Positions 1 to 64,000 of a DNA stretch of 64,000 nucleotides are shown here, one piece after another. Source of the DNA: Bacillota bacterium. GTDB taxonomy: Bacteria > Bacillota > Clostridia > Clostridiales > Clostridiaceae. Location: NCBI GenBank assembly GCA_021781655.1, contig JAJXWJ010000004.1, forward strand, positions 1 through 64,000, given 5' to 3'. A program made the translations under genes and the position numbers. Position 1 is the first letter of the stretch; every line of letters begins with the position of its first letter. A model generated the notes under the pieces. That model saw only the letters and a program-made list of their open reading frames with translations, ran no database searches and had not been told where the DNA came from.

Positions 1-1
1 T

Positions 2-469
2 TATACTCGTAGAAAAAATCTTAATTTTTTTAGATTTGCAGATGCAGCTGTTCCATCTATAATTTTAGGTCAAGCGCTTGGACGTTGGGGAAACTTTTTT
101 AACGGCGAAGCTCATGGAGGTCCTGTATCCGCTAGTTTTATAAGTCACTTTCCTGAATTTATCCAAAAAGGAATGCTTATAGGCGGAACATATTATCAAC
201 CAACTTTTTTATATGAATCCATTTGGGATATTTGTGTATTTTTTACCCTTTTAATTCTTATTAAAAAAACAAAACAGGCTGGAATCGTATTTTTTTCATA
301 TCTCGGATTATATTCAATAGGAAGGTTTTTTATAGAAGGGTTAAGAACTGACAGTTTAATGTTAGGTCCCATTAGGATAGCTCAACTTATGAGTGTTTTA
401 GGTATATTAGCATGGATAATCGCATTAGTGTTTTATTATAAAAAAGCAAAAGCTTTAAAAGAAAATTAA
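2..469 (+). CDS. lgt: Prolipoprotein diacylglyceryl transferase, C-terminal part (5' end outside window)
   Basis: Transfers a diacylglyceryl group from phosphatidylglycerol to the lipobox cysteine of prolipoproteins at the cytoplasmic membrane. The frame is open from base 2, well upstream of the first internal ATG at 173, and reads through the family signature [15 protein letters not shown], so the gene is cut by the window edge rather than starting at 173. The visible 155 residues include the conserved PTFLYES and [12 protein letters not shown] segments and C-terminal hydrophobic helices. It converges on the lipoprotein gene at 501-1010 across a shared terminator. Identification is firm; the N-terminal half is not visible. 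Confidence 0.93.
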
Positions 470-503
470 TAATTAAGGGGGAGCCAATGGCTCCCCTTAA
501 TTA
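470..503. terminator. Bidirectional terminator between lgt and the lipoprotein gene
   Basis: The arms ttaagggggagcc and ggctccccttaa form an inverted repeat with one bulged G and a short AAT loop. It lies between two convergent stop codons, with A-rich sequence on one side and T-rich sequence on the other, so it can serve both strands. Confidence 0.75.
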
Positions 504-1010
504 TTGATTACTACCGCTGCTATTACTGCTATTGCTATTTCTATTTCCACCAATACTTCCTCTTAATGACTGCCAAACTGTATTCGCTTGGTCTTGAGTA
601 AGTGTTCCATCTTGAACTAAACTATTTAAAGGATTAAAGTTTTGTCTATTACTCCCTCCACCAGTATAATTTCCTGTTCTATTACCTTGCCCTTTACCTG
701 CATAATTTCCTGTTCTGTTGCCAGTACTATTTCCCCCACTTGGTCTATTACCCATTCTAGACGTTAATGTAGTTAAAATTTTATCTGATTGTGCTTGTGT
801 TATTGTTCCTGCTGAAACAAGAGTTTTTAGTTTTGTTTCATAATTTTGCTTTATTTGATCCGCACTCGGTCTATTGCTAGAACTTTGCTGAGATTGTCCG
901 CTACCGCCACTATTGTTATTTCCATTGGTACAACCCATCAGCAAAAACGTAGATAATCCAGCCACTGTTAAAAGTATCGCTATCTTTTTAAAAGATTTTG
1001 ATTTTTTCAT
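501..1010 (-). CDS. Asn/Gly/Ser-rich lipoprotein with two short internal repeats
   Basis: A 169-residue protein of unknown function. It has a lysine-rich N-terminus, a hydrophobic stretch and a lipobox LLMGC (Cys27), so it is probably exported and lipid-anchored. The mature part is low-complexity (N, G, S, Q). Two units look alike: residues about 58-90 (LKTLVSAGTITQAQSDKILTTL) and 125-155 (LNSLVQDGTLTQDQANTVWQSL), each a short predicted helical hairpin of the pattern LxxLVxxGTxTQxQ. Between them are several GNRTGNY-type repeats. Its only visible link to lgt is adjacency. Similar low-complexity lipoproteins are common in clostridia; no specific role can be assigned. Confidence 0.75.
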   Translation of the reverse strand: MKKSKSFKKIAILLTVAGLSTFLLMGCTNGNNNSGGSGQSQQSSSNRPSADQIKQNYETKLKTLVSAGTITQAQSDKILTTLTSRMGNRPSGGNSTGNRTGNYAGKGQGNRTGNYTGGGSNRQNFNPLNSLVQDGTLTQDQANTVWQSLRGSIGGNRNSNSSNSSGSNQ

Positions 1011-1092
1011 TAAAATTTCCCCCTCAATTCTATTGTAATATACTCATCTTGATTTATTACCCATTTTATATTTTTATTATTAAAGTAACTTG

Positions 1093-1746
1093 TCAACTTT
1101 GTAAATAAAATATTAATAAGTAATCCTTCTGCAAATTTCTCCCCATTAGAATATTAAAGGTCTGATCTGTTCCGCCCATTTCAATATCTGCCTTTAAATG
1201 TACTGAATCATAAGCCTGCATTAAGGGGTAGAAAAATTCATGAAGTCCTATTGCTTCATTGCTTTTGTACCTATTCTCAAAATCATCCCTCTCAAGCATT
1301 CTGGCAACAGTTACCTTGCTTGCCAGCCTTATAACCTCTTCAAAATTAAGTTTTGATAACCACTCACTATTAAAGCTTACCTCTGTTTTATTCTTATCTA
1401 GTACTTTAAAAATCTGCTCTTCATAAGTTTTTGCATTCCGAATAACCTGTTCATCAGTTAATTGTTTTCTAGTTTTACTTTTTCCTGTTGGATCACCTAG
1501 TTTACCTGTAAAATCTCCAATAATTATAACTGCTCTATGCCCTAAGTCTTGCATTTGTTTAATTTTGCGCAGTACGACAGCATGTCCTAAATGTATATCT
1601 GGTGCAGATGGATCAAGACCTAACTTAACTACAAGTGGTGTATTATTTTCTATGCTATTTTCAAGCTTTTTCATTAAATCCTCTTCGCTTATTAGTTTAT
1701 TTACTCCTTTCATAATTATTTTGAATTGCTCTTTTGCACTTATCAC
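1093..1746 (-). pseudogene. tyrS: Truncated tyrosyl-tRNA synthetase (N-terminal catalytic half only)
   Basis: About 217 residues match class I TyrRS from the start through the Rossmann domain: [15 protein letters not shown] (HIGH-type motif HLGH), [14 protein letters not shown], and the tyrosine-binding region [22 protein letters not shown]. After QKDY the sequence leaves the family, gives about 8 unrelated residues and stops, so the KMSKS loop, anticodon-binding and S4-like domains of the roughly 400-residue enzyme are missing. The most likely start is GTG at 1746, with GGAG about 9 bases upstream; an ATG at 1755 directly abuts the ribosome site. It is preceded by a T-box remnant. It should not aminoacylate tRNA; a functional tyrS must be elsewhere. 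Confidence 0.85.
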
Positions 1747-1770
1747 ATTAATCATCTCCTATAAAAACAA

Positions 1771-1930
1771 AATAAGCCCACGTCAACTCTGCTTTATGCA
1801 GAGGACGTGAGCTTTAATCTCCCGTGGTACCACCTCATTATATTTATACATCACTGTATAAACCTCATCAGGTACGGCAAAATGCTTATACCTTAGCGAT
1901 ATAACGGTCGCACTTAAGTCAATATTTAAC
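1771..1930 (-). promoter_or_regulatory. T-box leader remnant of tyrS (antiterminator and terminator, no visible Stem I)
   Basis: On the minus strand the T-box core GGTGGTACCACGGGAG lies at about 1821-1837. It is followed by a terminator stem (agctcacgtc...gacgtgggct, about 1773-1813) and a T-rich run just before the tyrS fragment. Upstream is a smaller hairpin of the Stem III kind (aggta...tacct). The tRNA-Ser gene ends at 1949, only about 110 bases before the T-box core. This leaves too little space for the usual Stem I with its specifier loop, and none is recognisable. The leader therefore looks 5'-truncated. Confidence 0.8.
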
Positions 1931-1948
1931 CATATTAATAAAATACAA

Positions 1949-2038
1949 TGGCGGAGGGAAAGGGATTTGAACCCTTGGCGGAGTCTCCCCCGCAGCAGTT
2001 TTCGAGGCTGCCACCTTCGACCTCTCGGACATCCCTCC
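1949..2038 (-). tRNA. tRNA-Ser (anticodon CGA)
   Basis: The minus strand gives a complete class II tRNA: acceptor stem GGAGGGA/TCCCTCC, a long variable arm (GCGG...CCGC) as expected for Ser, T-stem AAGGG/CCCTT with loop TTCAAAT, and an encoded CCA at 1949-1951. The anticodon loop CTCGAAA places CGA at plus-strand 2002-2004. The closing pair of the anticodon stem would be a C-A mismatch (31-39), which is tolerable. It lies directly upstream of the tyrS T-box remnant. Confidence 0.93.
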
Positions 2039-2078
2039 AATAAAATCATAATATATATTATACACTAAAAAATTAATT

Positions 2079-3275
2079 TTAGTTAATATTATATTGAGTT
2101 GTTGTACAGCTTGGATATTTACTCGTATCCCATTGATGATCCTTCGCCATCTGGCTATCTGACAAATCAAAATATTTATATGATAGAACTTTACTTCCAT
2201 CTGAAGTAACTGGATCGTCCCAAGTTGCATCCACTTGACAATAACTTCCATTGATTTTTACAATATTCCATGCATGGGACTGTCCATCTGCAGTTCCTTT
2301 TACAACTTCACATTCCACATTAGCTAAACTGAGTAGCCTAAACATAGCTTTAGCATAACCTTCGCAAACTGCTTTCCCATTTACTAATACACCATAATCA
2401 GTAAAAGAAGCTTCTGGTAAAGTTCCATTTACATAATTAGTATAGTCATATGACGTATTATTTACTATATAATCGTGTATAGCTTTTTCTTTTTGTAAAT
2501 CTGACATGCCGGGAGTAATTATACTTGCTATTATTTCATTTGCCTTACTTGCAGCAGCATCTCTCATTTGAATCATTTGCGACTTAGGCGTCGAATACTG
2601 AAATTGTATTTCCATATAGGTGTTTGTACCTATTTTATATATTGTTCCGCTTGCTCCAGTAATTCCATAATCTATATCATAATAATCATCTAAAATTTTA
2701 TTTATTACATTTAAATTGTACGTATTAGAATCATAATTTAAAATTTTTAATATTAAACTATCATCAAAATTTGTTAATGAAAGTTTTACATCATTATAAT
2801 AATCGTTATAATTACTAACAACGTATTTATAGCCATTTGCAATGTTTTGATAATCACCAGTACTTGAGGTGTTTGTACTATTTGATGCTGGAAGATTATC
2901 TGGCTGATTATTAGTTGCATCACTTTGGGCAACTACCTGCTGAACATCATTAGCTGCAACAGTTTTATTAGCTTGACTACTTGATTCCGGAACGGAAGCA
3001 GGTATTTGATTTTGAATTTTACTGCCGGTTAATGGTAAATTAGTTGTACTATTTTCTGGCTTAGATGCTGATGAAGGAACAAAATTTGCACCATTAGAGT
3101 TATTTTGTACGCTATTATTATTATTTGTATTATTACTTGTACTATTTTTAGGTTGAATCTTTGTATTACTTGCCACATTTGTTATTGAAGCTCCTAGGCT
3201 ACTGTACCCAACAAAGTACGATGATATGCCAACTATTAATAATATAAAAACGCTTCCGATAAAATACTTTTTCAA
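2079..3275 (-). CDS. Secreted or membrane-anchored transglutaminase-like protein
   Basis: A 398-residue protein. Residues 5-25 are a hydrophobic signal or anchor. About residues 35-145 are an Asn/Ser/Thr-rich linker typical of exported low-complexity regions. The C-terminal 200 residues form a transglutaminase-like papain fold with a visible triad: Cys304 (GKAVCEGYAKA), His334 (GQSHAWNIV) and Asp349 (QVDATWDD). The preceding MSDLQKEKAIHDYIVNNTSYD segment is also typical of the family. In bacteria such domains act as proteases, amidases or cross-linkers of the cell surface; the substrate cannot be told. It is separated from tadA by 5 bases, so the two are probably co-transcribed. Confidence 0.85.
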   Translation of the reverse strand: MKKYFIGSVFILLIVGISSYFVGYSSLGASITNVASNTKIQPKNSTSNNTNNNNSVQNNSNGANFVPSSASKPENSTTNLPLTGSKIQNQIPASVPESSSQANKTVAANDVQQVVAQSDATNNQPDNLPASNSTNTSSTGDYQNIANGYKYVVSNYNDYYNDVKLSLTNFDDSLILKILNYDSNTYNLNVINKILDDYYDIDYGITGASGTIYKIGTNTYMEIQFQYSTPKSQMIQMRDAAASKANEIIASIITPGMSDLQKEKAIHDYIVNNTSYDYTNYVNGTLPEASFTDYGVLVNGKAVCEGYAKAMFRLLSLANVECEVVKGTADGQSHAWNIVKINGSYCQVDATWDDPVTSDGSKVLSYKYFDLSDSQMAKDHQWDTSKYPSCTTTQYNIN

Positions 3276-3280
3276 TTATT

Positions 3281-3718
3281 TCACCTACACTTTTTATTAA
3301 AAAATTTAGTAATGATATTACTGCACTCTTCTTCGTATAACCATATCACATCTACAAAATAATTCAATGTTATATTTTGTAAAATATTAATAGTCGAACC
3401 GCAAGCTCCAACCTTAGGGTCAAAGGTTCCGATATATATTCTTTTTATTCTAGCTGCTGCAATAGCTGCTGCACACATTGGGCATGGTTCTAATGTAACA
3501 TACATTTCACACCCTTGAAGTCTCCAATTGTTTAGATATTCTGATGCCTTTTTTATAGCCAATATTTCAGCATGTGCTGTAACATCTTTTAACTCTTCCT
3601 TAAGATTATGTGCTCTAGCTATTATTATATTATCTTTAACGATAACTGCCCCTACAGGAATTTCATTTTTCTCATAAGCCTTTTGTGCTTCCTTTAATGC
3701 TTCAGTTAAAAAATCCAT
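3281..3718 (-). CDS. tadA: tRNA-specific adenosine deaminase
   Basis: Converts adenosine 34 to inosine in the wobble position of tRNA-Arg(ACG). The 145-residue length fits the family. The zinc-binding and catalytic motifs are present: HAE in VTAHAEILAIKKA (His zinc ligand and Glu proton shuttle) and PCPMC in LEPCPMCAAAI (two Cys ligands). The KVGACGS segment is also typical of bacterial TadA. It lies just upstream of the transglutaminase-like gene on the same strand. Confidence 0.95.
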   Translation of the reverse strand: MDFLTEALKEAQKAYEKNEIPVGAVIVKDNIIIARAHNLKEELKDVTAHAEILAIKKASEYLNNWRLQGCEMYVTLEPCPMCAAAIAAARIKRIYIGTFDPKVGACGSTINILQNITLNYFVDVIWLYEEECSNIITKFFNKKCR

Positions 3719-3819
3719 TTTTTAAAACCCTTACTTTATATTTTTTTATTTTATATTATAATATAAAATTAATATTTTAATAAGCTTATATTTAGTTAAA
3801 TATTTATAAATTAAAATGA

Positions 3820-3861
3820 CCTAGTATCATTAGGTTTCACTTTTCCATTAATGATACTAGG
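3820..3861 (-). terminator. Terminator of the thiamine operon
   Basis: A 13-bp inverted repeat (cctagtatcatta / taatgatactagg) lies just past the last gene of the thi operon (stop at 3871). On the minus strand it is followed by a short, imperfect T-rich stretch. Confidence 0.65.
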
Positions 3862-3870
3862 CAATTTTAG

Positions 3871-4470
3871 TTAAATTTTCATATTATTTTTATATATACT
3901 TACTAATTTCTCTACATCCTCAGCCTCCATAACAGAAGACATTACAGCAGCTCCAGCTGCACCAGCTCTGATTACTTCATTTATGTTATCTGCATTTATT
4001 CCACCGATTGCTATTATGGGTACCGATGTCTTTTTACTAATCCTTTCTAAAAAATCTATCCCTTTCCCTGGAAGTCCAGGTTTGCAAGTGGTTTCAAAAA
4101 TATTTCCTGCCAAAATATAGTCTGCTCCCTTTTCAGTGACAGTCTCAGCTTCTTCAAGGCTATGTATGGATACACCCATTAATCCATCATACTCCTCTGT
4201 AAACTTTATAAAGGAATCATAAGTAAAATGTATTCCATCAGCTTTAACCCCTTTTGCTACTTCCAAATTGCTATTTATTATTAAAGGAACCTTTCCTGCT
4301 GTTACTTCCATTAACCTTTTTGCCAAGGAAGTAAGTTGCTGCTTATTAAGATCTTTTTCTCTTAAAATAATAGCATCTGCTCCACCTTTAACTGCCTTTT
4401 TAACAACAGTAACTAAATCACCTTTTTTAATTAACTTTCTATTGGTAATAATAAAAAGCTTTTTATCCAT
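3871..4470 (-). CDS. tenI: Thiazole tautomerase, TenI-type (often annotated as thiamine phosphate synthase ThiE)
   Basis: A 199-residue TIM-barrel protein of the ThiE/TenI superfamily, last in the thiSFGH operon. The segment GVSIHSLEEAETVTEKGADY followed by FETTCKPGLPGKG resembles what is known of Bacillus TenI (SVHSLEEA..., FETDCKKGLEGRG), including the His of the SxHSLEEA motif used for tautomerisation. Typical ThiE proteins have an HxGQxD motif and a pyrophosphate-site loop around PTxTK, which are not seen here. TenI aromatises the thiazole tautomer made by ThiG, which fits the neighbours. A true ThiE activity cannot be excluded by eye. Confidence 0.75.
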   Translation of the reverse strand: MDKKLFIITNRKLIKKGDLVTVVKKAVKGGADAIILREKDLNKQQLTSLAKRLMEVTAGKVPLIINSNLEVAKGVKADGIHFTYDSFIKFTEEYDGLMGVSIHSLEEAETVTEKGADYILAGNIFETTCKPGLPGKGIDFLERISKKTSVPIIAIGGINADNINEVIRAGAAGAAVMSSVMEAEDVEKLVSIYKNNMKI

Positions 4471-4476
4471 ATTTCT

Positions 4477-5574
4477 TCACTCCCAATCCTTAAATATTGG
4501 GCAATAACCTTTGTTTATCAGCATACTTTTAATCTCATCTACAGACCTATTATCTGCAATTTCAAATTGCTTCTCACCTTTTTCAATAGACGAGTATCCT
4601 CCTATTTCTGTAGAAACACCAGCTGACATTTTTGTGACTCCTAAAGGTAACAAATTATCTCTCATCTCAGCAGTTTCACGAGTAGTTACATTGATTCCAG
4701 CTCTTGGCAAAAATATTTTAAAGGCAAGCATTATTTGAACCAAATTTTTGTCTGTAACATCATATATATCCGTAAAGCTTCCAGCATGCGGTCTAATTCT
4801 TGGAACTGACATGCTTATTTCCATATGAGGAAAATTATCTTGTATATATTTTGCATGCAGACCAGAAAAATATGCCTCCCTTCTCCAATTATCAAGCCCA
4901 TATAGTGCACCTACTCCCATCCCTCTAATTCCAGCTCTTGCAGCTCTCTCTGGTGTTTCTAATCTATATCTATAAACTTTTTTAGGCCCAGCTAAATGTA
5001 TTTCATCATATTTAATTGGATTATAAGTTTCTTGATAAATTGTTAAAGAATCTACACCACTATCTACAAGAAGTCTATATTCTTCTTCTTCTAAAGGATA
5101 AATTTCTATAGCAATAGAGTCAAAATACTTTTTCATAATTTTTATGCTATCTTTTATATATTGCACAGAACTATGAAACCTTGATTCTCCTGTAAGTACA
5201 ATTATATGTTTTATTCCTGTAGCTCTTAATGCCTTAGCTTCCTCTTCCACTTCTTCTAAGCTAAGCTTTTTTCTAGCAATATGGTTTTCAACATTATATC
5301 CACAATAAGCACATTTATTTTCACAATAATTTGATATATAAATCGGTGCATACAAAAGCACCGTTTTCCCAAAGTTTCTTAAAGTAATTTGATTTGCCTT
5401 TTGTGCCATTTGTTCTAAATAGTTTTCAGCTACAGGAGATAATAGTACTAAAAAGTCTTCTTCACATAAAAAGTCCTTTTCTAATACTTCTTCAACTCTC
5501 TCCTTACTTACATTTTTATGAAATTCTTCAAAATCAAAATGTTGAAGTTTTGTACATATATCATAATAACTCAT
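4477..5574 (-). CDS. thiH: 2-iminoacetate synthase (radical SAM)
   Basis: Cleaves tyrosine by radical SAM chemistry to dehydroglycine and p-cresol, feeding the thiazole synthase ThiG in anaerobes. The 365-residue length is normal. The 4Fe-4S motif CxxxCxxC is Cys84, Cys88, Cys91 (YCENKCAYCG). The downstream barrel segments GVDSLTIYQETYNP and SMSVPRIRPHAG are typical of ThiH. It lies 11 bases downstream of thiG and 6 bases upstream of tenI, so translation is probably coupled. Confidence 0.95.
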   Translation of the reverse strand: MSYYDICTKLQHFDFEEFHKNVSKERVEEVLEKDFLCEEDFLVLLSPVAENYLEQMAQKANQITLRNFGKTVLLYAPIYISNYCENKCAYCGYNVENHIARKKLSLEEVEEEAKALRATGIKHIIVLTGESRFHSSVQYIKDSIKIMKKYFDSIAIEIYPLEEEEYRLLVDSGVDSLTIYQETYNPIKYDEIHLAGPKKVYRYRLETPERAARAGIRGMGVGALYGLDNWRREAYFSGLHAKYIQDNFPHMEISMSVPRIRPHAGSFTDIYDVTDKNLVQIMLAFKIFLPRAGINVTTRETAEMRDNLLPLGVTKMSAGVSTEIGGYSSIEKGEKQFEIADNRSVDEIKSMLINKGYCPIFKDWE

Positions 5575-5585
5575 TTTCCCATCTC

Positions 5586-6356
5586 CTATCTTAAAAAGCC
5601 AGTGAGAGGTGATGATGCATCCGCATATTTCTTTTGAACTCCCATTTTAGCAAGATATCCTTTTCTTCCTGCCTCAACAGCATTCTTAAAGGCTTCTGCC
5701 ATTAAAACTGGATCTTTAGCTGTTGCCAGTGCTGTATTTACAAGTACAGCACTGGCTCCCATTTCCATAGCTATTACTGCGTCGGAAGGTCTTCCTATAC
5801 CTGCATCTACAACTATTGGCAATTTTATTTCTTCAATTAAAATTCTTATCATTTCAACAGTTCTAATTCCTCTATTAGTTCCAATAGGTGATCCAAGAGG
5901 CATTATAGCTGCAGCTCCAGCATCAGCCATCCTTCTCCCATCGATTAAGTCTGGATTCATATATGGCAGTACTATAAAACCTTCTTTAGCTAAAACTTCT
6001 ACTGCCTTTGTAGTTTCATAATTATCTGGCAATAAATATTTGTTATCAGAAATAACCTCTACTTTTATCCAATTACCACAGCCTGCTGATCTCGCCAATC
6101 TAGCTAACCTTATTGCTTCTTCAGCATTTCTAGCTCCAGAAGTATTTGGCATCAATATTTTACTATCTATATAATTAATTATATTGTCATCTTCTCCATC
6201 AAAGTCTACCCTTCTCAAGGCTGCAGTGACAACATCCGTACCACTTGCCTTTATTACTTCTGGAATTATTTTATTTGATGAAAATTTACCTGTCCCTACA
6301 AATAATCTACTGTTAAGTTCTATCCCACCTATTTTTAATATATCCACTTTACACAC
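5586..6356 (-). CDS. thiG: Thiazole synthase
   Basis: Condenses 1-deoxy-D-xylulose 5-phosphate, dehydroglycine and ThiS thiocarboxylate into the thiazole phosphate precursor. It is 256 residues with the TIM-barrel segments FVGTGKF, ALRRVDF and [12 protein letters not shown]. The Schiff-base lysine is in WIKVEV (Lys98), near the Lys96 known in Bacillus. The phosphate-binding segments [12 protein letters not shown] and [11 protein letters not shown] are intact. Its start overlaps the 3' end of thiF by 8 bases. Confidence 0.96.
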
Positions 6357-7155
6357 TCTCTTCCTTTAATATTATTCTTAAAACTGCATTAGCTTCATGA
6401 TTTGCAGCTACTGCAACTCTAGGCGCCATTAAACCTCTTCCAACCTCTGCCTCTGTTTTTAAGTCTCCAACCATATAGAAATTATGTTTTAACTTTGTAG
6501 TCATAATTGTATTTGCTGTTTCATATCCTGCCATTCCCGAAGCTGCCACTATTATTTTATCTTTCATCTTTTTAAGTACGGTATTGACAAGCTCTGCTTT
6601 ACATACTGGATTATCGAAAGCTTCAATTATAATATCTACATTTTTAAATATGTGTTCTATATTGCTTTCATCCAAAAAAGCATCTACTGTATTAACTTCA
6701 ATGTAAGGGTTACAATCTTTTATTATTTGTGCTAACGCTTCTGTTTTTTTCATGCCTATATTTTTAGTAAAATAATACTGCCTATTTAAGTTGCTTGGTT
6801 CTACCACATCAAAGTCTACTAAAACAAGAGTTCCTACACCTATACGAGCTAAAGAAACCGCTGCATTTGAGCCAAGACCACCAAGACCTGCTATTCCAAC
6901 TCTTGCTTTCTTTAATTTTTCATGAATCTTAGGTGTATGCCTCGCAACCATTAATGCCTCTAGTTCATCTTCTTCTGGAATTTCTCCTTTTTTTATTAAA
7001 ACAATCTCATCAAAGGGTTTTAATATTTTATTTTGTTTAAAAGGAAACCCGTTATAGATTATTATATCTGCATCTTTTTTAAATCTTTCTTTAACTTCTA
7101 GTAGTGTCATATTTTCTTCAACCTTTTTTAATCTTTGATTGATATATATATCCAT
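6349..7155 (-). CDS. thiF: ThiS adenylyltransferase with an N-terminal ubiquitin-like domain
   Basis: Activates the C-terminal Gly-Gly of ThiS by adenylation. The E1-like core (about residues 85-268) shows the nucleotide-binding [26 protein letters not shown] with the conserved Arg, and an Asp in IIIEAFDN. Residues 1-60 ([23 protein letters not shown]...[12 protein letters not shown]) read as a beta-grasp, ThiS-like domain fused in front, lacking a terminal Gly-Gly. No CxxC zinc pairs are seen, unlike long ThiF/MoeB proteins. This is the short clostridial ThiF type. Confidence 0.9.
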
Positions 7156-7350
7156 TTAACCTCCTCCTACAAATCTAATAATCTCTACCTCTGAATTACT
7201 ATTAAGCTTTTTATGTTTATATTCATCCTTTAAAATTATATCTTTATCTAATTCTACAACTACTTTATTATAATCAAGCTTAAGCTCCTTAAGTAAGCAC
7301 TCTATTGTAATTCCATCCTTAAAATTCATTTCCTTTCCATTTATGAGCAT
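7156..7350 (-). CDS. thiS: Sulfur carrier protein ThiS
   Basis: A 64-residue beta-grasp carrier ending in RFVGGG. The C-terminal glycine is adenylated by ThiF and converted to the thiocarboxylate that gives sulfur to the thiazole ring. The N-terminus MLINGKEMNF is typical. It is immediately followed by thiF and lies 11 bases after thiC. Confidence 0.93.
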   Translation of the reverse strand: MLINGKEMNFKDGITIECLLKELKLDYNKVVVELDKDIILKDEYKHKKLNSNSEVEIIRFVGGG

Positions 7351-7361
7351 ACTCTCACCGC

Positions 7362-8669
7362 CTATATGTTTAAATCCTCATTATTTAATATCTTTTTCAT
7401 AGTTCTCATTGAGCACATCTTTCCGCACATAGTACAGCTGTCTGTGTGCTCTGGAAGCGACTCATCACGATATCGTTTTGCCTTTTCACCATCTATTGCA
7501 AGACTGAACATTGTATCCCAGTCAAGGTCTGCTCTAGCTTTACTCATAGCATTATCCCATGCTTTGGCACCATTTATTCCTTTTGCAATATCTGCAGCAT
7601 GTGCAGCTATTTTAAAGGCTACTATTCCTTCCTTCATATCCTCTAAAGAAGGCAATCTTAAATGTTCTGCTGGTGTAACATAACATAAAAAATCCGCTCC
7701 ACTTGAAGCAGCTATAGCACCACCTATTGCTGCAGTTATATGATCATAACCTGGTGCTACATCTGTAACTAGTGGTCCTAGTACATAAAATGGAGCTCCA
7801 TGACATAATTTTTTCTCTAAAAGCATGTTTGCCTGAATTTCGTTAAGAGGCATATGCCCTGGGCCTTCTACCATAACTTGAACATTTCTTTCCCATGCTC
7901 TTTTTGTTAATTCTCCAAGCGTTATAAGCTCTTTAATTTGTGATGCATCGGAAGCATCCTTAATAGAGCCTGGTCTCATAGCATCACCAAGAGATATAGT
8001 AATATCATATTTTTCACAAATATCTAATAATCTATCGTAATGTTCATAAAAGGGATTTTCTTTGTTATTTAGTTCCATCCACGCAAATAATAGACTTCCA
8101 CCTCTTGAAACTATATTAGTTAATCTCGGGTTCCTTTTTATTGTTTCTGCTGTTTCTCTATTCATACCTGCATGAATAGTTATAAAATCAACACCATCTT
8201 CCCCGTGCTTTTCTACCACCTTAAAAAATTCATCAACAGTTATGTCCTTCAAATTTTTATCATGAAAACCTATTGCATCATACATAGGCACAGTTCCAAC
8301 CATAACTGTTGAAATATTTATTACTTCCTTTCTCATATGTTCCGTTTTGCCATAATTTGATAAATCCATGATAGCTTCTGCTTTCATCTTTATTGCTGTT
8401 TTAACTTTGTCCAATTCTTTTTCCATATCTGCACAATCTTTTGATATACCTAAATTTACATTAATCTTAGTTCTAAGTCCTTCTCCTACTCCTTCTGGGT
8501 TTAAACCTTTGTGATTTTTATTTGCTGGTATTACTACCTTTCCTTCTGCAATTAACTCTCTTAATCTTTCTTCTCTAATACCTTCTTTTTGTGAAACTAT
8601 TTTCATTTCTTTTGTTACTATCCCTTTTTTCGCTGCATCCATTTGTGTTGTGTAATTCATTATACCCAC
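7362..8669 (-). CDS. thiC: Phosphomethylpyrimidine synthase
   Basis: Radical SAM enzyme that rearranges aminoimidazole ribotide to HMP phosphate, the pyrimidine half of thiamine. At 435 residues it is the short, anaerobe-type ThiC. The C-terminal iron-sulfur motif CxxCxxxxC is seen in [13 protein letters not shown]. Core segments include [37 protein letters not shown] and [13 protein letters not shown]. It is the first gene of the operon, directly under the TPP riboswitch. Confidence 0.97.
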
Positions 8670-8685
8670 TCCTTATTTATTTTTA

Positions 8686-8728
8686 TAAAAAAACAGCCTG
8701 ATGCAGATTTAGCATCAGGCTGTTTTTT
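8686..8728 (-). terminator. Second (promoter-distal) terminator in the thiC leader
   Basis: A 13-bp stem aacagcctgatgc / gcatcaggctgtt with a 7-base loop. On the minus strand it is followed by a run of T. It sits between the TPP aptamer and thiC and is a likely expression-platform terminator. Confidence 0.85.
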
Positions 8729-8743
8729 TAATGTTATTAAAAT

Positions 8744-8765
8744 AAAAAAGCTTGCAAAAGCAAGC
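8744..8765 (-). terminator. First terminator in the thiC leader, next to the TPP aptamer
   Basis: On the minus strand, GCTTGC-TTTT-GCAAGC is followed directly by six T. It is short but perfect, 20 bases past the aptamer, upstream of the longer terminator at 8686-8728. Confidence 0.7.
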
Positions 8766-8785
8766 ATTATTTGAAAACATTCAAA

Positions 8786-8873
8786 ACCTTTGCTTCCCTA
8801 CGATGGTTCTAACCAAATCAGGTTCATAGAGTTAGGAAATTTCCCTCTCAGCCAAATGGCACCCCTAGCAACA
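8786..8873 (-). promoter_or_regulatory. TPP riboswitch (THI box)
   Basis: The minus strand contains the conserved TPP aptamer elements in order: GGGGTGCC, GGCTGAGAGG, the P3 region, the thi-box sequence ACCTGATTTGGTT and the closing CGTAGGGAAGC. It lies upstream of thiC with two terminator hairpins in between, so thiamine pyrophosphate should stop transcription of thiC-S-F-G-H-tenI. Confidence 0.97.
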
Positions 8874-8923
8874 AACTATTTTATTATTTAACTTATATTA
8901 CTATAACTTTTTAGCTTTGTAAA

Positions 8924-10195
8924 CTACTTTTTTAATTCATCTTTAACTTCCGAATAAAGTCTAAAACTATTTCCAATTATTCTTTTAGCCACATACATTG
9001 CATTATCAGAAAAATTTATTAATGCTTCCATATCGGTTTCATCATCGGGAAAAATTGATACGCCTATACTTGTATTAATTAAAATGTCTATTCCATTAAC
9101 AACTATAGGTTCATTAAATGCATTCATAATCTTTCTAATAAATAAATTAACGCTACTTAAATCTTTAACCTTAGCTTGAATAATGACGAATTCGTCTCCT
9201 CCCATTCTACCAAAAGCATCTATTTCTCTAATAATATTATTAATTCTATTTGCAACCTCTTTTAAAACCTTGTCCCCGGAATCATGTCCATAATTATCAT
9301 TTATGCTTTTAAACTTGTCTACATCAAAAAATAAAACTGCCAACTTTTCATTATTCCTTTTAGCATACCCAAGCATATATGAAAATTTATTTATTAATGC
9401 TGCCCTATTGGCTATATTCGTCAAAAAATCATGATTTGCCATATATTCTAAATTTTCTTGAAATCGCTTTCTTTCTGAAATATCCTTAATAACACTCATT
9501 ACTAATTGTTCACCGTCCATATCCGCGCTATTTGAAGTCACTTCTACTGGAACTATTGTACCATCCTTCTTTTGATGAAAGGTTTCAAAAACTATTCCTT
9601 CTTTAATAGCAGTTTCAAATTGATACTTAAAGTTTTTTCTTTCTTCAGTAGACCTTATTTCATAAACATTTTTCCCAATAAGCTCGGCTTTAGTATATCC
9701 ATATAACTTTTCTGAAGCATTATTAGCGTCTACTATTATTCCTTTTTCATTAATTAAAAATATAGCAAAAATCGAATTATACAGTAACTGGCTATACATT
9801 TCTTTGTACTTAATTACCTTAATGGAATCAGTTATATCAACAAATAATGCATAAAATTCTCCTTTAACATCACTGAAAGCAACAATTTTATAATGTTTTT
9901 TACTCTTTTCCCCATAATACTGCAATTTTTTATTTGAAAGCTTTATAGATACCTCACTAAAAACATTAAGTAACCTATTATCTAACCTTTCAAAAACTTG
10001 AGATGCTCTTTTTGAAATTACCTGTTCCTTTTTCATATTAATTAACTTTTCGAAACTCTTATTCATGTCTATTATAATACAATCTTCTGGAATATTTTTA
10101 TTATAAATTATTTTGCCATGAATAAACCCTTCTCTCATATGCTCGAACAAACTTATGCAATACTGTTTTTCTCTAATACAATTCGTATCTTTCAC
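8924..10195 (-). CDS. PAS-PAS-GGDEF diguanylate cyclase
   Basis: Probable cytoplasmic c-di-GMP synthase of 423 residues, starting at GTG with GGAGAGGGG just upstream. Residues about 10-130 form a divergent PAS-like sensor ending in an ITDSIK junction. Residues about 133-245 form a clear PAS domain (IFLINEKGIIVDANNASEKLYGYTKAELIG) with a PAC tail (MSVIKDISERK). The GGDEF domain (250-415) has an intact active site, GRMGGDEFV. An RxxD inhibitory site (REID) lies five residues before it, so product feedback is likely. No membrane segment is seen. The ligand of the PAS domains is unknown. Confidence 0.92.
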   Translation of the reverse strand: MKDTNCIREKQYCISLFEHMREGFIHGKIIYNKNIPEDCIIIDMNKSFEKLINMKKEQVISKRASQVFERLDNRLLNVFSEVSIKLSNKKLQYYGEKSKKHYKIVAFSDVKGEFYALFVDITDSIKVIKYKEMYSQLLYNSIFAIFLINEKGIIVDANNASEKLYGYTKAELIGKNVYEIRSTEERKNFKYQFETAIKEGIVFETFHQKKDGTIVPVEVTSNSADMDGEQLVMSVIKDISERKRFQENLEYMANHDFLTNIANRAALINKFSYMLGYAKRNNEKLAVLFFDVDKFKSINDNYGHDSGDKVLKEVANRINNIIREIDAFGRMGGDEFVIIQAKVKDLSSVNLFIRKIMNAFNEPIVVNGIDILINTSIGVSIFPDDETDMEALINFSDNAMYVAKRIIGNSFRLYSEVKDELKK

Positions 10196-10405
10196 AAAAA
10201 GCCCCTCTCCTAATTATATAGATAATGGTAAATTTTTAATGCTTTTTATAAGATATTATCATATTATTAATAAAATAACTAGATTTTTTATAATAATTTA
10301 ACAATAGTCATAATAATAAAAGTTATCTTATGTGGCTGTAAAAGTTGAATTTTTTTATTAATTCCATTAAAATCAAATTATATAACATAAAGGAGGTACC
10401 AAAGT

Positions 10406-11101
10406 ATGGAAAGACCATTTCTATTATCTACAAGAGCTACAAATGAAAATTTTGCAGGTTATACCTATCACCTAGAAGGAGAACTTGTCCCATCACTTAC
10501 AATCGAACTTCAAGCTAATCAAAAAATATTTTTTGAACATCATATTTTATTATGGAAGCATCCACAAATAAGTATAGGAATTCGTCCAATGAAAGGTGCA
10601 CTTAAACGTATGGTTGCAGGAATGCAAATATTTATAACTGAAGCAGAGGGACCTGGACAAATAGCCTTTAGCCGTGATGGTGCAGGTCATGTTTTTGGCG
10701 TTCACATGAAAAAGGGTGACGAATTACATATTCGTGAGCATCAATTTCTTGCCGCAACAAATAATATAGAATATACTTTTGAACGTGTAAAAGGTTTTTC
10801 AAATATGCTTTTTTCTGGTACTGGTTTTTTCATTGATAAGTTTAGATGTACTGACGGCGATGGCATACTTTGGTTACATGGTTATGGCAATGTTTTTGAA
10901 AAGGTTCTAGCTCCAGGCGAGCAGATTGATGTTGAACCTGGTGGCTGGCTTTATAAAGATCCAACTGTTAATATGGAAACAAATATTCAGTCCCTTTCTA
11001 CTGGCATATTTGCAGCAACAAATATAATAACAAATAGATTCACGGGACCAGGAAGAGTTGGTATACAGTCTATGTATTACCATCTTGAGACTAGTCAATA
11101 A
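10406..11101 (+). CDS. AIM24 (DUF124) family protein
   Basis: A 231-residue protein of the AIM24/TIGR00266 family, a beta-rich fold of poorly known function. Recognisable parts are LTIELQANQKIFFEHHILLWK, GPGQIAFSRDGAGHVF, and the glycine-rich C-terminal half with DGILWLHGYGNVFEKVLAPGEQIDVEPGGWL. An AAAGGAGGT site lies 8 bases before the ATG. It has its own terminator, and no operon partner is evident. Confidence 0.85.
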   Translation: MERPFLLSTRATNENFAGYTYHLEGELVPSLTIELQANQKIFFEHHILLWKHPQISIGIRPMKGALKRMVAGMQIFITEAEGPGQIAFSRDGAGHVFGVHMKKGDELHIREHQFLAATNNIEYTFERVKGFSNMLFSGTGFFIDKFRCTDGDGILWLHGYGNVFEKVLAPGEQIDVEPGGWLYKDPTVNMETNIQSLSTGIFAATNIITNRFTGPGRVGIQSMYYHLETSQ

Positions 11102-11104
11102 AAG

Positions 11105-11139
11105 AAAAGAGAGAAGAATATTTAAATCTTCTCTCTTTT
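11105..11139. terminator. Bidirectional terminator between the AIM24 and YhgE genes
   Basis: A 13-bp stem aaaagagagaaga / tcttctctctttt between convergent genes, with A on one flank and T on the other. Confidence 0.85.
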
Positions 11140-11151
11140 ACTTATTATTAG

Positions 11152-13305
11152 CTATATTCCAGCTTCTTTAAATTTATGTTCCATAAATTCCGTGACTTTA
11201 TGAAAGTATTTTTTTAATCTAGATGCCACAATAAAAACTACAACAAATACTAGAAGCATACAAACATCGAAATATACATTTGACCAAATTGGACCTGCTA
11301 TAGCTTCTCTGAATCCAGAAATAGCATAGGTGAATGGCCACAAAGGCTGTAATAGACCAAATACTTCTGGATTGGTTTGTATAGGATAAATTCCTCCTGA
11401 CCCTGCTATTTGAAACACCATTATAACTACAGCTATAGCTTTACCTACATTGCCAAATAAAGATACCAACGTAAATATTATGACTGTAAAAGTAAATGCT
11501 GATATTTGCGATATAGCAATCATAAGCGGCATATTTTCTGGATTCACCCCTAATATAAACTTATCACCTATAGTTACTATAAATGCTTGTACTTGTGATA
11601 TTGATAAGAAAAGCAGCATCTTTCCAAAATGTTTTTGCCTTAAAGTAAGCTTTTCATGTTCAAATTCCATACATTCAACAGATAAAAGAGAAGATAATAA
11701 AAGTGCCCCAACCCATATTGCTAATACTGTATAAAAAGGTGTTAATCCTACTCCAAAAACACCATCTCCATACACATCAACCTGCTTTAAATCTATTGGT
11801 GAGGAGAGGAAACTAGAAATCTCTCCCGGGTTCATATCTAAAAGTTTAACTATCTTATCTATAGTGCCCTCATCCATATTTTTCATTTTATCCATTAAAG
11901 TCTTTAGTTGGCTTTGTATACTAGCCAATCTACTATTTAGTTCGGAAGCCTGATTAACTGAAACGTCTGAAGTTGACATACCAAAATCAGCTACTGCATT
12001 TAACTGCGGAACTATTACCTTTTCTGCCTCTAACAAATTAGAAACATTATCTAAACTGCTAGATGTATTTTCAGCATAGTTATCTAAAACAGGAATTACC
12101 ACATTATAAATTTGATTTGATATTCCTGTAAGGCTACTAGTTACTTGATTGCCAAGATTTGATAAATTATCTAATACTGTGTTATTTGCATTTTTTGAGG
12201 CATTTATATTTACATTATTATTTAGCTGTGTTAAGGCTGTTTTTTGTGCCTTAATTATAGTTTCTAAAGCTTGCAGCGAATTTATGGCATTAGTTATATT
12301 TTGATTGCTAATAGTATTATTTACTGCTTCTAAGCTTTGAACTTGACCATCTATAAGATTTGTCATAGAATTAGAAATATTTGACATCTGATTTATAGTG
12401 TTAGTAATATTATCCGTGCTTACTCCGTTATTTATATCCTTTAGCTTTTGGAGCAGCTGTTGATATTCATTGTTTAAGGTTCCAAGTTGAACCATATCAT
12501 TATTTAAGTTTAATGCTGCTGTATCTACAACATCCTTTGTGGACAAAACTAATGTTTTGCTTGCTTCTGTAGCGCTTTGAAGATTATTTATTTGGTCAGT
12601 AATTTCTGGAAGCTTTGTTTTTGAGTCAGATAAAAAGCTTTTTAAAGATTTTGAGGTATTGCTTGCAGAATTTATATAGTTAATAATAGAACCTATATCA
12701 TCATATGCCTGCTTTACTGTGTCATTAATTTGAACTATTTGAGCCTTGTTTACGCTAACCTTGCTGCCAACACCATTAAGTATGTTAAAAGCCTCTTTAT
12801 CTACCACACTATTAAAGGAACTTTCTATATTATATGTAAGCTTATCTTTCGCAGCACTTGTAATTTTAGCTGCTATAGCATTTAACTTTTCGTTATCTCT
12901 ATATATGATACTTGGCTTCTTAGGTGCTGATGTAGTCAAACTTACTAAACCTTTTGTAAAATCATTTGGTATTTCTATTAATGCATAATACTTACCTTCA
13001 TTCAAACCATAATTACCTTGCCATTCATCTATGAAAATCCAATCTATAGATTTATTTTTCTTAAGACTTGCTACTATATTATCGCCAGCATTAATATTTT
13101 TTCCGTTGAATTCAGCTCCTTCATCCTCATTTACAATTGCTATTGGCAGATTTCCTGTGTTAGCATAAGGATCCCAACAAGCCTTTATGTTTATCCACGC
13201 ATAAAGAGAAGGTAAAATACATAACCCAATTACTATTATTAAAGCTCCCTTATTTTTAACTATGCTTTTTAAATCTCTTTTATATATCTTAAATACTTTC
13301 CTCAT
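11152..13305 (-). CDS. YhgE/Pip family membrane protein, copy 1
   Basis: About 717 residues. The start is set at 13305 because AGGAGG lies just before it, whereas an in-frame ATG at 13329 has no ribosome site. One membrane segment near the N-terminus (ALIIVIGLCILPSLYAWINIKACWDPY, the family signature) precedes a long extracellular coiled-coil-like region rich in N, S, T and L. At least five membrane helices follow in the C-terminal 200 residues. The family includes phage infection protein Pip and type VII secretion-associated YueB/EsaA-like proteins. The actual role here is unknown. It overlaps or abuts the paralogue upstream, forming one operon. Confidence 0.88.
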   Translation of the reverse strand: MRKVFKIYKRDLKSIVKNKGALIIVIGLCILPSLYAWINIKACWDPYANTGNLPIAIVNEDEGAEFNGKNINAGDNIVASLKKNKSIDWIFIDEWQGNYGLNEGKYYALIEIPNDFTKGLVSLTTSAPKKPSIIYRDNEKLNAIAAKITSAAKDKLTYNIESSFNSVVDKEAFNILNGVGSKVSVNKAQIVQINDTVKQAYDDIGSIINYINSASNTSKSLKSFLSDSKTKLPEITDQINNLQSATEASKTLVLSTKDVVDTAALNLNNDMVQLGTLNNEYQQLLQKLKDINNGVSTDNITNTINQMSNISNSMTNLIDGQVQSLEAVNNTISNQNITNAINSLQALETIIKAQKTALTQLNNNVNINASKNANNTVLDNLSNLGNQVTSSLTGISNQIYNVVIPVLDNYAENTSSSLDNVSNLLEAEKVIVPQLNAVADFGMSTSDVSVNQASELNSRLASIQSQLKTLMDKMKNMDEGTIDKIVKLLDMNPGEISSFLSSPIDLKQVDVYGDGVFGVGLTPFYTVLAIWVGALLLSSLLSVECMEFEHEKLTLRQKHFGKMLLFLSISQVQAFIVTIGDKFILGVNPENMPLMIAISQISAFTFTVIIFTLVSLFGNVGKAIAVVIMVFQIAGSGGIYPIQTNPEVFGLLQPLWPFTYAISGFREAIAGPIWSNVYFDVCMLLVFVVVFIVASRLKKYFHKVTEFMEHKFKEAGI

Positions 13306-13336
13306 CTTTCCTCCTATAAGCATTTCCAAAGTCTAT

Positions 13337-15508
13337 CTATTCACCTATTCCAGAGTTTTTAAAGCTTGCTTCAAATCTAGAAATTTTTCCGTCTAATGGC
13401 TTCTTTAAAAAGAAACCAAAGAAAATAAAAAATGTGGCAATTATAACTAGTAAAACAAAATCAAAAATTACACTCCCTATTAATGGTCCTGCTATAGCTT
13501 CCCTAAAACCACCTATACTATAAGTAAAAGGGAAGAGAGGCTGGAATATTCTAAAAAGCAAAGGATCTACTTGTATTGGGTAAGTACCACCACTTCCAGC
13601 TAATTGAACTATCATATATACAATTGAAATTGCTTTCCCTATATTACCAAGCACTGAAACTAAGGTGTAACAAATAGTAGCAAATACTGCAGAAGAAAAT
13701 ACTGCAAAACATATCATTAGAAACGTATTAACTGTATAAACACCTAAAATAAACTTATCGCCTAAGGAAACAATTAAACCTTGAATCATTGCCAAAGTAA
13801 TAAAGGTTAGCATCTTTCCAAAATGTTTTTCTCTAATTGTCAATTTTTCTATACCGTCAAAGTGAGCTATTTCTGTCTTTAGCATAGAGGTAAGTAACAA
13901 TGCTCCAACCCAAAGGGCTAATACGGAATATACTGGAGCCATTCCTGAACCGTAATTTGGTATAGCATATATAGCCTCTTCCTGCAAGTCAAAAGGTGAA
14001 GAAACAAAATTACCCATAAACTTAGGGTCGGCTTCTAATATACTTATTATTTGTACTATATCATTATTATTAACATACTGTAGCTTATCGCTAAGTTGAC
14101 TTATAATACTTTTATATTGGAGCAATCTACTATTCAAATCTCCTGACACCTTGTTTGCAAGATTACTTCCATCTATTGCAGTGTTCATTAAATTATCAAT
14201 TTGATCGTTCAATCCCTTTGCAGTATTTAGTAAATCACCAGCATCGCTAGTAGCTTGTATTAAATTATTAGCTATAGTATTAATTGTTCCTTTTGTTGTT
14301 GAATTATATTGCTTAGTAACAGCAATTACTCTATTGTTTATTGTTGTTAAATCACTACTTATAGAGTTCATTAATGTCTCATTTTGAGAATTAGCTGATG
14401 CTATTTGCTGCTGCAGATTACTAAGTCTACTTTTTTCATCGCTTATAGAACTTTGAATGCTACCCAAGGATTCAATTATAGATGAAATATTTGCATTAGG
14501 GCTTTTAGAATTTATACTGCTTAAATAGTCTGTTATTGAAGTAATGGCATCACTAGCAGACTGAAGCTGTGAAATTATTTGAGTAATTGTAGCACTACTT
14601 TGTGTACTTGTATTTGTGCTTATTGAAGCATTTAATTGATTAGTTAAAGCCTGTGTATTATTAACATCCGCTTCCATGGAGTTTAAGGCTAAATCTAAAT
14701 TATTCATGCTAGTATTTAATGTAGTTTGAGTAGATTGAAGTATATCCTTGTTATTGCTATTTATTGCTATAAGAGAATTTAATCCACTGTCTACCGATGG
14801 AAAAGTAGCTTTCATCTCAGTTAAAAAGCTAGAAAGACTTGCTGAGTTCTCATTAATGGACTGAAGCATCATAGTGATGGCATCCATGTTTTTATTAACT
14901 TCTATTATATTATCCTTTAAATTTATAATATCATTTTTATTTTGCTCAGCGTCCTTTCCATATCCATTAATTGCGGAAAAAGCAGTCTCATTTAAGCTTT
15001 CAATAAAATTTGAAGTTATTTGACTAACTAAAGTACTGGCAGCCGTATCTGTTATTTTTTCTGCTACTGGATTTTGTTTAGTATTTACCTTGTATATAAT
15101 TTGTGGCTTTGTATATTTGTCAGATAAAAAGCTTAAAAAATCTTTACTAAAGTCTTGTGGAATCTCAATAACCGCATAATAGGTTCCATCAACTACCCCT
15201 AAATCTGCATTTTGTGAATTTACAAACTTCCACCCAATCTTATGGTTGGTTTTCAGCTGATTAACAACTTCATCACCTATATTTATATCTTTATTTTGAA
15301 ACTTTACCGACTTATCATTATTAACTACAGCCACAGATATAGTGCTTGTATTATCATATGGGTCCCAACAAGCTTTAATGTTTATCCATGCATACAATGA
15401 CGGCAAAATGCATAATCCTGCTACAATTAATAAAGCAATAGGATTATGTTTTATGCTTATCATATCTCTTTTCCATACTTTTATGCAATTTATTATACTT
15501 TTCTTCAT
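13337..15508 (-). CDS. YhgE/Pip family membrane protein, copy 2
   Basis: A 723-residue paralogue of the next gene with the same layout: N-terminal membrane helix with LCILPSLYAWINIKACWDPYDNT, an extracellular region about 470 residues long with heptad-like repeats of Asn/Ser/Leu, then a five- to six-helix C-terminal block (WVGALLLTSML..., GSGGTYPIQVDPLLFRIFQPLFPFTYSIGGFREAIAG). That last segment is nearly shared with copy 1 and identifies the family. The pair probably arose by tandem duplication, since the two are most alike at both ends and diverge in the extracellular part. Confidence 0.88.
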   Translation of the reverse strand: MKKSIINCIKVWKRDMISIKHNPIALLIVAGLCILPSLYAWINIKACWDPYDNTSTISVAVVNNDKSVKFQNKDINIGDEVVNQLKTNHKIGWKFVNSQNADLGVVDGTYYAVIEIPQDFSKDFLSFLSDKYTKPQIIYKVNTKQNPVAEKITDTAASTLVSQITSNFIESLNETAFSAINGYGKDAEQNKNDIINLKDNIIEVNKNMDAITMMLQSINENSASLSSFLTEMKATFPSVDSGLNSLIAINSNNKDILQSTQTTLNTSMNNLDLALNSMEADVNNTQALTNQLNASISTNTSTQSSATITQIISQLQSASDAITSITDYLSSINSKSPNANISSIIESLGSIQSSISDEKSRLSNLQQQIASANSQNETLMNSISSDLTTINNRVIAVTKQYNSTTKGTINTIANNLIQATSDAGDLLNTAKGLNDQIDNLMNTAIDGSNLANKVSGDLNSRLLQYKSIISQLSDKLQYVNNNDIVQIISILEADPKFMGNFVSSPFDLQEEAIYAIPNYGSGMAPVYSVLALWVGALLLTSMLKTEIAHFDGIEKLTIREKHFGKMLTFITLAMIQGLIVSLGDKFILGVYTVNTFLMICFAVFSSAVFATICYTLVSVLGNIGKAISIVYMIVQLAGSGGTYPIQVDPLLFRIFQPLFPFTYSIGGFREAIAGPLIGSVIFDFVLLVIIATFFIFFGFFLKKPLDGKISRFEASFKNSGIGE

Positions 15509-15622
15509 GTCTTCACCTGCATTTTAATTATAGTAAGCTTAAAAAAACTATAATGAGATTATAACATAAAAAAAGAAGCAAAAGGCATAAAATTCTAACC
15601 TTGTGCTCTTATTGCTCAAATT

Positions 15623-16474
15623 TTACATAATTGAGCTTTTAATTCTTTGAATATGCATTGCTATATAGGCAACTTCCTCTTCTACTACTTTTACATTTAT
15701 ATCGGCTTGAATAATTTCAGAAACCTTTATTGCAATTTCATATGAATCACTATATTGGCTCTTGATTACATCTAATAACTCATTTTTTATTATAATACCA
15801 TTGATTATTCTTTCTATAGCAAACCTAATATGTGTGAGAAACCTAGCATAATCTAATGACTTCTTATCAATTTTAATACTTAAAGCTTCTTCTATAAAGC
15901 TTATAATCTTGCTGCATAAATAGGTATACCTATATGCAGTAGATACTTTTTCTTTATTTATAGAAGAATGTATGTGTAGTGCTATAAAGCCTATTTCATC
16001 ATCTGGTATAGATATTTTAAGCCTATCTTCTAGTATTTTTACTGCTTTTCCTGCTATTTCATATTCTTTTTTATAAAGGGTTTCTATTTCAACCAAGAAA
16101 GGATTATTTAAATTATTATTTTCCTTTAACCTTTTAATTGTATATGCAATATGGTCTATTAATGATATATGAATTCTTTCGTTAAGCTCCTTATCAAATT
16201 CATTAGATATCATATAAATAACTTCCTCGCATAAGCCTATAAAATTATTATCCAATTTGCTTGCTAATTCATTAAAGTTGCTATTATTAGACTTATCTTC
16301 AATAGAAAATATTTTATCTATTTTAATTGAATTAGCAATTATATCTCCTGTTCTTTTCCCAAAACCTATACCTTTACCAAACAATATTTTTTCATTTTTA
16401 TCATGAGAAACAAAAAGTACATTGTTATTAAATACTTTAATTACTTTATAATTAGTGTTTGATAAATTTTCCAT
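15623..16474 (-). CDS. BglG/LicT-type transcriptional antiterminator (CAT-PRD1-PRD2)
   Basis: A 283-residue RNA-binding antiterminator controlled by PTS phosphorylation. Residues 1-60 are the CAT domain (KVFNNNVLFVSHD, FGKGIGFGKRTGD). PRD1 and PRD2 follow with their His sites: LIDHIAYTIKRL and IALHIHSS, then FLTHIRFAIERI and IAMHIQRIK. It is the last gene of the GntR-murQ-nagA-nagB operon. A matching RAT/terminator lies in the leader of the divergent PTS gene at 20447, so the likely job is to allow PTS expression when amino sugar is present. The target assignment is inference. Confidence 0.88.
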   Translation of the reverse strand: MENLSNTNYKVIKVFNNNVLFVSHDKNEKILFGKGIGFGKRTGDIIANSIKIDKIFSIEDKSNNSNFNELASKLDNNFIGLCEEVIYMISNEFDKELNERIHISLIDHIAYTIKRLKENNNLNNPFLVEIETLYKKEYEIAGKAVKILEDRLKISIPDDEIGFIALHIHSSINKEKVSTAYRYTYLCSKIISFIEEALSIKIDKKSLDYARFLTHIRFAIERIINGIIIKNELLDVIKSQYSDSYEIAIKVSEIIQADINVKVVEEEVAYIAMHIQRIKSSIM

Positions 16475-16523
16475 TAATTTTACCTCCCCAGATAAAATCC
16501 AAAATATTTGCTGGCAAACAATT

Positions 16524-17252
16524 TTATTTTAATTTTTTAGCTGCTTCTTCGTCTAAAATTATAGTTACATCTTGATGTAATTGTAAAATGGATGAAGGGA
16601 TTTCTGGTGAAATTTTACCATATAAAGTGTTATATATAGCTTCAGCTTTAGATTCTCCTGTAGCTAACAAAATAATTTTTTTAGATTGCAATATAGTTTT
16701 TATTCCCATACTTATTGCTTTCTTTGGAACCTCATCAATTGAATTAAAAAATCTAGCATTTGATTTTATAGTTTTTTCATCTAATTCCACAAGATGAGTT
16801 TGTGCCTCAAAATTTACATTGGGTTCATTAAAACCTATATGTCCATTCACACCTATTCCAAGAACCTGTATGTCTATTCCACCTGCTTCTTTTATTTTCT
16901 TCTCATAACTTAAACAATCTTCTTCCACATCGTCGGAAGTTCCTTTAGGCACATTTACATTATTTTTATCTATATTAATAAATTTAAAAAAATTATTCAT
17001 CATATAATAATAGTAGCTTTGGCTATTTTCTTTTTCTAAACCATAATATTCATCTAAATTGAAGGTTTTTACCTTAGAAAAATCAACTTCATTTCTATTA
17101 TATTTTTCTACTAACTCTTTATACATTCCTAACGGTGTATCACCAGTAGCTAATCCTAAAATACTTTGTGGTTTTATAACTACTTGACTAGCTATAATGG
17201 ATGCTGCCTTTTTGCTCATTTCTTCATAATTTTTTACAACTAATAATTCCAT
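16524..17252 (-). CDS. nagB: Glucosamine-6-phosphate deaminase
   Basis: Converts glucosamine 6-phosphate to fructose 6-phosphate and ammonia. Its 242 residues match the short Gram-positive NagB. Motifs seen are LGLATGDTPLGMYKELV (phosphate loop), TFNLDEYYGL, and the catalytic region GIGVNGHIGFNEP with the conserved Asn-Gly-His. The C-terminus lacks the allosteric extension of the E. coli enzyme. It lies 18 bases downstream of nagA. Confidence 0.96.
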   Translation of the reverse strand: MELLVVKNYEEMSKKAASIIASQVVIKPQSILGLATGDTPLGMYKELVEKYNRNEVDFSKVKTFNLDEYYGLEKENSQSYYYYMMNNFFKFINIDKNNVNVPKGTSDDVEEDCLSYEKKIKEAGGIDIQVLGIGVNGHIGFNEPNVNFEAQTHLVELDEKTIKSNARFFNSIDEVPKKAISMGIKTILQSKKIILLATGESKAEAIYNTLYGKISPEIPSSILQLHQDVTIILDEEAAKKLK

Positions 17253-17270
17253 AATAACACCTCTTATTTT

Positions 17271-18431
17271 TTATTTTTTGTATACTATTTGACCTTCTAT
17301 AATAGTTTGTTCAACACAGAAATCATCATCAAATATGATAATATCTGCATTTTTACCTATTTCAATGCTTCCAATCTTATTATCAAGTCTAAGATTTCTC
17401 GCTGGATTTAATGATGCCATATTAACGGCTTCATTTATCTTTATGTTTGTATTTTTCATAAAATTTTTAACTGCCATATTTAAAGTTAAAATGCTTCCAG
17501 CAAGGGTTCCATCTTCAAGTCTTGCCGAATTATTTTTAACAATAACCTTTTGCCCACCTAATTCTGAAATTCCATCCTTTAAGCATCCAGCTCTCATGGA
17601 GTCAGTTATTAATATTAATTTATCTTTCCCTTTTATTTTTAAAAGTATTTGAAAGATTGCAGGATTAACATGAATGGTATCTGCTATAAGTTCACAGTAT
17701 ATATCACTATTGAAAATTGCACCTATTATGCCTGGTTTCCTATGATTAAGTGGATTCATTGCATTAAATATATGAGTAGCGCTATTTATTCCTAGACTTA
17801 TAGCTTCCATAGCTTCTTCATAAGTAGCATCAGAATGTCCAATAGATAAACTTATATCAGTCTTTTCTCTTATTTCTCTTATAAAATTAAAATTCACATC
17901 TTTTTCTGGTGCTAAAGTTATTAATTTTATAATATCCTTGTATTTTTCGATAAAATTATACTCCGGTTCAATTATAAAATCTTCTTTTTGAGCTCCCTTA
18001 TATTTTTTATTTATAAACGGACCTTCTAGATGAGCACCTATTATTTTTGCACCTTTTAAATTTAAACTTTTGCAATATTCAATATTATCTAATGCCTTAT
18101 ATATACTATCTTTATCCATAGTCATAGTAGTTGGAAGAAATGATGTTACTCCATTTTTAACTATAACTTCACTTAAGCCCTTTATTGCTTCTACTTCTCC
18201 ATCCATAGCATCATGCCCACCAGATCCATGAATATGTATATCTATAAATCCTGGTGAAACATAGCTTCCATTTGCATCAATTACTTCAATATTAGAATAT
18301 TTTTTGCTATCCATTTGTTCCATAAAATACTTTTCTTCTACAATATCTTTTATTTTTTCATTAAATAGAAGTACCTTATTTAAGAGCACATTATCTTTAG
18401 TAATAATTTTTCCATTGATTATAGCTTTCAT
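17271..18431 (-). CDS. nagA: N-acetylglucosamine-6-phosphate deacetylase
   Basis: Removes acetate from GlcNAc-6-P to feed nagB. The 386 residues form an amidohydrolase. The metal-site start is PGFIDIHIHGSGGHDAMDG. Further ligands and substrate residues are in GAHLEGPFIN, IGHSDATYEEA, ATHIFNAMNPLNHR and ITDSMRAG (catalytic Asp). It is in one operon with murQ (10 bases upstream) and nagB. Confidence 0.95.
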   Translation of the reverse strand: MKAIINGKIITKDNVLLNKVLLFNEKIKDIVEEKYFMEQMDSKKYSNIEVIDANGSYVSPGFIDIHIHGSGGHDAMDGEVEAIKGLSEVIVKNGVTSFLPTTMTMDKDSIYKALDNIEYCKSLNLKGAKIIGAHLEGPFINKKYKGAQKEDFIIEPEYNFIEKYKDIIKLITLAPEKDVNFNFIREIREKTDISLSIGHSDATYEEAMEAISLGINSATHIFNAMNPLNHRKPGIIGAIFNSDIYCELIADTIHVNPAIFQILLKIKGKDKLILITDSMRAGCLKDGISELGGQKVIVKNNSARLEDGTLAGSILTLNMAVKNFMKNTNIKINEAVNMASLNPARNLRLDNKIGSIEIGKNADIIIFDDDFCVEQTIIEGQIVYKK

Positions 18432-18441
18432 TTTTAACCAC

Positions 18442-19320
18442 CTACTTTTTATAATTTTGTAAAACTTTAGCTATCTTTCCATTATACCTTTGTAACATTA
18501 ACTCAGCTTCTTCTATAGGCATACCTGTTTCAATAACAACAATTGCAACCTTAGGGTCAAAACTGCACTTATTAAGTGTAGCTTCAATAGTATTTAAATC
18601 TGCAGCAGTAGCTAAACTAACAATCTCTTTAACTCTATTTTGAAGCTTTTTATTTATTGGTTTTACATTTACCATCAGATTCAAATATGTTTTGCCAAGC
18701 TTTATCATAGATGTAGTGCTTAGCATATTTAAAACCATTTTCTGAGCAGTTCCAGCCTTCATTCTAGTAGATCCTAATATAATTTCTTGACCAACATCAA
18801 CAGATATGGTTAAATCACAAATATCCTTTAAGCTACCTTTATTAGAGCACATTACACCTATCGTTTTACACTGGAGCTCCTTTCCATAGCAAACTGCTTT
18901 TTTTACATATGGCGTATTTCCACTAGCAGAAATTCCAACTAAAATATCATTTTTAGTTAAATTTATAGCTTTAAGATCATTAAGGGCTAACCCTTCATCA
19001 TCCTCAGTATGCTCAAGCCATCCACCTAGTGCCTCATTTCCACCGGAAATAATGCCTTGTACCATAGAATCTTCAACTCCAAAGGTAGGGGGACATTCTG
19101 AAGCATCTATAACAGCAAGCTTTCCACTAGTGCCGCTACCTACATATATCAGTCTTCCACCCATTTCAAAACTTTCTACTATTAAATCCACTGCCTTCGA
19201 TATTTTTTCTAATTGTATTTCTACTAGGTAAGCTATTTTTTTGTCTTCATCATTAATCCTTTTTAAAATTTCTAAAGTACTTAAATCATCTAACTTTTTT
19301 TCTTCTATCACCTTTATCAC
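18442..19320 (-). CDS. murQ: N-acetylmuramic acid 6-phosphate etherase
   Basis: Cleaves the lactyl ether of MurNAc-6-P to GlcNAc-6-P and D-lactate, linking peptidoglycan recovery to nagA and nagB. It has 292 residues with a SIS domain: IYVGSGTSGKLAVIDASECPPTFG is the diagnostic MurQ segment, followed by GISASGNTPYVKKA and GSTRMKAGTAQKMVLNMLST. Its place in the nag operon suggests that both wall sugars are used. Confidence 0.96.
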   Translation of the reverse strand: MIKVIEEKKLDDLSTLEILKRINDEDKKIAYLVEIQLEKISKAVDLIVESFEMGGRLIYVGSGTSGKLAVIDASECPPTFGVEDSMVQGIISGGNEALGGWLEHTEDDEGLALNDLKAINLTKNDILVGISASGNTPYVKKAVCYGKELQCKTIGVMCSNKGSLKDICDLTISVDVGQEIILGSTRMKAGTAQKMVLNMLSTTSMIKLGKTYLNLMVNVKPINKKLQNRVKEIVSLATAADLNTIEATLNKCSFDPKVAIVVIETGMPIEEAELMLQRYNGKIAKVLQNYKK

Positions 19321-19388
19321 CCTCCTTTAATATCAAACAGCAATGAGTGTATATTAATGAGTTGGTTACACAAACTTAAAGAAATTAA

Positions 19389-20120
19389 TTATTCTAATAT
19401 AACTTCGTATTTATACTTATCACTTCTGTAAATTGCATTAGTATATTCAATATGAATTCCTTCTTTTGTATAAGTGCTCCTCTTAAAAAGTAGTGCTAAA
19501 GGTGAACTCGGTTTGTTTAAGAGGGCATTTTCATAATCATTCAACATTATAGGCTCGATTGTCTGTTTTGCCTTACTTGGATAATAATTATAATGTTCTC
19601 TAAGTACATTGTATAAAGATTTGCCTTCTATCATATTTTGAGTCATATCTGGGCATAAATTATGTGGAATATATGCTGTTTCAATAGCAACAGGTTCGTT
19701 ATCACTTATCCTTAATCTTTTTATTTCTATTACCTTATCATTTTCTCCTGTCATATCAAGTATAGTTTTAACTTGCTTTGTTGCTTGTTTAATTTCAAAA
19801 GATAAAATTTTTACAGCATTATTTAATCCTCTTTCTTTCATTTCCTCTGTGAAACTTTTTAAATATTTCAATTCATGCTTTTCCTTTGGTCTTGCTACAA
19901 ATGTACCTTTCCCTTGTTCTCTATATAATACACCTTGATTTACAAGCTCAAGAATTGCTTTATTAACGGTCATCCTACTTACTCCTTGAAACTCGCTTAA
20001 TTCTCTTTCAGTAGGTATCGTATCACCAGCTTCTAATTCTTCATTTTCTATCATTTCTAAAAGTATTTCTTTAATTTGATAATAGATAGGCACAGGACTA
20101 TCTTTTGAAATCCTTCTCAA
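19389..20120 (-). CDS. GntR/HutC-family regulator, NagR-like
   Basis: About 243 residues. The start is set at TTG 20120 because AAGGAGG lies 8 bases before it and the family begins there (RRISKDSPVPIYYQIKEIL); the longer open frame upstream has no ribosome site. Residues 1-70 are a winged helix (GDTIPTERELSEFQGVSRMTVNKAI). Residues 85-240 are a UTRA ligand domain (VAIETAYIPHNLCPD..., LLFKRSTYTKEGIHIEYTNAIYRSDKY). NagR/DasR relatives bind GlcN-6-P or GlcNAc-6-P. An operator-like sequence sits in the divergent PTS promoter at 20214-20230. Confidence 0.88.
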   Translation of the reverse strand: MRRISKDSPVPIYYQIKEILLEMIENEELEAGDTIPTERELSEFQGVSRMTVNKAILELVNQGVLYREQGKGTFVARPKEKHELKYLKSFTEEMKERGLNNAVKILSFEIKQATKQVKTILDMTGENDKVIEIKRLRISDNEPVAIETAYIPHNLCPDMTQNMIEGKSLYNVLREHYNYYPSKAKQTIEPIMLNDYENALLNKPSSPLALLFKRSTYTKEGIHIEYTNAIYRSDKYKYEVILE

Positions 20121-20207
20121 ATTGCAAGCCTCCTTCTGTATTAAACATGCAATAAATTTAACCTGAAATTTTTTTTGTAACTTTCTAAAATTTATTATAA
20201 CATATAG

Positions 20208-20236
20208 TTGACATGTTGTATAGACCAATATATAAT
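20208..20236 (+). promoter_or_regulatory. Consensus promoter of the amino-sugar PTS gene with an embedded NagR-like operator
   Basis: TTGACA at 20208-20213 and TATAAT at 20231-20236, separated by exactly 17 bases, match the sigma-A consensus fully. The spacer contains TTGTATAGACCAA (20216-20228), close to the palindromic NagR/DasR operator core TGGTCTAGACCA. A GntR protein bound there would block RNA polymerase. The expected start is near 20243, giving a leader of about 200 bases. Confidence 0.85.
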
Positions 20237-20243
20237 AAAGTCA

Positions 20244-20257
20244 ATAAAACGTTTGCA
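20244..20257 (+). promoter_or_regulatory. Possible cre (CcpA) site
   Basis: ATAAAACGTTTGCA matches the cre consensus TGWAARCGYTWNCW at 12 of 14 positions, including the central CG. It lies at the predicted transcription start, a usual place for catabolite repression. Confidence 0.45.
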
Positions 20258-20310
20258 GAATTTATTTTGCAAAATATATTTATGTTGATTATACCGTAAT
20301 CAATTATTAC

Positions 20311-20339
20311 AGCGTGTCACCATTAAACTGGGCAAAAGC
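20311..20339 (+). promoter_or_regulatory. Ribonucleic antiterminator (RAT) for the PRD antiterminator
   Basis: This 29-base segment aligns without gaps with the LicT-type RAT consensus, sharing GTxAC in the left half and GGCAAAA plus a final C in the right. Its right end overlaps the left arm of the terminator at 20334-20373, so protein-stabilised RAT folding and terminator folding are mutually exclusive. The left half deviates from consensus. Confidence 0.7.
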
Positions 20340-20376
20340 TGAAAAAGATGATAATTTATCTTTTTCAGCTTTTTAT
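20334..20376 (+). terminator. Leader terminator upstream of the PTS IICB gene
   Basis: A perfect 16-bp stem (aaaagctgaaaaagat / atctttttcagctttt) with an 8-base loop ends in a T run, about 75 bases before the gene. Overlap with the RAT makes it a regulated terminator. Confidence 0.88.
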
Positions 20377-20446
20377 TTGCTCAAAAATAACTTTGTATTT
20401 AAGGATTTAATATCCTTAAAATAAATTTTTGGAGGGAATTATAATT

Positions 20447-21886
20447 ATGATGAAGTATCTACAAAAACTAGGAAAATCATTAATGCTCCCAGTAGCTTGT
20501 TTACCTGCCGCAAGTATTTTAATGGGTATCGGTTATTGGATGGACCCAACTGGTTGGGGAGCACACAACGTAGTAGCAGCCTTTTTAATAACAGCAGGTG
20601 GAGCTCTAATTAACAATATGGGTATTTTATTTGCAATCGGTGTTGCTGTCGGTATGTCAGACGATAATGATGGTACCGCAGGACTTGCTGGGCTTGTTTC
20701 ATGGCTAATGATTACAACTTTATTATCGCCAGCTTCAGTAGCAATGTTTAAAGGCATAAAGGTTGCAGCAGTTCCTGAAGCCTTTAGCCAAATCCAAACT
20801 CAATTTATAGGTATTTTAGCAGGATTAATTGCTGCAAATTGCTATAATAAATTTAAGGGTACAAAATTACCAGACGCATTAGGCTTTTTTAGCGGTAAAC
20901 GTTCTGTTGCAATAGTAACAGCTATAGCCTCAATAGTAGCAGCTGCCATTTTATTCTTCATCTGGCCAGTAGTATATGGCGGACTAACAACTTTCGGTAA
21001 AACTATTGTAGCAACTGGTGCTATTGGTGCTGGTATTTATGCCTTTCTTAATAGACTACTATTACCTTTTGGTCTTCACCATGCACTTAACTCTGTATTT
21101 TGGTTTAATGTTGCTGGAATAAATGACCTTGGCAACTTTTGGTCTGGAAAAGGAACTTATGGAGTTACTGGTATGTATATGACCGGCTTCTTCCCAGTAA
21201 TGATGTTTGGTTTGCCTGCCGCTGCATTAGCAATGTATCATACTGCAAAAGATAAAAAGAAGAAAGTTGTTTATGGTTTATTATTATCTGCAGCAATATC
21301 TTCTTTCTTTACTGGCGTTACAGAGCCAATGGAATTTGCTTTTATGTTCTTAGCACCAGAATTATATGTTATTCATGCTGTTTTAACAGGAATTTCTGCT
21401 ACCGTATGTGCACTGCTTCCAGTAAGAGCCGGATTTAACTTTAGTGCAGGTTTTGTAGATTTCTTCCTAAGCTTTAAAGCACCAATGGCTGAAAACCCTA
21501 TCTTACTGATTCCAATTGGTTTAGTATTCGGAGTTATTTATTATGTAGTATTCCGTTTTGCAATAATTAAATTTAACTTTAAAACACCAGGAAGAGAAGA
21601 TGATGATAATGAAGAAGAATTTGTTGCTAAGCTTTCCAATAATGATTATACTCAAGTTGCAACTGTCATACTAGAAGGTGTTGGTGGAAAAGAAAATATT
21701 ATTTCTATTGACAATTGTGTAACCAGATTGCGTTTAGAAATAAAAGATCAAGCGTGTGTTAACGAAAAGCTTATAAAATCCGCAGGAGTTTCTGGCGTAA
21801 TTAGACCGGGAAAAAACAGTTTACAAGTAATTGTCGGAACTCAGGTACAATTTGTAGCCGATGAATTTAAAAAATTGTGTAATTAA
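20447..21886 (+). CDS. nagE: PTS transporter IICB component, N-acetylglucosamine type
   Basis: Imports and phosphorylates an amino sugar, probably GlcNAc. About 480 residues. The start is the ATG at 20447, with GGAGGG 10 bases upstream; an in-frame TTG at 20429 overlaps that site. The IIC part (residues about 1-370) has some ten membrane helices, LMLPVACLPAASILMGIGYW at the start, and the glucose-family GVTEPMEFAFMF motif. The IIB domain (about 400-479) carries the phosphorylated Cys in IDNCVTRLRLE. There is no IIA domain; a separate IIA gene follows at 22299. The neighbours nagA, nagB and murQ support GlcNAc or MurNAc as substrate. Exact sugar is inferred. Confidence 0.88.
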   Translation: MMKYLQKLGKSLMLPVACLPAASILMGIGYWMDPTGWGAHNVVAAFLITAGGALINNMGILFAIGVAVGMSDDNDGTAGLAGLVSWLMITTLLSPASVAMFKGIKVAAVPEAFSQIQTQFIGILAGLIAANCYNKFKGTKLPDALGFFSGKRSVAIVTAIASIVAAAILFFIWPVVYGGLTTFGKTIVATGAIGAGIYAFLNRLLLPFGLHHALNSVFWFNVAGINDLGNFWSGKGTYGVTGMYMTGFFPVMMFGLPAAALAMYHTAKDKKKKVVYGLLLSAAISSFFTGVTEPMEFAFMFLAPELYVIHAVLTGISATVCALLPVRAGFNFSAGFVDFFLSFKAPMAENPILLIPIGLVFGVIYYVVFRFAIIKFNFKTPGREDDDNEEEFVAKLSNNDYTQVATVILEGVGGKENIISIDNCVTRLRLEIKDQACVNEKLIKSAGVSGVIRPGKNSLQVIVGTQVQFVADEFKKLCN

Positions 21887-21902
21887 CTTACTAATACTTC
21901 AA

Positions 21903-21938
21903 GGGGATGTCGCACATAAATAAAGATGCGACGCAAGT
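21903..21938. repeat. Hairpin of the CTGTCGCA family after nagE
   Basis: gtcgca...tgcgac forms a short stem with a 14-base loop just after the IICB stop. It is related to the hairpins at 22797, 26858 and 27580. No good T run follows on the plus strand, so terminator activity is doubtful. Confidence 0.5.
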
Positions 21939-21959
21939 TGCCTCTATAAAAATCCTAAG

Positions 21960-22213
21960 AAAGTGCAACGCATTGAGTTTTAATTGACAATGGACAATTG
22001 ACAGTTGACAATGAAGGATGTTTTTCTTCCTTTCAGTCAGAAAAACTACAAATTATTATATTTAGGTTTTGCATAACAAAACCATCCGAAATTAATTGCC
22101 TTTAGGCAATAAAATTGTTTAAAGATTTTTCGTAGAGTAGCGTAGGAAAATCCACAATCATTGTCAATTATCCATTGTCAAATGTCAATTAAAAAAATAA
22201 TGCGTTTCACTTT
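21960..22213. mobile_element. MITE-like palindromic element between PTS IICB and IIA genes
   Basis: The two ends of this roughly 254-base segment are inverted copies over about 55 bases: aaagtgcaacgcatt...aattgacaatgg at the left, and at the right, read in reverse, aaagtgaaacgcatt...aattgacatttgacaatgg. Inside are short direct repeats of TTGACAAT. It has no ORF of note. Noncoding elements with such long terminal inverted repeats are typical of MITEs. It accounts for most of the 412-base gap between the two PTS genes. Confidence 0.75.
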
Positions 22214-22298
22214 TTAACAATTTAAGCTTAAGAGTTAGTGCGTAATATTTTTCTATTGCTACAACCCCTACAACTTTTATAAAAAAGGAGATAACTAT

Positions 22299-22775
22299 AT
22301 GTTTGGCTTACTTAAAAAAAAATATGAACTAATTGCTCCACTATCAGGTAAGGTGTTAGATCTATCAAAATCTGAAGATCCTGTTTTTTCAGGAAGACTT
22401 ACCGGTGACGGTGTTTTGATTGACCCTACTAGCGATATCGCGGTAGCGCCTGCTGATGGCACTTTATCAATGGTATTTAAAACTAACCATGCTTTTGGAA
22501 TGACACTTGAAAATGGTATTGAATTATTAGTTCACATAGGAATGGATACTGTTGAACTTTTAGGCGAAGGCTTTGAAAGGCTTGCTGAGGAAGGAACTTT
22601 CGTAAAAAAAGGAACTCCCATTATTAAAATCGATGTAGCTTTCATTAAATCACATGGTAAACAATTACTCACACCAGTAATAATAACCAATCCATCCGAG
22701 CTTAAAGACCTAACATGTAATATTGATTCTACAGTAAAAGGTGGTAAGGACGTTATCCTAACTTATAAATTATAA
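22299..22775 (+). CDS. PTS IIA component, glucose (Crr) family
   Basis: A 158-residue single-domain EIIA-Glc protein that passes phosphate from HPr to the IIB domain. Family segments: LIAPLSGKVLDLSKSEDPVFSGRLTGDGVLIDP, VAPADGTLSMVFKTNHAFG, and the phosphorylated His in ELLVHIGMDTVEL. Because the IICB at 20447 lacks a IIA domain, this is the expected partner, although the MITE-like element separates them. AAAAGGAG lies 9 bases upstream of the ATG. Confidence 0.93.
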   Translation: MFGLLKKKYELIAPLSGKVLDLSKSEDPVFSGRLTGDGVLIDPTSDIAVAPADGTLSMVFKTNHAFGMTLENGIELLVHIGMDTVELLGEGFERLAEEGTFVKKGTPIIKIDVAFIKSHGKQLLTPVIITNPSELKDLTCNIDSTVKGGKDVILTYKL

Positions 22776-22794
22776 ATTTATAAGTTAGGATAAC
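22752..22794. repeat. Perfect inverted repeat spanning the stop codon of the IIA gene
   Basis: A 20-base left arm (gttatcctaacttataaatt) forms the last codons of the IIA gene, and its exact reverse complement starts 3 bases later, just past the stop. It immediately precedes the terminator at 22797. Confidence 0.8.
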
Positions 22795-22796
22795 AA

Positions 22797-22842
22797 AAAG
22801 GAGCTGTCACACAAAAATATTGTGCAATAGCTCCTTTTTTGT
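22797..22842 (+). terminator. Terminator after the PTS IIA gene
   Basis: aaggagct(g)tcacac...ttgtgcaatagctccttttttt forms a stem with a small internal asymmetry followed by a T run. It belongs to the same hairpin family as those at 26858 and 27580. Confidence 0.85.
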
Positions 22843-23039
22843 GTATTTATTTGCTATTTTTTAGCATAATAAACTATAAAAGTCATATTGTTTCAACAAT
22901 TTTTAAAAAAATATTAATATTCTGAAAATTTATTGAATATTCTTGTTAAATATTATATATTTAAATCAATGCTTACTAAATTTTATTTCTATTTTTAGTT
23001 TGTAATAAAGATTAATCAAAAATATTGGGGGGAAAAAAT

Positions 23040-24770
23040 ATGAACTTTATAAAAAATGCTCAAATTAAAAGCAAATTATTTTTCATGTCCACATTATCTC
23101 TAATTTTTATGATTATAATTGGTCTAACCGGTTTATTTTATGTTAATGCATCAAATAATAATACAAATGCACTATATAACAACAATTTTTTGCCGCTGGA
23201 ATATGTTGAAAGCGCAAAAAATGTATACGATTTATCTAGTAAAGACTTATTTGAATTAATGATTACTACAGATACAAACAGGAATACTCAGCTTGAACAG
23301 TCAATAAATAATGCCTTTACTCAAATTAATACATACTTAGTCGAATATAAAAAAACATCTTTAGATTCCTTTGAAACTTCTAACCTTAACCAATTAAGCA
23401 CAAACTTTGCAGATGCAAAAACTATAGAAAATTCTATAGTTTCATTAGCCTTATTAAATGAAAATACTCAGGCATATGCTGCGTATAATCAAAATCTAGT
23501 AAATTATAATCAAAAAATAGATGCTACCTTTACAAGCCTTATCAATTACTATACCTCAAATTCAAATCAACTTAACAAACAAAGTCAATCTAATAATATT
23601 CAAACTTTTATTATTATATTAAGTGTATTAGCAATCGCTTTAGTAATATCATTTATAATATCTACTTATATTACAAACTTAATTTCAAAGCCCCTAAAAA
23701 ATATGGATTTTTACATTAAAAAAATTGCAGAAGGTGACTTTAGCAAGGAAACCTTTAAAATAATTAAAGATACTACTATTACTGATGATGAACTTGGAAG
23801 CCTAACTAGTTCTGTAATGGAAATGCATGAAAGTTTAAGCCAATTACTATTAAAGGTTTCTAATTCCTCTGAGCAAATTGCCGCTGCTTCACAAGAACTA
23901 AATGCTAATGCAGAAGAATCTTCAAAGGGGATTGAAGAAACTGCTAAATCAATTAATACAATTACAGAAGGAATAGATGCGCAGCTAAATACCGTTGTAG
24001 AAACTTCTAATATAATAGACCAAATGTCTATGCATACAAAACAGGTTGCTTCAAACAATACTAACACTGAAAAGGTTGCAATAAAAACTTTAGAAGCAAC
24101 AGAAGAAGGCAATAAAGCTATTTACACTACTAAAGAACAAATGACTCATATAGAACAAATCGTAATAAAATTAGATGAAGTTATTAAATTATTAGGTCAT
24201 AGATCTACTGAAATAGGTCAAATAGTTGATGCCATTTCAAGTATCGCAGAGCAAACCAACCTATTAGCTTTAAATGCTGCAATTGAAGCTGCACGGGCTG
24301 GAGAGCAAGGAAAAGGCTTTGCTGTGGTTGCCGATGAAGTTAGAAAACTAGCAGAAAGCTCCAAAGAATCAGCTGATAAAATATCTATATTGATTGCACA
24401 AATACAATCTGAAACAAATAATGCTGTTTCCGTTATGAATGAAGGAACAGAACAAGTAAAAATAGGTCAAGAAGTTGTTGAAACAGCCGGCAAAGCATTT
24501 GAAGACATTTCTGAGTTAGTTCAAAATATTACAAGTGCCATAAAAGATGTTACTTTAGCCTCTCATAATATTGCTGATGGCAATGAAAAAGTAGTTTCAT
24601 CTATGGAAAAAGTCAGTGAGGTAAGTAATAATGTCTTCTCTCAATCACAAACAATAGCAGCAACTATCGAAGAACAAACAGCAGCAATGCACGAAATAGC
24701 AACCGCCTCTGAAGATTTGGCAAAGGTCGGTGAAAACCTAATGATTGAAGTAACAAAATTTAAGCTATAA
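23040..24770 (+). CDS. Methyl-accepting chemotaxis protein with 4-helix-bundle sensor
   Basis: Membrane chemoreceptor of 576 residues. The start is ATG 23040, with GGGGGGA just upstream; an in-frame TTG at 23025 overlaps that site. Layout: membrane helix about 10-32, an extracellular helical sensor about 35-180 (4HB_MCP type, rich in N, Q and T), second membrane helix about 188-210, HAMP about 212-265, and a long cytoplasmic signalling hairpin. The tip is [36 protein letters not shown]. Alanine- and glutamate-rich methylation-type helices flank it. Ligand unknown. It is followed after 35 bases by a second receptor, probably co-transcribed. Confidence 0.93.
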
Positions 24771-24805
24771 ATAATTATATCCTTAAACGGAAAGGAAGTG
24801 TTACT

Positions 24806-26851
24806 GTGCTGAAATTTAAAAGTATTAAAACAAAGACCTTAGTATTTATATTGCCTACAACAATAATTTTATTATGTATTTTATCTATTTCTGGTTATTA
24901 TATATCTAAAAATATTATAACTACAGAAATAAATAAAGAACTTACCAATGAAGTTAACAGCCTTCAAGCCACACTTAATAACAAAATAGAGGAAAATAGC
25001 AGAGTAGCAGAATCACTAGCTACAACTGTAGAAGCATCCATCGGTAATATGAATATTAACGGCTACAAAAACTTAGTACAAACTTTTCCTAATATAAATC
25101 CAGACACATTAGGAACTGGAATATGGTTCCAACCATATAAATTTCAAAGTAATATGAAGTATTTTGGCCCTTATGGCTATAAAAACAATGGAAAGATCGT
25201 ATATACAGAAGAATATATGACTGCTAGTTACGACTACCCAAGTCAAAGCTGGTATACTGCAGGCATTAACAGCAAAAATTCTGCTGCATGGACCGATCCC
25301 TATTATGATAGTTCTACAAATATTACTATGGCTACCGCTGCCTCACCTTTCTTTGATTCCAACGGAAACTTTATGGGAATAACTACTGCAGATGTGGATT
25401 TGACTAACTTGCAAGGCATCGTAAATAATATAAAATATGGGCAAACTGCAAAGGCATTTTTAGTATCTAAAACCGGTTATTATATTGCTGGAGTTCCAAA
25501 CAATCAAGTTATGAGCAAAAAAATATCTAGCGATCCTCAGTATGCTAATATTTATAAAAATATTTTATCTGGCAAAAGTGGTAATTCCACTTATGTTAAC
25601 GGATCAGATACTAGAAATATTTATTACACCTCATTATCTGGAACAAATTGGATTATAGCTATTTCTATTTCTCAAAGCGAAATCTATGCACCATTAAATA
25701 CTTTAAAATATACTTTCATAATTTTAAGCATAGTACTTATTGCATTAACTACTATTAGTATAATAATCTATAGCAATAACATTACTAAAGCTCTTAGTCT
25801 CGTTACTAAATTGACCGGAAAAATTTCCAGTGGAGACTTAACACACCTTATAGATGTGCAATCTGAAGATGAACTTGGAGTTATGAGCCATAACTTAAAC
25901 AATATGGCTACCCATTTGAAAGATATATTTAAGTCTATATTAGACAACTTAGATACTATTGTAGGTACCTCAGAAGAACTAACCGCCAGCTCTGATCAAA
26001 CAAAAGTTGCTGCAGAACAAGTTGCTTCTTCAATGCAAAACATGGCACAAAAAAGTACAGAGCAAAACGAAAAATCAGAAAATATATCAGAATCAATTTC
26101 CCTTATGTACAATGAAATAAAAGATATTAAAGGAAATGTGGAATACGCAAACAAATTATCCTTTGATGCAAATGAAGTAGCGGAAAAAGGCAAAAAGGTT
26201 ATTGACTCTGCTATCGTTCAGATGAATGATATAAGTGTAAATGTTTCACAATCTACTAACACCGTAAACTTACTTGGTAAAAAATCTACTGAAATAAACA
26301 ACATAGTAGAAATAATTGAAGATATTTCAAATCAGACAAATCTTTTAGCTTTAAATGCTGCCATTGAAGCCGCAAGAGCGGGAGAGCATGGCAAAGGATT
26401 TTCAGTCGTAGCTGATGAAGTTCGAAAGCTTGCAGAAGAATCTACTAATGCCACCGGAAAGATTATAGACTTAATAAATGATATACAAGTGGATATAAAA
26501 AATGCCATTGATTCTATGGAAAAAGGCAATTATGCAGTTACAAACGGTACCAATATGATAAACGATGCTGGAATTGCCTTTAGCAGCATATTAGATTCTA
26601 TAAAAAATGTTTCTGACCAAATGACTGTTGTTTCTAATGTTATTCAAAATTTATCTTCTTATTCCGACAATGTAATTACTAATGTATCCAATATAAAAAA
26701 TATAACAGTAGAAAATTCTGATAGAATCCAAAATGTAGCAGCCTCCTCTGAGGAAGAAGCTGCACTTATGAAACAGGTCGCAGAAGCAGCAGAAGCACTG
26801 ACTCAAATAGTTATAGATCTTCAAAATAAAATATCTAATTTTAAAATATAA
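24806..26851 (+). CDS. Methyl-accepting chemotaxis protein with dCache sensor
   Basis: A 681-residue chemoreceptor starting at GTG 24806 behind AAAGGAAG. Membrane helices at about 13-33 and 300-322 enclose a roughly 265-residue extracellular dCache-type domain: [59 protein letters not shown], a PAS-like pattern of small-molecule binding receptors. HAMP at about 325-378 is followed by the signalling domain with tip [38 protein letters not shown]. The ligand may be an amino acid or organic acid by family analogy, but is not shown. Confidence 0.93.
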
Positions 26852-26857
26852 TTAAAA

Positions 26858-26906
26858 GGAGCTGTCGCATTAGCATAAGAAAATATACTAACGCGACAGC
26901 GTTTTT
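26858..26906 (+). terminator. Terminator after the second chemoreceptor (CTGTCGCA family)
   Basis: GCTGTCGC (26861-26868) pairs with GCGACAGC (26893-26900), followed by GTTTTT. It may also be the left end of the IS1182-like remnant, since a related sequence occurs in inverse orientation at 27580-27612. Confidence 0.75.
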
Positions 26907-27031
26907 AGGTATTTCATATTAAATTTTATAATTTTTGGATAAAAATGAATTTAATAATTAAAAATAGCGCACTTTAATAAACCTTCAATATCAAGGCTTT
27001 TTTGATTCACAGAGTTTTTTAAATTTTAAAA

Positions 27032-27517
27032 TTAAGCACTATTTTTAAGAGAAAAAAGATGTGTTTCAGTTCTATCTGACTGAATTTTATTATGTAACTT
27101 ATTTATATTTTGTGCCATGGCTAACAGAACACTTTCTGCTAAAACATTATTCTTCCCTTTACTTAGATATCTACGAAATCTTGCGAAGCTAGAATGATCT
27201 GGCACTGGTACCCCCTCCAAAAGGTACATAAAATTCACATCCCTTTTGCAAGCTGTTTCCATTGCTCTAGATGAGTAAATATGGTTCATGTAAGAGTAAA
27301 GTACAATCTTCAGCATCTGACGAGGCGTAGCCTGATTTTCCCTTAGTCGGGAGTAAGTCGAATACAAATCTGTTAAATCCATCTCCTCTACAAATTGACT
27401 TAGCAAACGCACCGAATCATTATCTGGAATCATGTATTCAATATTTAGTGGAGGTTTTAATTGATAACTTCCACTATTTAAAGTATAATTTTTGTGTGAA
27501 TTAATGTATTTAGGCAT
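27032..27517 (-). pseudogene. IS1182-family transposase, N-terminal fragment
   Basis: A 161-residue fragment matching the N-terminal region of IS1182-type DDE transposases: LLSQFVEEMDLTDLYSTYSRLRENQATPRQMLKIVLYSYMNHIYSSRAMETACKRDVNFMYLLEG, then PDHSSFARFRRYL. Full-length members are around 450-550 residues with the DDE residues further on. Here the frame ends shortly after HNKIQSDRTETHLFSLKNSA, which resembles the conserved C-terminal part of the family joined directly, suggesting an internal deletion. It cannot transpose by itself. Confidence 0.85.
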
Positions 27518-27579
27518 ATATTAATTTTACTATAAATCTTTCACTCTTCCGAGTGGGAGACTTATTTTTTGCAAAAAAA

Positions 27580-27614
27580 CTGTCGCACTATTTATTTAGT
27601 GCGACAGCCCCTTT
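27580..27614 (-). terminator. Hairpin of the CTGTCGCA family, strong on the minus strand
   Basis: An 11-bp perfect stem CTGTCGCACTA / TAGTGCGACAG with a 6-base loop. On the minus strand a run of seven T follows. It borders the IS1182 remnant and is related in sequence to the hairpin at 26858. Confidence 0.7.
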
Positions 27615-27635
27615 TATAACTTTTTAAGTTAAAAT

Positions 27636-27860
27636 ATGGTGAACTCACGCCCACTTGTAGAAGTGGGTGCTTCTTGGGTAATGTCCTACAACAAGGACAA
27701 TGTTACCAAGCTAACAAGGTAGAACCAACCTCTTTTAACAATGTTAGTATTTACACTCCTACTCAAATATATACATTTCTTTTTATTTTCTTAGATATTG
27801 AAACTAAGAAAATAAAATGCTATCCATCTCCAAACTTTAGTGGTATGGCGAATTTCGCAT
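27636..27860 (+). ncRNA. Structured RNA resembling HEARO/omega RNA, without a nuclease gene
   Basis: This interval lacks a convincing gene but is dense in paired elements on the plus strand. CCCACTT-GTAG-AAGTGGG lies at 27650-27667. A long interrupted stem follows, CTTGGGTAATGTCCT (27673-27686 region) against AGGACAATGTTACCAAG (27693-27710), and then CTTAG-type arms at 27783-27794 and 27804-27815. The opening CTCACGCCCACT...AGTGGGTGCTTCTTGGGTAATG resembles, from memory, the conserved start of HEARO RNAs, the guide-type RNAs of IscB nucleases. No IscB or TnpB ORF follows; a 62-codon frame at 27674-27862 has no likeness to a protein. Identity is tentative. Confidence 0.5.
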
Positions 27861-27917
27861 AAATAAGTTAAAATAAAATAAGTAATTAAAATTTTATATA
27901 AAGGGGAAGATACCTAT

Positions 27918-28754
27918 ATGGATAATACTTTGTCAAATAATGAAATAATTAATGCCTTTGATATGCTAATACCTTACATATCTCATTTTTTCAATGACGA
28001 TGTATCCTTTGCTTTAACAGACAGTGAAAAATATCTTAAAGTCGTAAATTGTTCTAAACTAGTATTTAAAATTAATCCTATGGATCCTATACCAAATGGT
28101 GGTGCTATAAGGGAAGCTATAAATAGCGGGAAAGTCGTAATTAAGGATGTACCAGAATCGGTGTATGGGGTTCCTTTTAAGTCTTTTGCAATACCAGTTA
28201 TTAATAATGGTAATATCGAAGGAGTAATTGTTGCAGGTAAAAGTATTAAAATTAGAAATAGTACAATTGAAGCTTCAAGTGAACTCTCTGAAGCACTAAA
28301 GCAAATGTCAATGACAATCAACACTATAAACTCTGGTATTCAAGATGTGGCAAGTAAAAATTCAAATTTATTAGCAATGACTAATGAAACCAAAAGCAAA
28401 ACAGATGACACTGGAGAAATACTAAGATTTGTTCAAAAGGTATCATCACAGACAAATTTACTTGGATTAAATGCAGCTATTGAGGCGGCTCGTGCTGGCG
28501 AACTCGGAAAGGGTTTCAGTGTTGTAGCAGAAGAAATCAGAAAATTATCAACGTCTACAAGCGATTCTGTAGTAAAAATCGATTCATTTTTAAGAAATAT
28601 TGAAAAGTCCATATCCGAAATATCCGATAGCCTTAAGGAATCAAATAATACTTTTCAAAATCAAGCTACGGCATTGGAAGAGATTACGGATTCTATAAAG
28701 GAAATTCATAGTATAGCTAATAAGCTTGAAGAACTTTCAAAATTAATTGTATAA
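27918..28754 (+). CDS. Soluble chemoreceptor-like protein
   Basis: A 278-residue cytoplasmic MCP-type protein with no membrane helix, starting at ATG behind AAGGGGAAG. Residues 1-115 form a small alpha/beta sensor ([26 protein letters not shown]..., [20 protein letters not shown]) of the kind found in YfmS-like transducers. Residues about 120-278 are a short signalling hairpin with the conserved tip [35 protein letters not shown]. Such proteins join chemoreceptor arrays through CheA/CheW. Ligand unknown. Confidence 0.9.
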
Positions 28755-28785
28755 ATGACTTAAACTAATAGATTGGCATTTTTTC

Positions 28786-28816
28786 AAAGCTCCAGATTGT
28801 TTAAATCTGGAGCTTT
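28786..28816. terminator. Bidirectional terminator between the soluble MCP and GH2 genes
   Basis: aaagctccagatt / aatctggagcttt, a perfect 13-bp stem with a 4-base loop between convergent genes, T-rich on the minus-strand exit. Confidence 0.85.
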
Positions 28817-28833
28817 CCCAATTTATGCTTGTC

Positions 28834-31119
28834 CTATTTTTTGGGTATAACATTTAATTCTTTATTGATTACACTTAGCAATTCTTTGGGTATGTTAAAT
28901 CTTGATCTTTTTGACATACTATCAATAGTCATAAGTGACATCATAACCTTAAATTGTTGACTTTCAGCTAAATTTCCAAAGTATTTTTCAAATATTTTTT
29001 TAGCCTCATCATTTTTATATAAGTCCTCTATAGTATCAAAAGTTGAAAAATACCCTTCTTTTATGGCTATCTCTTGGACATTTGATAAATCAAATTTTTG
29101 AAACCAATTAACTACATGAGTCGTTTCTTTGGGTTTTTCAAGCACATAGCTTTCATCCAATTTACTAACGTAATTTAAAACCATTTCGTCAGTTTTCATA
29201 TTTCCTTCAAAATCAAATGCTTCAACCTTAATTCTATTTTGTCCATGATTTAATTTGACAGCTTCAAACTTTTTCATTGGTTCTTTACTATTTATTTCAC
29301 CTATAAACTTTTCGCCTAAATATAACTTAATTTGATTAATATTTGAAAGCACCACTATATCATTTAATTGTTTATGCCTATTAACAAATCTGTTACCAGC
29401 TAATTTGACAAACTTTTCTTTTGACCAATACGCTTTACATAAATAGAAAGAATCTTTTTTTATCTTTCTATCTATAGTCACTAATCCTTTTTGATTTTTT
29501 CCCTTTACTCCGCCTTCATTTCTTATTTCACTACCAAAATCAAACATAGCCCAAATGTAACCACCTAAAACGAATTTCCTCTCATTAAAAGTTTTAAGTG
29601 CATTATTTATGAATAATAACTGATATTCTTCAGTATAATCTTTTACCGTTGGATTATATGAATGAAGCTTTGGATTGGTATCAACACCATATTCTGTTAC
29701 CATAACTGGTATGTCTGGTCTTAACTTATGGAATTCATCTAATCTTGTACCTAATTCCTCCATCTCTTTATAATACCATCCATAATATAAATTATAACCT
29801 ACCAAATCAGTCAATTTATTTAATGAACTTTCATTTGCTACAGAGTGAATATTTGCTTGTGCTATAAACCTACTACAATCTAACTTTCTCGCCATAGCTG
29901 CAAGCTCTTTTACCATTTCATATATTTTTTCATTTTCTACTGCTATGGTAATCTCGTTTTGAACTCCCCAACAATATATTGAGCAATGATTATAAGCCTG
30001 CTTAATTAATCTTTCTAATTGCTCCTTTGCGTTAGTATTTTCCTTATCTGAAGTTGTTGGAATGCTAATAAACGGAATTTCTGCCCATACTAATAGTCCT
30101 GCTCTATCACAAAGGCTATAAAAATAATCATCATGCTGGTAATGTGATAGCCTTATTGCATTTGCACCTATTTCCTTAATAATGGACATATCTAAGTCCA
30201 TTTGCTCTTTTGTTAGTGCATTACCAACACCTGCAAAATCTTGATGCCGACTCACACCGTTTAACTTTATAGCTTTCTCATTTAAAAATATCCCTTTATC
30301 AGAAGTTACTTCTATCTTTCTAAAACCTATTTCTATAATTCTTTTATCCAATTGTATTTCTTCAAAATATAAAGAAGCTTCAAATTTATAAAGATAAGGA
30401 TTTTCTATTCCCTGCCAAAGTTCAGGGTTATTTATTTCCTCTACCACTTCAAAATCAGCTTTATAAATAACATCTTGATTTATATTTTTCTTAAACACAA
30501 TTTCAGCTTCTCTATTTAACAGTTTAAGTTCAATTGTAGCAGTTTTAATTTCCTGCATTTCATTAATAATTGTTCCTCTTATATTTAATTCAAACTTATT
30601 TAATGATTTGCAAGTTTGAGTTAAATATATGCCATCTCTGCTATTATCCATCAAATCAAAATGAATAGCTTCTTCCTCGATAATCTTTAACTCTCTATAT
30701 ATGCCTCCATAAAAAGAAAAATCGGCCATAAGCGGATATACATCATCATATCGACTATTATCAACAAAAATTGAAATCAAATTTTCTCCTTCAATTAAAA
30801 ACGGATTTAAAAAAACTCTATACATAGAAAATCCGCATTTATTGTTTCTAGCAAACTTACCATTTATATAAACCTTTGAAACAAGGCTTGCTGCACCAAT
30901 TTCTAAATAAATAAACTTTTTTAATTGATCTTTTGTAATAATTAACTTGTTTTGATAGCAGCCCTCACCCTTAAACATACCATCTCCACTTTGTCCATCT
31001 GTAGCATTAAAGGAATGTGGCAGGCACACCTTATAGCCATTATTAACTTCTTTATTTATATAGTCATCACTACTTTCTTTAGTAAATATCCATTCACTAT
31101 TAAAATTTATTACCTTCAT
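28834..31119 (-). CDS. Glycoside hydrolase family 2 (beta-galactosidase or beta-glucuronidase type)
   Basis: A 761-residue exo-glycosidase with no signal peptide, hence cytoplasmic. The start is ATG 31119 behind GGAGGA; an upstream in-frame ATG overlaps other signals. Layout: jelly-roll sugar-binding domain about 1-150, immunoglobulin-like domain about 155-270, TIM barrel about 275-560 and an extra C-terminal region. The barrel carries NGVSRHQDFAG, the acid/base Glu389 (WGVQNEI) and the nucleophile Glu476 (VTEYGVD). It is last in the sigma-54-controlled PTS operon, so it probably hydrolyses the imported disaccharide. Since phospho-disaccharides usually need family 1 or 4 enzymes, substrate is uncertain. 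Confidence 0.88.
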   Translation of the reverse strand: MKVINFNSEWIFTKESSDDYINKEVNNGYKVCLPHSFNATDGQSGDGMFKGEGCYQNKLIITKDQLKKFIYLEIGAASLVSKVYINGKFARNNKCGFSMYRVFLNPFLIEGENLISIFVDNSRYDDVYPLMADFSFYGGIYRELKIIEEEAIHFDLMDNSRDGIYLTQTCKSLNKFELNIRGTIINEMQEIKTATIELKLLNREAEIVFKKNINQDVIYKADFEVVEEINNPELWQGIENPYLYKFEASLYFEEIQLDKRIIEIGFRKIEVTSDKGIFLNEKAIKLNGVSRHQDFAGVGNALTKEQMDLDMSIIKEIGANAIRLSHYQHDDYFYSLCDRAGLLVWAEIPFISIPTTSDKENTNAKEQLERLIKQAYNHCSIYCWGVQNEITIAVENEKIYEMVKELAAMARKLDCSRFIAQANIHSVANESSLNKLTDLVGYNLYYGWYYKEMEELGTRLDEFHKLRPDIPVMVTEYGVDTNPKLHSYNPTVKDYTEEYQLLFINNALKTFNERKFVLGGYIWAMFDFGSEIRNEGGVKGKNQKGLVTIDRKIKKDSFYLCKAYWSKEKFVKLAGNRFVNRHKQLNDIVVLSNINQIKLYLGEKFIGEINSKEPMKKFEAVKLNHGQNRIKVEAFDFEGNMKTDEMVLNYVSKLDESYVLEKPKETTHVVNWFQKFDLSNVQEIAIKEGYFSTFDTIEDLYKNDEAKKIFEKYFGNLAESQQFKVMMSLMTIDSMSKRSRFNIPKELLSVINKELNVIPKK

Positions 31120-31159
31120 ATTGTTTCCTCCATCTATTAATATTTTAATTAGCAATATA

Positions 31160-31184
31160 ACCACCACTAATTAACAGTGGTGGT
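31160..31184 (-). other. Intergenic hairpin between PTS IIC and GH2 genes
   Basis: ACCACCACT / AGTGGTGGT, 9 bp, loop of 7, with no T run on the minus strand. It lies inside the operon between the IIC stop and the GH2 start. It could be an mRNA stability or processing stem rather than a terminator. Confidence 0.5.
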
Positions 31185-31197
31185 CTAAAAAAATAAC

Positions 31198-32469
31198 TTA
31201 GTCTGCTAGTCCATCTTTATTTTGCTCTAATTCATAAGCCTCTTTATCTGCCTTTCTAAAGAATGGATACCATACTAATGTTGATAGTGCGACTAATACT
31301 ACTTGTAAAACAGCTATTTTCCAACTACCTTCCATTAATCCACTAAGTATTATTGGCATTCCACTCATAGGTGTCATTCCTGCAACTCTAGGTACCAATC
31401 CAATGAAGGTTAGAAAGTAAGCAATTCCTAGATTAATGCCATTCATAAATATAAATGGTATTGCGAATTTAAAATTAAAAACAAGTGGTGTACCAAATAC
31501 TAATGGCTCACTAATACCAAAGAGTGCTGGTATAGTAGATAATTTACCTAAGGTTTTATACTGTTTACTTTTAGCTGCAAATAGCATAAGAAGAGTAAAT
31601 CCAATTGCGCTACCGGACATTGTATAAACACTTACAAAAGCTCTACCAGTAATATTAGGAAGTGCTGCTCCTGCAGAATATGCAGATAATTGAGCTGCAT
31701 CCATTGCTGTAAAAATTGGAAGCATAACAGAATATATTACCAATGTACCATGTATTCCAAAGAACCAAAGCACTTGTGCAAAGGTCCAAACAATTATTAT
31801 TGTTATAATGTTACCACTTACTCCTTGTAGCGGTATTTGGACAAAAGAATATATGAACTGATGCATTGTTTTAAATGGTGTATGAGCAAATACTGCTGAT
31901 ATAATTAAAAATGTAGCTATTGATATAAAACCTGGAATCATACTACTAAAACTATTTGATACAACAGGTGGAACCGTTGAAGGCATCTTAATAGTAACTC
32001 CTTTTTGTTTAAAAAACACATATATCCTAGTTGATACTATTGCGATAATCATAGCTGAAAATATTCCTGGAGCTCCTAACCATTGCATTGATATAGAGTT
32101 TGTTTTACCTGGTGTAAATGGAGTTATTATAAAAAAGCATACTAATGATAATATTGCTGGGAATACACCATCCTCTTTATATTGTTTTGCATAACTTCCG
32201 GCAATAGTTGCTCCAAATATAACGGCTAGAAAATTTGTTGAATATACTATAGCGGTATTTAATGCACTTGCTATTCCAACAGAAGTTATAAACGTTTTCC
32301 ATGCAGGTATTGGCAAGTTTAAAAACAATGCTGCAAATGCTCCAAAAAGAGTTACTGGCATTGCTACCATCATACCACCTGATATGCCGTTTGCTAGTTT
32401 ACTTTTTTGAATCTTATTTAAAACTGGAGATACTTTTTTTGATACTAGTTTCGGATCAAACTTTGACAT
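31198..32469 (-). CDS. PTS IIC component, lactose/cellobiose family
   Basis: A 423-residue membrane permease of the LacE/CelB family. The N-terminus KVSPVLNKIQKSKLANGISGGMMVAMPVTLFGAF and the conserved LFGISEPLVFGTPLVFN segment are diagnostic of this family. About ten hydrophobic helices can be seen. IIA and IIB are separate genes directly upstream, the usual IIA-IIB-IIC arrangement. The sugar is a beta-linked disaccharide by family; which one is not determined. Confidence 0.92.
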   Translation of the reverse strand: MSKFDPKLVSKKVSPVLNKIQKSKLANGISGGMMVAMPVTLFGAFAALFLNLPIPAWKTFITSVGIASALNTAIVYSTNFLAVIFGATIAGSYAKQYKEDGVFPAILSLVCFFIITPFTPGKTNSISMQWLGAPGIFSAMIIAIVSTRIYVFFKQKGVTIKMPSTVPPVVSNSFSSMIPGFISIATFLIISAVFAHTPFKTMHQFIYSFVQIPLQGVSGNIITIIIVWTFAQVLWFFGIHGTLVIYSVMLPIFTAMDAAQLSAYSAGAALPNITGRAFVSVYTMSGSAIGFTLLMLFAAKSKQYKTLGKLSTIPALFGISEPLVFGTPLVFNFKFAIPFIFMNGINLGIAYFLTFIGLVPRVAGMTPMSGMPIILSGLMEGSWKIAVLQVVLVALSTLVWYPFFRKADKEAYELEQNKDGLAD

Positions 32470-32495
32470 ATTTTATCCCTCCTAAAATATTGATA

Positions 32496-32804
32496 TCAAT
32501 TATTATATAAAGCTAAAGCATCCATTAATACTTTTTCGCCATTAAGCATTCCATAATCCATCATGTCGATAACTTTAACCTTTATACCTTTAGGCTCGTA
32601 CTTTTCTTTAATTTCATCTTCTAAATACTCAATTTGTGGCCCTAAAAGTAGTACTTCTGTCGGTTCGTCATATTCTTCAAACTTAGATTCCGACATCGCT
32701 ATAATCTTTGCCTCTATTCCTTTTTCTTTTGCACATTCTTGCATTTTAGACATTAAAATACTTGTTGACATACCTGCTGCACATATTAAGGTTATATACT
32801 TCAT
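32496..32804 (-). CDS. PTS IIB component, lactose/cellobiose family
   Basis: A 102-residue cytoplasmic phosphocarrier. The start is set at ATG 32804 with GGAGGA 7 bases upstream; the earlier ATG at 32819 overlaps this ribosome site. The phosphorylated Cys is in the P-loop LICAAGMSTSILMSKM (residue about 8). VLLGPQIEYLEDEIKEKY and DYGMLNGEKVLMDAL are typical of the family. It lies between IIA and IIC. Confidence 0.93.
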   Translation of the reverse strand: MKYITLICAAGMSTSILMSKMQECAKEKGIEAKIIAMSESKFEEYDEPTEVLLLGPQIEYLEDEIKEKYEPKGIKVKVIDMMDYGMLNGEKVLMDALALYNN

Positions 32805-32849
32805 ATTTTTATCCTCCATTTAATATTTATAGTTAAAGGCTCAAATGAT

Positions 32850-33167
32850 TTATTTTTTAAACTCTTTATACATTGAAATTATTTCTTTAGCAAGGTCTCT
32901 CACTGTCATTGCATTCATTAAATGATCTTGAGCATGTACCATGAGTAAATTAATTTTTATAACTTCTCCAGATGCTTCACTTTGAATTAATTTAGTTTGA
33001 AAATCGTGAGCTTTATTTAAAAGTTCATTTGCTTCTTTTATTTTTTCTTTTGATAAATCTAAGTCCCCTTTTTTTGCTGCTTTTATTGCCTCCATTGATT
33101 TGCTTCTAGCATTTCCTGCATTAACCACCAATTCCATTACTATTTGTTCCATAGATACCTCTTCCAT
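32850..33167 (-). CDS. PTS IIA component, lactose/cellobiose family
   Basis: A 105-residue all-helical IIA protein. The family pattern VNAGNARSKSMEAIKAAKKGDLDLSKEKIKEAN is clear, and the phosphorylated His is in LMVHAQDHLMNAMT. ATG 33167 has GAGGTG 5 bases upstream and is kept as start; ATG 33152 also has a GAGG nearby. It is the first gene of the operon behind a sigma-54 promoter. Confidence 0.93.
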   Translation of the reverse strand: MEEVSMEQIVMELVVNAGNARSKSMEAIKAAKKGDLDLSKEKIKEANELLNKAHDFQTKLIQSEASGEVIKINLLMVHAQDHLMNAMTVRDLAKEIISMYKEFKK

Positions 33168-33214
33168 GTTATCACCTCTACATTGATTTTATATTTGCTT
33201 TCAATATTATATAT

Positions 33215-33231
33215 AGCAATTTTGATGCCAA
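33215..33231 (-). promoter_or_regulatory. Sigma-54 (-24/-12) promoter of the PTS-GH2 operon
   Basis: The minus strand reads TTGGCATCAAAATTGCT, matching the 17-base sigma-54 pattern YTGGCAYNNNNNTTGCW, with GG and GC ten bases apart. It lies 48 bases upstream of the IIA start. The adjacent gene (33350-36043) encodes a sigma-54 activator, which supports the assignment. Confidence 0.9.
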
Positions 33232-33298
33232 CCTTTAAATGTGTTTATTTTATTTTTATTTTTTAATAAACCTAACAATATAGCCCATTAATGAAAAA

Positions 33299-33337
33299 AA
33301 AGATTTTTAAAAAGTGCTTTACTTTTCAAAAATCTTT
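33299..33337 (-). terminator. Terminator after the LevR-like activator gene
   Basis: AAAGATTTTTgAAAAGT pairs with ACTTTTTAAAAATCTTT around a short loop, followed on the minus strand by a run of T. It separates the activator gene from the sigma-54 promoter of the PTS operon. Confidence 0.8.
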
Positions 33338-33349
33338 CGATGCACATCA

Positions 33350-36043
33350 TTAATGTGCTTTATTTTTTTTCTTCATAGTGAATAAATTCATAAGATAACA
33401 TATTTCATCATCTGAAATATAAATTGCATATTTGGTATTTAATCTAGAACACTCATTTTTAATTATTCTGTATAATTCAATATTTTCATTTATATATTCT
33501 TGGCTATTTTCGTAAGGCTCAACTTTATAATCTACACATAATCTATCTATCATAACCGCCATATGGAGCGTTATCCCCACAATTACATTAGATGTTAATT
33601 TTGTTTTGATTAACTTAGTAATATTTGCAGTAAATTTCTTTATATCTGCTATTACTAATTTACCATCCACGTATTTTAGCTGTTGCTCTAAAATATCTTC
33701 CATTTTTTTATAAACATTTTCTCTATTTATTAAATCTTGTATACTTTCTATACAAGTTCCCTCAATAATATCACTCAATTTAAATTGTGGATAATCAATC
33801 TCTAATTCAAAAGGTCCTACTAAGCATATTATTTCATATTTATATGAAAGTTTTATTAGTCTTTTGTATATATTTTCTTTTCCTATAAAGTTGATTGGAA
33901 CAATTTCTAGTAACCCTCCATCAAATTTCAAACATCTCTCCAATTGAAACTTCATTGTTTTAGCGCTTCCTTCACCTGTGGTACATACCGTTATGATAGC
34001 AAGCTTCTTATTATCCTGTGCTTCGGGAATATAATCAAGCACCTCATATTCATATATATTATTTACTTCCAAAGTATCTCTATATATTTCATCTAAATTA
34101 TAACCAATTATTGCTTTTCTAGTTGCTTCAATACAATGCAAAGTACTAACTAATGGAATTGTTCTTGTGTTTAATTTAAACTCTTTCTCTACCTCTTTAC
34201 CAAATGTGACTAAAGAACCCATATCCACTAAAAATATTATGTCGGATTTAATATTATTTGTTTTAATATATTCTTTAGTTTTTTCTAGTATAACTTGAGG
34301 TTTTTCTTCAATTGGTGCATTTATTCCATATGCATGGTCCGTTCCTAAAAGTCCATTTACTGTATTAGCCATACATGTAGCTGTTCCTTCTCCATGAGCA
34401 ATAATAATTATTTTTACATTATTTTGTGAGTTTATGATATTTACGTTATTATATATTAGAAACATAGTTATAAATCCTGCCTCATCTACTGGAACTTCTC
34501 TTTCAATAGAATTCTCTATAATTTTTATTGCACTCAAAGCTATTTGAAATTCTTTTTTATACTCTTTTTTTATTTTACCTAGTCTAGGGTTCAAAATCAC
34601 TTTGTTATTCTTAATTCTATCTATAGAATTACTAATGTGAACTGCCATGCCATAATATATTTGTTTATCCAGCTTCTTTTTTAATTCTGACTCACAAAAA
34701 TTTATTACTTTTTTTACAACATTCATAATATATGGTTCTAAAATATTTTCCAAATTTGTTGAATTAGTCGGACTATGAAACTTACTTATGTAACTTTTAA
34801 AATAATCTTCAATTTCATTTTCAATCTCTTCTTCAATGACTTTAGAATCTATTCCTCGAATTTTAAGTTGCTCAGTTTTTAGTTCCAGCATTTCATATAT
34901 ATTTTCTTCTTTCTCTTCATCTGTAAAAATCATTTGACCTTCATCTTTATCAAAAATATAGTATCTACTATTTATATCTATTAACTTATTCCAAAGCTGC
35001 CTATGTTCTACTTCTTTATACAACCCATCCCTAATATAATCTTGCAAATCTAAGCTGCTAATTGTTATGTCCTGTTTTTTATTTGAAAGAAAATCAGCAT
35101 AGGCTTTAGCACAAGCAAGTTGTATATCCGATTTTAATTGTCCTATATTTCCTTCACAATCATAAGATAAAAATGCCTTTAATGAGTTTACAGATAACTT
35201 AATACTCTTCCCTAGACGGCAAGATTCTTCAAGCATAAATTGTTTTATAAGATTAAATCTTTCTTCCATTCCTCTACTTCTTAAAGATGGAATAGAAATA
35301 ACCATAGGAATTCTTCTTGTAAACGTTTTTAATAAGCTTATGTTTGGATCTTCGGTTGTTGCCGTTATTATAAGAACCTTTGCTGTCCTTTCGCTATCCG
35401 TTTCACCTAACCTTCGATATATACCTTTGTCCATAAAAGTAAAAAACATTTCTTGCCCTTCTGCCGGTAATCTATGAACTTCATCTAAAAATAAAATTCC
35501 TTCATTTGCTTTTTCTAAAAGACCTTCCTTATCAAAATCTGCACCAGTATATGCACCTTTTTTCACTCCGAATATTTGTCCGAGCAGTAGTTGTGGATTA
35601 TTTGCATAATCTGCACAATTGAATGTAATAAATGGACTATTTTCACTTTTAACCTTCATCTCTAATGCATACTTATATATTATACTTGCAAAAGTAGACT
35701 TTCCAACTCCTGTTTCACCAAGAAGTAATATATTCATTCCATTAGGTGGGTATAAAATAGCTGCTTTTGCTTGTTCTATTGCCGTATATAAGCTTGGATT
35801 AGCTTCTGAGAATTTATTAAGCATATCTACATGTATTTTACCACTTTCTTCTACAGGCAAAAATAAAGTTGGTTTCCCTTTTACTTTAACTGCTCTGCCC
35901 TCGTTTACTAGAATATTTAAATCATTGCTTACATTTCCTCTTAAAAGCCTTAATTCTTCAGCAATTTCAGATGCAGAACATCCTTTTGGGTTTGTACTTA
36001 TCATCTCTTTAAGCTTTAAAAAAACTATTTCAATTCTTTTCAT
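33350..36043 (-). CDS. LevR/CelR-type sigma-54-dependent activator with PRD and PTS-like domains
   Basis: An 897-residue enhancer-binding regulator. Residues 1-65 are an N-terminal winged helix (ASEIAEELRLLRGNVSNDLNIL). An AAA+ domain at about 85-320 has Walker A GETGVGKST, the sigma-54 contact loop GAYTGA (variant of GAFTGA) and Walker B ILFLDEVHRLP. PRD1 is at about 440-555. An EIIA-mannose-like domain is at about 560-700 (IIIAHGEGTATCMANT, with His). An EIIB-like segment carries a Cys (VCTTGEGSAKTMKFQL), and PRD2 is at about 810-895. It probably activates the adjacent PTS-GH2 operon in response to PTS phosphorylation. Confidence 0.93.
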   Translation of the reverse strand: MKRIEIVFLKLKEMISTNPKGCSASEIAEELRLLRGNVSNDLNILVNEGRAVKVKGKPTLFLPVEESGKIHVDMLNKFSEANPSLYTAIEQAKAAILYPPNGMNILLLGETGVGKSTFASIIYKYALEMKVKSENSPFITFNCADYANNPQLLLGQIFGVKKGAYTGADFDKEGLLEKANEGILFLDEVHRLPAEGQEMFFTFMDKGIYRRLGETDSERTAKVLIITATTEDPNISLLKTFTRRIPMVISIPSLRSRGMEERFNLIKQFMLEESCRLGKSIKLSVNSLKAFLSYDCEGNIGQLKSDIQLACAKAYADFLSNKKQDITISSLDLQDYIRDGLYKEVEHRQLWNKLIDINSRYYIFDKDEGQMIFTDEEKEENIYEMLELKTEQLKIRGIDSKVIEEEIENEIEDYFKSYISKFHSPTNSTNLENILEPYIMNVVKKVINFCESELKKKLDKQIYYGMAVHISNSIDRIKNNKVILNPRLGKIKKEYKKEFQIALSAIKIIENSIEREVPVDEAGFITMFLIYNNVNIINSQNNVKIIIIAHGEGTATCMANTVNGLLGTDHAYGINAPIEEKPQVILEKTKEYIKTNNIKSDIIFLVDMGSLVTFGKEVEKEFKLNTRTIPLVSTLHCIEATRKAIIGYNLDEIYRDTLEVNNIYEYEVLDYIPEAQDNKKLAIITVCTTGEGSAKTMKFQLERCLKFDGGLLEIVPINFIGKENIYKRLIKLSYKYEIICLVGPFELEIDYPQFKLSDIIEGTCIESIQDLINRENVYKKMEDILEQQLKYVDGKLVIADIKKFTANITKLIKTKLTSNVIVGITLHMAVMIDRLCVDYKVEPYENSQEYINENIELYRIIKNECSRLNTKYAIYISDDEICYLMNLFTMKKKNKAH

Positions 36044-36264
36044 AAGCCAAAATTCCTTTCCCTCTAAAAAACTTTCATCACATATTCACTTAAATTTAAC
36101 TATAACATAATTTTATAGGTAATTAATATATAATTCTTGCTACATAACTAGCAAAAATTGCTTACATTTTCATTGTCGTAAATTTACATAAAATGTTTTT
36201 TAAATTATGAATTTGTGATTGCGATTTTTAAGAAAATTATCAAGCTTCACTAAAAATAAAATTT
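36044..36264. other. AT-rich intergenic region between agrA and the LevR-like gene
   Basis: About 220 bases without a convincing gene. It must hold the promoter of the LevR-like gene (minus strand). I see no clear terminator for agrA, so transcription of agr may run on into this region. Confidence 0.4.
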
Positions 36265-36990
36265 TTATAGCAATCCTTTTATTAATCTAGTTGAAATTAA
36301 ACACTCTTCCCCATTATCCATATATGCAATTCTATTTTTTGCATCTATTTCTTTAATCTTATTTTTATTTACAATAAAAGACTTATGACATCGATAAAAT
36401 ATATCGCTATCTAATTTTTCTTCTACGTCTTTCATTTTTGCATAAAATTCAACTTGTCTATTATCTGCATGAAGAATAACCTTATGAATATTAGTTGAAG
36501 TCTCAAAATACACTATTTTGTTATATTCAACATTAATTATTTTATCCTCTGCTTTTATAATAAAATTTTTTTGAATTTCATTTCTATTTGAGTTGTATTT
36601 TTTATTTGCATTACATATACATTGATGTATTCTTTCTTTAATATTTCCAAAGTTATCTTTTATAATATAGTCCATAGCTTCTACCTTATATGTAAAAGTC
36701 AAATAACTCATTTCTGCATGAGTAGTTATAAATACAATAAAGCCTCTAGGATCATACTCTCTGATTTTTTCTGCTAATTGTATGCCGTTTATTGTTGATT
36801 TTAAATCTATATCCAAAAAATATAGACCTGTTCCTTTGTTATTTGTAATGTAATCTAAAACTTTGTTTGGGTCTTCTGTTGAAAGTGCTAGGTTCATATC
36901 AAAATTTTCTATCATTATAATATCTTCAACTAGTTTAGAAAACTTTTCTCTTTGTTTAATGTTATCTTCGCACACAAATACATTTAACAA
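36265..36990 (-). CDS. agrA: AgrA-like LytTR response regulator
   Basis: A 241-residue two-component regulator. The receiver (residues 1-125) has the acidic pocket (CEDN) and phosphorylated Asp60 in YFLDIDL. The LytTR DNA-binding domain (about 140-241) shows VYFETSTNIHKVILH, FYAKMKDVEEKL and FYRCHKSFIVNKNKI, a typical AgrA pattern. It is the last gene of agrBDCA, 26 bases after agrC. It should bind 9-bp direct repeats spaced two helical turns apart; such a pair is found upstream of agrB at 39320. Confidence 0.92.
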   Translation of the reverse strand: MLNVFVCEDNIKQREKFSKLVEDIIMIENFDMNLALSTEDPNKVLDYITNNKGTGLYFLDIDLKSTINGIQLAEKIREYDPRGFIVFITTHAEMSYLTFTYKVEAMDYIIKDNFGNIKERIHQCICNANKKYNSNRNEIQKNFIIKAEDKIINVEYNKIVYFETSTNIHKVILHADNRQVEFYAKMKDVEEKLDSDIFYRCHKSFIVNKNKIKEIDAKNRIAYMDNGEECLISTRLIKGLL

Positions 36991-37015
36991 ATTTATTCAC
37001 CCCTCTAAAACTTAA

Positions 37016-38338
37016 CTATTTATTTGATATCTCTATATTTTGAATAAAATTTTCATCTTCTATTACTGTATCTAAAGAAACATTATTATAATTGTTAATA
37101 ATTTCTTTCAAATTACTTAAGCCTATGCCTCTATTATTTCCTTTTGTAGAAAATCCTTTTTGAAACAGCTTATTTATTGGTGGTATGACTTCAGAATAAT
37201 TATTTACTACTAATATAAGTACCGAATCTTTTTTGTTTATAAATGCAATTTTAAGCTGGGGGCTTGTACATTTTAATGCAGCTTCAACTGCATTATCTAT
37301 TAATATTCCTATTACCCTACATAAATCTATTATGTACATATTAATTTTCTCTATTGGCTCTACAATATCTATGAACACATCGATGCCAAGTTCTTGTGCT
37401 CTTATTACTTTTGATGAAACGATTCCCTTTACCTCTGGTAGTTTTAAATTTTTTAAAAGCCCCAACTTAAAATTGTTAGATTCTATACTTTTACTTATAG
37501 GTAAAATGTTTTCATTAAAGTGTTCTTCTAAACCCTTCATATCTTTATTTTCTATGTATCCAATTAAAGACGAAATTATGTTTATGTAATCGTGCCTAAA
37601 AGCTCTCATATCTGCATATAAAGCTTCTAAGTTTGAAGTGTATTCTTGTAAATTTTCAAACTGAAGCTGTTTATTTCTAATTTCTAAATCTTTTGAAATA
37701 CTTTTAATTAATATATACATGATTACCATTAATAGTATAAAATATGCTGCAAAGGATACTGCATTAATTCCTGCTAGTTCGGTATCGGAAACATTATTTG
37801 CTTGTAGTATTATATTTACATAAAATATTGCAAAAGTTAATATCACACTTACTACTATTAATGTTGCTGATTTTTTATAATATTTTATGTTAGATATTAT
37901 TAATTTTTTATTTATTAATGTTCCTATTAGTTTGCTTATTGAAAAAGTAACAATTAGCATTAAAATAACATATTGTGAATATAATAAATTATTATTACTT
38001 ATATTATCACTACTTGTTTTATAGATTAAAATTAATAAATACCCAATAAGATTATCTGCTAATACTAATATAATTAATGAAAGTAATGTTATTATGATGC
38101 TTATTACTATTTTCTTATGAATCAAGAAAACAAAGACACAAAAGACTACTACTACAGGTATAAGTGCCACAAATTGACTAAGATTTAACATCAAAATTAA
38201 AATACCTAAAATTTCTGATAAAAAAATAGGTATTATGGCTTCTTTAACTTTAAATTTGTTGCAAGCTAAATTATTTATTACGATATATATAAAAATAATG
38301 GATATTAATAGTTTTAGATATTCTTCCAAAATAAACAT
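37016..38338 (-). CDS. agrC: AgrC-like peptide-sensing histidine kinase
   Basis: A 440-residue membrane kinase. Residues 1-215 hold six to seven hydrophobic helices forming the peptide sensor. The dimerisation helix contains the phosphorylated His in FRHDYINIISSLIGYIE (HxxxHis-type of the AgrC/SpoOB group). The ATPase has the N-box LIDNAVEAAL and the G-box KGNNRGIGLSNLKEI. The N-terminal region is as divergent as expected for a receptor tuned to its own peptide. Confidence 0.93.
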   Translation of the reverse strand: MFILEEYLKLLISIIFIYIVINNLACNKFKVKEAIIPIFLSEILGILILMLNLSQFVALIPVVVVFCVFVFLIHKKIVISIIITLLSLIILVLADNLIGYLLILIYKTSSDNISNNNLLYSQYVILMLIVTFSISKLIGTLINKKLIISNIKYYKKSATLIVVSVILTFAIFYVNIILQANNVSDTELAGINAVSFAAYFILLMVIMYILIKSISKDLEIRNKQLQFENLQEYTSNLEALYADMRAFRHDYINIISSLIGYIENKDMKGLEEHFNENILPISKSIESNNFKLGLLKNLKLPEVKGIVSSKVIRAQELGIDVFIDIVEPIEKINMYIIDLCRVIGILIDNAVEAALKCTSPQLKIAFINKKDSVLILVVNNYSEVIPPINKLFQKGFSTKGNNRGIGLSNLKEIINNYNNVSLDTVIEDENFIQNIEISNK

Positions 38339-38422
38339 CCTCCAATTAGAAATTAGATTTATTATATCATAACATTTTTAGCATGTATACATATTATTAC
38401 CTTAATGTAAAACAAACAATAT

Positions 38423-38602
38423 TTATTGATTTTTTTTACATTGCAGCAATTCTACTGAAATTTTAGGCTCATAAAATAATATTCCTATACATGTATTAAC
38501 TGATTTTTCACCCAAACTTATTGATGTTTCGCCTATTTTTGTAACTATCTTTTCTTCTATTGCGTTAAACAAACCTTCTTTAATTTCTTTCATATTTTTC
38601 AT
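38423..38602 (-). CDS. agrD: AgrD autoinducing peptide precursor
   Basis: A 59-residue pro-peptide. The start is ATG 38602 with AAGGGG about 11 bases upstream; an in-frame ATG at 38611 is too close to it. The N-terminal amphipathic helix (KEIKEGLFNAIEEKIVTKIG) is followed by the core NTCIGILF and the charged tail YEPKISVELLQCKKNQ. The tail aligns with DEVEVPKEL of staphylococcal AgrD, placing the cleavage after Phe. The thiolactone would then be the six-residue ring C-I-G-I-L-F. The gene overlaps the end of agrB by 23 bases. Confidence 0.88.
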   Translation of the reverse strand: MKNMKEIKEGLFNAIEEKIVTKIGETSISLGEKSVNTCIGILFYEPKISVELLQCKKNQ

Positions 38603-39218
38603 AATTATCATATCCCCTTTTTAATATTTTATAGGTTATTGGCAATATTATTATTACTGCATAAATTGCAGATAATATCATTAATGTTTTTACAATTGGA
38701 ATTGGTACTATTAATGCTAACACCATTAAAGCGATACCAGTTAATACAGCTTCTTTTTTTAGCTTTGCTCTAAGCTTTACTCCTAGTAATGGATGACATT
38801 CTGTATCTGCAGGAGCATATTTATATAAAAGTATATTTATTATTGTAAAAGCTATAAAGACTATGTAATTATTAACTTTAACAAATTGACTTATGTATGA
38901 TCCAATGTTAAACATTGCTATGCAGGTAATTGTACATACAACACTGCTTTTAGCATGAAGACCAAAAGAACATTTTCTTAAGCACCCAAATACTATTATC
39001 ATTAATATCGTTTCTTTTACTAAACCTAACACTTCAGCTACTGCCAATAATATAATGAATTTTGAAATATTAATGATTAAGATTTGAAAGCCTAATTTCA
39101 TTTTTTCAAGTTCTAGACCTTCTTTGTTTAAATATGTATTTACTCTTGATGTAAGGCATTCTGCAAATAAATCAATATAATCGACTCGGTTTTTTAATTT
39201 ATTTTCCATATCCATCAC
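38580..39218 (-). CDS. agrB: AgrB peptide-processing membrane endopeptidase
   Basis: A 212-residue cysteine endopeptidase that cleaves AgrD and closes its thiolactone. The catalytic His and Cys are in CSFGLHAKSSVVCTITC, seven residues apart as in the family. Four to six hydrophobic segments follow the cytosolic N-terminus. It is the first gene of agrBDCA, with predicted AgrA repeats about 100 bases upstream, and is translationally coupled to agrD through overlap. Confidence 0.93.
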   Translation of the reverse strand: MMDMENKLKNRVDYIDLFAECLTSRVNTYLNKEGLELEKMKLGFQILIINISKFIILLAVAEVLGLVKETILMIIVFGCLRKCSFGLHAKSSVVCTITCIAMFNIGSYISQFVKVNNYIVFIAFTIINILLYKYAPADTECHPLLGVKLRAKLKKEAVLTGIALMVLALIVPIPIVKTLMILSAIYAVIIILPITYKILKRGYDNYEKYERN

Positions 39219-39319
39219 CCATATTCAGTATATGATATTTTATGGTTATAACCGCAAATCCATATTATATTGAAACATTACAAGCATTAATGTATAGAAT
39301 AGTGATTTTATTTAAAATA

Positions 39320-39346
39320 AACGCTCAATTTTTTGTAATTAACGCT
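39320..39346 (-). promoter_or_regulatory. Predicted AgrA-type tandem operator upstream of agrBDCA
   Basis: On the minus strand TTAGCGTTAA and TGAGCGTTTA form direct repeats; the shared AGCGTT cores lie at 39341-39346 and 39320-39325, exactly 21 bases apart. LytTR regulators use such pairs on one helix face. A possible -10 (TATACA) lies about 24 bases past the second repeat. Autoregulation of agr would be expected. Confidence 0.65.
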
Positions 39347-39355
39347 AACCATCAA

Positions 39356-39401
39356 AAAAAGTTAAGAAAGGACTGCATATTCCTTCATTCTTAACTTTTT
39401 A
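39356..39401 (-). terminator. Terminator of the PKS/NRPS operon
   Basis: aaaaagttaagaa(t)gaagga pairs with tcctttcttaacttttttt around an 8-base loop on the minus strand and ends in a T run, 45 bases past the sfp-like gene and ahead of agr. It makes agr a separate transcription unit. Confidence 0.85.
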
Positions 39402-39445
39402 TCATATTATATTTTGCAGATTACCAATTTTATTGCTACAATAAT

Positions 39446-40141
39446 TTATTCAATACACATTTCTCTGTATATATCCTCCACTGTAAACTGTGTAACATCG
39501 ATACAGAATTCCTCTTTATAACAACAAACTGCCATTTTATAATTTGAATCAATATTGTATTGTTTAAAATAAAAGTCTTTATTTTCTTTCTTTTTATTGT
39601 CTAGTGTTATTATCTTATTCTCAACACTTAGCGAAAAAGAATTTAAAGGTATAGATAATCCTTTCCCAATAGCTTTTATGTAGCTTTCCTTTAATGTCCA
39701 CAGTTCATAGAAATACTCTATCCTGTCCATATCCTTTTTTCTCATAAGATCATAATACTCTTCCTTAGAAAAAAATTGTTCTGCAATTTCAAAATCCACT
39801 GGTTGAATCTTTTCAATATCAATCCCTATTTCCATATTATTAATTGCACATATTATCCAATCTCCTGAATGAGATATGTTATAATGAAAATCTTCTACAC
39901 CATTAAAGAATGGTTTCCCATAACAATTACTATTAAAGTTAATTTCCTCATTTTTTAATTTAAATCTTTTCATTATAATCATTCGTATTAAAATTTCTGA
40001 CAATATGGATCTTTTAGCATCATCAACTTTACGGAATCTCTTAATGATATCTTGTCTTTTTATTGATATTAATGGCTTTAAGTCACTATAAAATAGTTCT
40101 TCGTTCTCATTGTTAATTTTAAATGAATAAATTTCCACCAT
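39446..40141 (-). CDS. 4'-phosphopantetheinyl transferase (Sfp type)
   Basis: Transfers phosphopantetheine from CoA to the Ser of the ACP and PCP domains encoded upstream. The 231 residues show the Sfp signature: NISHSGDWIICAINNMEIGIDIEKI (Mg-binding DxE) and FYELWTLKESYIKAIGKGL (WxxKES). It is the last gene of the biosynthetic operon, 38 bases after the hybrid synthetase gene, and is probably dedicated to this cluster. Confidence 0.94.
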   Translation of the reverse strand: MVEIYSFKINNENEELFYSDLKPLISIKRQDIIKRFRKVDDAKRSILSEILIRMIIMKRFKLKNEEINFNSNCYGKPFFNGVEDFHYNISHSGDWIICAINNMEIGIDIEKIQPVDFEIAEQFFSKEEYYDLMRKKDMDRIEYFYELWTLKESYIKAIGKGLSIPLNSFSLSVENKIITLDNKKKENKDFYFKQYNIDSNYKMAVCCYKEEFCIDVTQFTVEDIYREMCIE

Positions 40142-40179
40142 AAATTTTTCACTTCACTTTTTATTATATTTTTTCCTTT

Positions 40180-43100
40180 CTAATTATGTTGTAACCAATG
40201 ATGAATTACTTTTATAGAGTTTAAATAACTATTAAGCATCTTATCAATTGTTTCTTCTTTGTACTGATTTTTACTATATTCAATTCCTATATTTAGCTTA
40301 CCCATCTTAACTAAACATATAAATTTAAATTTGTAATTCCATTTTTCATCCTCACTTAAATTCTTTCCATTTGGAAGTTCTGATATCTTAAAAACGTCAG
40401 TATTTAAATTATTATCGAAGTCTCCCATATAATTAAAGGATATTTCTGGTTTTAATTTAAACTGTATATCTAACTTGTTACTATTGTCAGCGATATACTT
40501 TAATATTCCATAATTCACACCTCCGCATGGAGTATCTTTTAAGCATTTATTTACAGCTTGCAAATTTTCAATTACATTTTGATCATTCTTAATATTTAAA
40601 ATAATTGGGTAAATAGATGAGAATCTGCCAATTGTTCTGCTTATATTCAAATCTTTTTTATTTATAGACCTTCCATGATTACCTAAGTTTATTGCAGTGT
40701 TATCACAATTAAAATTTTCCTTTAAGGTTAGCGCGAGGGCAGTTAAAAATGCAGCATCAATTTTATAATTTTTATTAGCCTTTATGCTTTTCAATATAAG
40801 TTCTGTCGCTTTTTCATCAAATTCTTTATATTTTACTGCATTATCTTTAATTGTATTATTTTCTGAAGCAAAATCTGTAGGGATACAATCAACTTTACTA
40901 TTTTCTATCTCCCTCCAATATTTCTTTTCTTTTAAAACTTCATCGTCATCTGCCAATTCTCTAATATATTGAGCCCACTTTATAAAAGAATCTGTTTTAT
41001 TTTGAAATAAAATTTCTTTTCCTTCCATAAGCTGTGTATAGGCTGTACTAAAATCTTCAAAGATTATTCTCCAAGAAATATGATCTATAATCATTTGATG
41101 AATTGCAATAAATAAATGTTCCCCGTCCTTTGCCTTAATTAAACCTAATTTTATTATTGGCCCATTACTTAAGCTGAAGCTTCCTTGGATTTCATTTATT
41201 TTATCTTCGGCTTCCTTCATGAAATTATGAGAGGACGTGAGATCTATTATTTTAAGTTCAAACATCTCTTCATTTATATCATTGTTATATTGTTTCTCAT
41301 CACCATTTTCAAAACTGAAGGTCATTCTAAGAGCATCATGGTGACTAACAATTGCTTTAAATATTTTCCTTATATTATCTTCACCAAAGCCTTCTTTTCT
41401 GTAAAGAATAAAAGAAAGATTTCTATGATCTATGGTTTCTGTGCAATGATTTAATAGCCAATATTGCATAGGTGCTAGCGGAGCTTTTCCAATTACTGTA
41501 CTGTTATCAATTACTTTGTTATTCCCTTTTACTCTTGGTGAAACCTCCTCTATAGTCTGATATTGAAATATATCTTTAACCTCTAAGCTAAAGCTATACT
41601 TTTCCATTCTCGCCGCTGCCTGAATAGCTTTAATGGAATCTCCACCTTTTTCAAAGAAGTTATCACTAACCCCTATTTTCTTTAATCCAAGTATCTCGCC
41701 CCATACTTTGCAAAGGACTTCTTCTATATAATTTCTCGGTGCTTTGTACTCACCTTCGCAGTTGTCCACTTGTTTTGCTTCTGGTAACATTGATATATCA
41801 ACTTTACCATTGTTCGTTAGTGGAATAGTTTCAATTTGTACTATATTTGAGGGAATCATATAATCCGGTAAATATTGTACTAAATATTCTCTTAGACTGG
41901 AAGTTACATTTTCCTGTTCGCTAACAACGTAAGCACAAAGATAATTGCCTCTTAAGGTATTACTTTTCATAATTACCACAGCATCTTTTACAGCCTTATA
42001 GGATAATACTTCGTTTCGTATTTCATCAAGCTCAATTCTAAAGCCTCTTATCTTCACTTGATGATCAGCTCTACCTATAAATTGAATATTACCATCTTCC
42101 ATCCATTTACCTAAATCACCAGTTCTATACATTCTGCTTTTGCTATTTTGTATATCTTCAACAAATCTTTCTTCAGTTAAATTGCTATTATTAATATATC
42201 CTCTGCCAACGCCTGCTCCAGCAATGTATATTTCTCCAATAACTCCTTTTGGTAAAATATTTTTATCTTTATCAAGAATATACACCTTACAATTTCTTAT
42301 TGGCTTCCCGATAGGAATTCTGTCAATATTGTTTATAGTTTCTGGTTTAATAGTGTATGATGTTGTATCTACACAGCATTCCGTTGGTCCATATACATTT
42401 GTAATTAGCGGTTTCTCAGTTTTAAAGTTTTTATAGAAACTTTTTATATTCTTTAATTTTAAAGCTTCTCCTCCTATTACAAACTGTTTTACCCCGATAT
42501 CTCCTGAGGCGTCTATTTCAGATAATATACTGATATATGCTGGAGTACCGTCTGATATATGGATAGATTTATCTCTATAATAGTTAACAAGCTTAATTCC
42601 ATCCATCCTAGTTTCACTCGGTATTACACATAAATTATGTCCTAATAGCAATGAAGGGAAAATCTGTTTTATTGATGCATCAAATACAAATGGTGCTAAT
42701 AGAGCTATATTTAAATCCTTCTTATAATTACAATAAATTTCAGCATCTAATGCTTGTACTAAATTTAAAACATTTTTATGCTCTATCATAACCCCTTTGG
42801 GCTTACCTGTTGATCCTGAAGTATATATTACATATGCCAAGCTGTTTTCTGAGGATATCTCTTCTATATTGCTTCCATCTTCAGCATAACAATTTTTATC
42901 TTCAAGGTTTAATAATTTTATACCGTTATCAACTTTATCAATATTATTGTTATCTATTAATAAAACTTCTGCTTTACTATCCATAAGCATATAACTTACT
43001 CTTTTATTTGGATAATTTGTATCTATAGGTAAATATGCTGCTCCTGCTTTTAAAACAGCCATTATTCCAACCACAAAATTTGTAGTCCTTTCTGCCATTA

Positions 43101-46100
43101 TTCCAACGATGCTATTTGTTCCGATGCCTTTTCCCAATAAACTTCGCGCTAATTTGTTAGCTTTTACGTTTAATTCATCATAGGTTAGCTTCCCATCTAT
43201 TCCGTCCACCGCAATTTCCTTTGGACTTAATCTTACTTGTCTTTCAAAAGCTTTACCTATTGTTTTTTCCTTAAACCTCATAATAGGAGGCATTACATTA
43301 TTAGATTCGGCTAGTACTTCCTTTCTTTCTTCTAATTTTATCATTTCTATATTACCAACCTTAGTATCTATATCTAAAACTACCGACTCTAATATATTAA
43401 TATAATGTTTAGCTAGGTTTTCTATTGTACTTTTCTTAAATAATTTTGAGCAATAAGCTAATTCGAATCTTATATCCATATTACTTGGAAAAGCATTTAA
43501 TACGATATCAAATTTTGAAGTTTTATTTTCAAAATTATATGGTATATATTTTAGATTGTTTGTTTCAATAATTGGATTGTCCATAACCTGCAGTGCAAAC
43601 ATTACATTAAATAATGCATTGCTATTAAGATTTCTATCAAGCTTTAACTTCTCAATAAGTTTATCAAAAGGATAATCCTGATTTTCGTATGCACATAATG
43701 CCCTCTCGCTAACTTCTCCTAGAAAATCTCTAAATGATTTATCGCTGCTTATATTATTTCTCAAAGCTAGTGTATTAACAAACATACCAATTAGCTCGTG
43801 TAAGTCTTCATGTGTTCTTCCTGCTATTGGTGTACCAACTATTATATCTTCTTGACCTGTATATCTATAAAGGAGAACATTGAGCGCTGCAGTCAAAAAC
43901 ATAAATAAGGTAGTCTTTGTTTCTTTATTAAGTTTATTTATTTTTTCTGTTAGTTTATTGCCAATATTAAAGAAGACTCTATCTCCTTCGTAGCTTTGCA
44001 TTGCAGTTTTAGGATAATCATATGGTAAATTTAAAACTGGTAATTTTCCCTTTAGACTATCCATCCAATAATTTTCTTCTCTTTTCATCTTTTCTGTTTT
44101 AAATAGATTGTTTTGCCAATTTGCAAAATCTTTAAATTGTATTTTAAGCTCATCCTTTTGTTTATCCTCATAAAAGTCCATAAATTCTCTTTCTAAAATT
44201 GGTACCGAATATCCATCTGCTACTATATGATGCACGTCGATCATAAGTAGATGTTTATTTTCACTTATCTCCACTAATCCTGTGCGGATAAGCGGTGCTT
44301 TAGACAAATCAAATGGCTTTACAAAATTTTTAATTACTTCATCTAAATTATCTCCCTGTAAGCAATACTTTTGAAGCTTACTTTGAATTCCAATTTCGAT
44401 TTTTTGCATTACCTTCCCAGCTACAAGTTTAAAGGATGTTCTTAAGGTTTCATGTCTATTTATTAAAGCATTAAATGCTTTTTCTAGCTTTTCTTCATCT
44501 ATGCTTCCCTCAACTGTTAAAAACAGTGGGATATTGTATGTAGTATCTTCTGGGTTTAACTCATTTAATATAAAAACTCTCTTTTGTGAAGAAGCTACCT
44601 CATAATAATCTGCTTTTTCCACTTTATCAATATTTAATATCTTCTTTTTAGTTGATAAATTACTTTCCACTAAAGAAGAAAACTTTTCTATCGTTGCTGC
44701 TTTAAGTAGCTGTGTAGTTTCTACCTTAACATTTAACTGTTTATTAATAGTGTGAACAATCTTTAAGGCTGTGATGGAGTCTCCTCCAATTTCATAGAAA
44801 TCTGATGCAATATCTAACTTTGAAAAGCCTAAAACATTACCCCAAACTTGTGCAACTGTATATTCTACTTCCGAGTAGCAATTATTTTCTCTTCCGACTA
44901 ACTGTATTATTTTAGGTTCTTCTTTTTGTAAAATTTCCTTGTGTGATACTTCATATTCTTTTGACTTTTTTAAACGCTTTGGGAAGTCTACCCAATGCCT
45001 TTCTTTTTTGAAAGGATAAGTCGGGATACTAACTCTTCTTCTTTTTCTCCCTTCATATAGTTTTTCCCAGTCTATATTTACACCTTTATCATAATATTCA
45101 CACAATTCTTTTAGTGTACTTTCTTCAATTCCATCGCTATTATTAAGCATATCCATTTTTTCTAATGATAGTTTTTTGTATTGCCTTTCTTCACTACTAG
45201 AATATTTCTCCTTAGCTTCTAAGTCTAGCTTCTTAAATCTTAGCTCTTCAATTTTACATCTCAAATCAGCTTTATCTTTAGCTACAACAGAAATTCTATG
45301 TTCAAAATGCTTTCTGCCAGTATTTGCTGTATAACATATATCTTCTAATTTACTGTCCTTTTCAGTGTCGATAAAATTAGCATATTTATCTATTAATTGC
45401 ATTAGAACATTTTTATCCTTTGCAGATATAGTTAATATTTCAAAGCTGTTTTCAGAAACTTCATCTAAATTTACTTGTGGAGGCTCTTCTAAAACAATAT
45501 GAGTATTTGTGCCGCTAAATCCAAAGGAGCTAACACCTGCTCTCTTTGGAAATTCATTATTATTCCATTTAGTCAATTTATCATTTACAAATACCGATGA
45601 ATTACAGAAATTAATAAAAGGATTTGGTTCATCAAAATTCAAACTAGGAGGAATCACTCCATTTTTCATTGCTAATACAACCTTTATTACTGAAGCTAAC
45701 CCTGCAGCTGCAACAGTATGTCCAATATTAGGTTTTACGGACCCAATTCCACAAAATTGTTTTTTATTTGTATACTTCTTAAAGGCATTTGTAATACCTT
45801 TAATCTCTATTGGATCACCTAATACCGTTCCTGTTCCATGAGTTTCTATATATGATATTGTTTCTGGATTAACTCCTGCTCTCTCCCATGCCTTGATTAT
45901 TAATTTTTCTTGAGATTCTGCACTTGGCGCTGTAATACCATTTGAAGCACCATCATTATTTATTGCACTGCCTTTAATCACTGCATAAATATTGTCCTTA
46001 TCCTTGATTGCAGCATTTAGCGGTTTTAATAAAAGAGCTGCAACACCCTCTCCCCAAGATGTTCCTTTTGCATTTTTATCGAAGGATTTAACCCTTACAC

Positions 46101-46878
46101 TTTCTGATTCTATTTCAGTCATCATTTCCATTTTTCTTGGGTAAAGTAAAATATTTATGCCTCCTGCAACTGCCATTTTACATTCTTCATTTTTTAATGC
46201 TTCGCAAGCCATATGTACTGAAACGAGTCCCGAAGAACATGCTGTGTCTACAACTACACTTGGCCCCTTGAGATCAAAGATATATGCTGCTCTACTTGCT
46301 AGTATTCCTGTTGAACATCCTGTCATTGCTAGCATATCACCATCTTTTATTATTGAAGAGTAAGCAAATTTTCCATCGCTGCTATGATCATTACCCACAA
46401 ATATACCTGTTTCTGAACCATAAATTTTATCGCCACCATAACCCCCATCTTCAATAGCTTCATATAAAACCTCTAGGAATAATCTTTGCTTAGGATCCAT
46501 CAAATTTGCTTCCCTTGGAGATATTCTAAAAAAATCCGAATCAAATTTATTGATGTCATTAATATAACCAACCTGACAATATGGATCCTCTTTGTTTTCT
46601 GTATCTGCATATACAAAGGGTTCAATATCTTCCCTTCTTTCCTTTGGTAATTTTCTAATTGTACATAATCCCTCGGTAAGATCTTTCCAATATTCATCTT
46701 TATTTTCTGCCTCTGAAAATTTACAAGACAGTCCTATTATTGCAACATCATTACCACTACCGTTACTTTTATTTCCCTTTAATAGCTCTTTTAAAATAGA
46801 CATTGCTACATCTTTTTTTATATTTCCACATTTAACCTGATCCAATATATATTTATTTATGTTTTCTATTTTTTCCAT
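40180..46878 (-). CDS. Hybrid PKS-NRPS: KS-ACP-C-A-PCP-E
   Basis: 2232 residues. The N-terminal helical docking segment is at 1-40. KS spans about 43-465 with Cys214 (DTACSSG), His347 (HGTGT) and His387 (NIGH). A KS-flanking linker runs to 630 (IPTYPFKKERHW). ACP is about 672-738 (GGDS, Ser701). C is about 755-1190 with intact HHIVADG. A is about 1205-1700 (YTSGSTGKPKG, YGPTE, YRTGD, NGKVD). PCP is about 1715-1785 (GGDS, Ser1748). The last 430 residues are epimerase-like (NHGR, SRTIGRFSSIYP, VNYGILKY, NYMGDFD), but the motif is HQMIIDH instead of HHxxxDG. There is no AT, KR or TE domain. The hand-read pocket residues DAKDVGVVD plus Lys1692 suggest glutamate. Confidence 0.93.
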   Translation of the reverse strand: MEKIENINKYILDQVKCGNIKKDVAMSILKELLKGNKSNGSGNDVAIIGLSCKFSEAENKDEYWKDLTEGLCTIRKLPKERREDIEPFVYADTENKEDPYCQVGYINDINKFDSDFFRISPREANLMDPKQRLFLEVLYEAIEDGGYGGDKIYGSETGIFVGNDHSSDGKFAYSSIIKDGDMLAMTGCSTGILASRAAYIFDLKGPSVVVDTACSSGLVSVHMACEALKNEECKMAVAGGINILLYPRKMEMMTEIESESVRVKSFDKNAKGTSWGEGVAALLLKPLNAAIKDKDNIYAVIKGSAINNDGASNGITAPSAESQEKLIIKAWERAGVNPETISYIETHGTGTVLGDPIEIKGITNAFKKYTNKKQFCGIGSVKPNIGHTVAAAGLASVIKVVLAMKNGVIPPSLNFDEPNPFINFCNSSVFVNDKLTKWNNNEFPKRAGVSSFGFSGTNTHIVLEEPPQVNLDEVSENSFEILTISAKDKNVLMQLIDKYANFIDTEKDSKLEDICYTANTGRKHFEHRISVVAKDKADLRCKIEELRFKKLDLEAKEKYSSSEERQYKKLSLEKMDMLNNSDGIEESTLKELCEYYDKGVNIDWEKLYEGRKRRRVSIPTYPFKKERHWVDFPKRLKKSKEYEVSHKEILQKEEPKIIQLVGRENNCYSEVEYTVAQVWGNVLGFSKLDIASDFYEIGGDSITALKIVHTINKQLNVKVETTQLLKAATIEKFSSLVESNLSTKKKILNIDKVEKADYYEVASSQKRVFILNELNPEDTTYNIPLFLTVEGSIDEEKLEKAFNALINRHETLRTSFKLVAGKVMQKIEIGIQSKLQKYCLQGDNLDEVIKNFVKPFDLSKAPLIRTGLVEISENKHLLMIDVHHIVADGYSVPILEREFMDFYEDKQKDELKIQFKDFANWQNNLFKTEKMKREENYWMDSLKGKLPVLNLPYDYPKTAMQSYEGDRVFFNIGNKLTEKINKLNKETKTTLFMFLTAALNVLLYRYTGQEDIIVGTPIAGRTHEDLHELIGMFVNTLALRNNISSDKSFRDFLGEVSERALCAYENQDYPFDKLIEKLKLDRNLNSNALFNVMFALQVMDNPIIETNNLKYIPYNFENKTSKFDIVLNAFPSNMDIRFELAYCSKLFKKSTIENLAKHYINILESVVLDIDTKVGNIEMIKLEERKEVLAESNNVMPPIMRFKEKTIGKAFERQVRLSPKEIAVDGIDGKLTYDELNVKANKLARSLLGKGIGTNSIVGIMAERTTNFVVGIMAVLKAGAAYLPIDTNYPNKRVSYMLMDSKAEVLLIDNNNIDKVDNGIKLLNLEDKNCYAEDGSNIEEISSENSLAYVIYTSGSTGKPKGVMIEHKNVLNLVQALDAEIYCNYKKDLNIALLAPFVFDASIKQIFPSLLLGHNLCVIPSETRMDGIKLVNYYRDKSIHISDGTPAYISILSEIDASGDIGVKQFVIGGEALKLKNIKSFYKNFKTEKPLITNVYGPTECCVDTTSYTIKPETINNIDRIPIGKPIRNCKVYILDKDKNILPKGVIGEIYIAGAGVGRGYINNSNLTEERFVEDIQNSKSRMYRTGDLGKWMEDGNIQFIGRADHQVKIRGFRIELDEIRNEVLSYKAVKDAVVIMKSNTLRGNYLCAYVVSEQENVTSSLREYLVQYLPDYMIPSNIVQIETIPLTNNGKVDISMLPEAKQVDNCEGEYKAPRNYIEEVLCKVWGEILGLKKIGVSDNFFEKGGDSIKAIQAAARMEKYSFSLEVKDIFQYQTIEEVSPRVKGNNKVIDNSTVIGKAPLAPMQYWLLNHCTETIDHRNLSFILYRKEGFGEDNIRKIFKAIVSHHDALRMTFSFENGDEKQYNNDINEEMFELKIIDLTSSHNFMKEAEDKINEIQGSFSLSNGPIIKLGLIKAKDGEHLFIAIHQMIIDHISWRIIFEDFSTAYTQLMEGKEILFQNKTDSFIKWAQYIRELADDDEVLKEKKYWREIENSKVDCIPTDFASENNTIKDNAVKYKEFDEKATELILKSIKANKNYKIDAAFLTALALTLKENFNCDNTAINLGNHGRSINKKDLNISRTIGRFSSIYPIILNIKNDQNVIENLQAVNKCLKDTPCGGVNYGILKYIADNSNKLDIQFKLKPEISFNYMGDFDNNLNTDVFKISELPNGKNLSEDEKWNYKFKFICLVKMGKLNIGIEYSKNQYKEETIDKMLNSYLNSIKVIHHWLQHN

Positions 46879-46908
46879 ACTTCCACTCCTTCCTTTATTA
46901 TTGAAGCT

Positions 46909-48660
46909 TTATACCCTTGCTTCCATTTTATATTGAAATTCATTCAATCTTTTATATATTCCAGCCTTTTCAATTAGTTCGCTATTTGTACCCTTCTCTA
47001 CAGCTCTACCTTTATCCACAACAAATATTACATCTGCATCTTTTATTGTGGAAAACCTGTGCGCAATTGCTAGTACAGTTCTACCTTGCCTTATCCTATT
47101 TAAAGCTTTTTTAATCTGCTGCTCACTCTCAGAATCAAGAGCTGACGTAGCTTCGTCTAATATTAATATTGGTCTATTCATTAGTAGTGCTCTAGCAATA
47201 GCTAGTCTTTGTTTCTGTCCCCCAGACAACTTACTTCCATTTTCATTTAACTTTGTATCATATCCTTCTGGAAGCTCCATTATAAATTGATGACAATTTG
47301 CTTCTTTACAAGCTTCGATTATTTCCTCGCTTGTTGCTTCTAATAAACCATATCTTATATTTTCTTCTATTGTCCCATGGAAAAGATTAATTTCTTGAGG
47401 TACTAAGGCTATCATTTTTCTAAGTTCCTTTAAGCTATATCCTTGAATTTCCTTACCGTTTATATAGATTTCACCTTTATACCCATTGTAAAAGCGCAAT
47501 AATAATTTAGTTATGGTACTTTTACCTCCACCACTGGACCCAACTAAGGCAGCAAACTGTCCTTTTTTAATGCTCATGTTTAATTTATTTAAAATATTAT
47601 TTTTATTATCATAGGAAAATTTTACATCCTTAAATTGAATTGCATATTTCTCTTTTGAGCTTATATCTTTTATGTTTTTTAAATCTTCCATTTCAATAGG
47701 TTCTTCCAAAAGTTCAACTACTCTCATTGCTCCTGCTAAGCAATATTGAAACCTTCCTACAAGGCCTCCGAATTTTTTAAAGTTAGAGCTTACAGTTCCC
47801 AAAAGTTCCATTATCGCAGCTAAAAGTCCAAGTTTTACCTCACCATTTACAACAAGAAAGGCCCCAACAGCAAATATAGCACAAAAGTTTATCCAGCTTA
47901 CGAGGAAATTACAGCTATCTACAAGAGAACTACACTCTGTTCTTGATATTATTAACGAATATATATGTTCATTTTTTTCTTTTATATTATTTGAAATAAT
48001 ATCTTGTATGGGAAACATTTTTATTTCATTACTTCCACTTAATATATTTCCTATTAACTCAGTTAAGCTTCCCATTCCTAACTGAACCTTGCTACTTAAA
48101 ATGGTTATTTTATCAGCTAATTTTAAATTTATAACGTAAAACAACAAACCAATAAGGATTAAAATCAACCCTATTTTCCAATTTAGAATAAACATAGCTA
48201 TAACTGATCCTATTCCAGATACTACAGAATATATAAGATTTCTTAAGGCTGAGGTATAAGCTGATTCCATAATACTAAGGTCATTTGAAACCCTTGATAA
48301 TATATTCCCACTATGATTTTCATCAAAATATTGAATAGGTAATTTCTCAATGTGTTTAAATATTCTCAGTCTTATTTGTGCGGTATTAATATTAATTGTT
48401 CTATAAAGCATAGTACCAAAAACTACAAATAATACACTTACTGCTATAGCTACTATACTAATAAATATTAGCCACTTTTTAATTGTTTCCACATCTCTAG
48501 CTATTGCAGCATTTATCATATTCATAATTAAAAATGGCAAAATCATTACTATACTTGCTTCAACTGTACTATGTCCTATAATTCCAACTAAATATATACT
48601 TTTGTTTTTTTCTACTAGTTTTATTAACTTAAGAAATTTATTATTCTTTAAATTATGCAT
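46909..48660 (-). CDS. ABC exporter half-transporter B
   Basis: A 583-residue fused membrane-ATPase protein of the exporter type. Six membrane helices span about 20-310. The nucleotide domain at about 340-575 has Walker A GSSGGGKST, signature LSGGQKQR, Walker B ILILDEATSALD and the H-loop His in AIAHRFSTI. All catalytic residues look intact. It is next to a second half-transporter in the same operon, so the two probably form a heterodimer that exports the polyketide-peptide product or gives self-protection. Confidence 0.92.
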   Translation of the reverse strand: MHNLKNNKFLKLIKLVEKNKSIYLVGIIGHSTVEASIVMILPFLIMNMINAAIARDVETIKKWLIFISIVAIAVSVLFVVFGTMLYRTININTAQIRLRIFKHIEKLPIQYFDENHSGNILSRVSNDLSIMESAYTSALRNLIYSVVSGIGSVIAMFILNWKIGLILILIGLLFYVINLKLADKITILSSKVQLGMGSLTELIGNILSGSNEIKMFPIQDIISNNIKEKNEHIYSLIISRTECSSLVDSCNFLVSWINFCAIFAVGAFLVVNGEVKLGLLAAIMELLGTVSSNFKKFGGLVGRFQYCLAGAMRVVELLEEPIEMEDLKNIKDISSKEKYAIQFKDVKFSYDNKNNILNKLNMSIKKGQFAALVGSSGGGKSTITKLLLRFYNGYKGEIYINGKEIQGYSLKELRKMIALVPQEINLFHGTIEENIRYGLLEATSEEIIEACKEANCHQFIMELPEGYDTKLNENGSKLSGGQKQRLAIARALLMNRPILILDEATSALDSESEQQIKKALNRIRQGRTVLAIAHRFSTIKDADVIFVVDKGRAVEKGTNSELIEKAGIYKRLNEFQYKMEARV

Positions 48661-48678
48661 TGCATCAATCCTCCTTTC

Positions 48679-50424
48679 TTAATTTGCTAAAAATTGTTTT
48701 TGAAATAATGCTTTATACGCAAAAGCATTTTTCATAAGTTGCTCGTGAGTACCTTTTTCTATAACCTCCCCATTATCAAGCACTAATATCTCATCAACAT
48801 TTCTTATAGTTGATAATCTGTGAGCTATAATTATTACTGTCTTATTTTTCATAACCCTATCTAAAGCCTCTTGTATAAACTTTTCACTCTCATTATCTAA
48901 AGCTGAGGTTGGCTCGTCCAAGAGAATTATAGGGGAATCTTTAATTATCGCTCTTGCAATACCTATCCTTTGTCTTTGCCCACCAGATAAATTTAAGCCG
49001 CCTTCAGTTATTACAGTGTTGTAACCATTCGGTAGAGACATAATAAATTCATGGGCGTTAGCCACTTTTGCAGCATTAACTACCTCTTCTTTTGAAGCCC
49101 CTTTTTTCCCGTAACTAATATTTTCATATATTGTTAATGGAAATAAAAAGGTTTCTTGTGCTACAAATGCTATTTGAGACCTTAAAGCTTCTAAATTCCA
49201 GTCCTTTATCAATTCACCATATACATATACATGTGCTTCGATATTATTAAAAAATCCACATAACAACTTAAAAATCGTACTTTTACCACTGCCACTTGCT
49301 CCAACGATGGCCAATTTTTTACCACTGCCTATCTTAAAACTAATATCCTTCAACGTAATTTTCTTACTACTATAAGAAAAATTAACCTTATTAAATTCCA
49401 TTACAGCTTCTTTATCACTACAAGAATAGGCCTCTCCACTTACTCTTTCTGTATCTAATTCAAATATATCAAACAATCTTGTTACAGCTCCAAAAGCATT
49501 TTTGGTTCCAGTTATCATATCTGGAAGAAAAGCTAAAGGCCAAACAATGTATGATAATAAGAATGTAAATGAAATCAGCTGCCCCGTTGTAATATCATTA
49601 TTTATTACAAGATAGCTGCCATATATTATACAAATTACTGAAGGGAGCATTCTAAGAATAACTTGAAGTGGAGACATATACACGCTTATATTTACATTTT
49701 TTAATCTATTTTCTAATGCACCATTTATGTCTTCTTCATATTTTTCGTATAAGTGTTCTTCTATGTTGCACATCTTAACCATGCTTATGCCGTTTATTAC
49801 ATCTTTTATCTTCGCAGTTGCTCTTCCTATATATTCTTGCGTTCTTCTAGAGTATATACCAATGTTTTTACCAAATATGCATATTAGTACTAAAGTAACT
49901 GGCGTAAACATTATACTTACAATTAACAACTTGGTACTTATAATTGCCATATATATTGTAGCTACTACAAACAAAACTATTTGTGAAAAAATATTATATA
50001 CTTCATTTTCCATATAGGTTTCAAAAGTAGAAAGATCTGTTGTAAATCTTGATATTATATCTCCAGAATGATTGTTTTGAAAATAAGTTGTTGGCAATTT
50101 TATTAGATGATTCAAGCCGAAGCTTCTAATATCTCTAAGCATTTTACCACTAAAGTATCCATACAATAATCTATTCATATATTGTATGAAAAAACCTATA
50201 GTGATTGTTGCCGCAATAATTATAATAAGGTAAACTAATTCTTGTCTTTTTTCGCTTAATGCTATATCTACTAGGTTTCTTACAAAATATGCCTGTAACA
50301 CTTCAATTGCCATGCTGATAAAGGCTACTAAGAGGAATAAACTAAAAATGAACCTATATGGTTTTACAAACCTACCTATATAGTTAAAAGTTATATTAGT
50401 GGAATAGTTTTTTCTATTTTTCAT
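48679..50424 (-). CDS. ABC exporter half-transporter A
   Basis: A 581-residue exporter with six membrane helices in the first 310 residues and an ATPase domain with Walker A GASGSGKST, signature LSGGQRQR, Walker B IILLDEPTSALD and IIAHRLSTI. Both this and its partner keep the catalytic Glu after Walker B, so neither site looks degenerate. It follows the type II thioesterase by 12 bases. Confidence 0.92.
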   Translation of the reverse strand: MKNRKNYSTNITFNYIGRFVKPYRFIFSLFLLVAFISMAIEVLQAYFVRNLVDIALSEKRQELVYLIIIIAATITIGFFIQYMNRLLYGYFSGKMLRDIRSFGLNHLIKLPTTYFQNNHSGDIISRFTTDLSTFETYMENEVYNIFSQIVLFVVATIYMAIISTKLLIVSIMFTPVTLVLICIFGKNIGIYSRRTQEYIGRATAKIKDVINGISMVKMCNIEEHLYEKYEEDINGALENRLKNVNISVYMSPLQVILRMLPSVICIIYGSYLVINNDITTGQLISFTFLLSYIVWPLAFLPDMITGTKNAFGAVTRLFDIFELDTERVSGEAYSCSDKEAVMEFNKVNFSYSSKKITLKDISFKIGSGKKLAIVGASGSGKSTIFKLLCGFFNNIEAHVYVYGELIKDWNLEALRSQIAFVAQETFLFPLTIYENISYGKKGASKEEVVNAAKVANAHEFIMSLPNGYNTVITEGGLNLSGGQRQRIGIARAIIKDSPIILLDEPTSALDNESEKFIQEALDRVMKNKTVIIIAHRLSTIRNVDEILVLDNGEVIEKGTHEQLMKNAFAYKALFQKQFLAN

Positions 50425-50436
50425 AAAAACTCCTTT

Positions 50437-51159
50437 CTAGCATCCAACTAGGCGATTTGCTTCGAGCTTTTCAGAAATTATTTCTCCAATATCTTTTAGC
50501 TTATCCAAAATAAAAAAGTGTCCCCCATCAAATATATATACCTCACAATTTTTTAGTGTTAAGTTTTCCCACTCATAGCTATCACTTATACTAATATCCT
50601 TATCATCTTTTCCATTAAAAATAGTTATATCAAATTTGAATTTTTCTTTCTTTTCTTTATGCACATAAGTTTCAACAATCTTGTAATCAGCTTTTAATAT
50701 TGGTATGAACATATTAACTAGTTCTTCATTTTCAAAAAAACCCTTTGGTGTCCCACCTATTTTATAAATTACTTTAATAAAATCGGAATCTTCTAGCTTA
50801 TACAAATCTTCTTTTTCCTTTATAGCCTGTGGAGTATGTCTACCTGAAAAGAAAGCATGTATTGGCATTTGATTTTTTAATTTATAAATTTTATAAATTA
50901 ATTCATATTCTAGAAGTGTGCCCATACTATGACCTAAAAATGCAAATTTTGTACCATCGAGCTTATCCTCAATCGAACTATAAATATCTTCAACAGCCTC
51001 TTCAATACTTTCATAAAAACTTTCCTTACTTCTCATTCCTCTTCCAGCAAGCTCTATTGGTATAAGATTTATTGAACTGCCTAAATATTTTTTTAAGCGA
51101 TTATATATCATTGCAGTTCCGCCAGCGTAAGGTAGGCAAAACAAATTTATTTTTTCCAT
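50437..51159 (-). CDS. Type II thioesterase
   Basis: A 240-residue alpha/beta hydrolase of the editing thioesterase family found with PKS and NRPS systems. N-terminal LFCLPYAGGTAMIYNRLKKYL, nucleophile Ser in FLGHSMGTLLEYEL, and C-terminal Asp (NGKDDKDIS) and His (GGHFFILD) complete the triad. It removes stalled acyl groups from carrier domains. It might also release the product, since no thioesterase domain is present at the end of the assembly line. Confidence 0.93.
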   Translation of the reverse strand: MEKINLFCLPYAGGTAMIYNRLKKYLGSSINLIPIELAGRGMRSKESFYESIEEAVEDIYSSIEDKLDGTKFAFLGHSMGTLLEYELIYKIYKLKNQMPIHAFFSGRHTPQAIKEKEDLYKLEDSDFIKVIYKIGGTPKGFFENEELVNMFIPILKADYKIVETYVHKEKKEKFKFDITIFNGKDDKDISISDSYEWENLTLKNCEVYIFDGGHFFILDKLKDIGEIISEKLEANRLVGC

Positions 51160-51225
51160 CTTTTTTCTCCTTTCAAAAATCTTTCAGTATTGTTGCAAAA
51201 TATAATTATTTTGCAACAATCAAAA

Positions 51226-54200
51226 TTACTTAACTAGCTGTAGCTGTGAAATAAGCTCGTCTGCTTCCTCCGTAGTTATCTCTCCATTTGTAAGCTTATC
51301 CATTATTATTTCCATTTGATCTTCAAGTAAAATTTCTTCTTTTTCTTCAGTTTCTTCCTCTGTACTACTCAATTTTTCAATAACTGCAGCCATTTGTTTT
51401 ACTGTTGGGTAACTAAATATATCAGATATATCTAGCATTCCAGGGAACCTTTTATCAATAGCCTTAAGTAGCTGTGAAGCAATTATCGAATCTCCTCCAA
51501 GCTCACTAAAGTTATCAGTTACATCAATTTCTTCTGCACCTAAAATGCTCGCCCAAATATTTGCTACTATAGTTTCATATTCTGTAACCTCAGCCTTACT
51601 ATTTATTTTCACTTCTATCCTTTGTTCATTAGCTCCATTGCTTGAGTTTTTATTTTTAATTACTTTTTCAATCTTTTGTTTCAATTGTTTTTCTAAATTA
51701 ATTCCTATTTCGCCATCAGTACATTTTATTCTTTCAAAATCCAATTCACCTACAGCAACTCTTGTAATAGCTTTATTTAATACACTTTCTATCGCCTGGA
51801 TACCATGGTTATTTGTTACTGCTTTAAATAGTCCCCTAACCTCATCAGCATTGTATCCTAACGCCATACCTGTTTCATTCCATACTGTCCAGTTGATTGT
51901 TGCAGTTTTGCCAAGCTTTCTTCTTCTATAAGCTGCAAAAGAATCCATGAAAGCATTTGCTGCTGCATAATCACTTTGTCCCATTGCCCCAATTATTGAA
52001 AGTATAGAAGAAAACATTATAAAGAAATCAGGATTATCTTTCTCCGTAAGCTTGTCTAGTATCCATGTTCCATCAACCTTTGGACGCATAACACTCTTAA
52101 ATTTTTCCATATCCTTATTTAATATAATTCCTTCTCCTGCAATTCCAGCACTATGCACAATTCCATCTATTTTGCCTAGTTTTATGTTTATCTCATTCAT
52201 TACCACCTTCATCGAATCTAAAGAAGTAACGTCTGCACTATATAGATGTACCTTTGATCCTGAAGCTTCAAGCTCCTTTATTGCTTTTAGCTTATTAATT
52301 AGAACTATATTTTCTTCTGCTTTGATAATTTCCTCCCACTTATCTCTTTCTGGCATAATAGACCTATTTACAAATACCAAATTTACTTTATTGCTTTTAG
52401 ATAAATATTTTGCAACTTCTAATCCTATACCACCAGTACCACCTGTTATAAGATATACTCCGCCATCTTTTATTTGTACCTTCTCATCCTTTAAAGCCTT
52501 TACCTTTACTTCTTTAAATTCTTCGATATATCTTTCTCCATTTCGATAAGCAACTTGATATGCTTTTTCCTCAGCATTAATTTCTTCTAACAGTTCTTTC
52601 TCACTAGTACCTTCTTCAATATCAATACATCTTAATAAAACCTTATTATTTTCATTACCTACAACCCTTCCAAGAGCAAAGAGCGATGCATTTTGTGGGT
52701 TTATTTTTTCTTCTATTTTCGTAATTTCATTTACATAATCTGAAACCAAAATAACATCGATTGGTTTAGTTATCTTTTGTTTCATTAATGCCTTGCTTAG
52801 CTTGAACAAGCTATAAACTCCTTTACCCTTTTGTTGTTCCAAAGCTTCTAAGCTATCTAAATCACCTTTTCCTGCAATACTTGCCATATGAATAATTTTA
52901 GATATTTTCCCAAGGTCTAATTCATTCACGAGCCTTGAATAGCTTTCTATACTATCATCAATTTGGTATTTATTTTCCTTTAACATTTTATAACTATCTG
53001 ACAAAGTTACTTCTATTATGTTTGAACCTTCTTTTTGAAGTGCTTCCACTGTTTTATTAGCTATATAATCACTATCTTTTATAATTAATATATTCTTTCC
53101 TGCTGCTTTCGCTTTAAATTTTTCAATATTTTGCTTTCTAAAGCCTACAGTATGATACTGCTTTTCATTTTCTCCTGCATCTCCATTAAATAAATCTTTT
53201 TGGACTCTCTTTAATGAATATCCTTCTATCTCCATAAAGACTTCTCCGGCTTCATTAATAAGAGAAACATCTAAGGTAATAGTTTCTAAACCTTTCTTAA
53301 ACTCACTTTTTATTCTTTGATGACTATAAAACTTTAAAGGCATAGCTCCAAATATTTTAAAGCTCTTATAAGCTAAGGGTAAATACATACCTTGTTGTAC
53401 ATTTTGAACTAGCTTCTCCACAGCTACATTTAATGCATTATCTAATAATGCTGGATGAATTATAAATTGATTTCCATCTTCGCTAAACTCTTCTGCTAAC
53501 TGTAGTTTTGAGAATATCTCTTTATCTTCTATGAAAATATTAGATATATTTCTCCATCTAGGTCCAAACTTGAATCCACCCATTTCATTGCTTAAATCTA
53601 TTATTAATTCATTTTTATTTAAACTACCTTTAAGCTTATTAATGTCAACAGTTTTAGGCATTTTATCATTAATTAATAACTTCCCTTCTACATGAATAAC
53701 CCAGCTATCATCGTCTTCACTATCTGCTCTACTAGCAATTTTATAACTATAGTATCCTTTTTCTTTGGTTATTATAGTATGAACTTCCTTTGTTTCATCT
53801 TTTTCAACTATTAAAGGAACAAGCAGTACCACATCCTTTAATTCTATATTAGTTCCTTTACATAACCTTCTGCCGGCAATAGTTGCCATTTCCATATAGG
53901 TGGTTCCTGGTACAACATTGTGGTCCATTATGAGATGTTCTGTTAATATCCATTGTCTATCCACTCTAAATTGAGTTACGTACACTTCGCCATTCACAGT
54001 ATTAGCAATACATTTATCTATCAATGGATGATCTATTTGTTTTTCATATATGCTTATTTGTTGTGATTGTTCTTGGGACTTTATCCAATAGTGCTTATGC
54101 TCAAAGGGATATGTAGGTATGCTAATTCTTTTACAAGTTTTATTTTTATACAACTCACTCCATTCTACATCTGCACCCATTAAATACATGTTACAAATTT

Positions 54201-55983
54201 CGCTAAGCACTGTTTTATATTGATTTTCCATCAAGCCACCAATGGAAACTATTTTTTTGAAAGCATCTTCGCTAAGCTGCCTTTTTTCCCTTTGAGTAAT
54301 TTCTCCTTTTAACTTTTCTTTTACATTATCTGAAACTACCTTGTGTGAGGAATAATATATGTTTTCATCCTTTATGTTACATAAATCTAGATTTTTTATT
54401 TTTTCAATAAAATCACTTTTATCCTTTAACACCATTACTAATCTGTAATTAAAATGCATTCTTCCTGTGTTTGCAGTAAAGCATATGCTTTCTAAATCAA
54501 AGGCATCAATATCTTTAACAAAAGCTTTGTACTTATTAATATATTCCTTTAAGGCATTTTCACTTCTTGCTGATAGTGTAAAAATATATGGCTTATTACC
54601 TCTTAATGCCTCCTCCTCAATCTCAATTTTAGGAGCCTCCTCTACAACCATGTGACAGTTTGTCCTACCAAAGCCAAAGGAACTTACACCAGCTCTTCTA
54701 GGGAATCCTTGTGTTTCCCAAGCTCTCAGCTTGTCATTAACATAAAGTGGCGTATTTTGAAATTGTATAAATGGATTTGGTTCTGAAAAGTTTATATTGG
54801 GAGCAAGCTGTTTATTTTTAAGCGATAAAACAACCTTTAATAGAGAGGACATTGCTGCAGAACTTACACCATGTCCAATATTAGGTTTTACAGAACCTAC
54901 TCCACAAAATTGCTTTCTGTCTGTGTACCTATCAAAGGCCATTTTAATTCCTTTAACTTCTATTGGATCTCCTAGAACTGTTCCTGTAGCATGAGCTTCG
55001 ATATAGGAAATTGTTTCAGGATTGATACCTGCATCTTCCCAAGCGCTTACAATCGCTTCAGATTGAGTTTCAGAGTTTGGAGAAGTAATTCCATTTGTGG
55101 CTCCATCGTTATTTATTGAACCTCCTTTAATTACTGCATAAATATTATCCTTGTCCTTTATAGCTTCAGATAACGGTTTTAATATAACAAAACCAATGCC
55201 CTCTCCCCAAACTGTTCCCTTAGAATTTTTATCAAAGGATGCAAGCTTACCATTTGTAGACTCTACCCCATCGAATTTTGCATCGATTTGTCTTAATAGA
55301 TGTATTCCTCCAGCAATAGCCATATTACATTCTTTATTTTTAATTGCTTTACATGCTAAATGTGTTGTTACTAGTGCTGAAGAGCATGCTGTATCTACTA
55401 CAAAATTAGGTCCATGGAGGTTTAAAACGTATGATATTCTACTAGCGAGAACAGAAGTCATAGACCCTGTCATAGATAATAAATCTTGCTGATCTGTCAT
55501 TTTGTTATATTCCATTTGATATGTATGATCTATACCTACATATACACCAACTGGTGCTTTATCAAGGTTTTTGTTGCAATATCCAGAATCCTCCAAGGCT
55601 TCCCAAGCTGTTTCAAGGAACAACCTTTGAGCTGGATGCATCGTTACAGCTTCTTTTGGCGAAATTCTAAAGAAACCTGCATCAAAGCCAGATATTTCTT
55701 GTAGCCACCCTGCTTTAAGATCTATTGATTTTCCCATATCTTTTGCTCTGTTCTTAGGAAAATCTCCGATTACTTCAACACCATTTTTTAAATTTTCCCA
55801 ATATTCATCTGCATTATCTGCGTAAGGAAATTTACATGCTATACCAACAATTGCGATATCTTTATTTTCTACCTCTTTATTTTTATTTAATTCTTGCAAA
55901 ATAAGTAATGACATTTCGTTATCCAGTTGCCCATTTTGAACTCCTTCAAGTATATATCTATTGATAAGCTCTTTATTATTCAT
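51226..55983 (-). CDS. Polyketide synthase module KS-DH-KR-ACP (no AT), third of three
   Basis: 1585 residues. Docking helices are at 1-38. KS spans about 42-450, Cys200, His331 (HATGT rather than HGTGT) and His371. A flanking linker runs to about 635. DH is about 650-930; its first motif is EHLIMDHNVVPG, so Asp replaces the usual Gly of HxxxGxxxxP, and Asp848 is in HPALLDNALN. A structural half plus catalytic KR spans about 960-1370 (GGTGGIGLEVAKYL, Ser1326, Tyr1339). ACP is about 1468-1540 (GGDS, Ser1499). The C-terminal tail MEIIMDKLTNGEITTEEADELISQ is a likely docking element. Predicted to add a C2 unit reduced to an alkene if DH is active. Confidence 0.92.
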   Translation of the reverse strand: MNNKELINRYILEGVQNGQLDNEMSLLILQELNKNKEVENKDIAIVGIACKFPYADNADEYWENLKNGVEVIGDFPKNRAKDMGKSIDLKAGWLQEISGFDAGFFRISPKEAVTMHPAQRLFLETAWEALEDSGYCNKNLDKAPVGVYVGIDHTYQMEYNKMTDQQDLLSMTGSMTSVLASRISYVLNLHGPNFVVDTACSSALVTTHLACKAIKNKECNMAIAGGIHLLRQIDAKFDGVESTNGKLASFDKNSKGTVWGEGIGFVILKPLSEAIKDKDNIYAVIKGGSINNDGATNGITSPNSETQSEAIVSAWEDAGINPETISYIEAHATGTVLGDPIEVKGIKMAFDRYTDRKQFCGVGSVKPNIGHGVSSAAMSSLLKVVLSLKNKQLAPNINFSEPNPFIQFQNTPLYVNDKLRAWETQGFPRRAGVSSFGFGRTNCHMVVEEAPKIEIEEEALRGNKPYIFTLSARSENALKEYINKYKAFVKDIDAFDLESICFTANTGRMHFNYRLVMVLKDKSDFIEKIKNLDLCNIKDENIYYSSHKVVSDNVKEKLKGEITQREKRQLSEDAFKKIVSIGGLMENQYKTVLSEICNMYLMGADVEWSELYKNKTCKRISIPTYPFEHKHYWIKSQEQSQQISIYEKQIDHPLIDKCIANTVNGEVYVTQFRVDRQWILTEHLIMDHNVVPGTTYMEMATIAGRRLCKGTNIELKDVVLLVPLIVEKDETKEVHTIITKEKGYYSYKIASRADSEDDDSWVIHVEGKLLINDKMPKTVDINKLKGSLNKNELIIDLSNEMGGFKFGPRWRNISNIFIEDKEIFSKLQLAEEFSEDGNQFIIHPALLDNALNVAVEKLVQNVQQGMYLPLAYKSFKIFGAMPLKFYSHQRIKSEFKKGLETITLDVSLINEAGEVFMEIEGYSLKRVQKDLFNGDAGENEKQYHTVGFRKQNIEKFKAKAAGKNILIIKDSDYIANKTVEALQKEGSNIIEVTLSDSYKMLKENKYQIDDSIESYSRLVNELDLGKISKIIHMASIAGKGDLDSLEALEQQKGKGVYSLFKLSKALMKQKITKPIDVILVSDYVNEITKIEEKINPQNASLFALGRVVGNENNKVLLRCIDIEEGTSEKELLEEINAEEKAYQVAYRNGERYIEEFKEVKVKALKDEKVQIKDGGVYLITGGTGGIGLEVAKYLSKSNKVNLVFVNRSIMPERDKWEEIIKAEENIVLINKLKAIKELEASGSKVHLYSADVTSLDSMKVVMNEINIKLGKIDGIVHSAGIAGEGIILNKDMEKFKSVMRPKVDGTWILDKLTEKDNPDFFIMFSSILSIIGAMGQSDYAAANAFMDSFAAYRRRKLGKTATINWTVWNETGMALGYNADEVRGLFKAVTNNHGIQAIESVLNKAITRVAVGELDFERIKCTDGEIGINLEKQLKQKIEKVIKNKNSSNGANEQRIEVKINSKAEVTEYETIVANIWASILGAEEIDVTDNFSELGGDSIIASQLLKAIDKRFPGMLDISDIFSYPTVKQMAAVIEKLSSTEEETEEKEEILLEDQMEIIMDKLTNGEITTEEADELISQLQLVK

Positions 55984-56040
55984 TGTTTTCCCACTTCCTT
56001 ATATTTTTATTTTTATAATATTTTTACATGACTTTAGTCA

Positions 56041-59000
56041 CTAATTTGCTAAAAGCTTCATCGCTTCATCTATTGAAGTTGCTCCAGATTTTAAACCTTC
56101 CATCAAATCTTTAATATTATTTCCTGCCTCGCCTTCCTCAAAAATTTGTTTTGATTTTTTGCTGCTGTCTTTACCTAGCTTATTATCTATATAGGTTGCC
56201 ATTTGCTGTATAGATGGATAAGAAAATATATCTGATATATCAATCATGTCTATAAACACTTTATTTATTTCTTTAAGCAATTGGATTGCAAGCATAGAGT
56301 CACCTCCAAGAGCCGAGAAATTATCATAAATATCAATTTCTTCGATTTCGAGAACTCTTGACCATACTTCAGCTAATTTATTTTCTGTTTCACTATAGCC
56401 AGCATTTCCTTTACCTTTTATCATGATTTTTGCTTTGCTATCCGAATTATTTTTAGCATTACTTTCAGTTTCTAATTTGACCTTTTGCTTTTCAAGCATA
56501 TTTTCAAATTTCTCACATAAATTAAAAGATAGGTTTTCCTTAATTTTTAAAAGCTTTTTAATATTTAATTCTCCTGGTAACGCCTTTGCTGAACTTGAAT
56601 TTAATATTTCTTCAAAGCTATCTAAAGCTCTTTCAGTTACTATGGAATTTACTGTATTTTCGCTTTCACTTATTCCATAGTCTACGGCCATCCCTGTTTC
56701 CTTCCAAGCAGGCCAATTTATTGATTTGATATTTTTACCTTCTCTTTGACCTTTTACTGCAAAAGCATCCATATAACTGTTAGCTGCTGTATAATCTCCT
56801 TGTCCTAAATCACCAAAGATAGATAGCATTGAGGAGAATAATACAAAGAAGTCCAAATTATCCTTTTGTGTTAGCTTATCTAATATAAAGGTTCCTTTAA
56901 CCTTAGGTGCTAGTACAGAATTGAACACCTCTTTATCCTTTCTCATAATAAAGCCATCTCCTGCAAGCCCTGCACAGTGAATAATTCCGTTTATATTACC
57001 AAAATCTTTTCTTACTTCCATTAATATTTGTTCCATATCTTTTATGGAGGTAACATCTCCGCTAAAACTTTTTACTTTTGCTCCTAAACCTTGCATTTCT
57101 TTTATTCCATTAATTGTCCTCAATATTTTTTTGTTATCACCTTTTTTTATTACAGCTTCCCATTCATTTTCATTTGGAAGCTTAGAACGATTGATGAATA
57201 CGATATTTACCTTCTTTTTAGAAGCTAAATACTTGCCCATTTCAAGGCCTAGACCCCCTGTTCCTCCAGTTATTACATAAGCTCCATTTTCTTTAAATTG
57301 TATTTTTTCACTTTCTTCTAACGTTAAGGTATCAAGTTCCTCTTCATATCTTCTATTATTTCTATATGCTACCTTGTAATTTTTCTTAGAATTTCTAATT
57401 TCATTTATTATCTTGTTGCTGTCAGTATTATCATCTATATCAACAGCTTTAATTATAAATTGAGAATATTCTAGAGGAATTATTTTACTTAGTCCAAACA
57501 ATGCTGAATTTTCTGGCTTAATTGTTTTTTCATCACCTGTTACCTCATCTGAGTAATTTGATAAAACAACAATCTGAAGCTTCTTGTTATATTTATTTGT
57601 TACTAGAGCTTTTGTTAGATAAAACAAGCTATTTACTCCCTTGTTTAGCTGTGGATCCAATTCGTTAAGCTCTGCTAACGCCTCTCCACTACTAAGAGCT
57701 GCTGCATGAATAATATGTGTTATATTTGCATCTACAAGATCTTTTGTAAGTTTTACATAGTCATCTTCTTCACCACTAATTACAAATTTATCTTTGCTAA
57801 GTCTTTCATATGCCTCTCCAAATTGAACTTTAACTACGCTACAATTATTATCTTCTAAGTTTTGTATTATATCTTCACCTATTTTTTCTTTGTTAGTGAA
57901 AATTAACACCTTGCTTCCTTGTATACTATTTGTAGCAGCTATGTTTTCACAATTTACCCATCTCAAATGCGAATAAGCGTTACTTTTATTTCTTTGTTCT
58001 CTCCTTATAAATTCAGCTTCATCTACCTTTTTAATACTGTAATCTTTGACCTCTGCAAAAGCTTTACCATCTTCATCTAATAAAGAAACATCAAAGGTTA
58101 TGGTTTCCATTCCCTTGAGCAATTTTTCATTTATTCTAATATAGCTATAGAAATTATTTTTCATCTTCCCAAATACCTTTATAGATTTATAATAGAATGG
58201 AAGATATAAGCCTTTCCCTATCTTTTGACTTACTGAATTTACCGCATTATCTAGCATAGACACATGTAAGCAAAAATCCTCTACATCATATGCGATATGC
58301 TCTGGCAATTGAATTTTAACTAGAGCTTCATTTTTACCTACCGCTATTATTTTTTCATTTTGCCACCTCTCACCTAGATCGATGCCATTCTTTTTAGGTG
58401 TCATGTCAATTAAACTTTTACTTTCTTTTTCTTTAACTAATTTATCTTCAATTGCTTTAATATCATATAACTTGCTGCAAAATTCACTGTTTTTATAAGC
58501 CTTACATTCTACATGCCTAATCCACTTTTCATTTATCTCTCCCTCATTTATTTTGCTAGCGAAGGTTATTTCAAAATGATCCTCCTTTTTAACTATTATG
58601 GATTGAACTTCTCTAACTTCATGTTCTACTACGCTTACTGGCGAATAGTAAATTACATCTTTAATCTCAACATTATATCCAAAGTGTTTTCTGCAGGTTT
58701 CAATAGCCATTTCGATGTAAGTGGTACCTGGAATTACATAGTTTCCAAGAATCTTATGATCACTAACCACCCACTGTCTATCTGTACTAAATTGAGTTAC
58801 ATAAATATCTTCATAAATGGATTCAGCTAGACATCTGTCTACTAAAGGATGTTTAATGGTTTTGCTCACTATTATAGTTTCATTATTTTCTTTGACCTTT
58901 TCATCATACCAATAGCGAGTTTTTTGAAGTGGATACACTGGTAGGCTGACTCTTTTTATATTTTTTCCTTCATATAAACTTTCCCATTCTATCTTTGCAC

Positions 59001-60879
59001 CTTTAATATATAAATCGCACAGCTCAGCTGCTGTAGGATAATCATAGCTTTCCTTAAGCTTCAAAAGCTTCATCTCTGCAAATCTTGTAAGCTTTCTTCT
59101 TTCTGCCTCCGAAATCTCACCGCTTTCACGATATGGTTTATTGTCTGAAACTAATTTGTGTTCACCATAATAAACTCCAAACTTACATATATCATCAAAG
59201 CCTGTTTCTGCTACATATTTTATTTTTTCTTTAAGTTCTTCATAATCCTTAGCTAATATAATTAGTCTGTTACTATAGTGGCCTCTTCCTGTATTGGATG
59301 TATATGCCAGTTCATTAATTGAAATATTTTTTTCCTCAAAATATTTTAAATAGTTATCCACTAATTGTTTTAAAGTTTCTCTACTTTTTGTTGATATTGT
59401 GAATATTTCAAATTCAGATTCCTTAGTTTCCTTTTTAATCGAAACCTCAGGCGCTTCTTCCAATATTACATGACAGTTTGTTCCACTAAAACCAAAGGAA
59501 TTGATTCCTGCTCGTCTTGGTGTTTCTCCTTTATACCAAGGCATATTTTTATCTGTTACATACACAGGTGAGTCGCAGAAATTTATGAAAGGATTAGGTT
59601 CATCGAAATTTAAGCTTTTTGGTATACTCTTATTTTTTAGCATCATAATTACTTTTAAGATTGAAGCCAAACCTGAAGCTCCGACAAGATGTCCTATACT
59701 TGTTTTTACTGTTCCAACCCCACAAAATTGCTTCTTATCAGTAACTGCTTTAAATGCCTTCGTCATAGATTTTATTTCTATTGGATCTCCAAGCACTGTA
59801 CCAGTTCCATGTACCTCAATATATTGTATCGATTGTGAGTCTACCTCTGCATTTTTCCAAGCATTCAACAATAAACTTTCCTGTGCTTCTGCATCTGGAG
59901 CTGTAATACCATTTGAAGCACCATCATTATTTATTGAACTCCCCTTAATTACTGCATGAATAACATCTCCATCTGAAATAGCTTTACTAAGAGGTTTTAA
60001 TAATACAGCACCTACTCCTTCTCCCCATACAGTTCCATTTGCTTTTTTATCAAAGGTTCTCACTGTATTATCTTTAGATTCAACTGAATCCAATTCTTTC
60101 AGTTCACTTTTAAACTTTATTGGCCTATAATAAAAACTACTTAACCCACCTGCTATTGCCATATCACATTCACCATTTCTAAGAGAATTGCATGCATTAT
60201 GTATGGAAACAAGACCTGATGAACAAGCAGTATCTATAACCATACTTGGACCGCTAAAATTATAAATATAAGAAAGTCTGCTAGCAAGAATTCCGGGCCA
60301 AGTTCCTGTTACAACCATTGGATCCTTAGCTGCTAATTGCTTATATTTTAAATCTGAAACATGATCTATTCCTACAAAAACTCCTGTATTGCTTCCATAT
60401 ACGCTATTTCCAGAATAACCTGCACTTTCAATAGCTTCATAGGCTGTTTGCAAAAATATCCTTTGATCTGGATCCATTGTTTTTGCCTCTCTAGGTGGTA
60501 TCCCAAAGAAATCCGCATCAAACTTATCTATTTCCTTTACATATCCCCTAATCTCATAATTTAGAGCTAAGTGTCCATCTTCTTTAATTGCTCCTTCCTC
60601 CAATAACTCTTTTCTATGAAATTTTAGAAGAAAATCCTCCACATCCTTAACTCTTTCTTTTGGCAATTCCCCAATACAAGTAACGTTATTTTTTATATTA
60701 TCCCAATATTCATCTAGATTTTCTGCTTTTGGGAACTTCCCAGACATTCCGATAATAGCAATTTCCTCTTTGCTTTTAGTAGTTGAATTTTTAATTTCTA
60801 TCAGCATTTCTTTCGCTTTTTCTTGTGTTAGATTATGCTCAGCAACTTGACTAAATATATAGTTTTTAATTGTCTTCAT
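56041..60879 (-). CDS. Polyketide synthase module KS-DH-KR-ACP (no AT), second of three
   Basis: 1612 residues. N-terminal docking helices are at 1-30 (MKTIKNYIFSQVAEHNLTQE). KS spans about 38-475 with Cys219 (DTACSSG), His357 (HGTGT) and His397 (SIGH). A linker runs to about 660. DH is about 675-960 with a canonical first motif (His708, SDHKILGNYVIPG) and Asp in SMLDNAVN. KR is about 990-1420 (GGTGGLGLEMGKYL, FSSMLSIFG, GQGDYTAANSYMDAF). ACP is about 1500-1570 with GGDS. The tail LMEGLKSGATSIDEAMKLLA is docking-like. All KS and KR residues are intact. Confidence 0.92.
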   Translation of the reverse strand: MKTIKNYIFSQVAEHNLTQEKAKEMLIEIKNSTTKSKEEIAIIGMSGKFPKAENLDEYWDNIKNNVTCIGELPKERVKDVEDFLLKFHRKELLEEGAIKEDGHLALNYEIRGYVKEIDKFDADFFGIPPREAKTMDPDQRIFLQTAYEAIESAGYSGNSVYGSNTGVFVGIDHVSDLKYKQLAAKDPMVVTGTWPGILASRLSYIYNFSGPSMVIDTACSSGLVSIHNACNSLRNGECDMAIAGGLSSFYYRPIKFKSELKELDSVESKDNTVRTFDKKANGTVWGEGVGAVLLKPLSKAISDGDVIHAVIKGSSINNDGASNGITAPDAEAQESLLLNAWKNAEVDSQSIQYIEVHGTGTVLGDPIEIKSMTKAFKAVTDKKQFCGVGTVKTSIGHLVGASGLASILKVIMMLKNKSIPKSLNFDEPNPFINFCDSPVYVTDKNMPWYKGETPRRAGINSFGFSGTNCHVILEEAPEVSIKKETKESEFEIFTISTKSRETLKQLVDNYLKYFEEKNISINELAYTSNTGRGHYSNRLIILAKDYEELKEKIKYVAETGFDDICKFGVYYGEHKLVSDNKPYRESGEISEAERRKLTRFAEMKLLKLKESYDYPTAAELCDLYIKGAKIEWESLYEGKNIKRVSLPVYPLQKTRYWYDEKVKENNETIIVSKTIKHPLVDRCLAESIYEDIYVTQFSTDRQWVVSDHKILGNYVIPGTTYIEMAIETCRKHFGYNVEIKDVIYYSPVSVVEHEVREVQSIIVKKEDHFEITFASKINEGEINEKWIRHVECKAYKNSEFCSKLYDIKAIEDKLVKEKESKSLIDMTPKKNGIDLGERWQNEKIIAVGKNEALVKIQLPEHIAYDVEDFCLHVSMLDNAVNSVSQKIGKGLYLPFYYKSIKVFGKMKNNFYSYIRINEKLLKGMETITFDVSLLDEDGKAFAEVKDYSIKKVDEAEFIRREQRNKSNAYSHLRWVNCENIAATNSIQGSKVLIFTNKEKIGEDIIQNLEDNNCSVVKVQFGEAYERLSKDKFVISGEEDDYVKLTKDLVDANITHIIHAAALSSGEALAELNELDPQLNKGVNSLFYLTKALVTNKYNKKLQIVVLSNYSDEVTGDEKTIKPENSALFGLSKIIPLEYSQFIIKAVDIDDNTDSNKIINEIRNSKKNYKVAYRNNRRYEEELDTLTLEESEKIQFKENGAYVITGGTGGLGLEMGKYLASKKKVNIVFINRSKLPNENEWEAVIKKGDNKKILRTINGIKEMQGLGAKVKSFSGDVTSIKDMEQILMEVRKDFGNINGIIHCAGLAGDGFIMRKDKEVFNSVLAPKVKGTFILDKLTQKDNLDFFVLFSSMLSIFGDLGQGDYTAANSYMDAFAVKGQREGKNIKSINWPAWKETGMAVDYGISESENTVNSIVTERALDSFEEILNSSSAKALPGELNIKKLLKIKENLSFNLCEKFENMLEKQKVKLETESNAKNNSDSKAKIMIKGKGNAGYSETENKLAEVWSRVLEIEEIDIYDNFSALGGDSMLAIQLLKEINKVFIDMIDISDIFSYPSIQQMATYIDNKLGKDSSKKSKQIFEEGEAGNNIKDLMEGLKSGATSIDEAMKLLAN

Positions 60880-60894
60880 TATTTTTCATCTCCT

Positions 60895-63800
60895 TTAAAA
60901 ATACTTATCCGCATCATTAATTGTCATTTCTCCTTGCGCCAATTTATTAAGCAGATCATCTAAATCCTCTAAATCTTCCTTAATAATAACTTCAGTTTTA
61001 TTATCCTTATTTTTCATTTCATCTAAGTGCTTTGCCATAGCGTTTACTGTAGAATATGCAAATACATCCGCTATATCTATCATTCCTTCATATTCTAGTT
61101 CAAGCTTTTTCAAAAGCCTTATTGCTAGTATGGAATCTCCACCCATATTATTGAAGCTATCATATATATTCACTTCTTCAAGACCTAGCACCTGTGCCCA
61201 AATTCCTGCTAGCTTAATCTCCGTTTCTGTAAATACATTGTCTTCTCCAAAGCCTTTAAGCTGAACTTCTTCTTTTAAAGTTTTCACATTATCTGATTTA
61301 TTTTTCTTTAATTTTAACTCCTTATTCCTCATTACCTTTGAAAGTTTTTTATCAAAATATATTGGAAGCTCTTCTTTCTTATTTATTAGCATTTCATAAT
61401 TTAATTGTCCAATTATTACCCTATTAAGGTTGCTATTTAATACAGCATCAAATGCATTAATAGCTGTAACTGTTTCAATTGCTTTTAGACTATTTTTGCT
61501 CTCATCCAAGCCATAATCTACAGCCATACCAACTTCTTTAAAAGCCCCCCAGTTTATACATAAGGTCCTCTTTCCTTTTTTATTTCTATATTCAGAGAAG
61601 GAATCCAAATAACTGTTTGCAGCTGTATAATCGCCTTGTCCTTGACCTCCTAAAATCGAGGTTATAGATGAGAATAAAACAAAGAAATCTAAATTTTCAT
61701 CAGAAGTAACACTATTTAATATAAAACTACCGTCTATTTTAGGCTTTAAAACTTTTTCAAAATCTTCAAAGCTTTTTTTAAATATAAATCCATCTCCTGC
61801 AATACCTGCACAATGAATCACTCCATTTACAGCATAATACTTTTCTTTTATATCCTTAATGATAGTTTTCATATCATTAATACTTGCCGAATCTCCACTA
61901 TAGCAAGTAACCTTGGAGCCTTTTGCTTCAGTTTCCATTATGGTCTTCATTGCTCTAATCAACTTTTTATTTTTCCCATTTTTTATAATTCCTTCCCACT
62001 CAGAACTATGGGGCATTTCGCTTCTGTTAATTAATATGAGGTTAACTTTATTCTTTGATGAAAGATACTTAACCATCTCAAGTCCTAAAGCTCCCATACC
62101 ACCTGTGATAATATATACACCTCCGTCTTTTAGCTTTATATTATGAGCTTCAGAAGCTTCTAAATGTAGGTCCGTAAATTGTTCTGTATATCGAATGCCA
62201 GCTCTATACGCACACTTATTTATATCTTTTCCATATTTAATTTCTGAAATAATATTTTTAGCTTGCTTTTCATCATCTACATCAATACATTTGCAGGTTA
62301 TATTGTTATACTCTTGACTTATTACTTTTGAAAAACTGAAATATGCTGCGCTAAGTGAATTAATATTTTTTTCTATACCTGTAACTTTATTTGCATTGTT
62401 TGAAACTAATATCATATGAATTTTATTATTATACTTACAATTAATTAGTGCTTTAGTTAGAAAGAACAAGCTGTCGATTCCATATTGCCTCTGTTTTTTC
62501 AATGCCTTAAGCTCTTCTACCTCAGGCTCTTGTCCAAAGGTCCACATATGAATTATAGTGGCTATATCTTTTTCTTTAATACTGTTTAAAATCTCAATAT
62601 AATCTTGTTCACTGCTTCCAACTATATAATTATCTACGTTTAATTTTTTATAGCCCTCCCCTAATTTAACTTCTATAACTTCATATCCTTCAGTTCTAAT
62701 TTTAGCTGCAAGCTGACTACTAACTCCAAATTCATCAGTAAAAATAATAGTATTCCCTGTGGCATATTTTTCATTTTTTTGAGCGATCTCATTTACATTC
62801 CAAACTAAGTTATGATATAAATTGTCATCACTATTTGCTTTAAAATCATTTTCCTTTACTCTCTTTACAATGTAATCTTTAACTTCTACAAAGCACTTAC
62901 CTGTTTTATCAAAGAGCAAAACATCGAAGCTCATTGTCTCTGAATTATTATCATTTCTGCCTCTTCTTTTTATATAGCTATAAAATTCTTTTGGAGAAGG
63001 TCCATATACCTTCATACTGCCATAAGAAAAAGGTAAGTAAGTTCCATTTCCTAAATAGGTATTTGCTGCATTAATACTTCTATCTAATGCAGGAGGGTAT
63101 AAATAATAATTTCCTAAATCCTCCTTATATTCATCTGAAACATTAAAATGAGCTATAAATTCGTTATTTTTACACTTATACATCTTCTTACTAATATTTG
63201 TCCATCTTGGACCAATTTCTACAGATATTTTTCTCTCAGAAGCCTCAGCCTTTAATTCCTTCACTTCATTTTCTATGTCACAAAATAATAATGCCTCTAC
63301 ATTTATTTTTCTGACTATTCCCTCCACATGAACAATCCATTCACCTTCTGATTCGCTTGTAATAATAAATTCAGAAAAACTTTCTTTTTGTTTTAATACT
63401 ATTTGTAATTCTCTATTTTCATCTTCTTTTAAGCTAAAGGGTGACATAAATATTACTTTTTGAAACTCAATATTTTCATTATCTAAGGCTTCAGAATATA
63501 CTTTTCTTATCATCTCCAAATATGCTGTCCCCGGCAACACATATTTATCTCCTACCTTATGTTGTCCTAACACCCAATTTTCCTTAGGATTAAAGGTCTT
63601 TGAATATATCCTTTCATCAAAAGCTTTAACTATTAAGCGATCTATTAAAGGATGTAGTGCTTTACCTTCATTAGAAAACTTATATCTAGTTTCCCTAAAG
63701 TTTTCTTCTGCCCAGCATCTATGACGCTTGAACGGATATATTGGTAAGCTAAGTTTTCTCCGAACCTCATCCTCATATAGTAAATCCCAAGGCACTTCTG

Positions 63801-64000
63801 CACCTTCCACATATAAATCACATAGCCTTTGTAATACTTCTTCTTCTCTTTCAAAAGAATTAATATATTCCTTCAAGGTTTCTGCAGCTAATTTGCTTAA
63901 TCTTTTAAAATCTACTTCGCTTGCATACTTAACTATTATTTTTTTATAATTCTTTTTTAAACAATTTAGCTTTTCCATTAATTCAGTTTTGTTATTAGCA
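60895..64000 (-). CDS. Polyketide synthase module (KS)-DH-KR-ACP, 5' end outside window
   Basis: The frame stays open past the first internal ATG (63978) to the window edge, and the visible start corresponds to the linker after a KS domain, so this is a partial gene of at least 1034 residues. From Met at 63978: linker to about 90 (PIYPFKRHRCW). DH is about 105-400, with H140 in GQHKVGDKYVLPG (Asp in place of Gly) and ALDRSIN. KR is about 420-830 (GGMGALGLEMVKYL, FSSITSILGG, GQGDYTAANSY). ACP is about 905-975 (GGDS). The tail DLLNKLAQGEMTINDADKYF resembles those of the next two synthases. A KS upstream is expected but not seen. Confidence 0.9.
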   Translation of the reverse strand, partial: ANNKTELMEKLNCLKKNYKKIIVKYASEVDFKRLSKLAAETLKEYINSFEREEEVLQRLCDLYVEGAEVPWDLLYEDEVRRKLSLPIYPFKRHRCWAEENFRETRYKFSNEGKALHPLIDRLIVKAFDERIYSKTFNPKENWVLGQHKVGDKYVLPGTAYLEMIRKVYSEALDNENIEFQKVIFMSPFSLKEDENRELQIVLKQKESFSEFIITSESEGEWIVHVEGIVRKINVEALLFCDIENEVKELKAEASERKISVEIGPRWTNISKKMYKCKNNEFIAHFNVSDEYKEDLGNYYLYPPALDRSINAANTYLGNGTYLPFSYGSMKVYGPSPKEFYSYIKRRGRNDNNSETMSFDVLLFDKTGKCFVEVKDYIVKRVKENDFKANSDDNLYHNLVWNVNEIAQKNEKYATGNTIIFTDEFGVSSQLAAKIRTEGYEVIEVKLGEGYKKLNVDNYIVGSSEQDYIEILNSIKEKDIATIIHMWTFGQEPEVEELKALKKQRQYGIDSLFFLTKALINCKYNNKIHMILVSNNANKVTGIEKNINSLSAAYFSFSKVISQEYNNITCKCIDVDDEKQAKNIISEIKYGKDINKCAYRAGIRYTEQFTDLHLEASEAHNIKLKDGGVYIITGGMGALGLEMVKYLSSKNKVNLILINRSEMPHSSEWEGIIKNGKNKKLIRAMKTIMETEAKGSKVTCYSGDSASINDMKTIIKDIKEKYYAVNGVIHCAGIAGDGFIFKKSFEDFEKVLKPKIDGSFILNSVTSDENLDFFVLFSSITSILGGQGQGDYTAANSYLDSFSEYRNKKGKRTLCINWGAFKEVGMAVDYGLDESKNSLKAIETVTAINAFDAVLNSNLNRVIIGQLNYEMLINKKEELPIYFDKKLSKVMRNKELKLKKNKSDNVKTLKEEVQLKGFGEDNVFTETEIKLAGIWAQVLGLEEVNIYDSFNNMGGDSILAIRLLKKLELEYEGMIDIADVFAYSTVNAMAKHLDEMKNKDNKTEVIIKEDLEDLDDLLNKLAQGEMTINDADKYF

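Follow-up and report, generated by a model that had tools for sequence, protein, structure and literature searches.

The agrBDCA locus analysed here is a real and intact agr system of the Clostridium acetobutylicum type, and the hybrid NRPS-PKS operon next to it has a LanM-like gene, the predicted effector gene, at its far end. AgrA is predicted to activate the LanM-like gene and probably the operon too, a reading to which we assign a probability of about 0.6. The arrangement is new; its kind is known. The window, meaning the whole 64,000-bp stretch of DNA that was analysed, comprises bases 1-64000 of contig C97 (82,514 bp) from a clostridial genome whose assembly is fragmented (3.7 Mb, 97.7% complete).

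The agr locus and the neighbouring operon

The first-pass annotation had placed an intact agrBDCA on one strand right after the terminator of a biosynthetic operon, and this was confirmed, with all four genes on the minus strand at 39218-36265. The features of the region were as follows.

38580-39218, minus strand: agrB, peptide-processing membrane endopeptidase (PF04647, E 1e-31)
38423-38602, minus strand: agrD, signal peptide precursor (TIGR04223, 20.3 bits against a cut-off of 19)
37016-38338, minus strand: agrC, sensor histidine kinase (HATPase_c_5; S. aureus AgrC kinase module 6e52, E 3e-61)
36265-36990, minus strand: agrA, LytTR response regulator (Response_reg and LytTR; AgrA structures 4xqj/3bs1, E 4e-23)
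38361-38389, minus strand: promoter-like site for agrCA, TATACA-17-TATAAT with TG (consensus scan, total site count at chance level)
39354-39396, minus strand: rho-independent terminator between operon and agr (hairpin and T7, -11 kcal/mol)
39446-64000, minus strand: operon part in the window, its 3' two thirds (PPTase, KS-T-C-A-T-C, two ABC exporters, thioesterase, three KS-DH-KR-ACP modules)
beyond the window up to contig 77256, minus strand: remaining operon part (discrete AT, NRPS A-T-C-A-T, ABC-2 exporter, O-methyltransferase)

Each of agrB, agrD, agrC and agrA carried the domain of its respective family, by which an agr system is recognized. Solved S. aureus proteins were matched by the kinase part of AgrC and the LytTR part of AgrA; the strict staphylococcal equivalog cut-offs of NCBIfam were not reached by the agr proteins here. 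The AgrB sequence has a His and a Cys 7 residues apart in LHAKSSVVC, as in AgrB enzymes, which we take to be the catalytic pair. The AgrD spacing, C-x5-YEP, was the same as in C. acetobutylicum-type AgrDs, and a 6-residue ring (CIGILF, before YEPK) is predicted, its size being read from the alignment. The promoter-like site ahead of agrCA suggests that agrBD and agrCA may be carried on separate transcripts; the sigma-70 promoter scan returned site counts no higher than chance. The terminator hairpin lies 50 bp past the phosphopantetheinyl transferase gene, and its fold (~39396-39354) had a z of -2.6 that was equalled by 2 of 200 shuffles in RNA folding.

The genome holds one AgrB-like gene besides agrB of C97 (contig C139:9249-9812, locus L006); it has a small AgrD-like frame with it and is followed by an unrelated PAS-type histidine kinase, not AgrC/AgrA. 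Directly 3' of agrA, at window positions 33350-36043, lies a sigma-54-type activator of the LevR/DagR kind, apparently a regulator of the genes after it and unrelated to agr.

The operon occupies 38 kb of the minus strand, from the O-methyltransferase start at 77256 down to 39446. It had been described as a polyketide operon with a promoter outside the window. The latter statement was correct, since the first gene begins at contig 77256; a biosynthetic operon is indeed present, and it is a hybrid NRPS-PKS rather than a pure PKS operon. From 5' to 3' the genes encode the O-methyltransferase, the ABC-2 exporter, the NRPS (A-T-C-A-T), a discrete malonyl-type acyltransferase and the three KS-DH-KR-ACP modules, followed by the thioesterase, the two ABC exporters, the KS-T-C-A-T-C protein and, last, the PPTase. 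The widest gaps within the operon were 163 bp (3' of the O-methyltransferase gene) and 112 bp (5' of the NRPS), so internal promoters are possible.

The gap that precedes the first NRPS gene (C97:72398-72509; L003:12398-12509) holds a long perfect inverted repeat (ATAAAATGTAAGAGAT/ATCTCTTACATTTTAT), which might act in attenuation or antitermination. A search for NusG/LoaP was empty; that this genome (G000), rated 97.7% complete, gave no NusG match probably reflects sequence missing from the assembly or a hit missed by the search.

AgrA-type boxes and the LanM-like gene

The agrB promoters of related loci carry a pair of direct half-sites with a period of 21 bp, approximately CGnTTATTACAAAAAAT-nnnn-CGnTTATTA. 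Direct repeats of this AgrA type, as autoregulation would call for, are conserved before agrB both in C97 and in the related loci, and the C97 agrB box matched 22 of 24 consensus positions, compared with a shuffled maximum of 18. Two boxes stood out on the contig, the second of them facing a LanM-like gene.

39313-39346, minus strand: predicted AgrA-type box in front of agrB (AGCGTTAATTACAAAAAATTGAGCGTTTATTTTA), top site of the 82.5-kb contig with a model from other genomes only
contig 77450-77483, plus strand: predicted AgrA-type box facing the LanM-like gene, second-best site of the contig
contig 77548-79173, plus strand: LanM-like gene, 541 aa, divergent from the O-methyltransferase gene

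A weight matrix was built from seven other genomes and both strands of the contig were scanned with variable spacing allowed; no C97 site was used in training, but the consensus by which the training sites were located had been set by eye with the C97 agrB box in view. The agrB promoter came out on top with 32 bits, and the next-best score, 19 bits, fell in the LanM/operon intergenic region; ranks 3 and 4 were much weaker and also within that region. When the LanM promoters of relatives were added to the matrix, the agrB box scored 30.4, the LanM/operon region 21.8 and the next-best site 13.9. The LanM/operon box was second in all 48 leave-one-out/pseudocount runs, and its score was reached by none of 20 million simulated positions and by none of ~1.05 million real positions in 27 family loci. 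In Pseudobacteroides cellulosolvens and Ruminiclostridium hungatei, neither of which had contributed to the model applied to them, the two best sites lay in the agrB promoter and in the gap between agrA and LanM. The LanM promoters have in common a -10 element with TG, which is outside the model and lies 27-28 nt past the box: 28 nt in the relatives, and in C97, as TGG-TATATT (TGn-TATATT), 27 nt after the box at 77450-77483.

Genome-wide, the consensus of the two C97 sites with at most 3 mismatches was found at 2 places in 3.7 Mb and at 0 in a reversed control, the pattern being derived from those same sites. The relaxed LanM-type consensus with 3 mismatches was at chance level across the genome (58 matches against 64 in the reversed control). 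Besides agrB, the exact AGCGTT pair occurred at one site by a recombinase fragment (contig C85); this candidate was rejected, with no high-scoring box at that locus.

It had been proposed to look for the AGCGTT pair before the first operon gene, past position 64000. The exact pair was absent there and a diverged box was present, the one at 77450-77483, which lies ~200 bp from the first codon of the operon and points on the plus strand to the LanM-like gene. The operon strand has only a weaker candidate (77364-77331, minus strand). It ranked 4-19 in the contig, 16 of 3000 local shuffles on that strand scored as high, and its -10 spacing was off.

The LanM-like gene is not immediately downstream of agrA; it is 38 kb away, and the intergenic region that separates it from the O-methyltransferase gene measures 291 bp (77257-77547). 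In the tree its product fell in the CA_C0082 clade with 100/100 support against full-length LanMs, on a long branch of its own, and it shared 25-36% identity with other clade members. A full-length class II lanthipeptide synthetase (LanM) with a zinc-binding cyclase was ruled out by the length of 541 aa, a TIGR03897 score of 123 bits (cut-off 304) and the absence of the zinc motifs CHG and WCxG. No DNA-binding part was found in the protein by Pfam or NCBIfam. In C. acetobutylicum, Humphreys et al. found that CA_C0082 adjoins agrA and showed with a reporter assay that its transcription depends on Agr (PMC10301443). CA_C0082 executes the Agr response (granulose) though its catalytic residues are lost, and its constitutive expression restores the agr phenotype without AgrA, indicating that it acts downstream of Agr (PMC10301443).

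The closest LanM-like relative (genome G180) is also separate from agr, on an 89.5-kb contig with a ParA-like gene, and no AgrA-type box lies upstream of it. On a plasmid-like contig of G180, a high-scoring AgrA-type box (22 bits) was found away from agrB at C2:11125 (L063:126), possibly marking a further Agr target in that species. The search for an orthologous operon gave at most partial NRPS-AT-PKS similarity (G050, G126, G109), and around those genes the top box scores were below that of the LanM/operon site of C97.

Readings of the agr-operon link

In the mechanism that we propose, a peptide with a six-residue ring would activate AgrC at high density, and phosphorylated AgrA would bind two direct half-sites 21 bp apart. 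The box ahead of agrBD would provide positive feedback. The second box, in the 291-bp region from which the LanM-like gene and the NRPS-PKS operon diverge, would let AgrA switch on the LanM-like gene and probably the operon, either directly from the shared region or via the LanM-like protein. Gene identities, box conservation and promoter geometry are established by the sequence analysis; that AgrA binds and activates, and most of all that the operon responds, is what we infer from them.

Control of agrBD and the LanM-like gene by AgrA is well supported by the sequence evidence. The operon, in turn, is likely Agr-responsive, directly or via the LanM-like protein, because it shares the control region and its own strand carries a weak site (77364-77331). 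The first-pass annotation had suggested density-controlled production and had called the link between agr and the operon positional only. With a box in the LanM/operon control region, the positional link becomes a predicted regulatory one. Density control of the LanM-like gene has good support from sequence and precedent, and that of the operon is plausible through the shared region.

Direct control of the operon by agr, with one two-way promoter driving both it and the LanM-like effector, would make signal, effector and operon one density-controlled unit. We hold this tentatively, at somewhat under even odds. Against the preferred reading stand the direction of the strong box, towards the LanM-like gene, and the low rank of the operon-facing candidate; in addition, the nearest LanM-like relative lacks the box, and no orthologous operon was found for promoter comparison. 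Agr might instead control agrBD and the LanM-like gene only, governing storage polymer and spores as in C. acetobutylicum, with the operon regulated otherwise. The direction of the strong box, the weakness of the operon-facing site and the action of the C. acetobutylicum effector on granulose (PMC10301443) all agree with such a division; however, the box sits in the operon's own control region and the operon is bracketed on both sides by agr and its effector gene, and we regard this alternative as unlikely.

One sub-case of the preferred reading is indirect: the LanM-like protein, an inactive lanthipeptide-synthetase relative acting as a regulator, would switch the operon. The position of CA_C0082 downstream of Agr, known from the rescue without AgrA (PMC10301443), and the divergence of the LanM-like gene from the operon point this way, but the lack of a DNA-binding part in Pfam and NCBIfam searches counts against it. 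Taken alone, we consider it rather improbable. It is also conceivable that agr and the operon are neighbours by accident, without common regulation, and that the AT-rich intergenic DNA resembles the box by chance. Chance-level relaxed consensus searches genome-wide and the absence of PKS/NRPS genes within ~10 kb in all 20 nearest agr loci would fit an accident. However, the LanM/operon box was second in every variant of a model validated on two held-out genomes, and the -10 spacing, not part of that model, was conserved; we consider an accident very improbable.

Polyketide and peptide operons of anaerobic clostridia are often silent, and how the cells turn them on is poorly understood. Because the box lies in a control region shared with an agr-effector-type gene, density control of the product becomes a specific, testable prediction, and if it is true, operons of this kind could be activated by adding a short synthetic peptide. 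With the conserved box, Agr targets could then be catalogued in solvent-producing relatives among the clostridia, and the LanM-like link would offer a second setting for learning the role of an enzyme-dead effector.

Comparison with known systems

A first genome search with AgrB alone as the query returned no relatives. Among the 20 closest agr loci subsequently compared, none had KS or NRPS genes within ~10 kb, and several adjoined peptide exporters or LanM genes, showing that agr next to ribosomal-peptide genes is recurrent. Bracketing of an NRPS-PKS operon by agr and its effector was seen only at C97 among these loci, and no published description of such a link was found in a literature search of incomplete coverage.

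The agr repeats of Staphylococcus aureus are spaced 21-22 bp. S. aureus shares with C97 the four-gene layout, the LytTR domain of AgrA and two direct repeats upstream of the agr promoters (PMC4227749). In contrast, no RNAIII-like gene was identified at C97, the half-site sequence differs, and the predicted ring has six residues rather than the five of S. aureus. Clostrienose of C. acetobutylicum is likewise a clostridial polyketide tied to differentiation, but a separate one, and the available part of its description reports no agr link (PMC5686105).

R. hungatei and P. cellulosolvens have agrBDCA and the same boxes as C97; unlike C97, their LanM-like gene comes next after agr, and no PKS/NRPS was present in the neighbourhood examined. 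Locus L066 we take to be C. acetobutylicum ATCC 824; there the LanM-like start was 88 bp past agrA, equal to the published agrA-CA_C0082 gap. The agrBDCA-CA_C0082 system of C. acetobutylicum (PMC10301443) resembles that of C97 in its agrBD and agrCA organization, its C-x5-YEP AgrD, an AgrA 63% identical, a LanM-like protein of the same clade and the same box before both agrB and the LanM-like gene. The difference is one of place: in C. acetobutylicum the LanM-like gene comes right after agrA, whereas in C97 it lies 38 kb off on the other strand, divergent from the NRPS-PKS operon.
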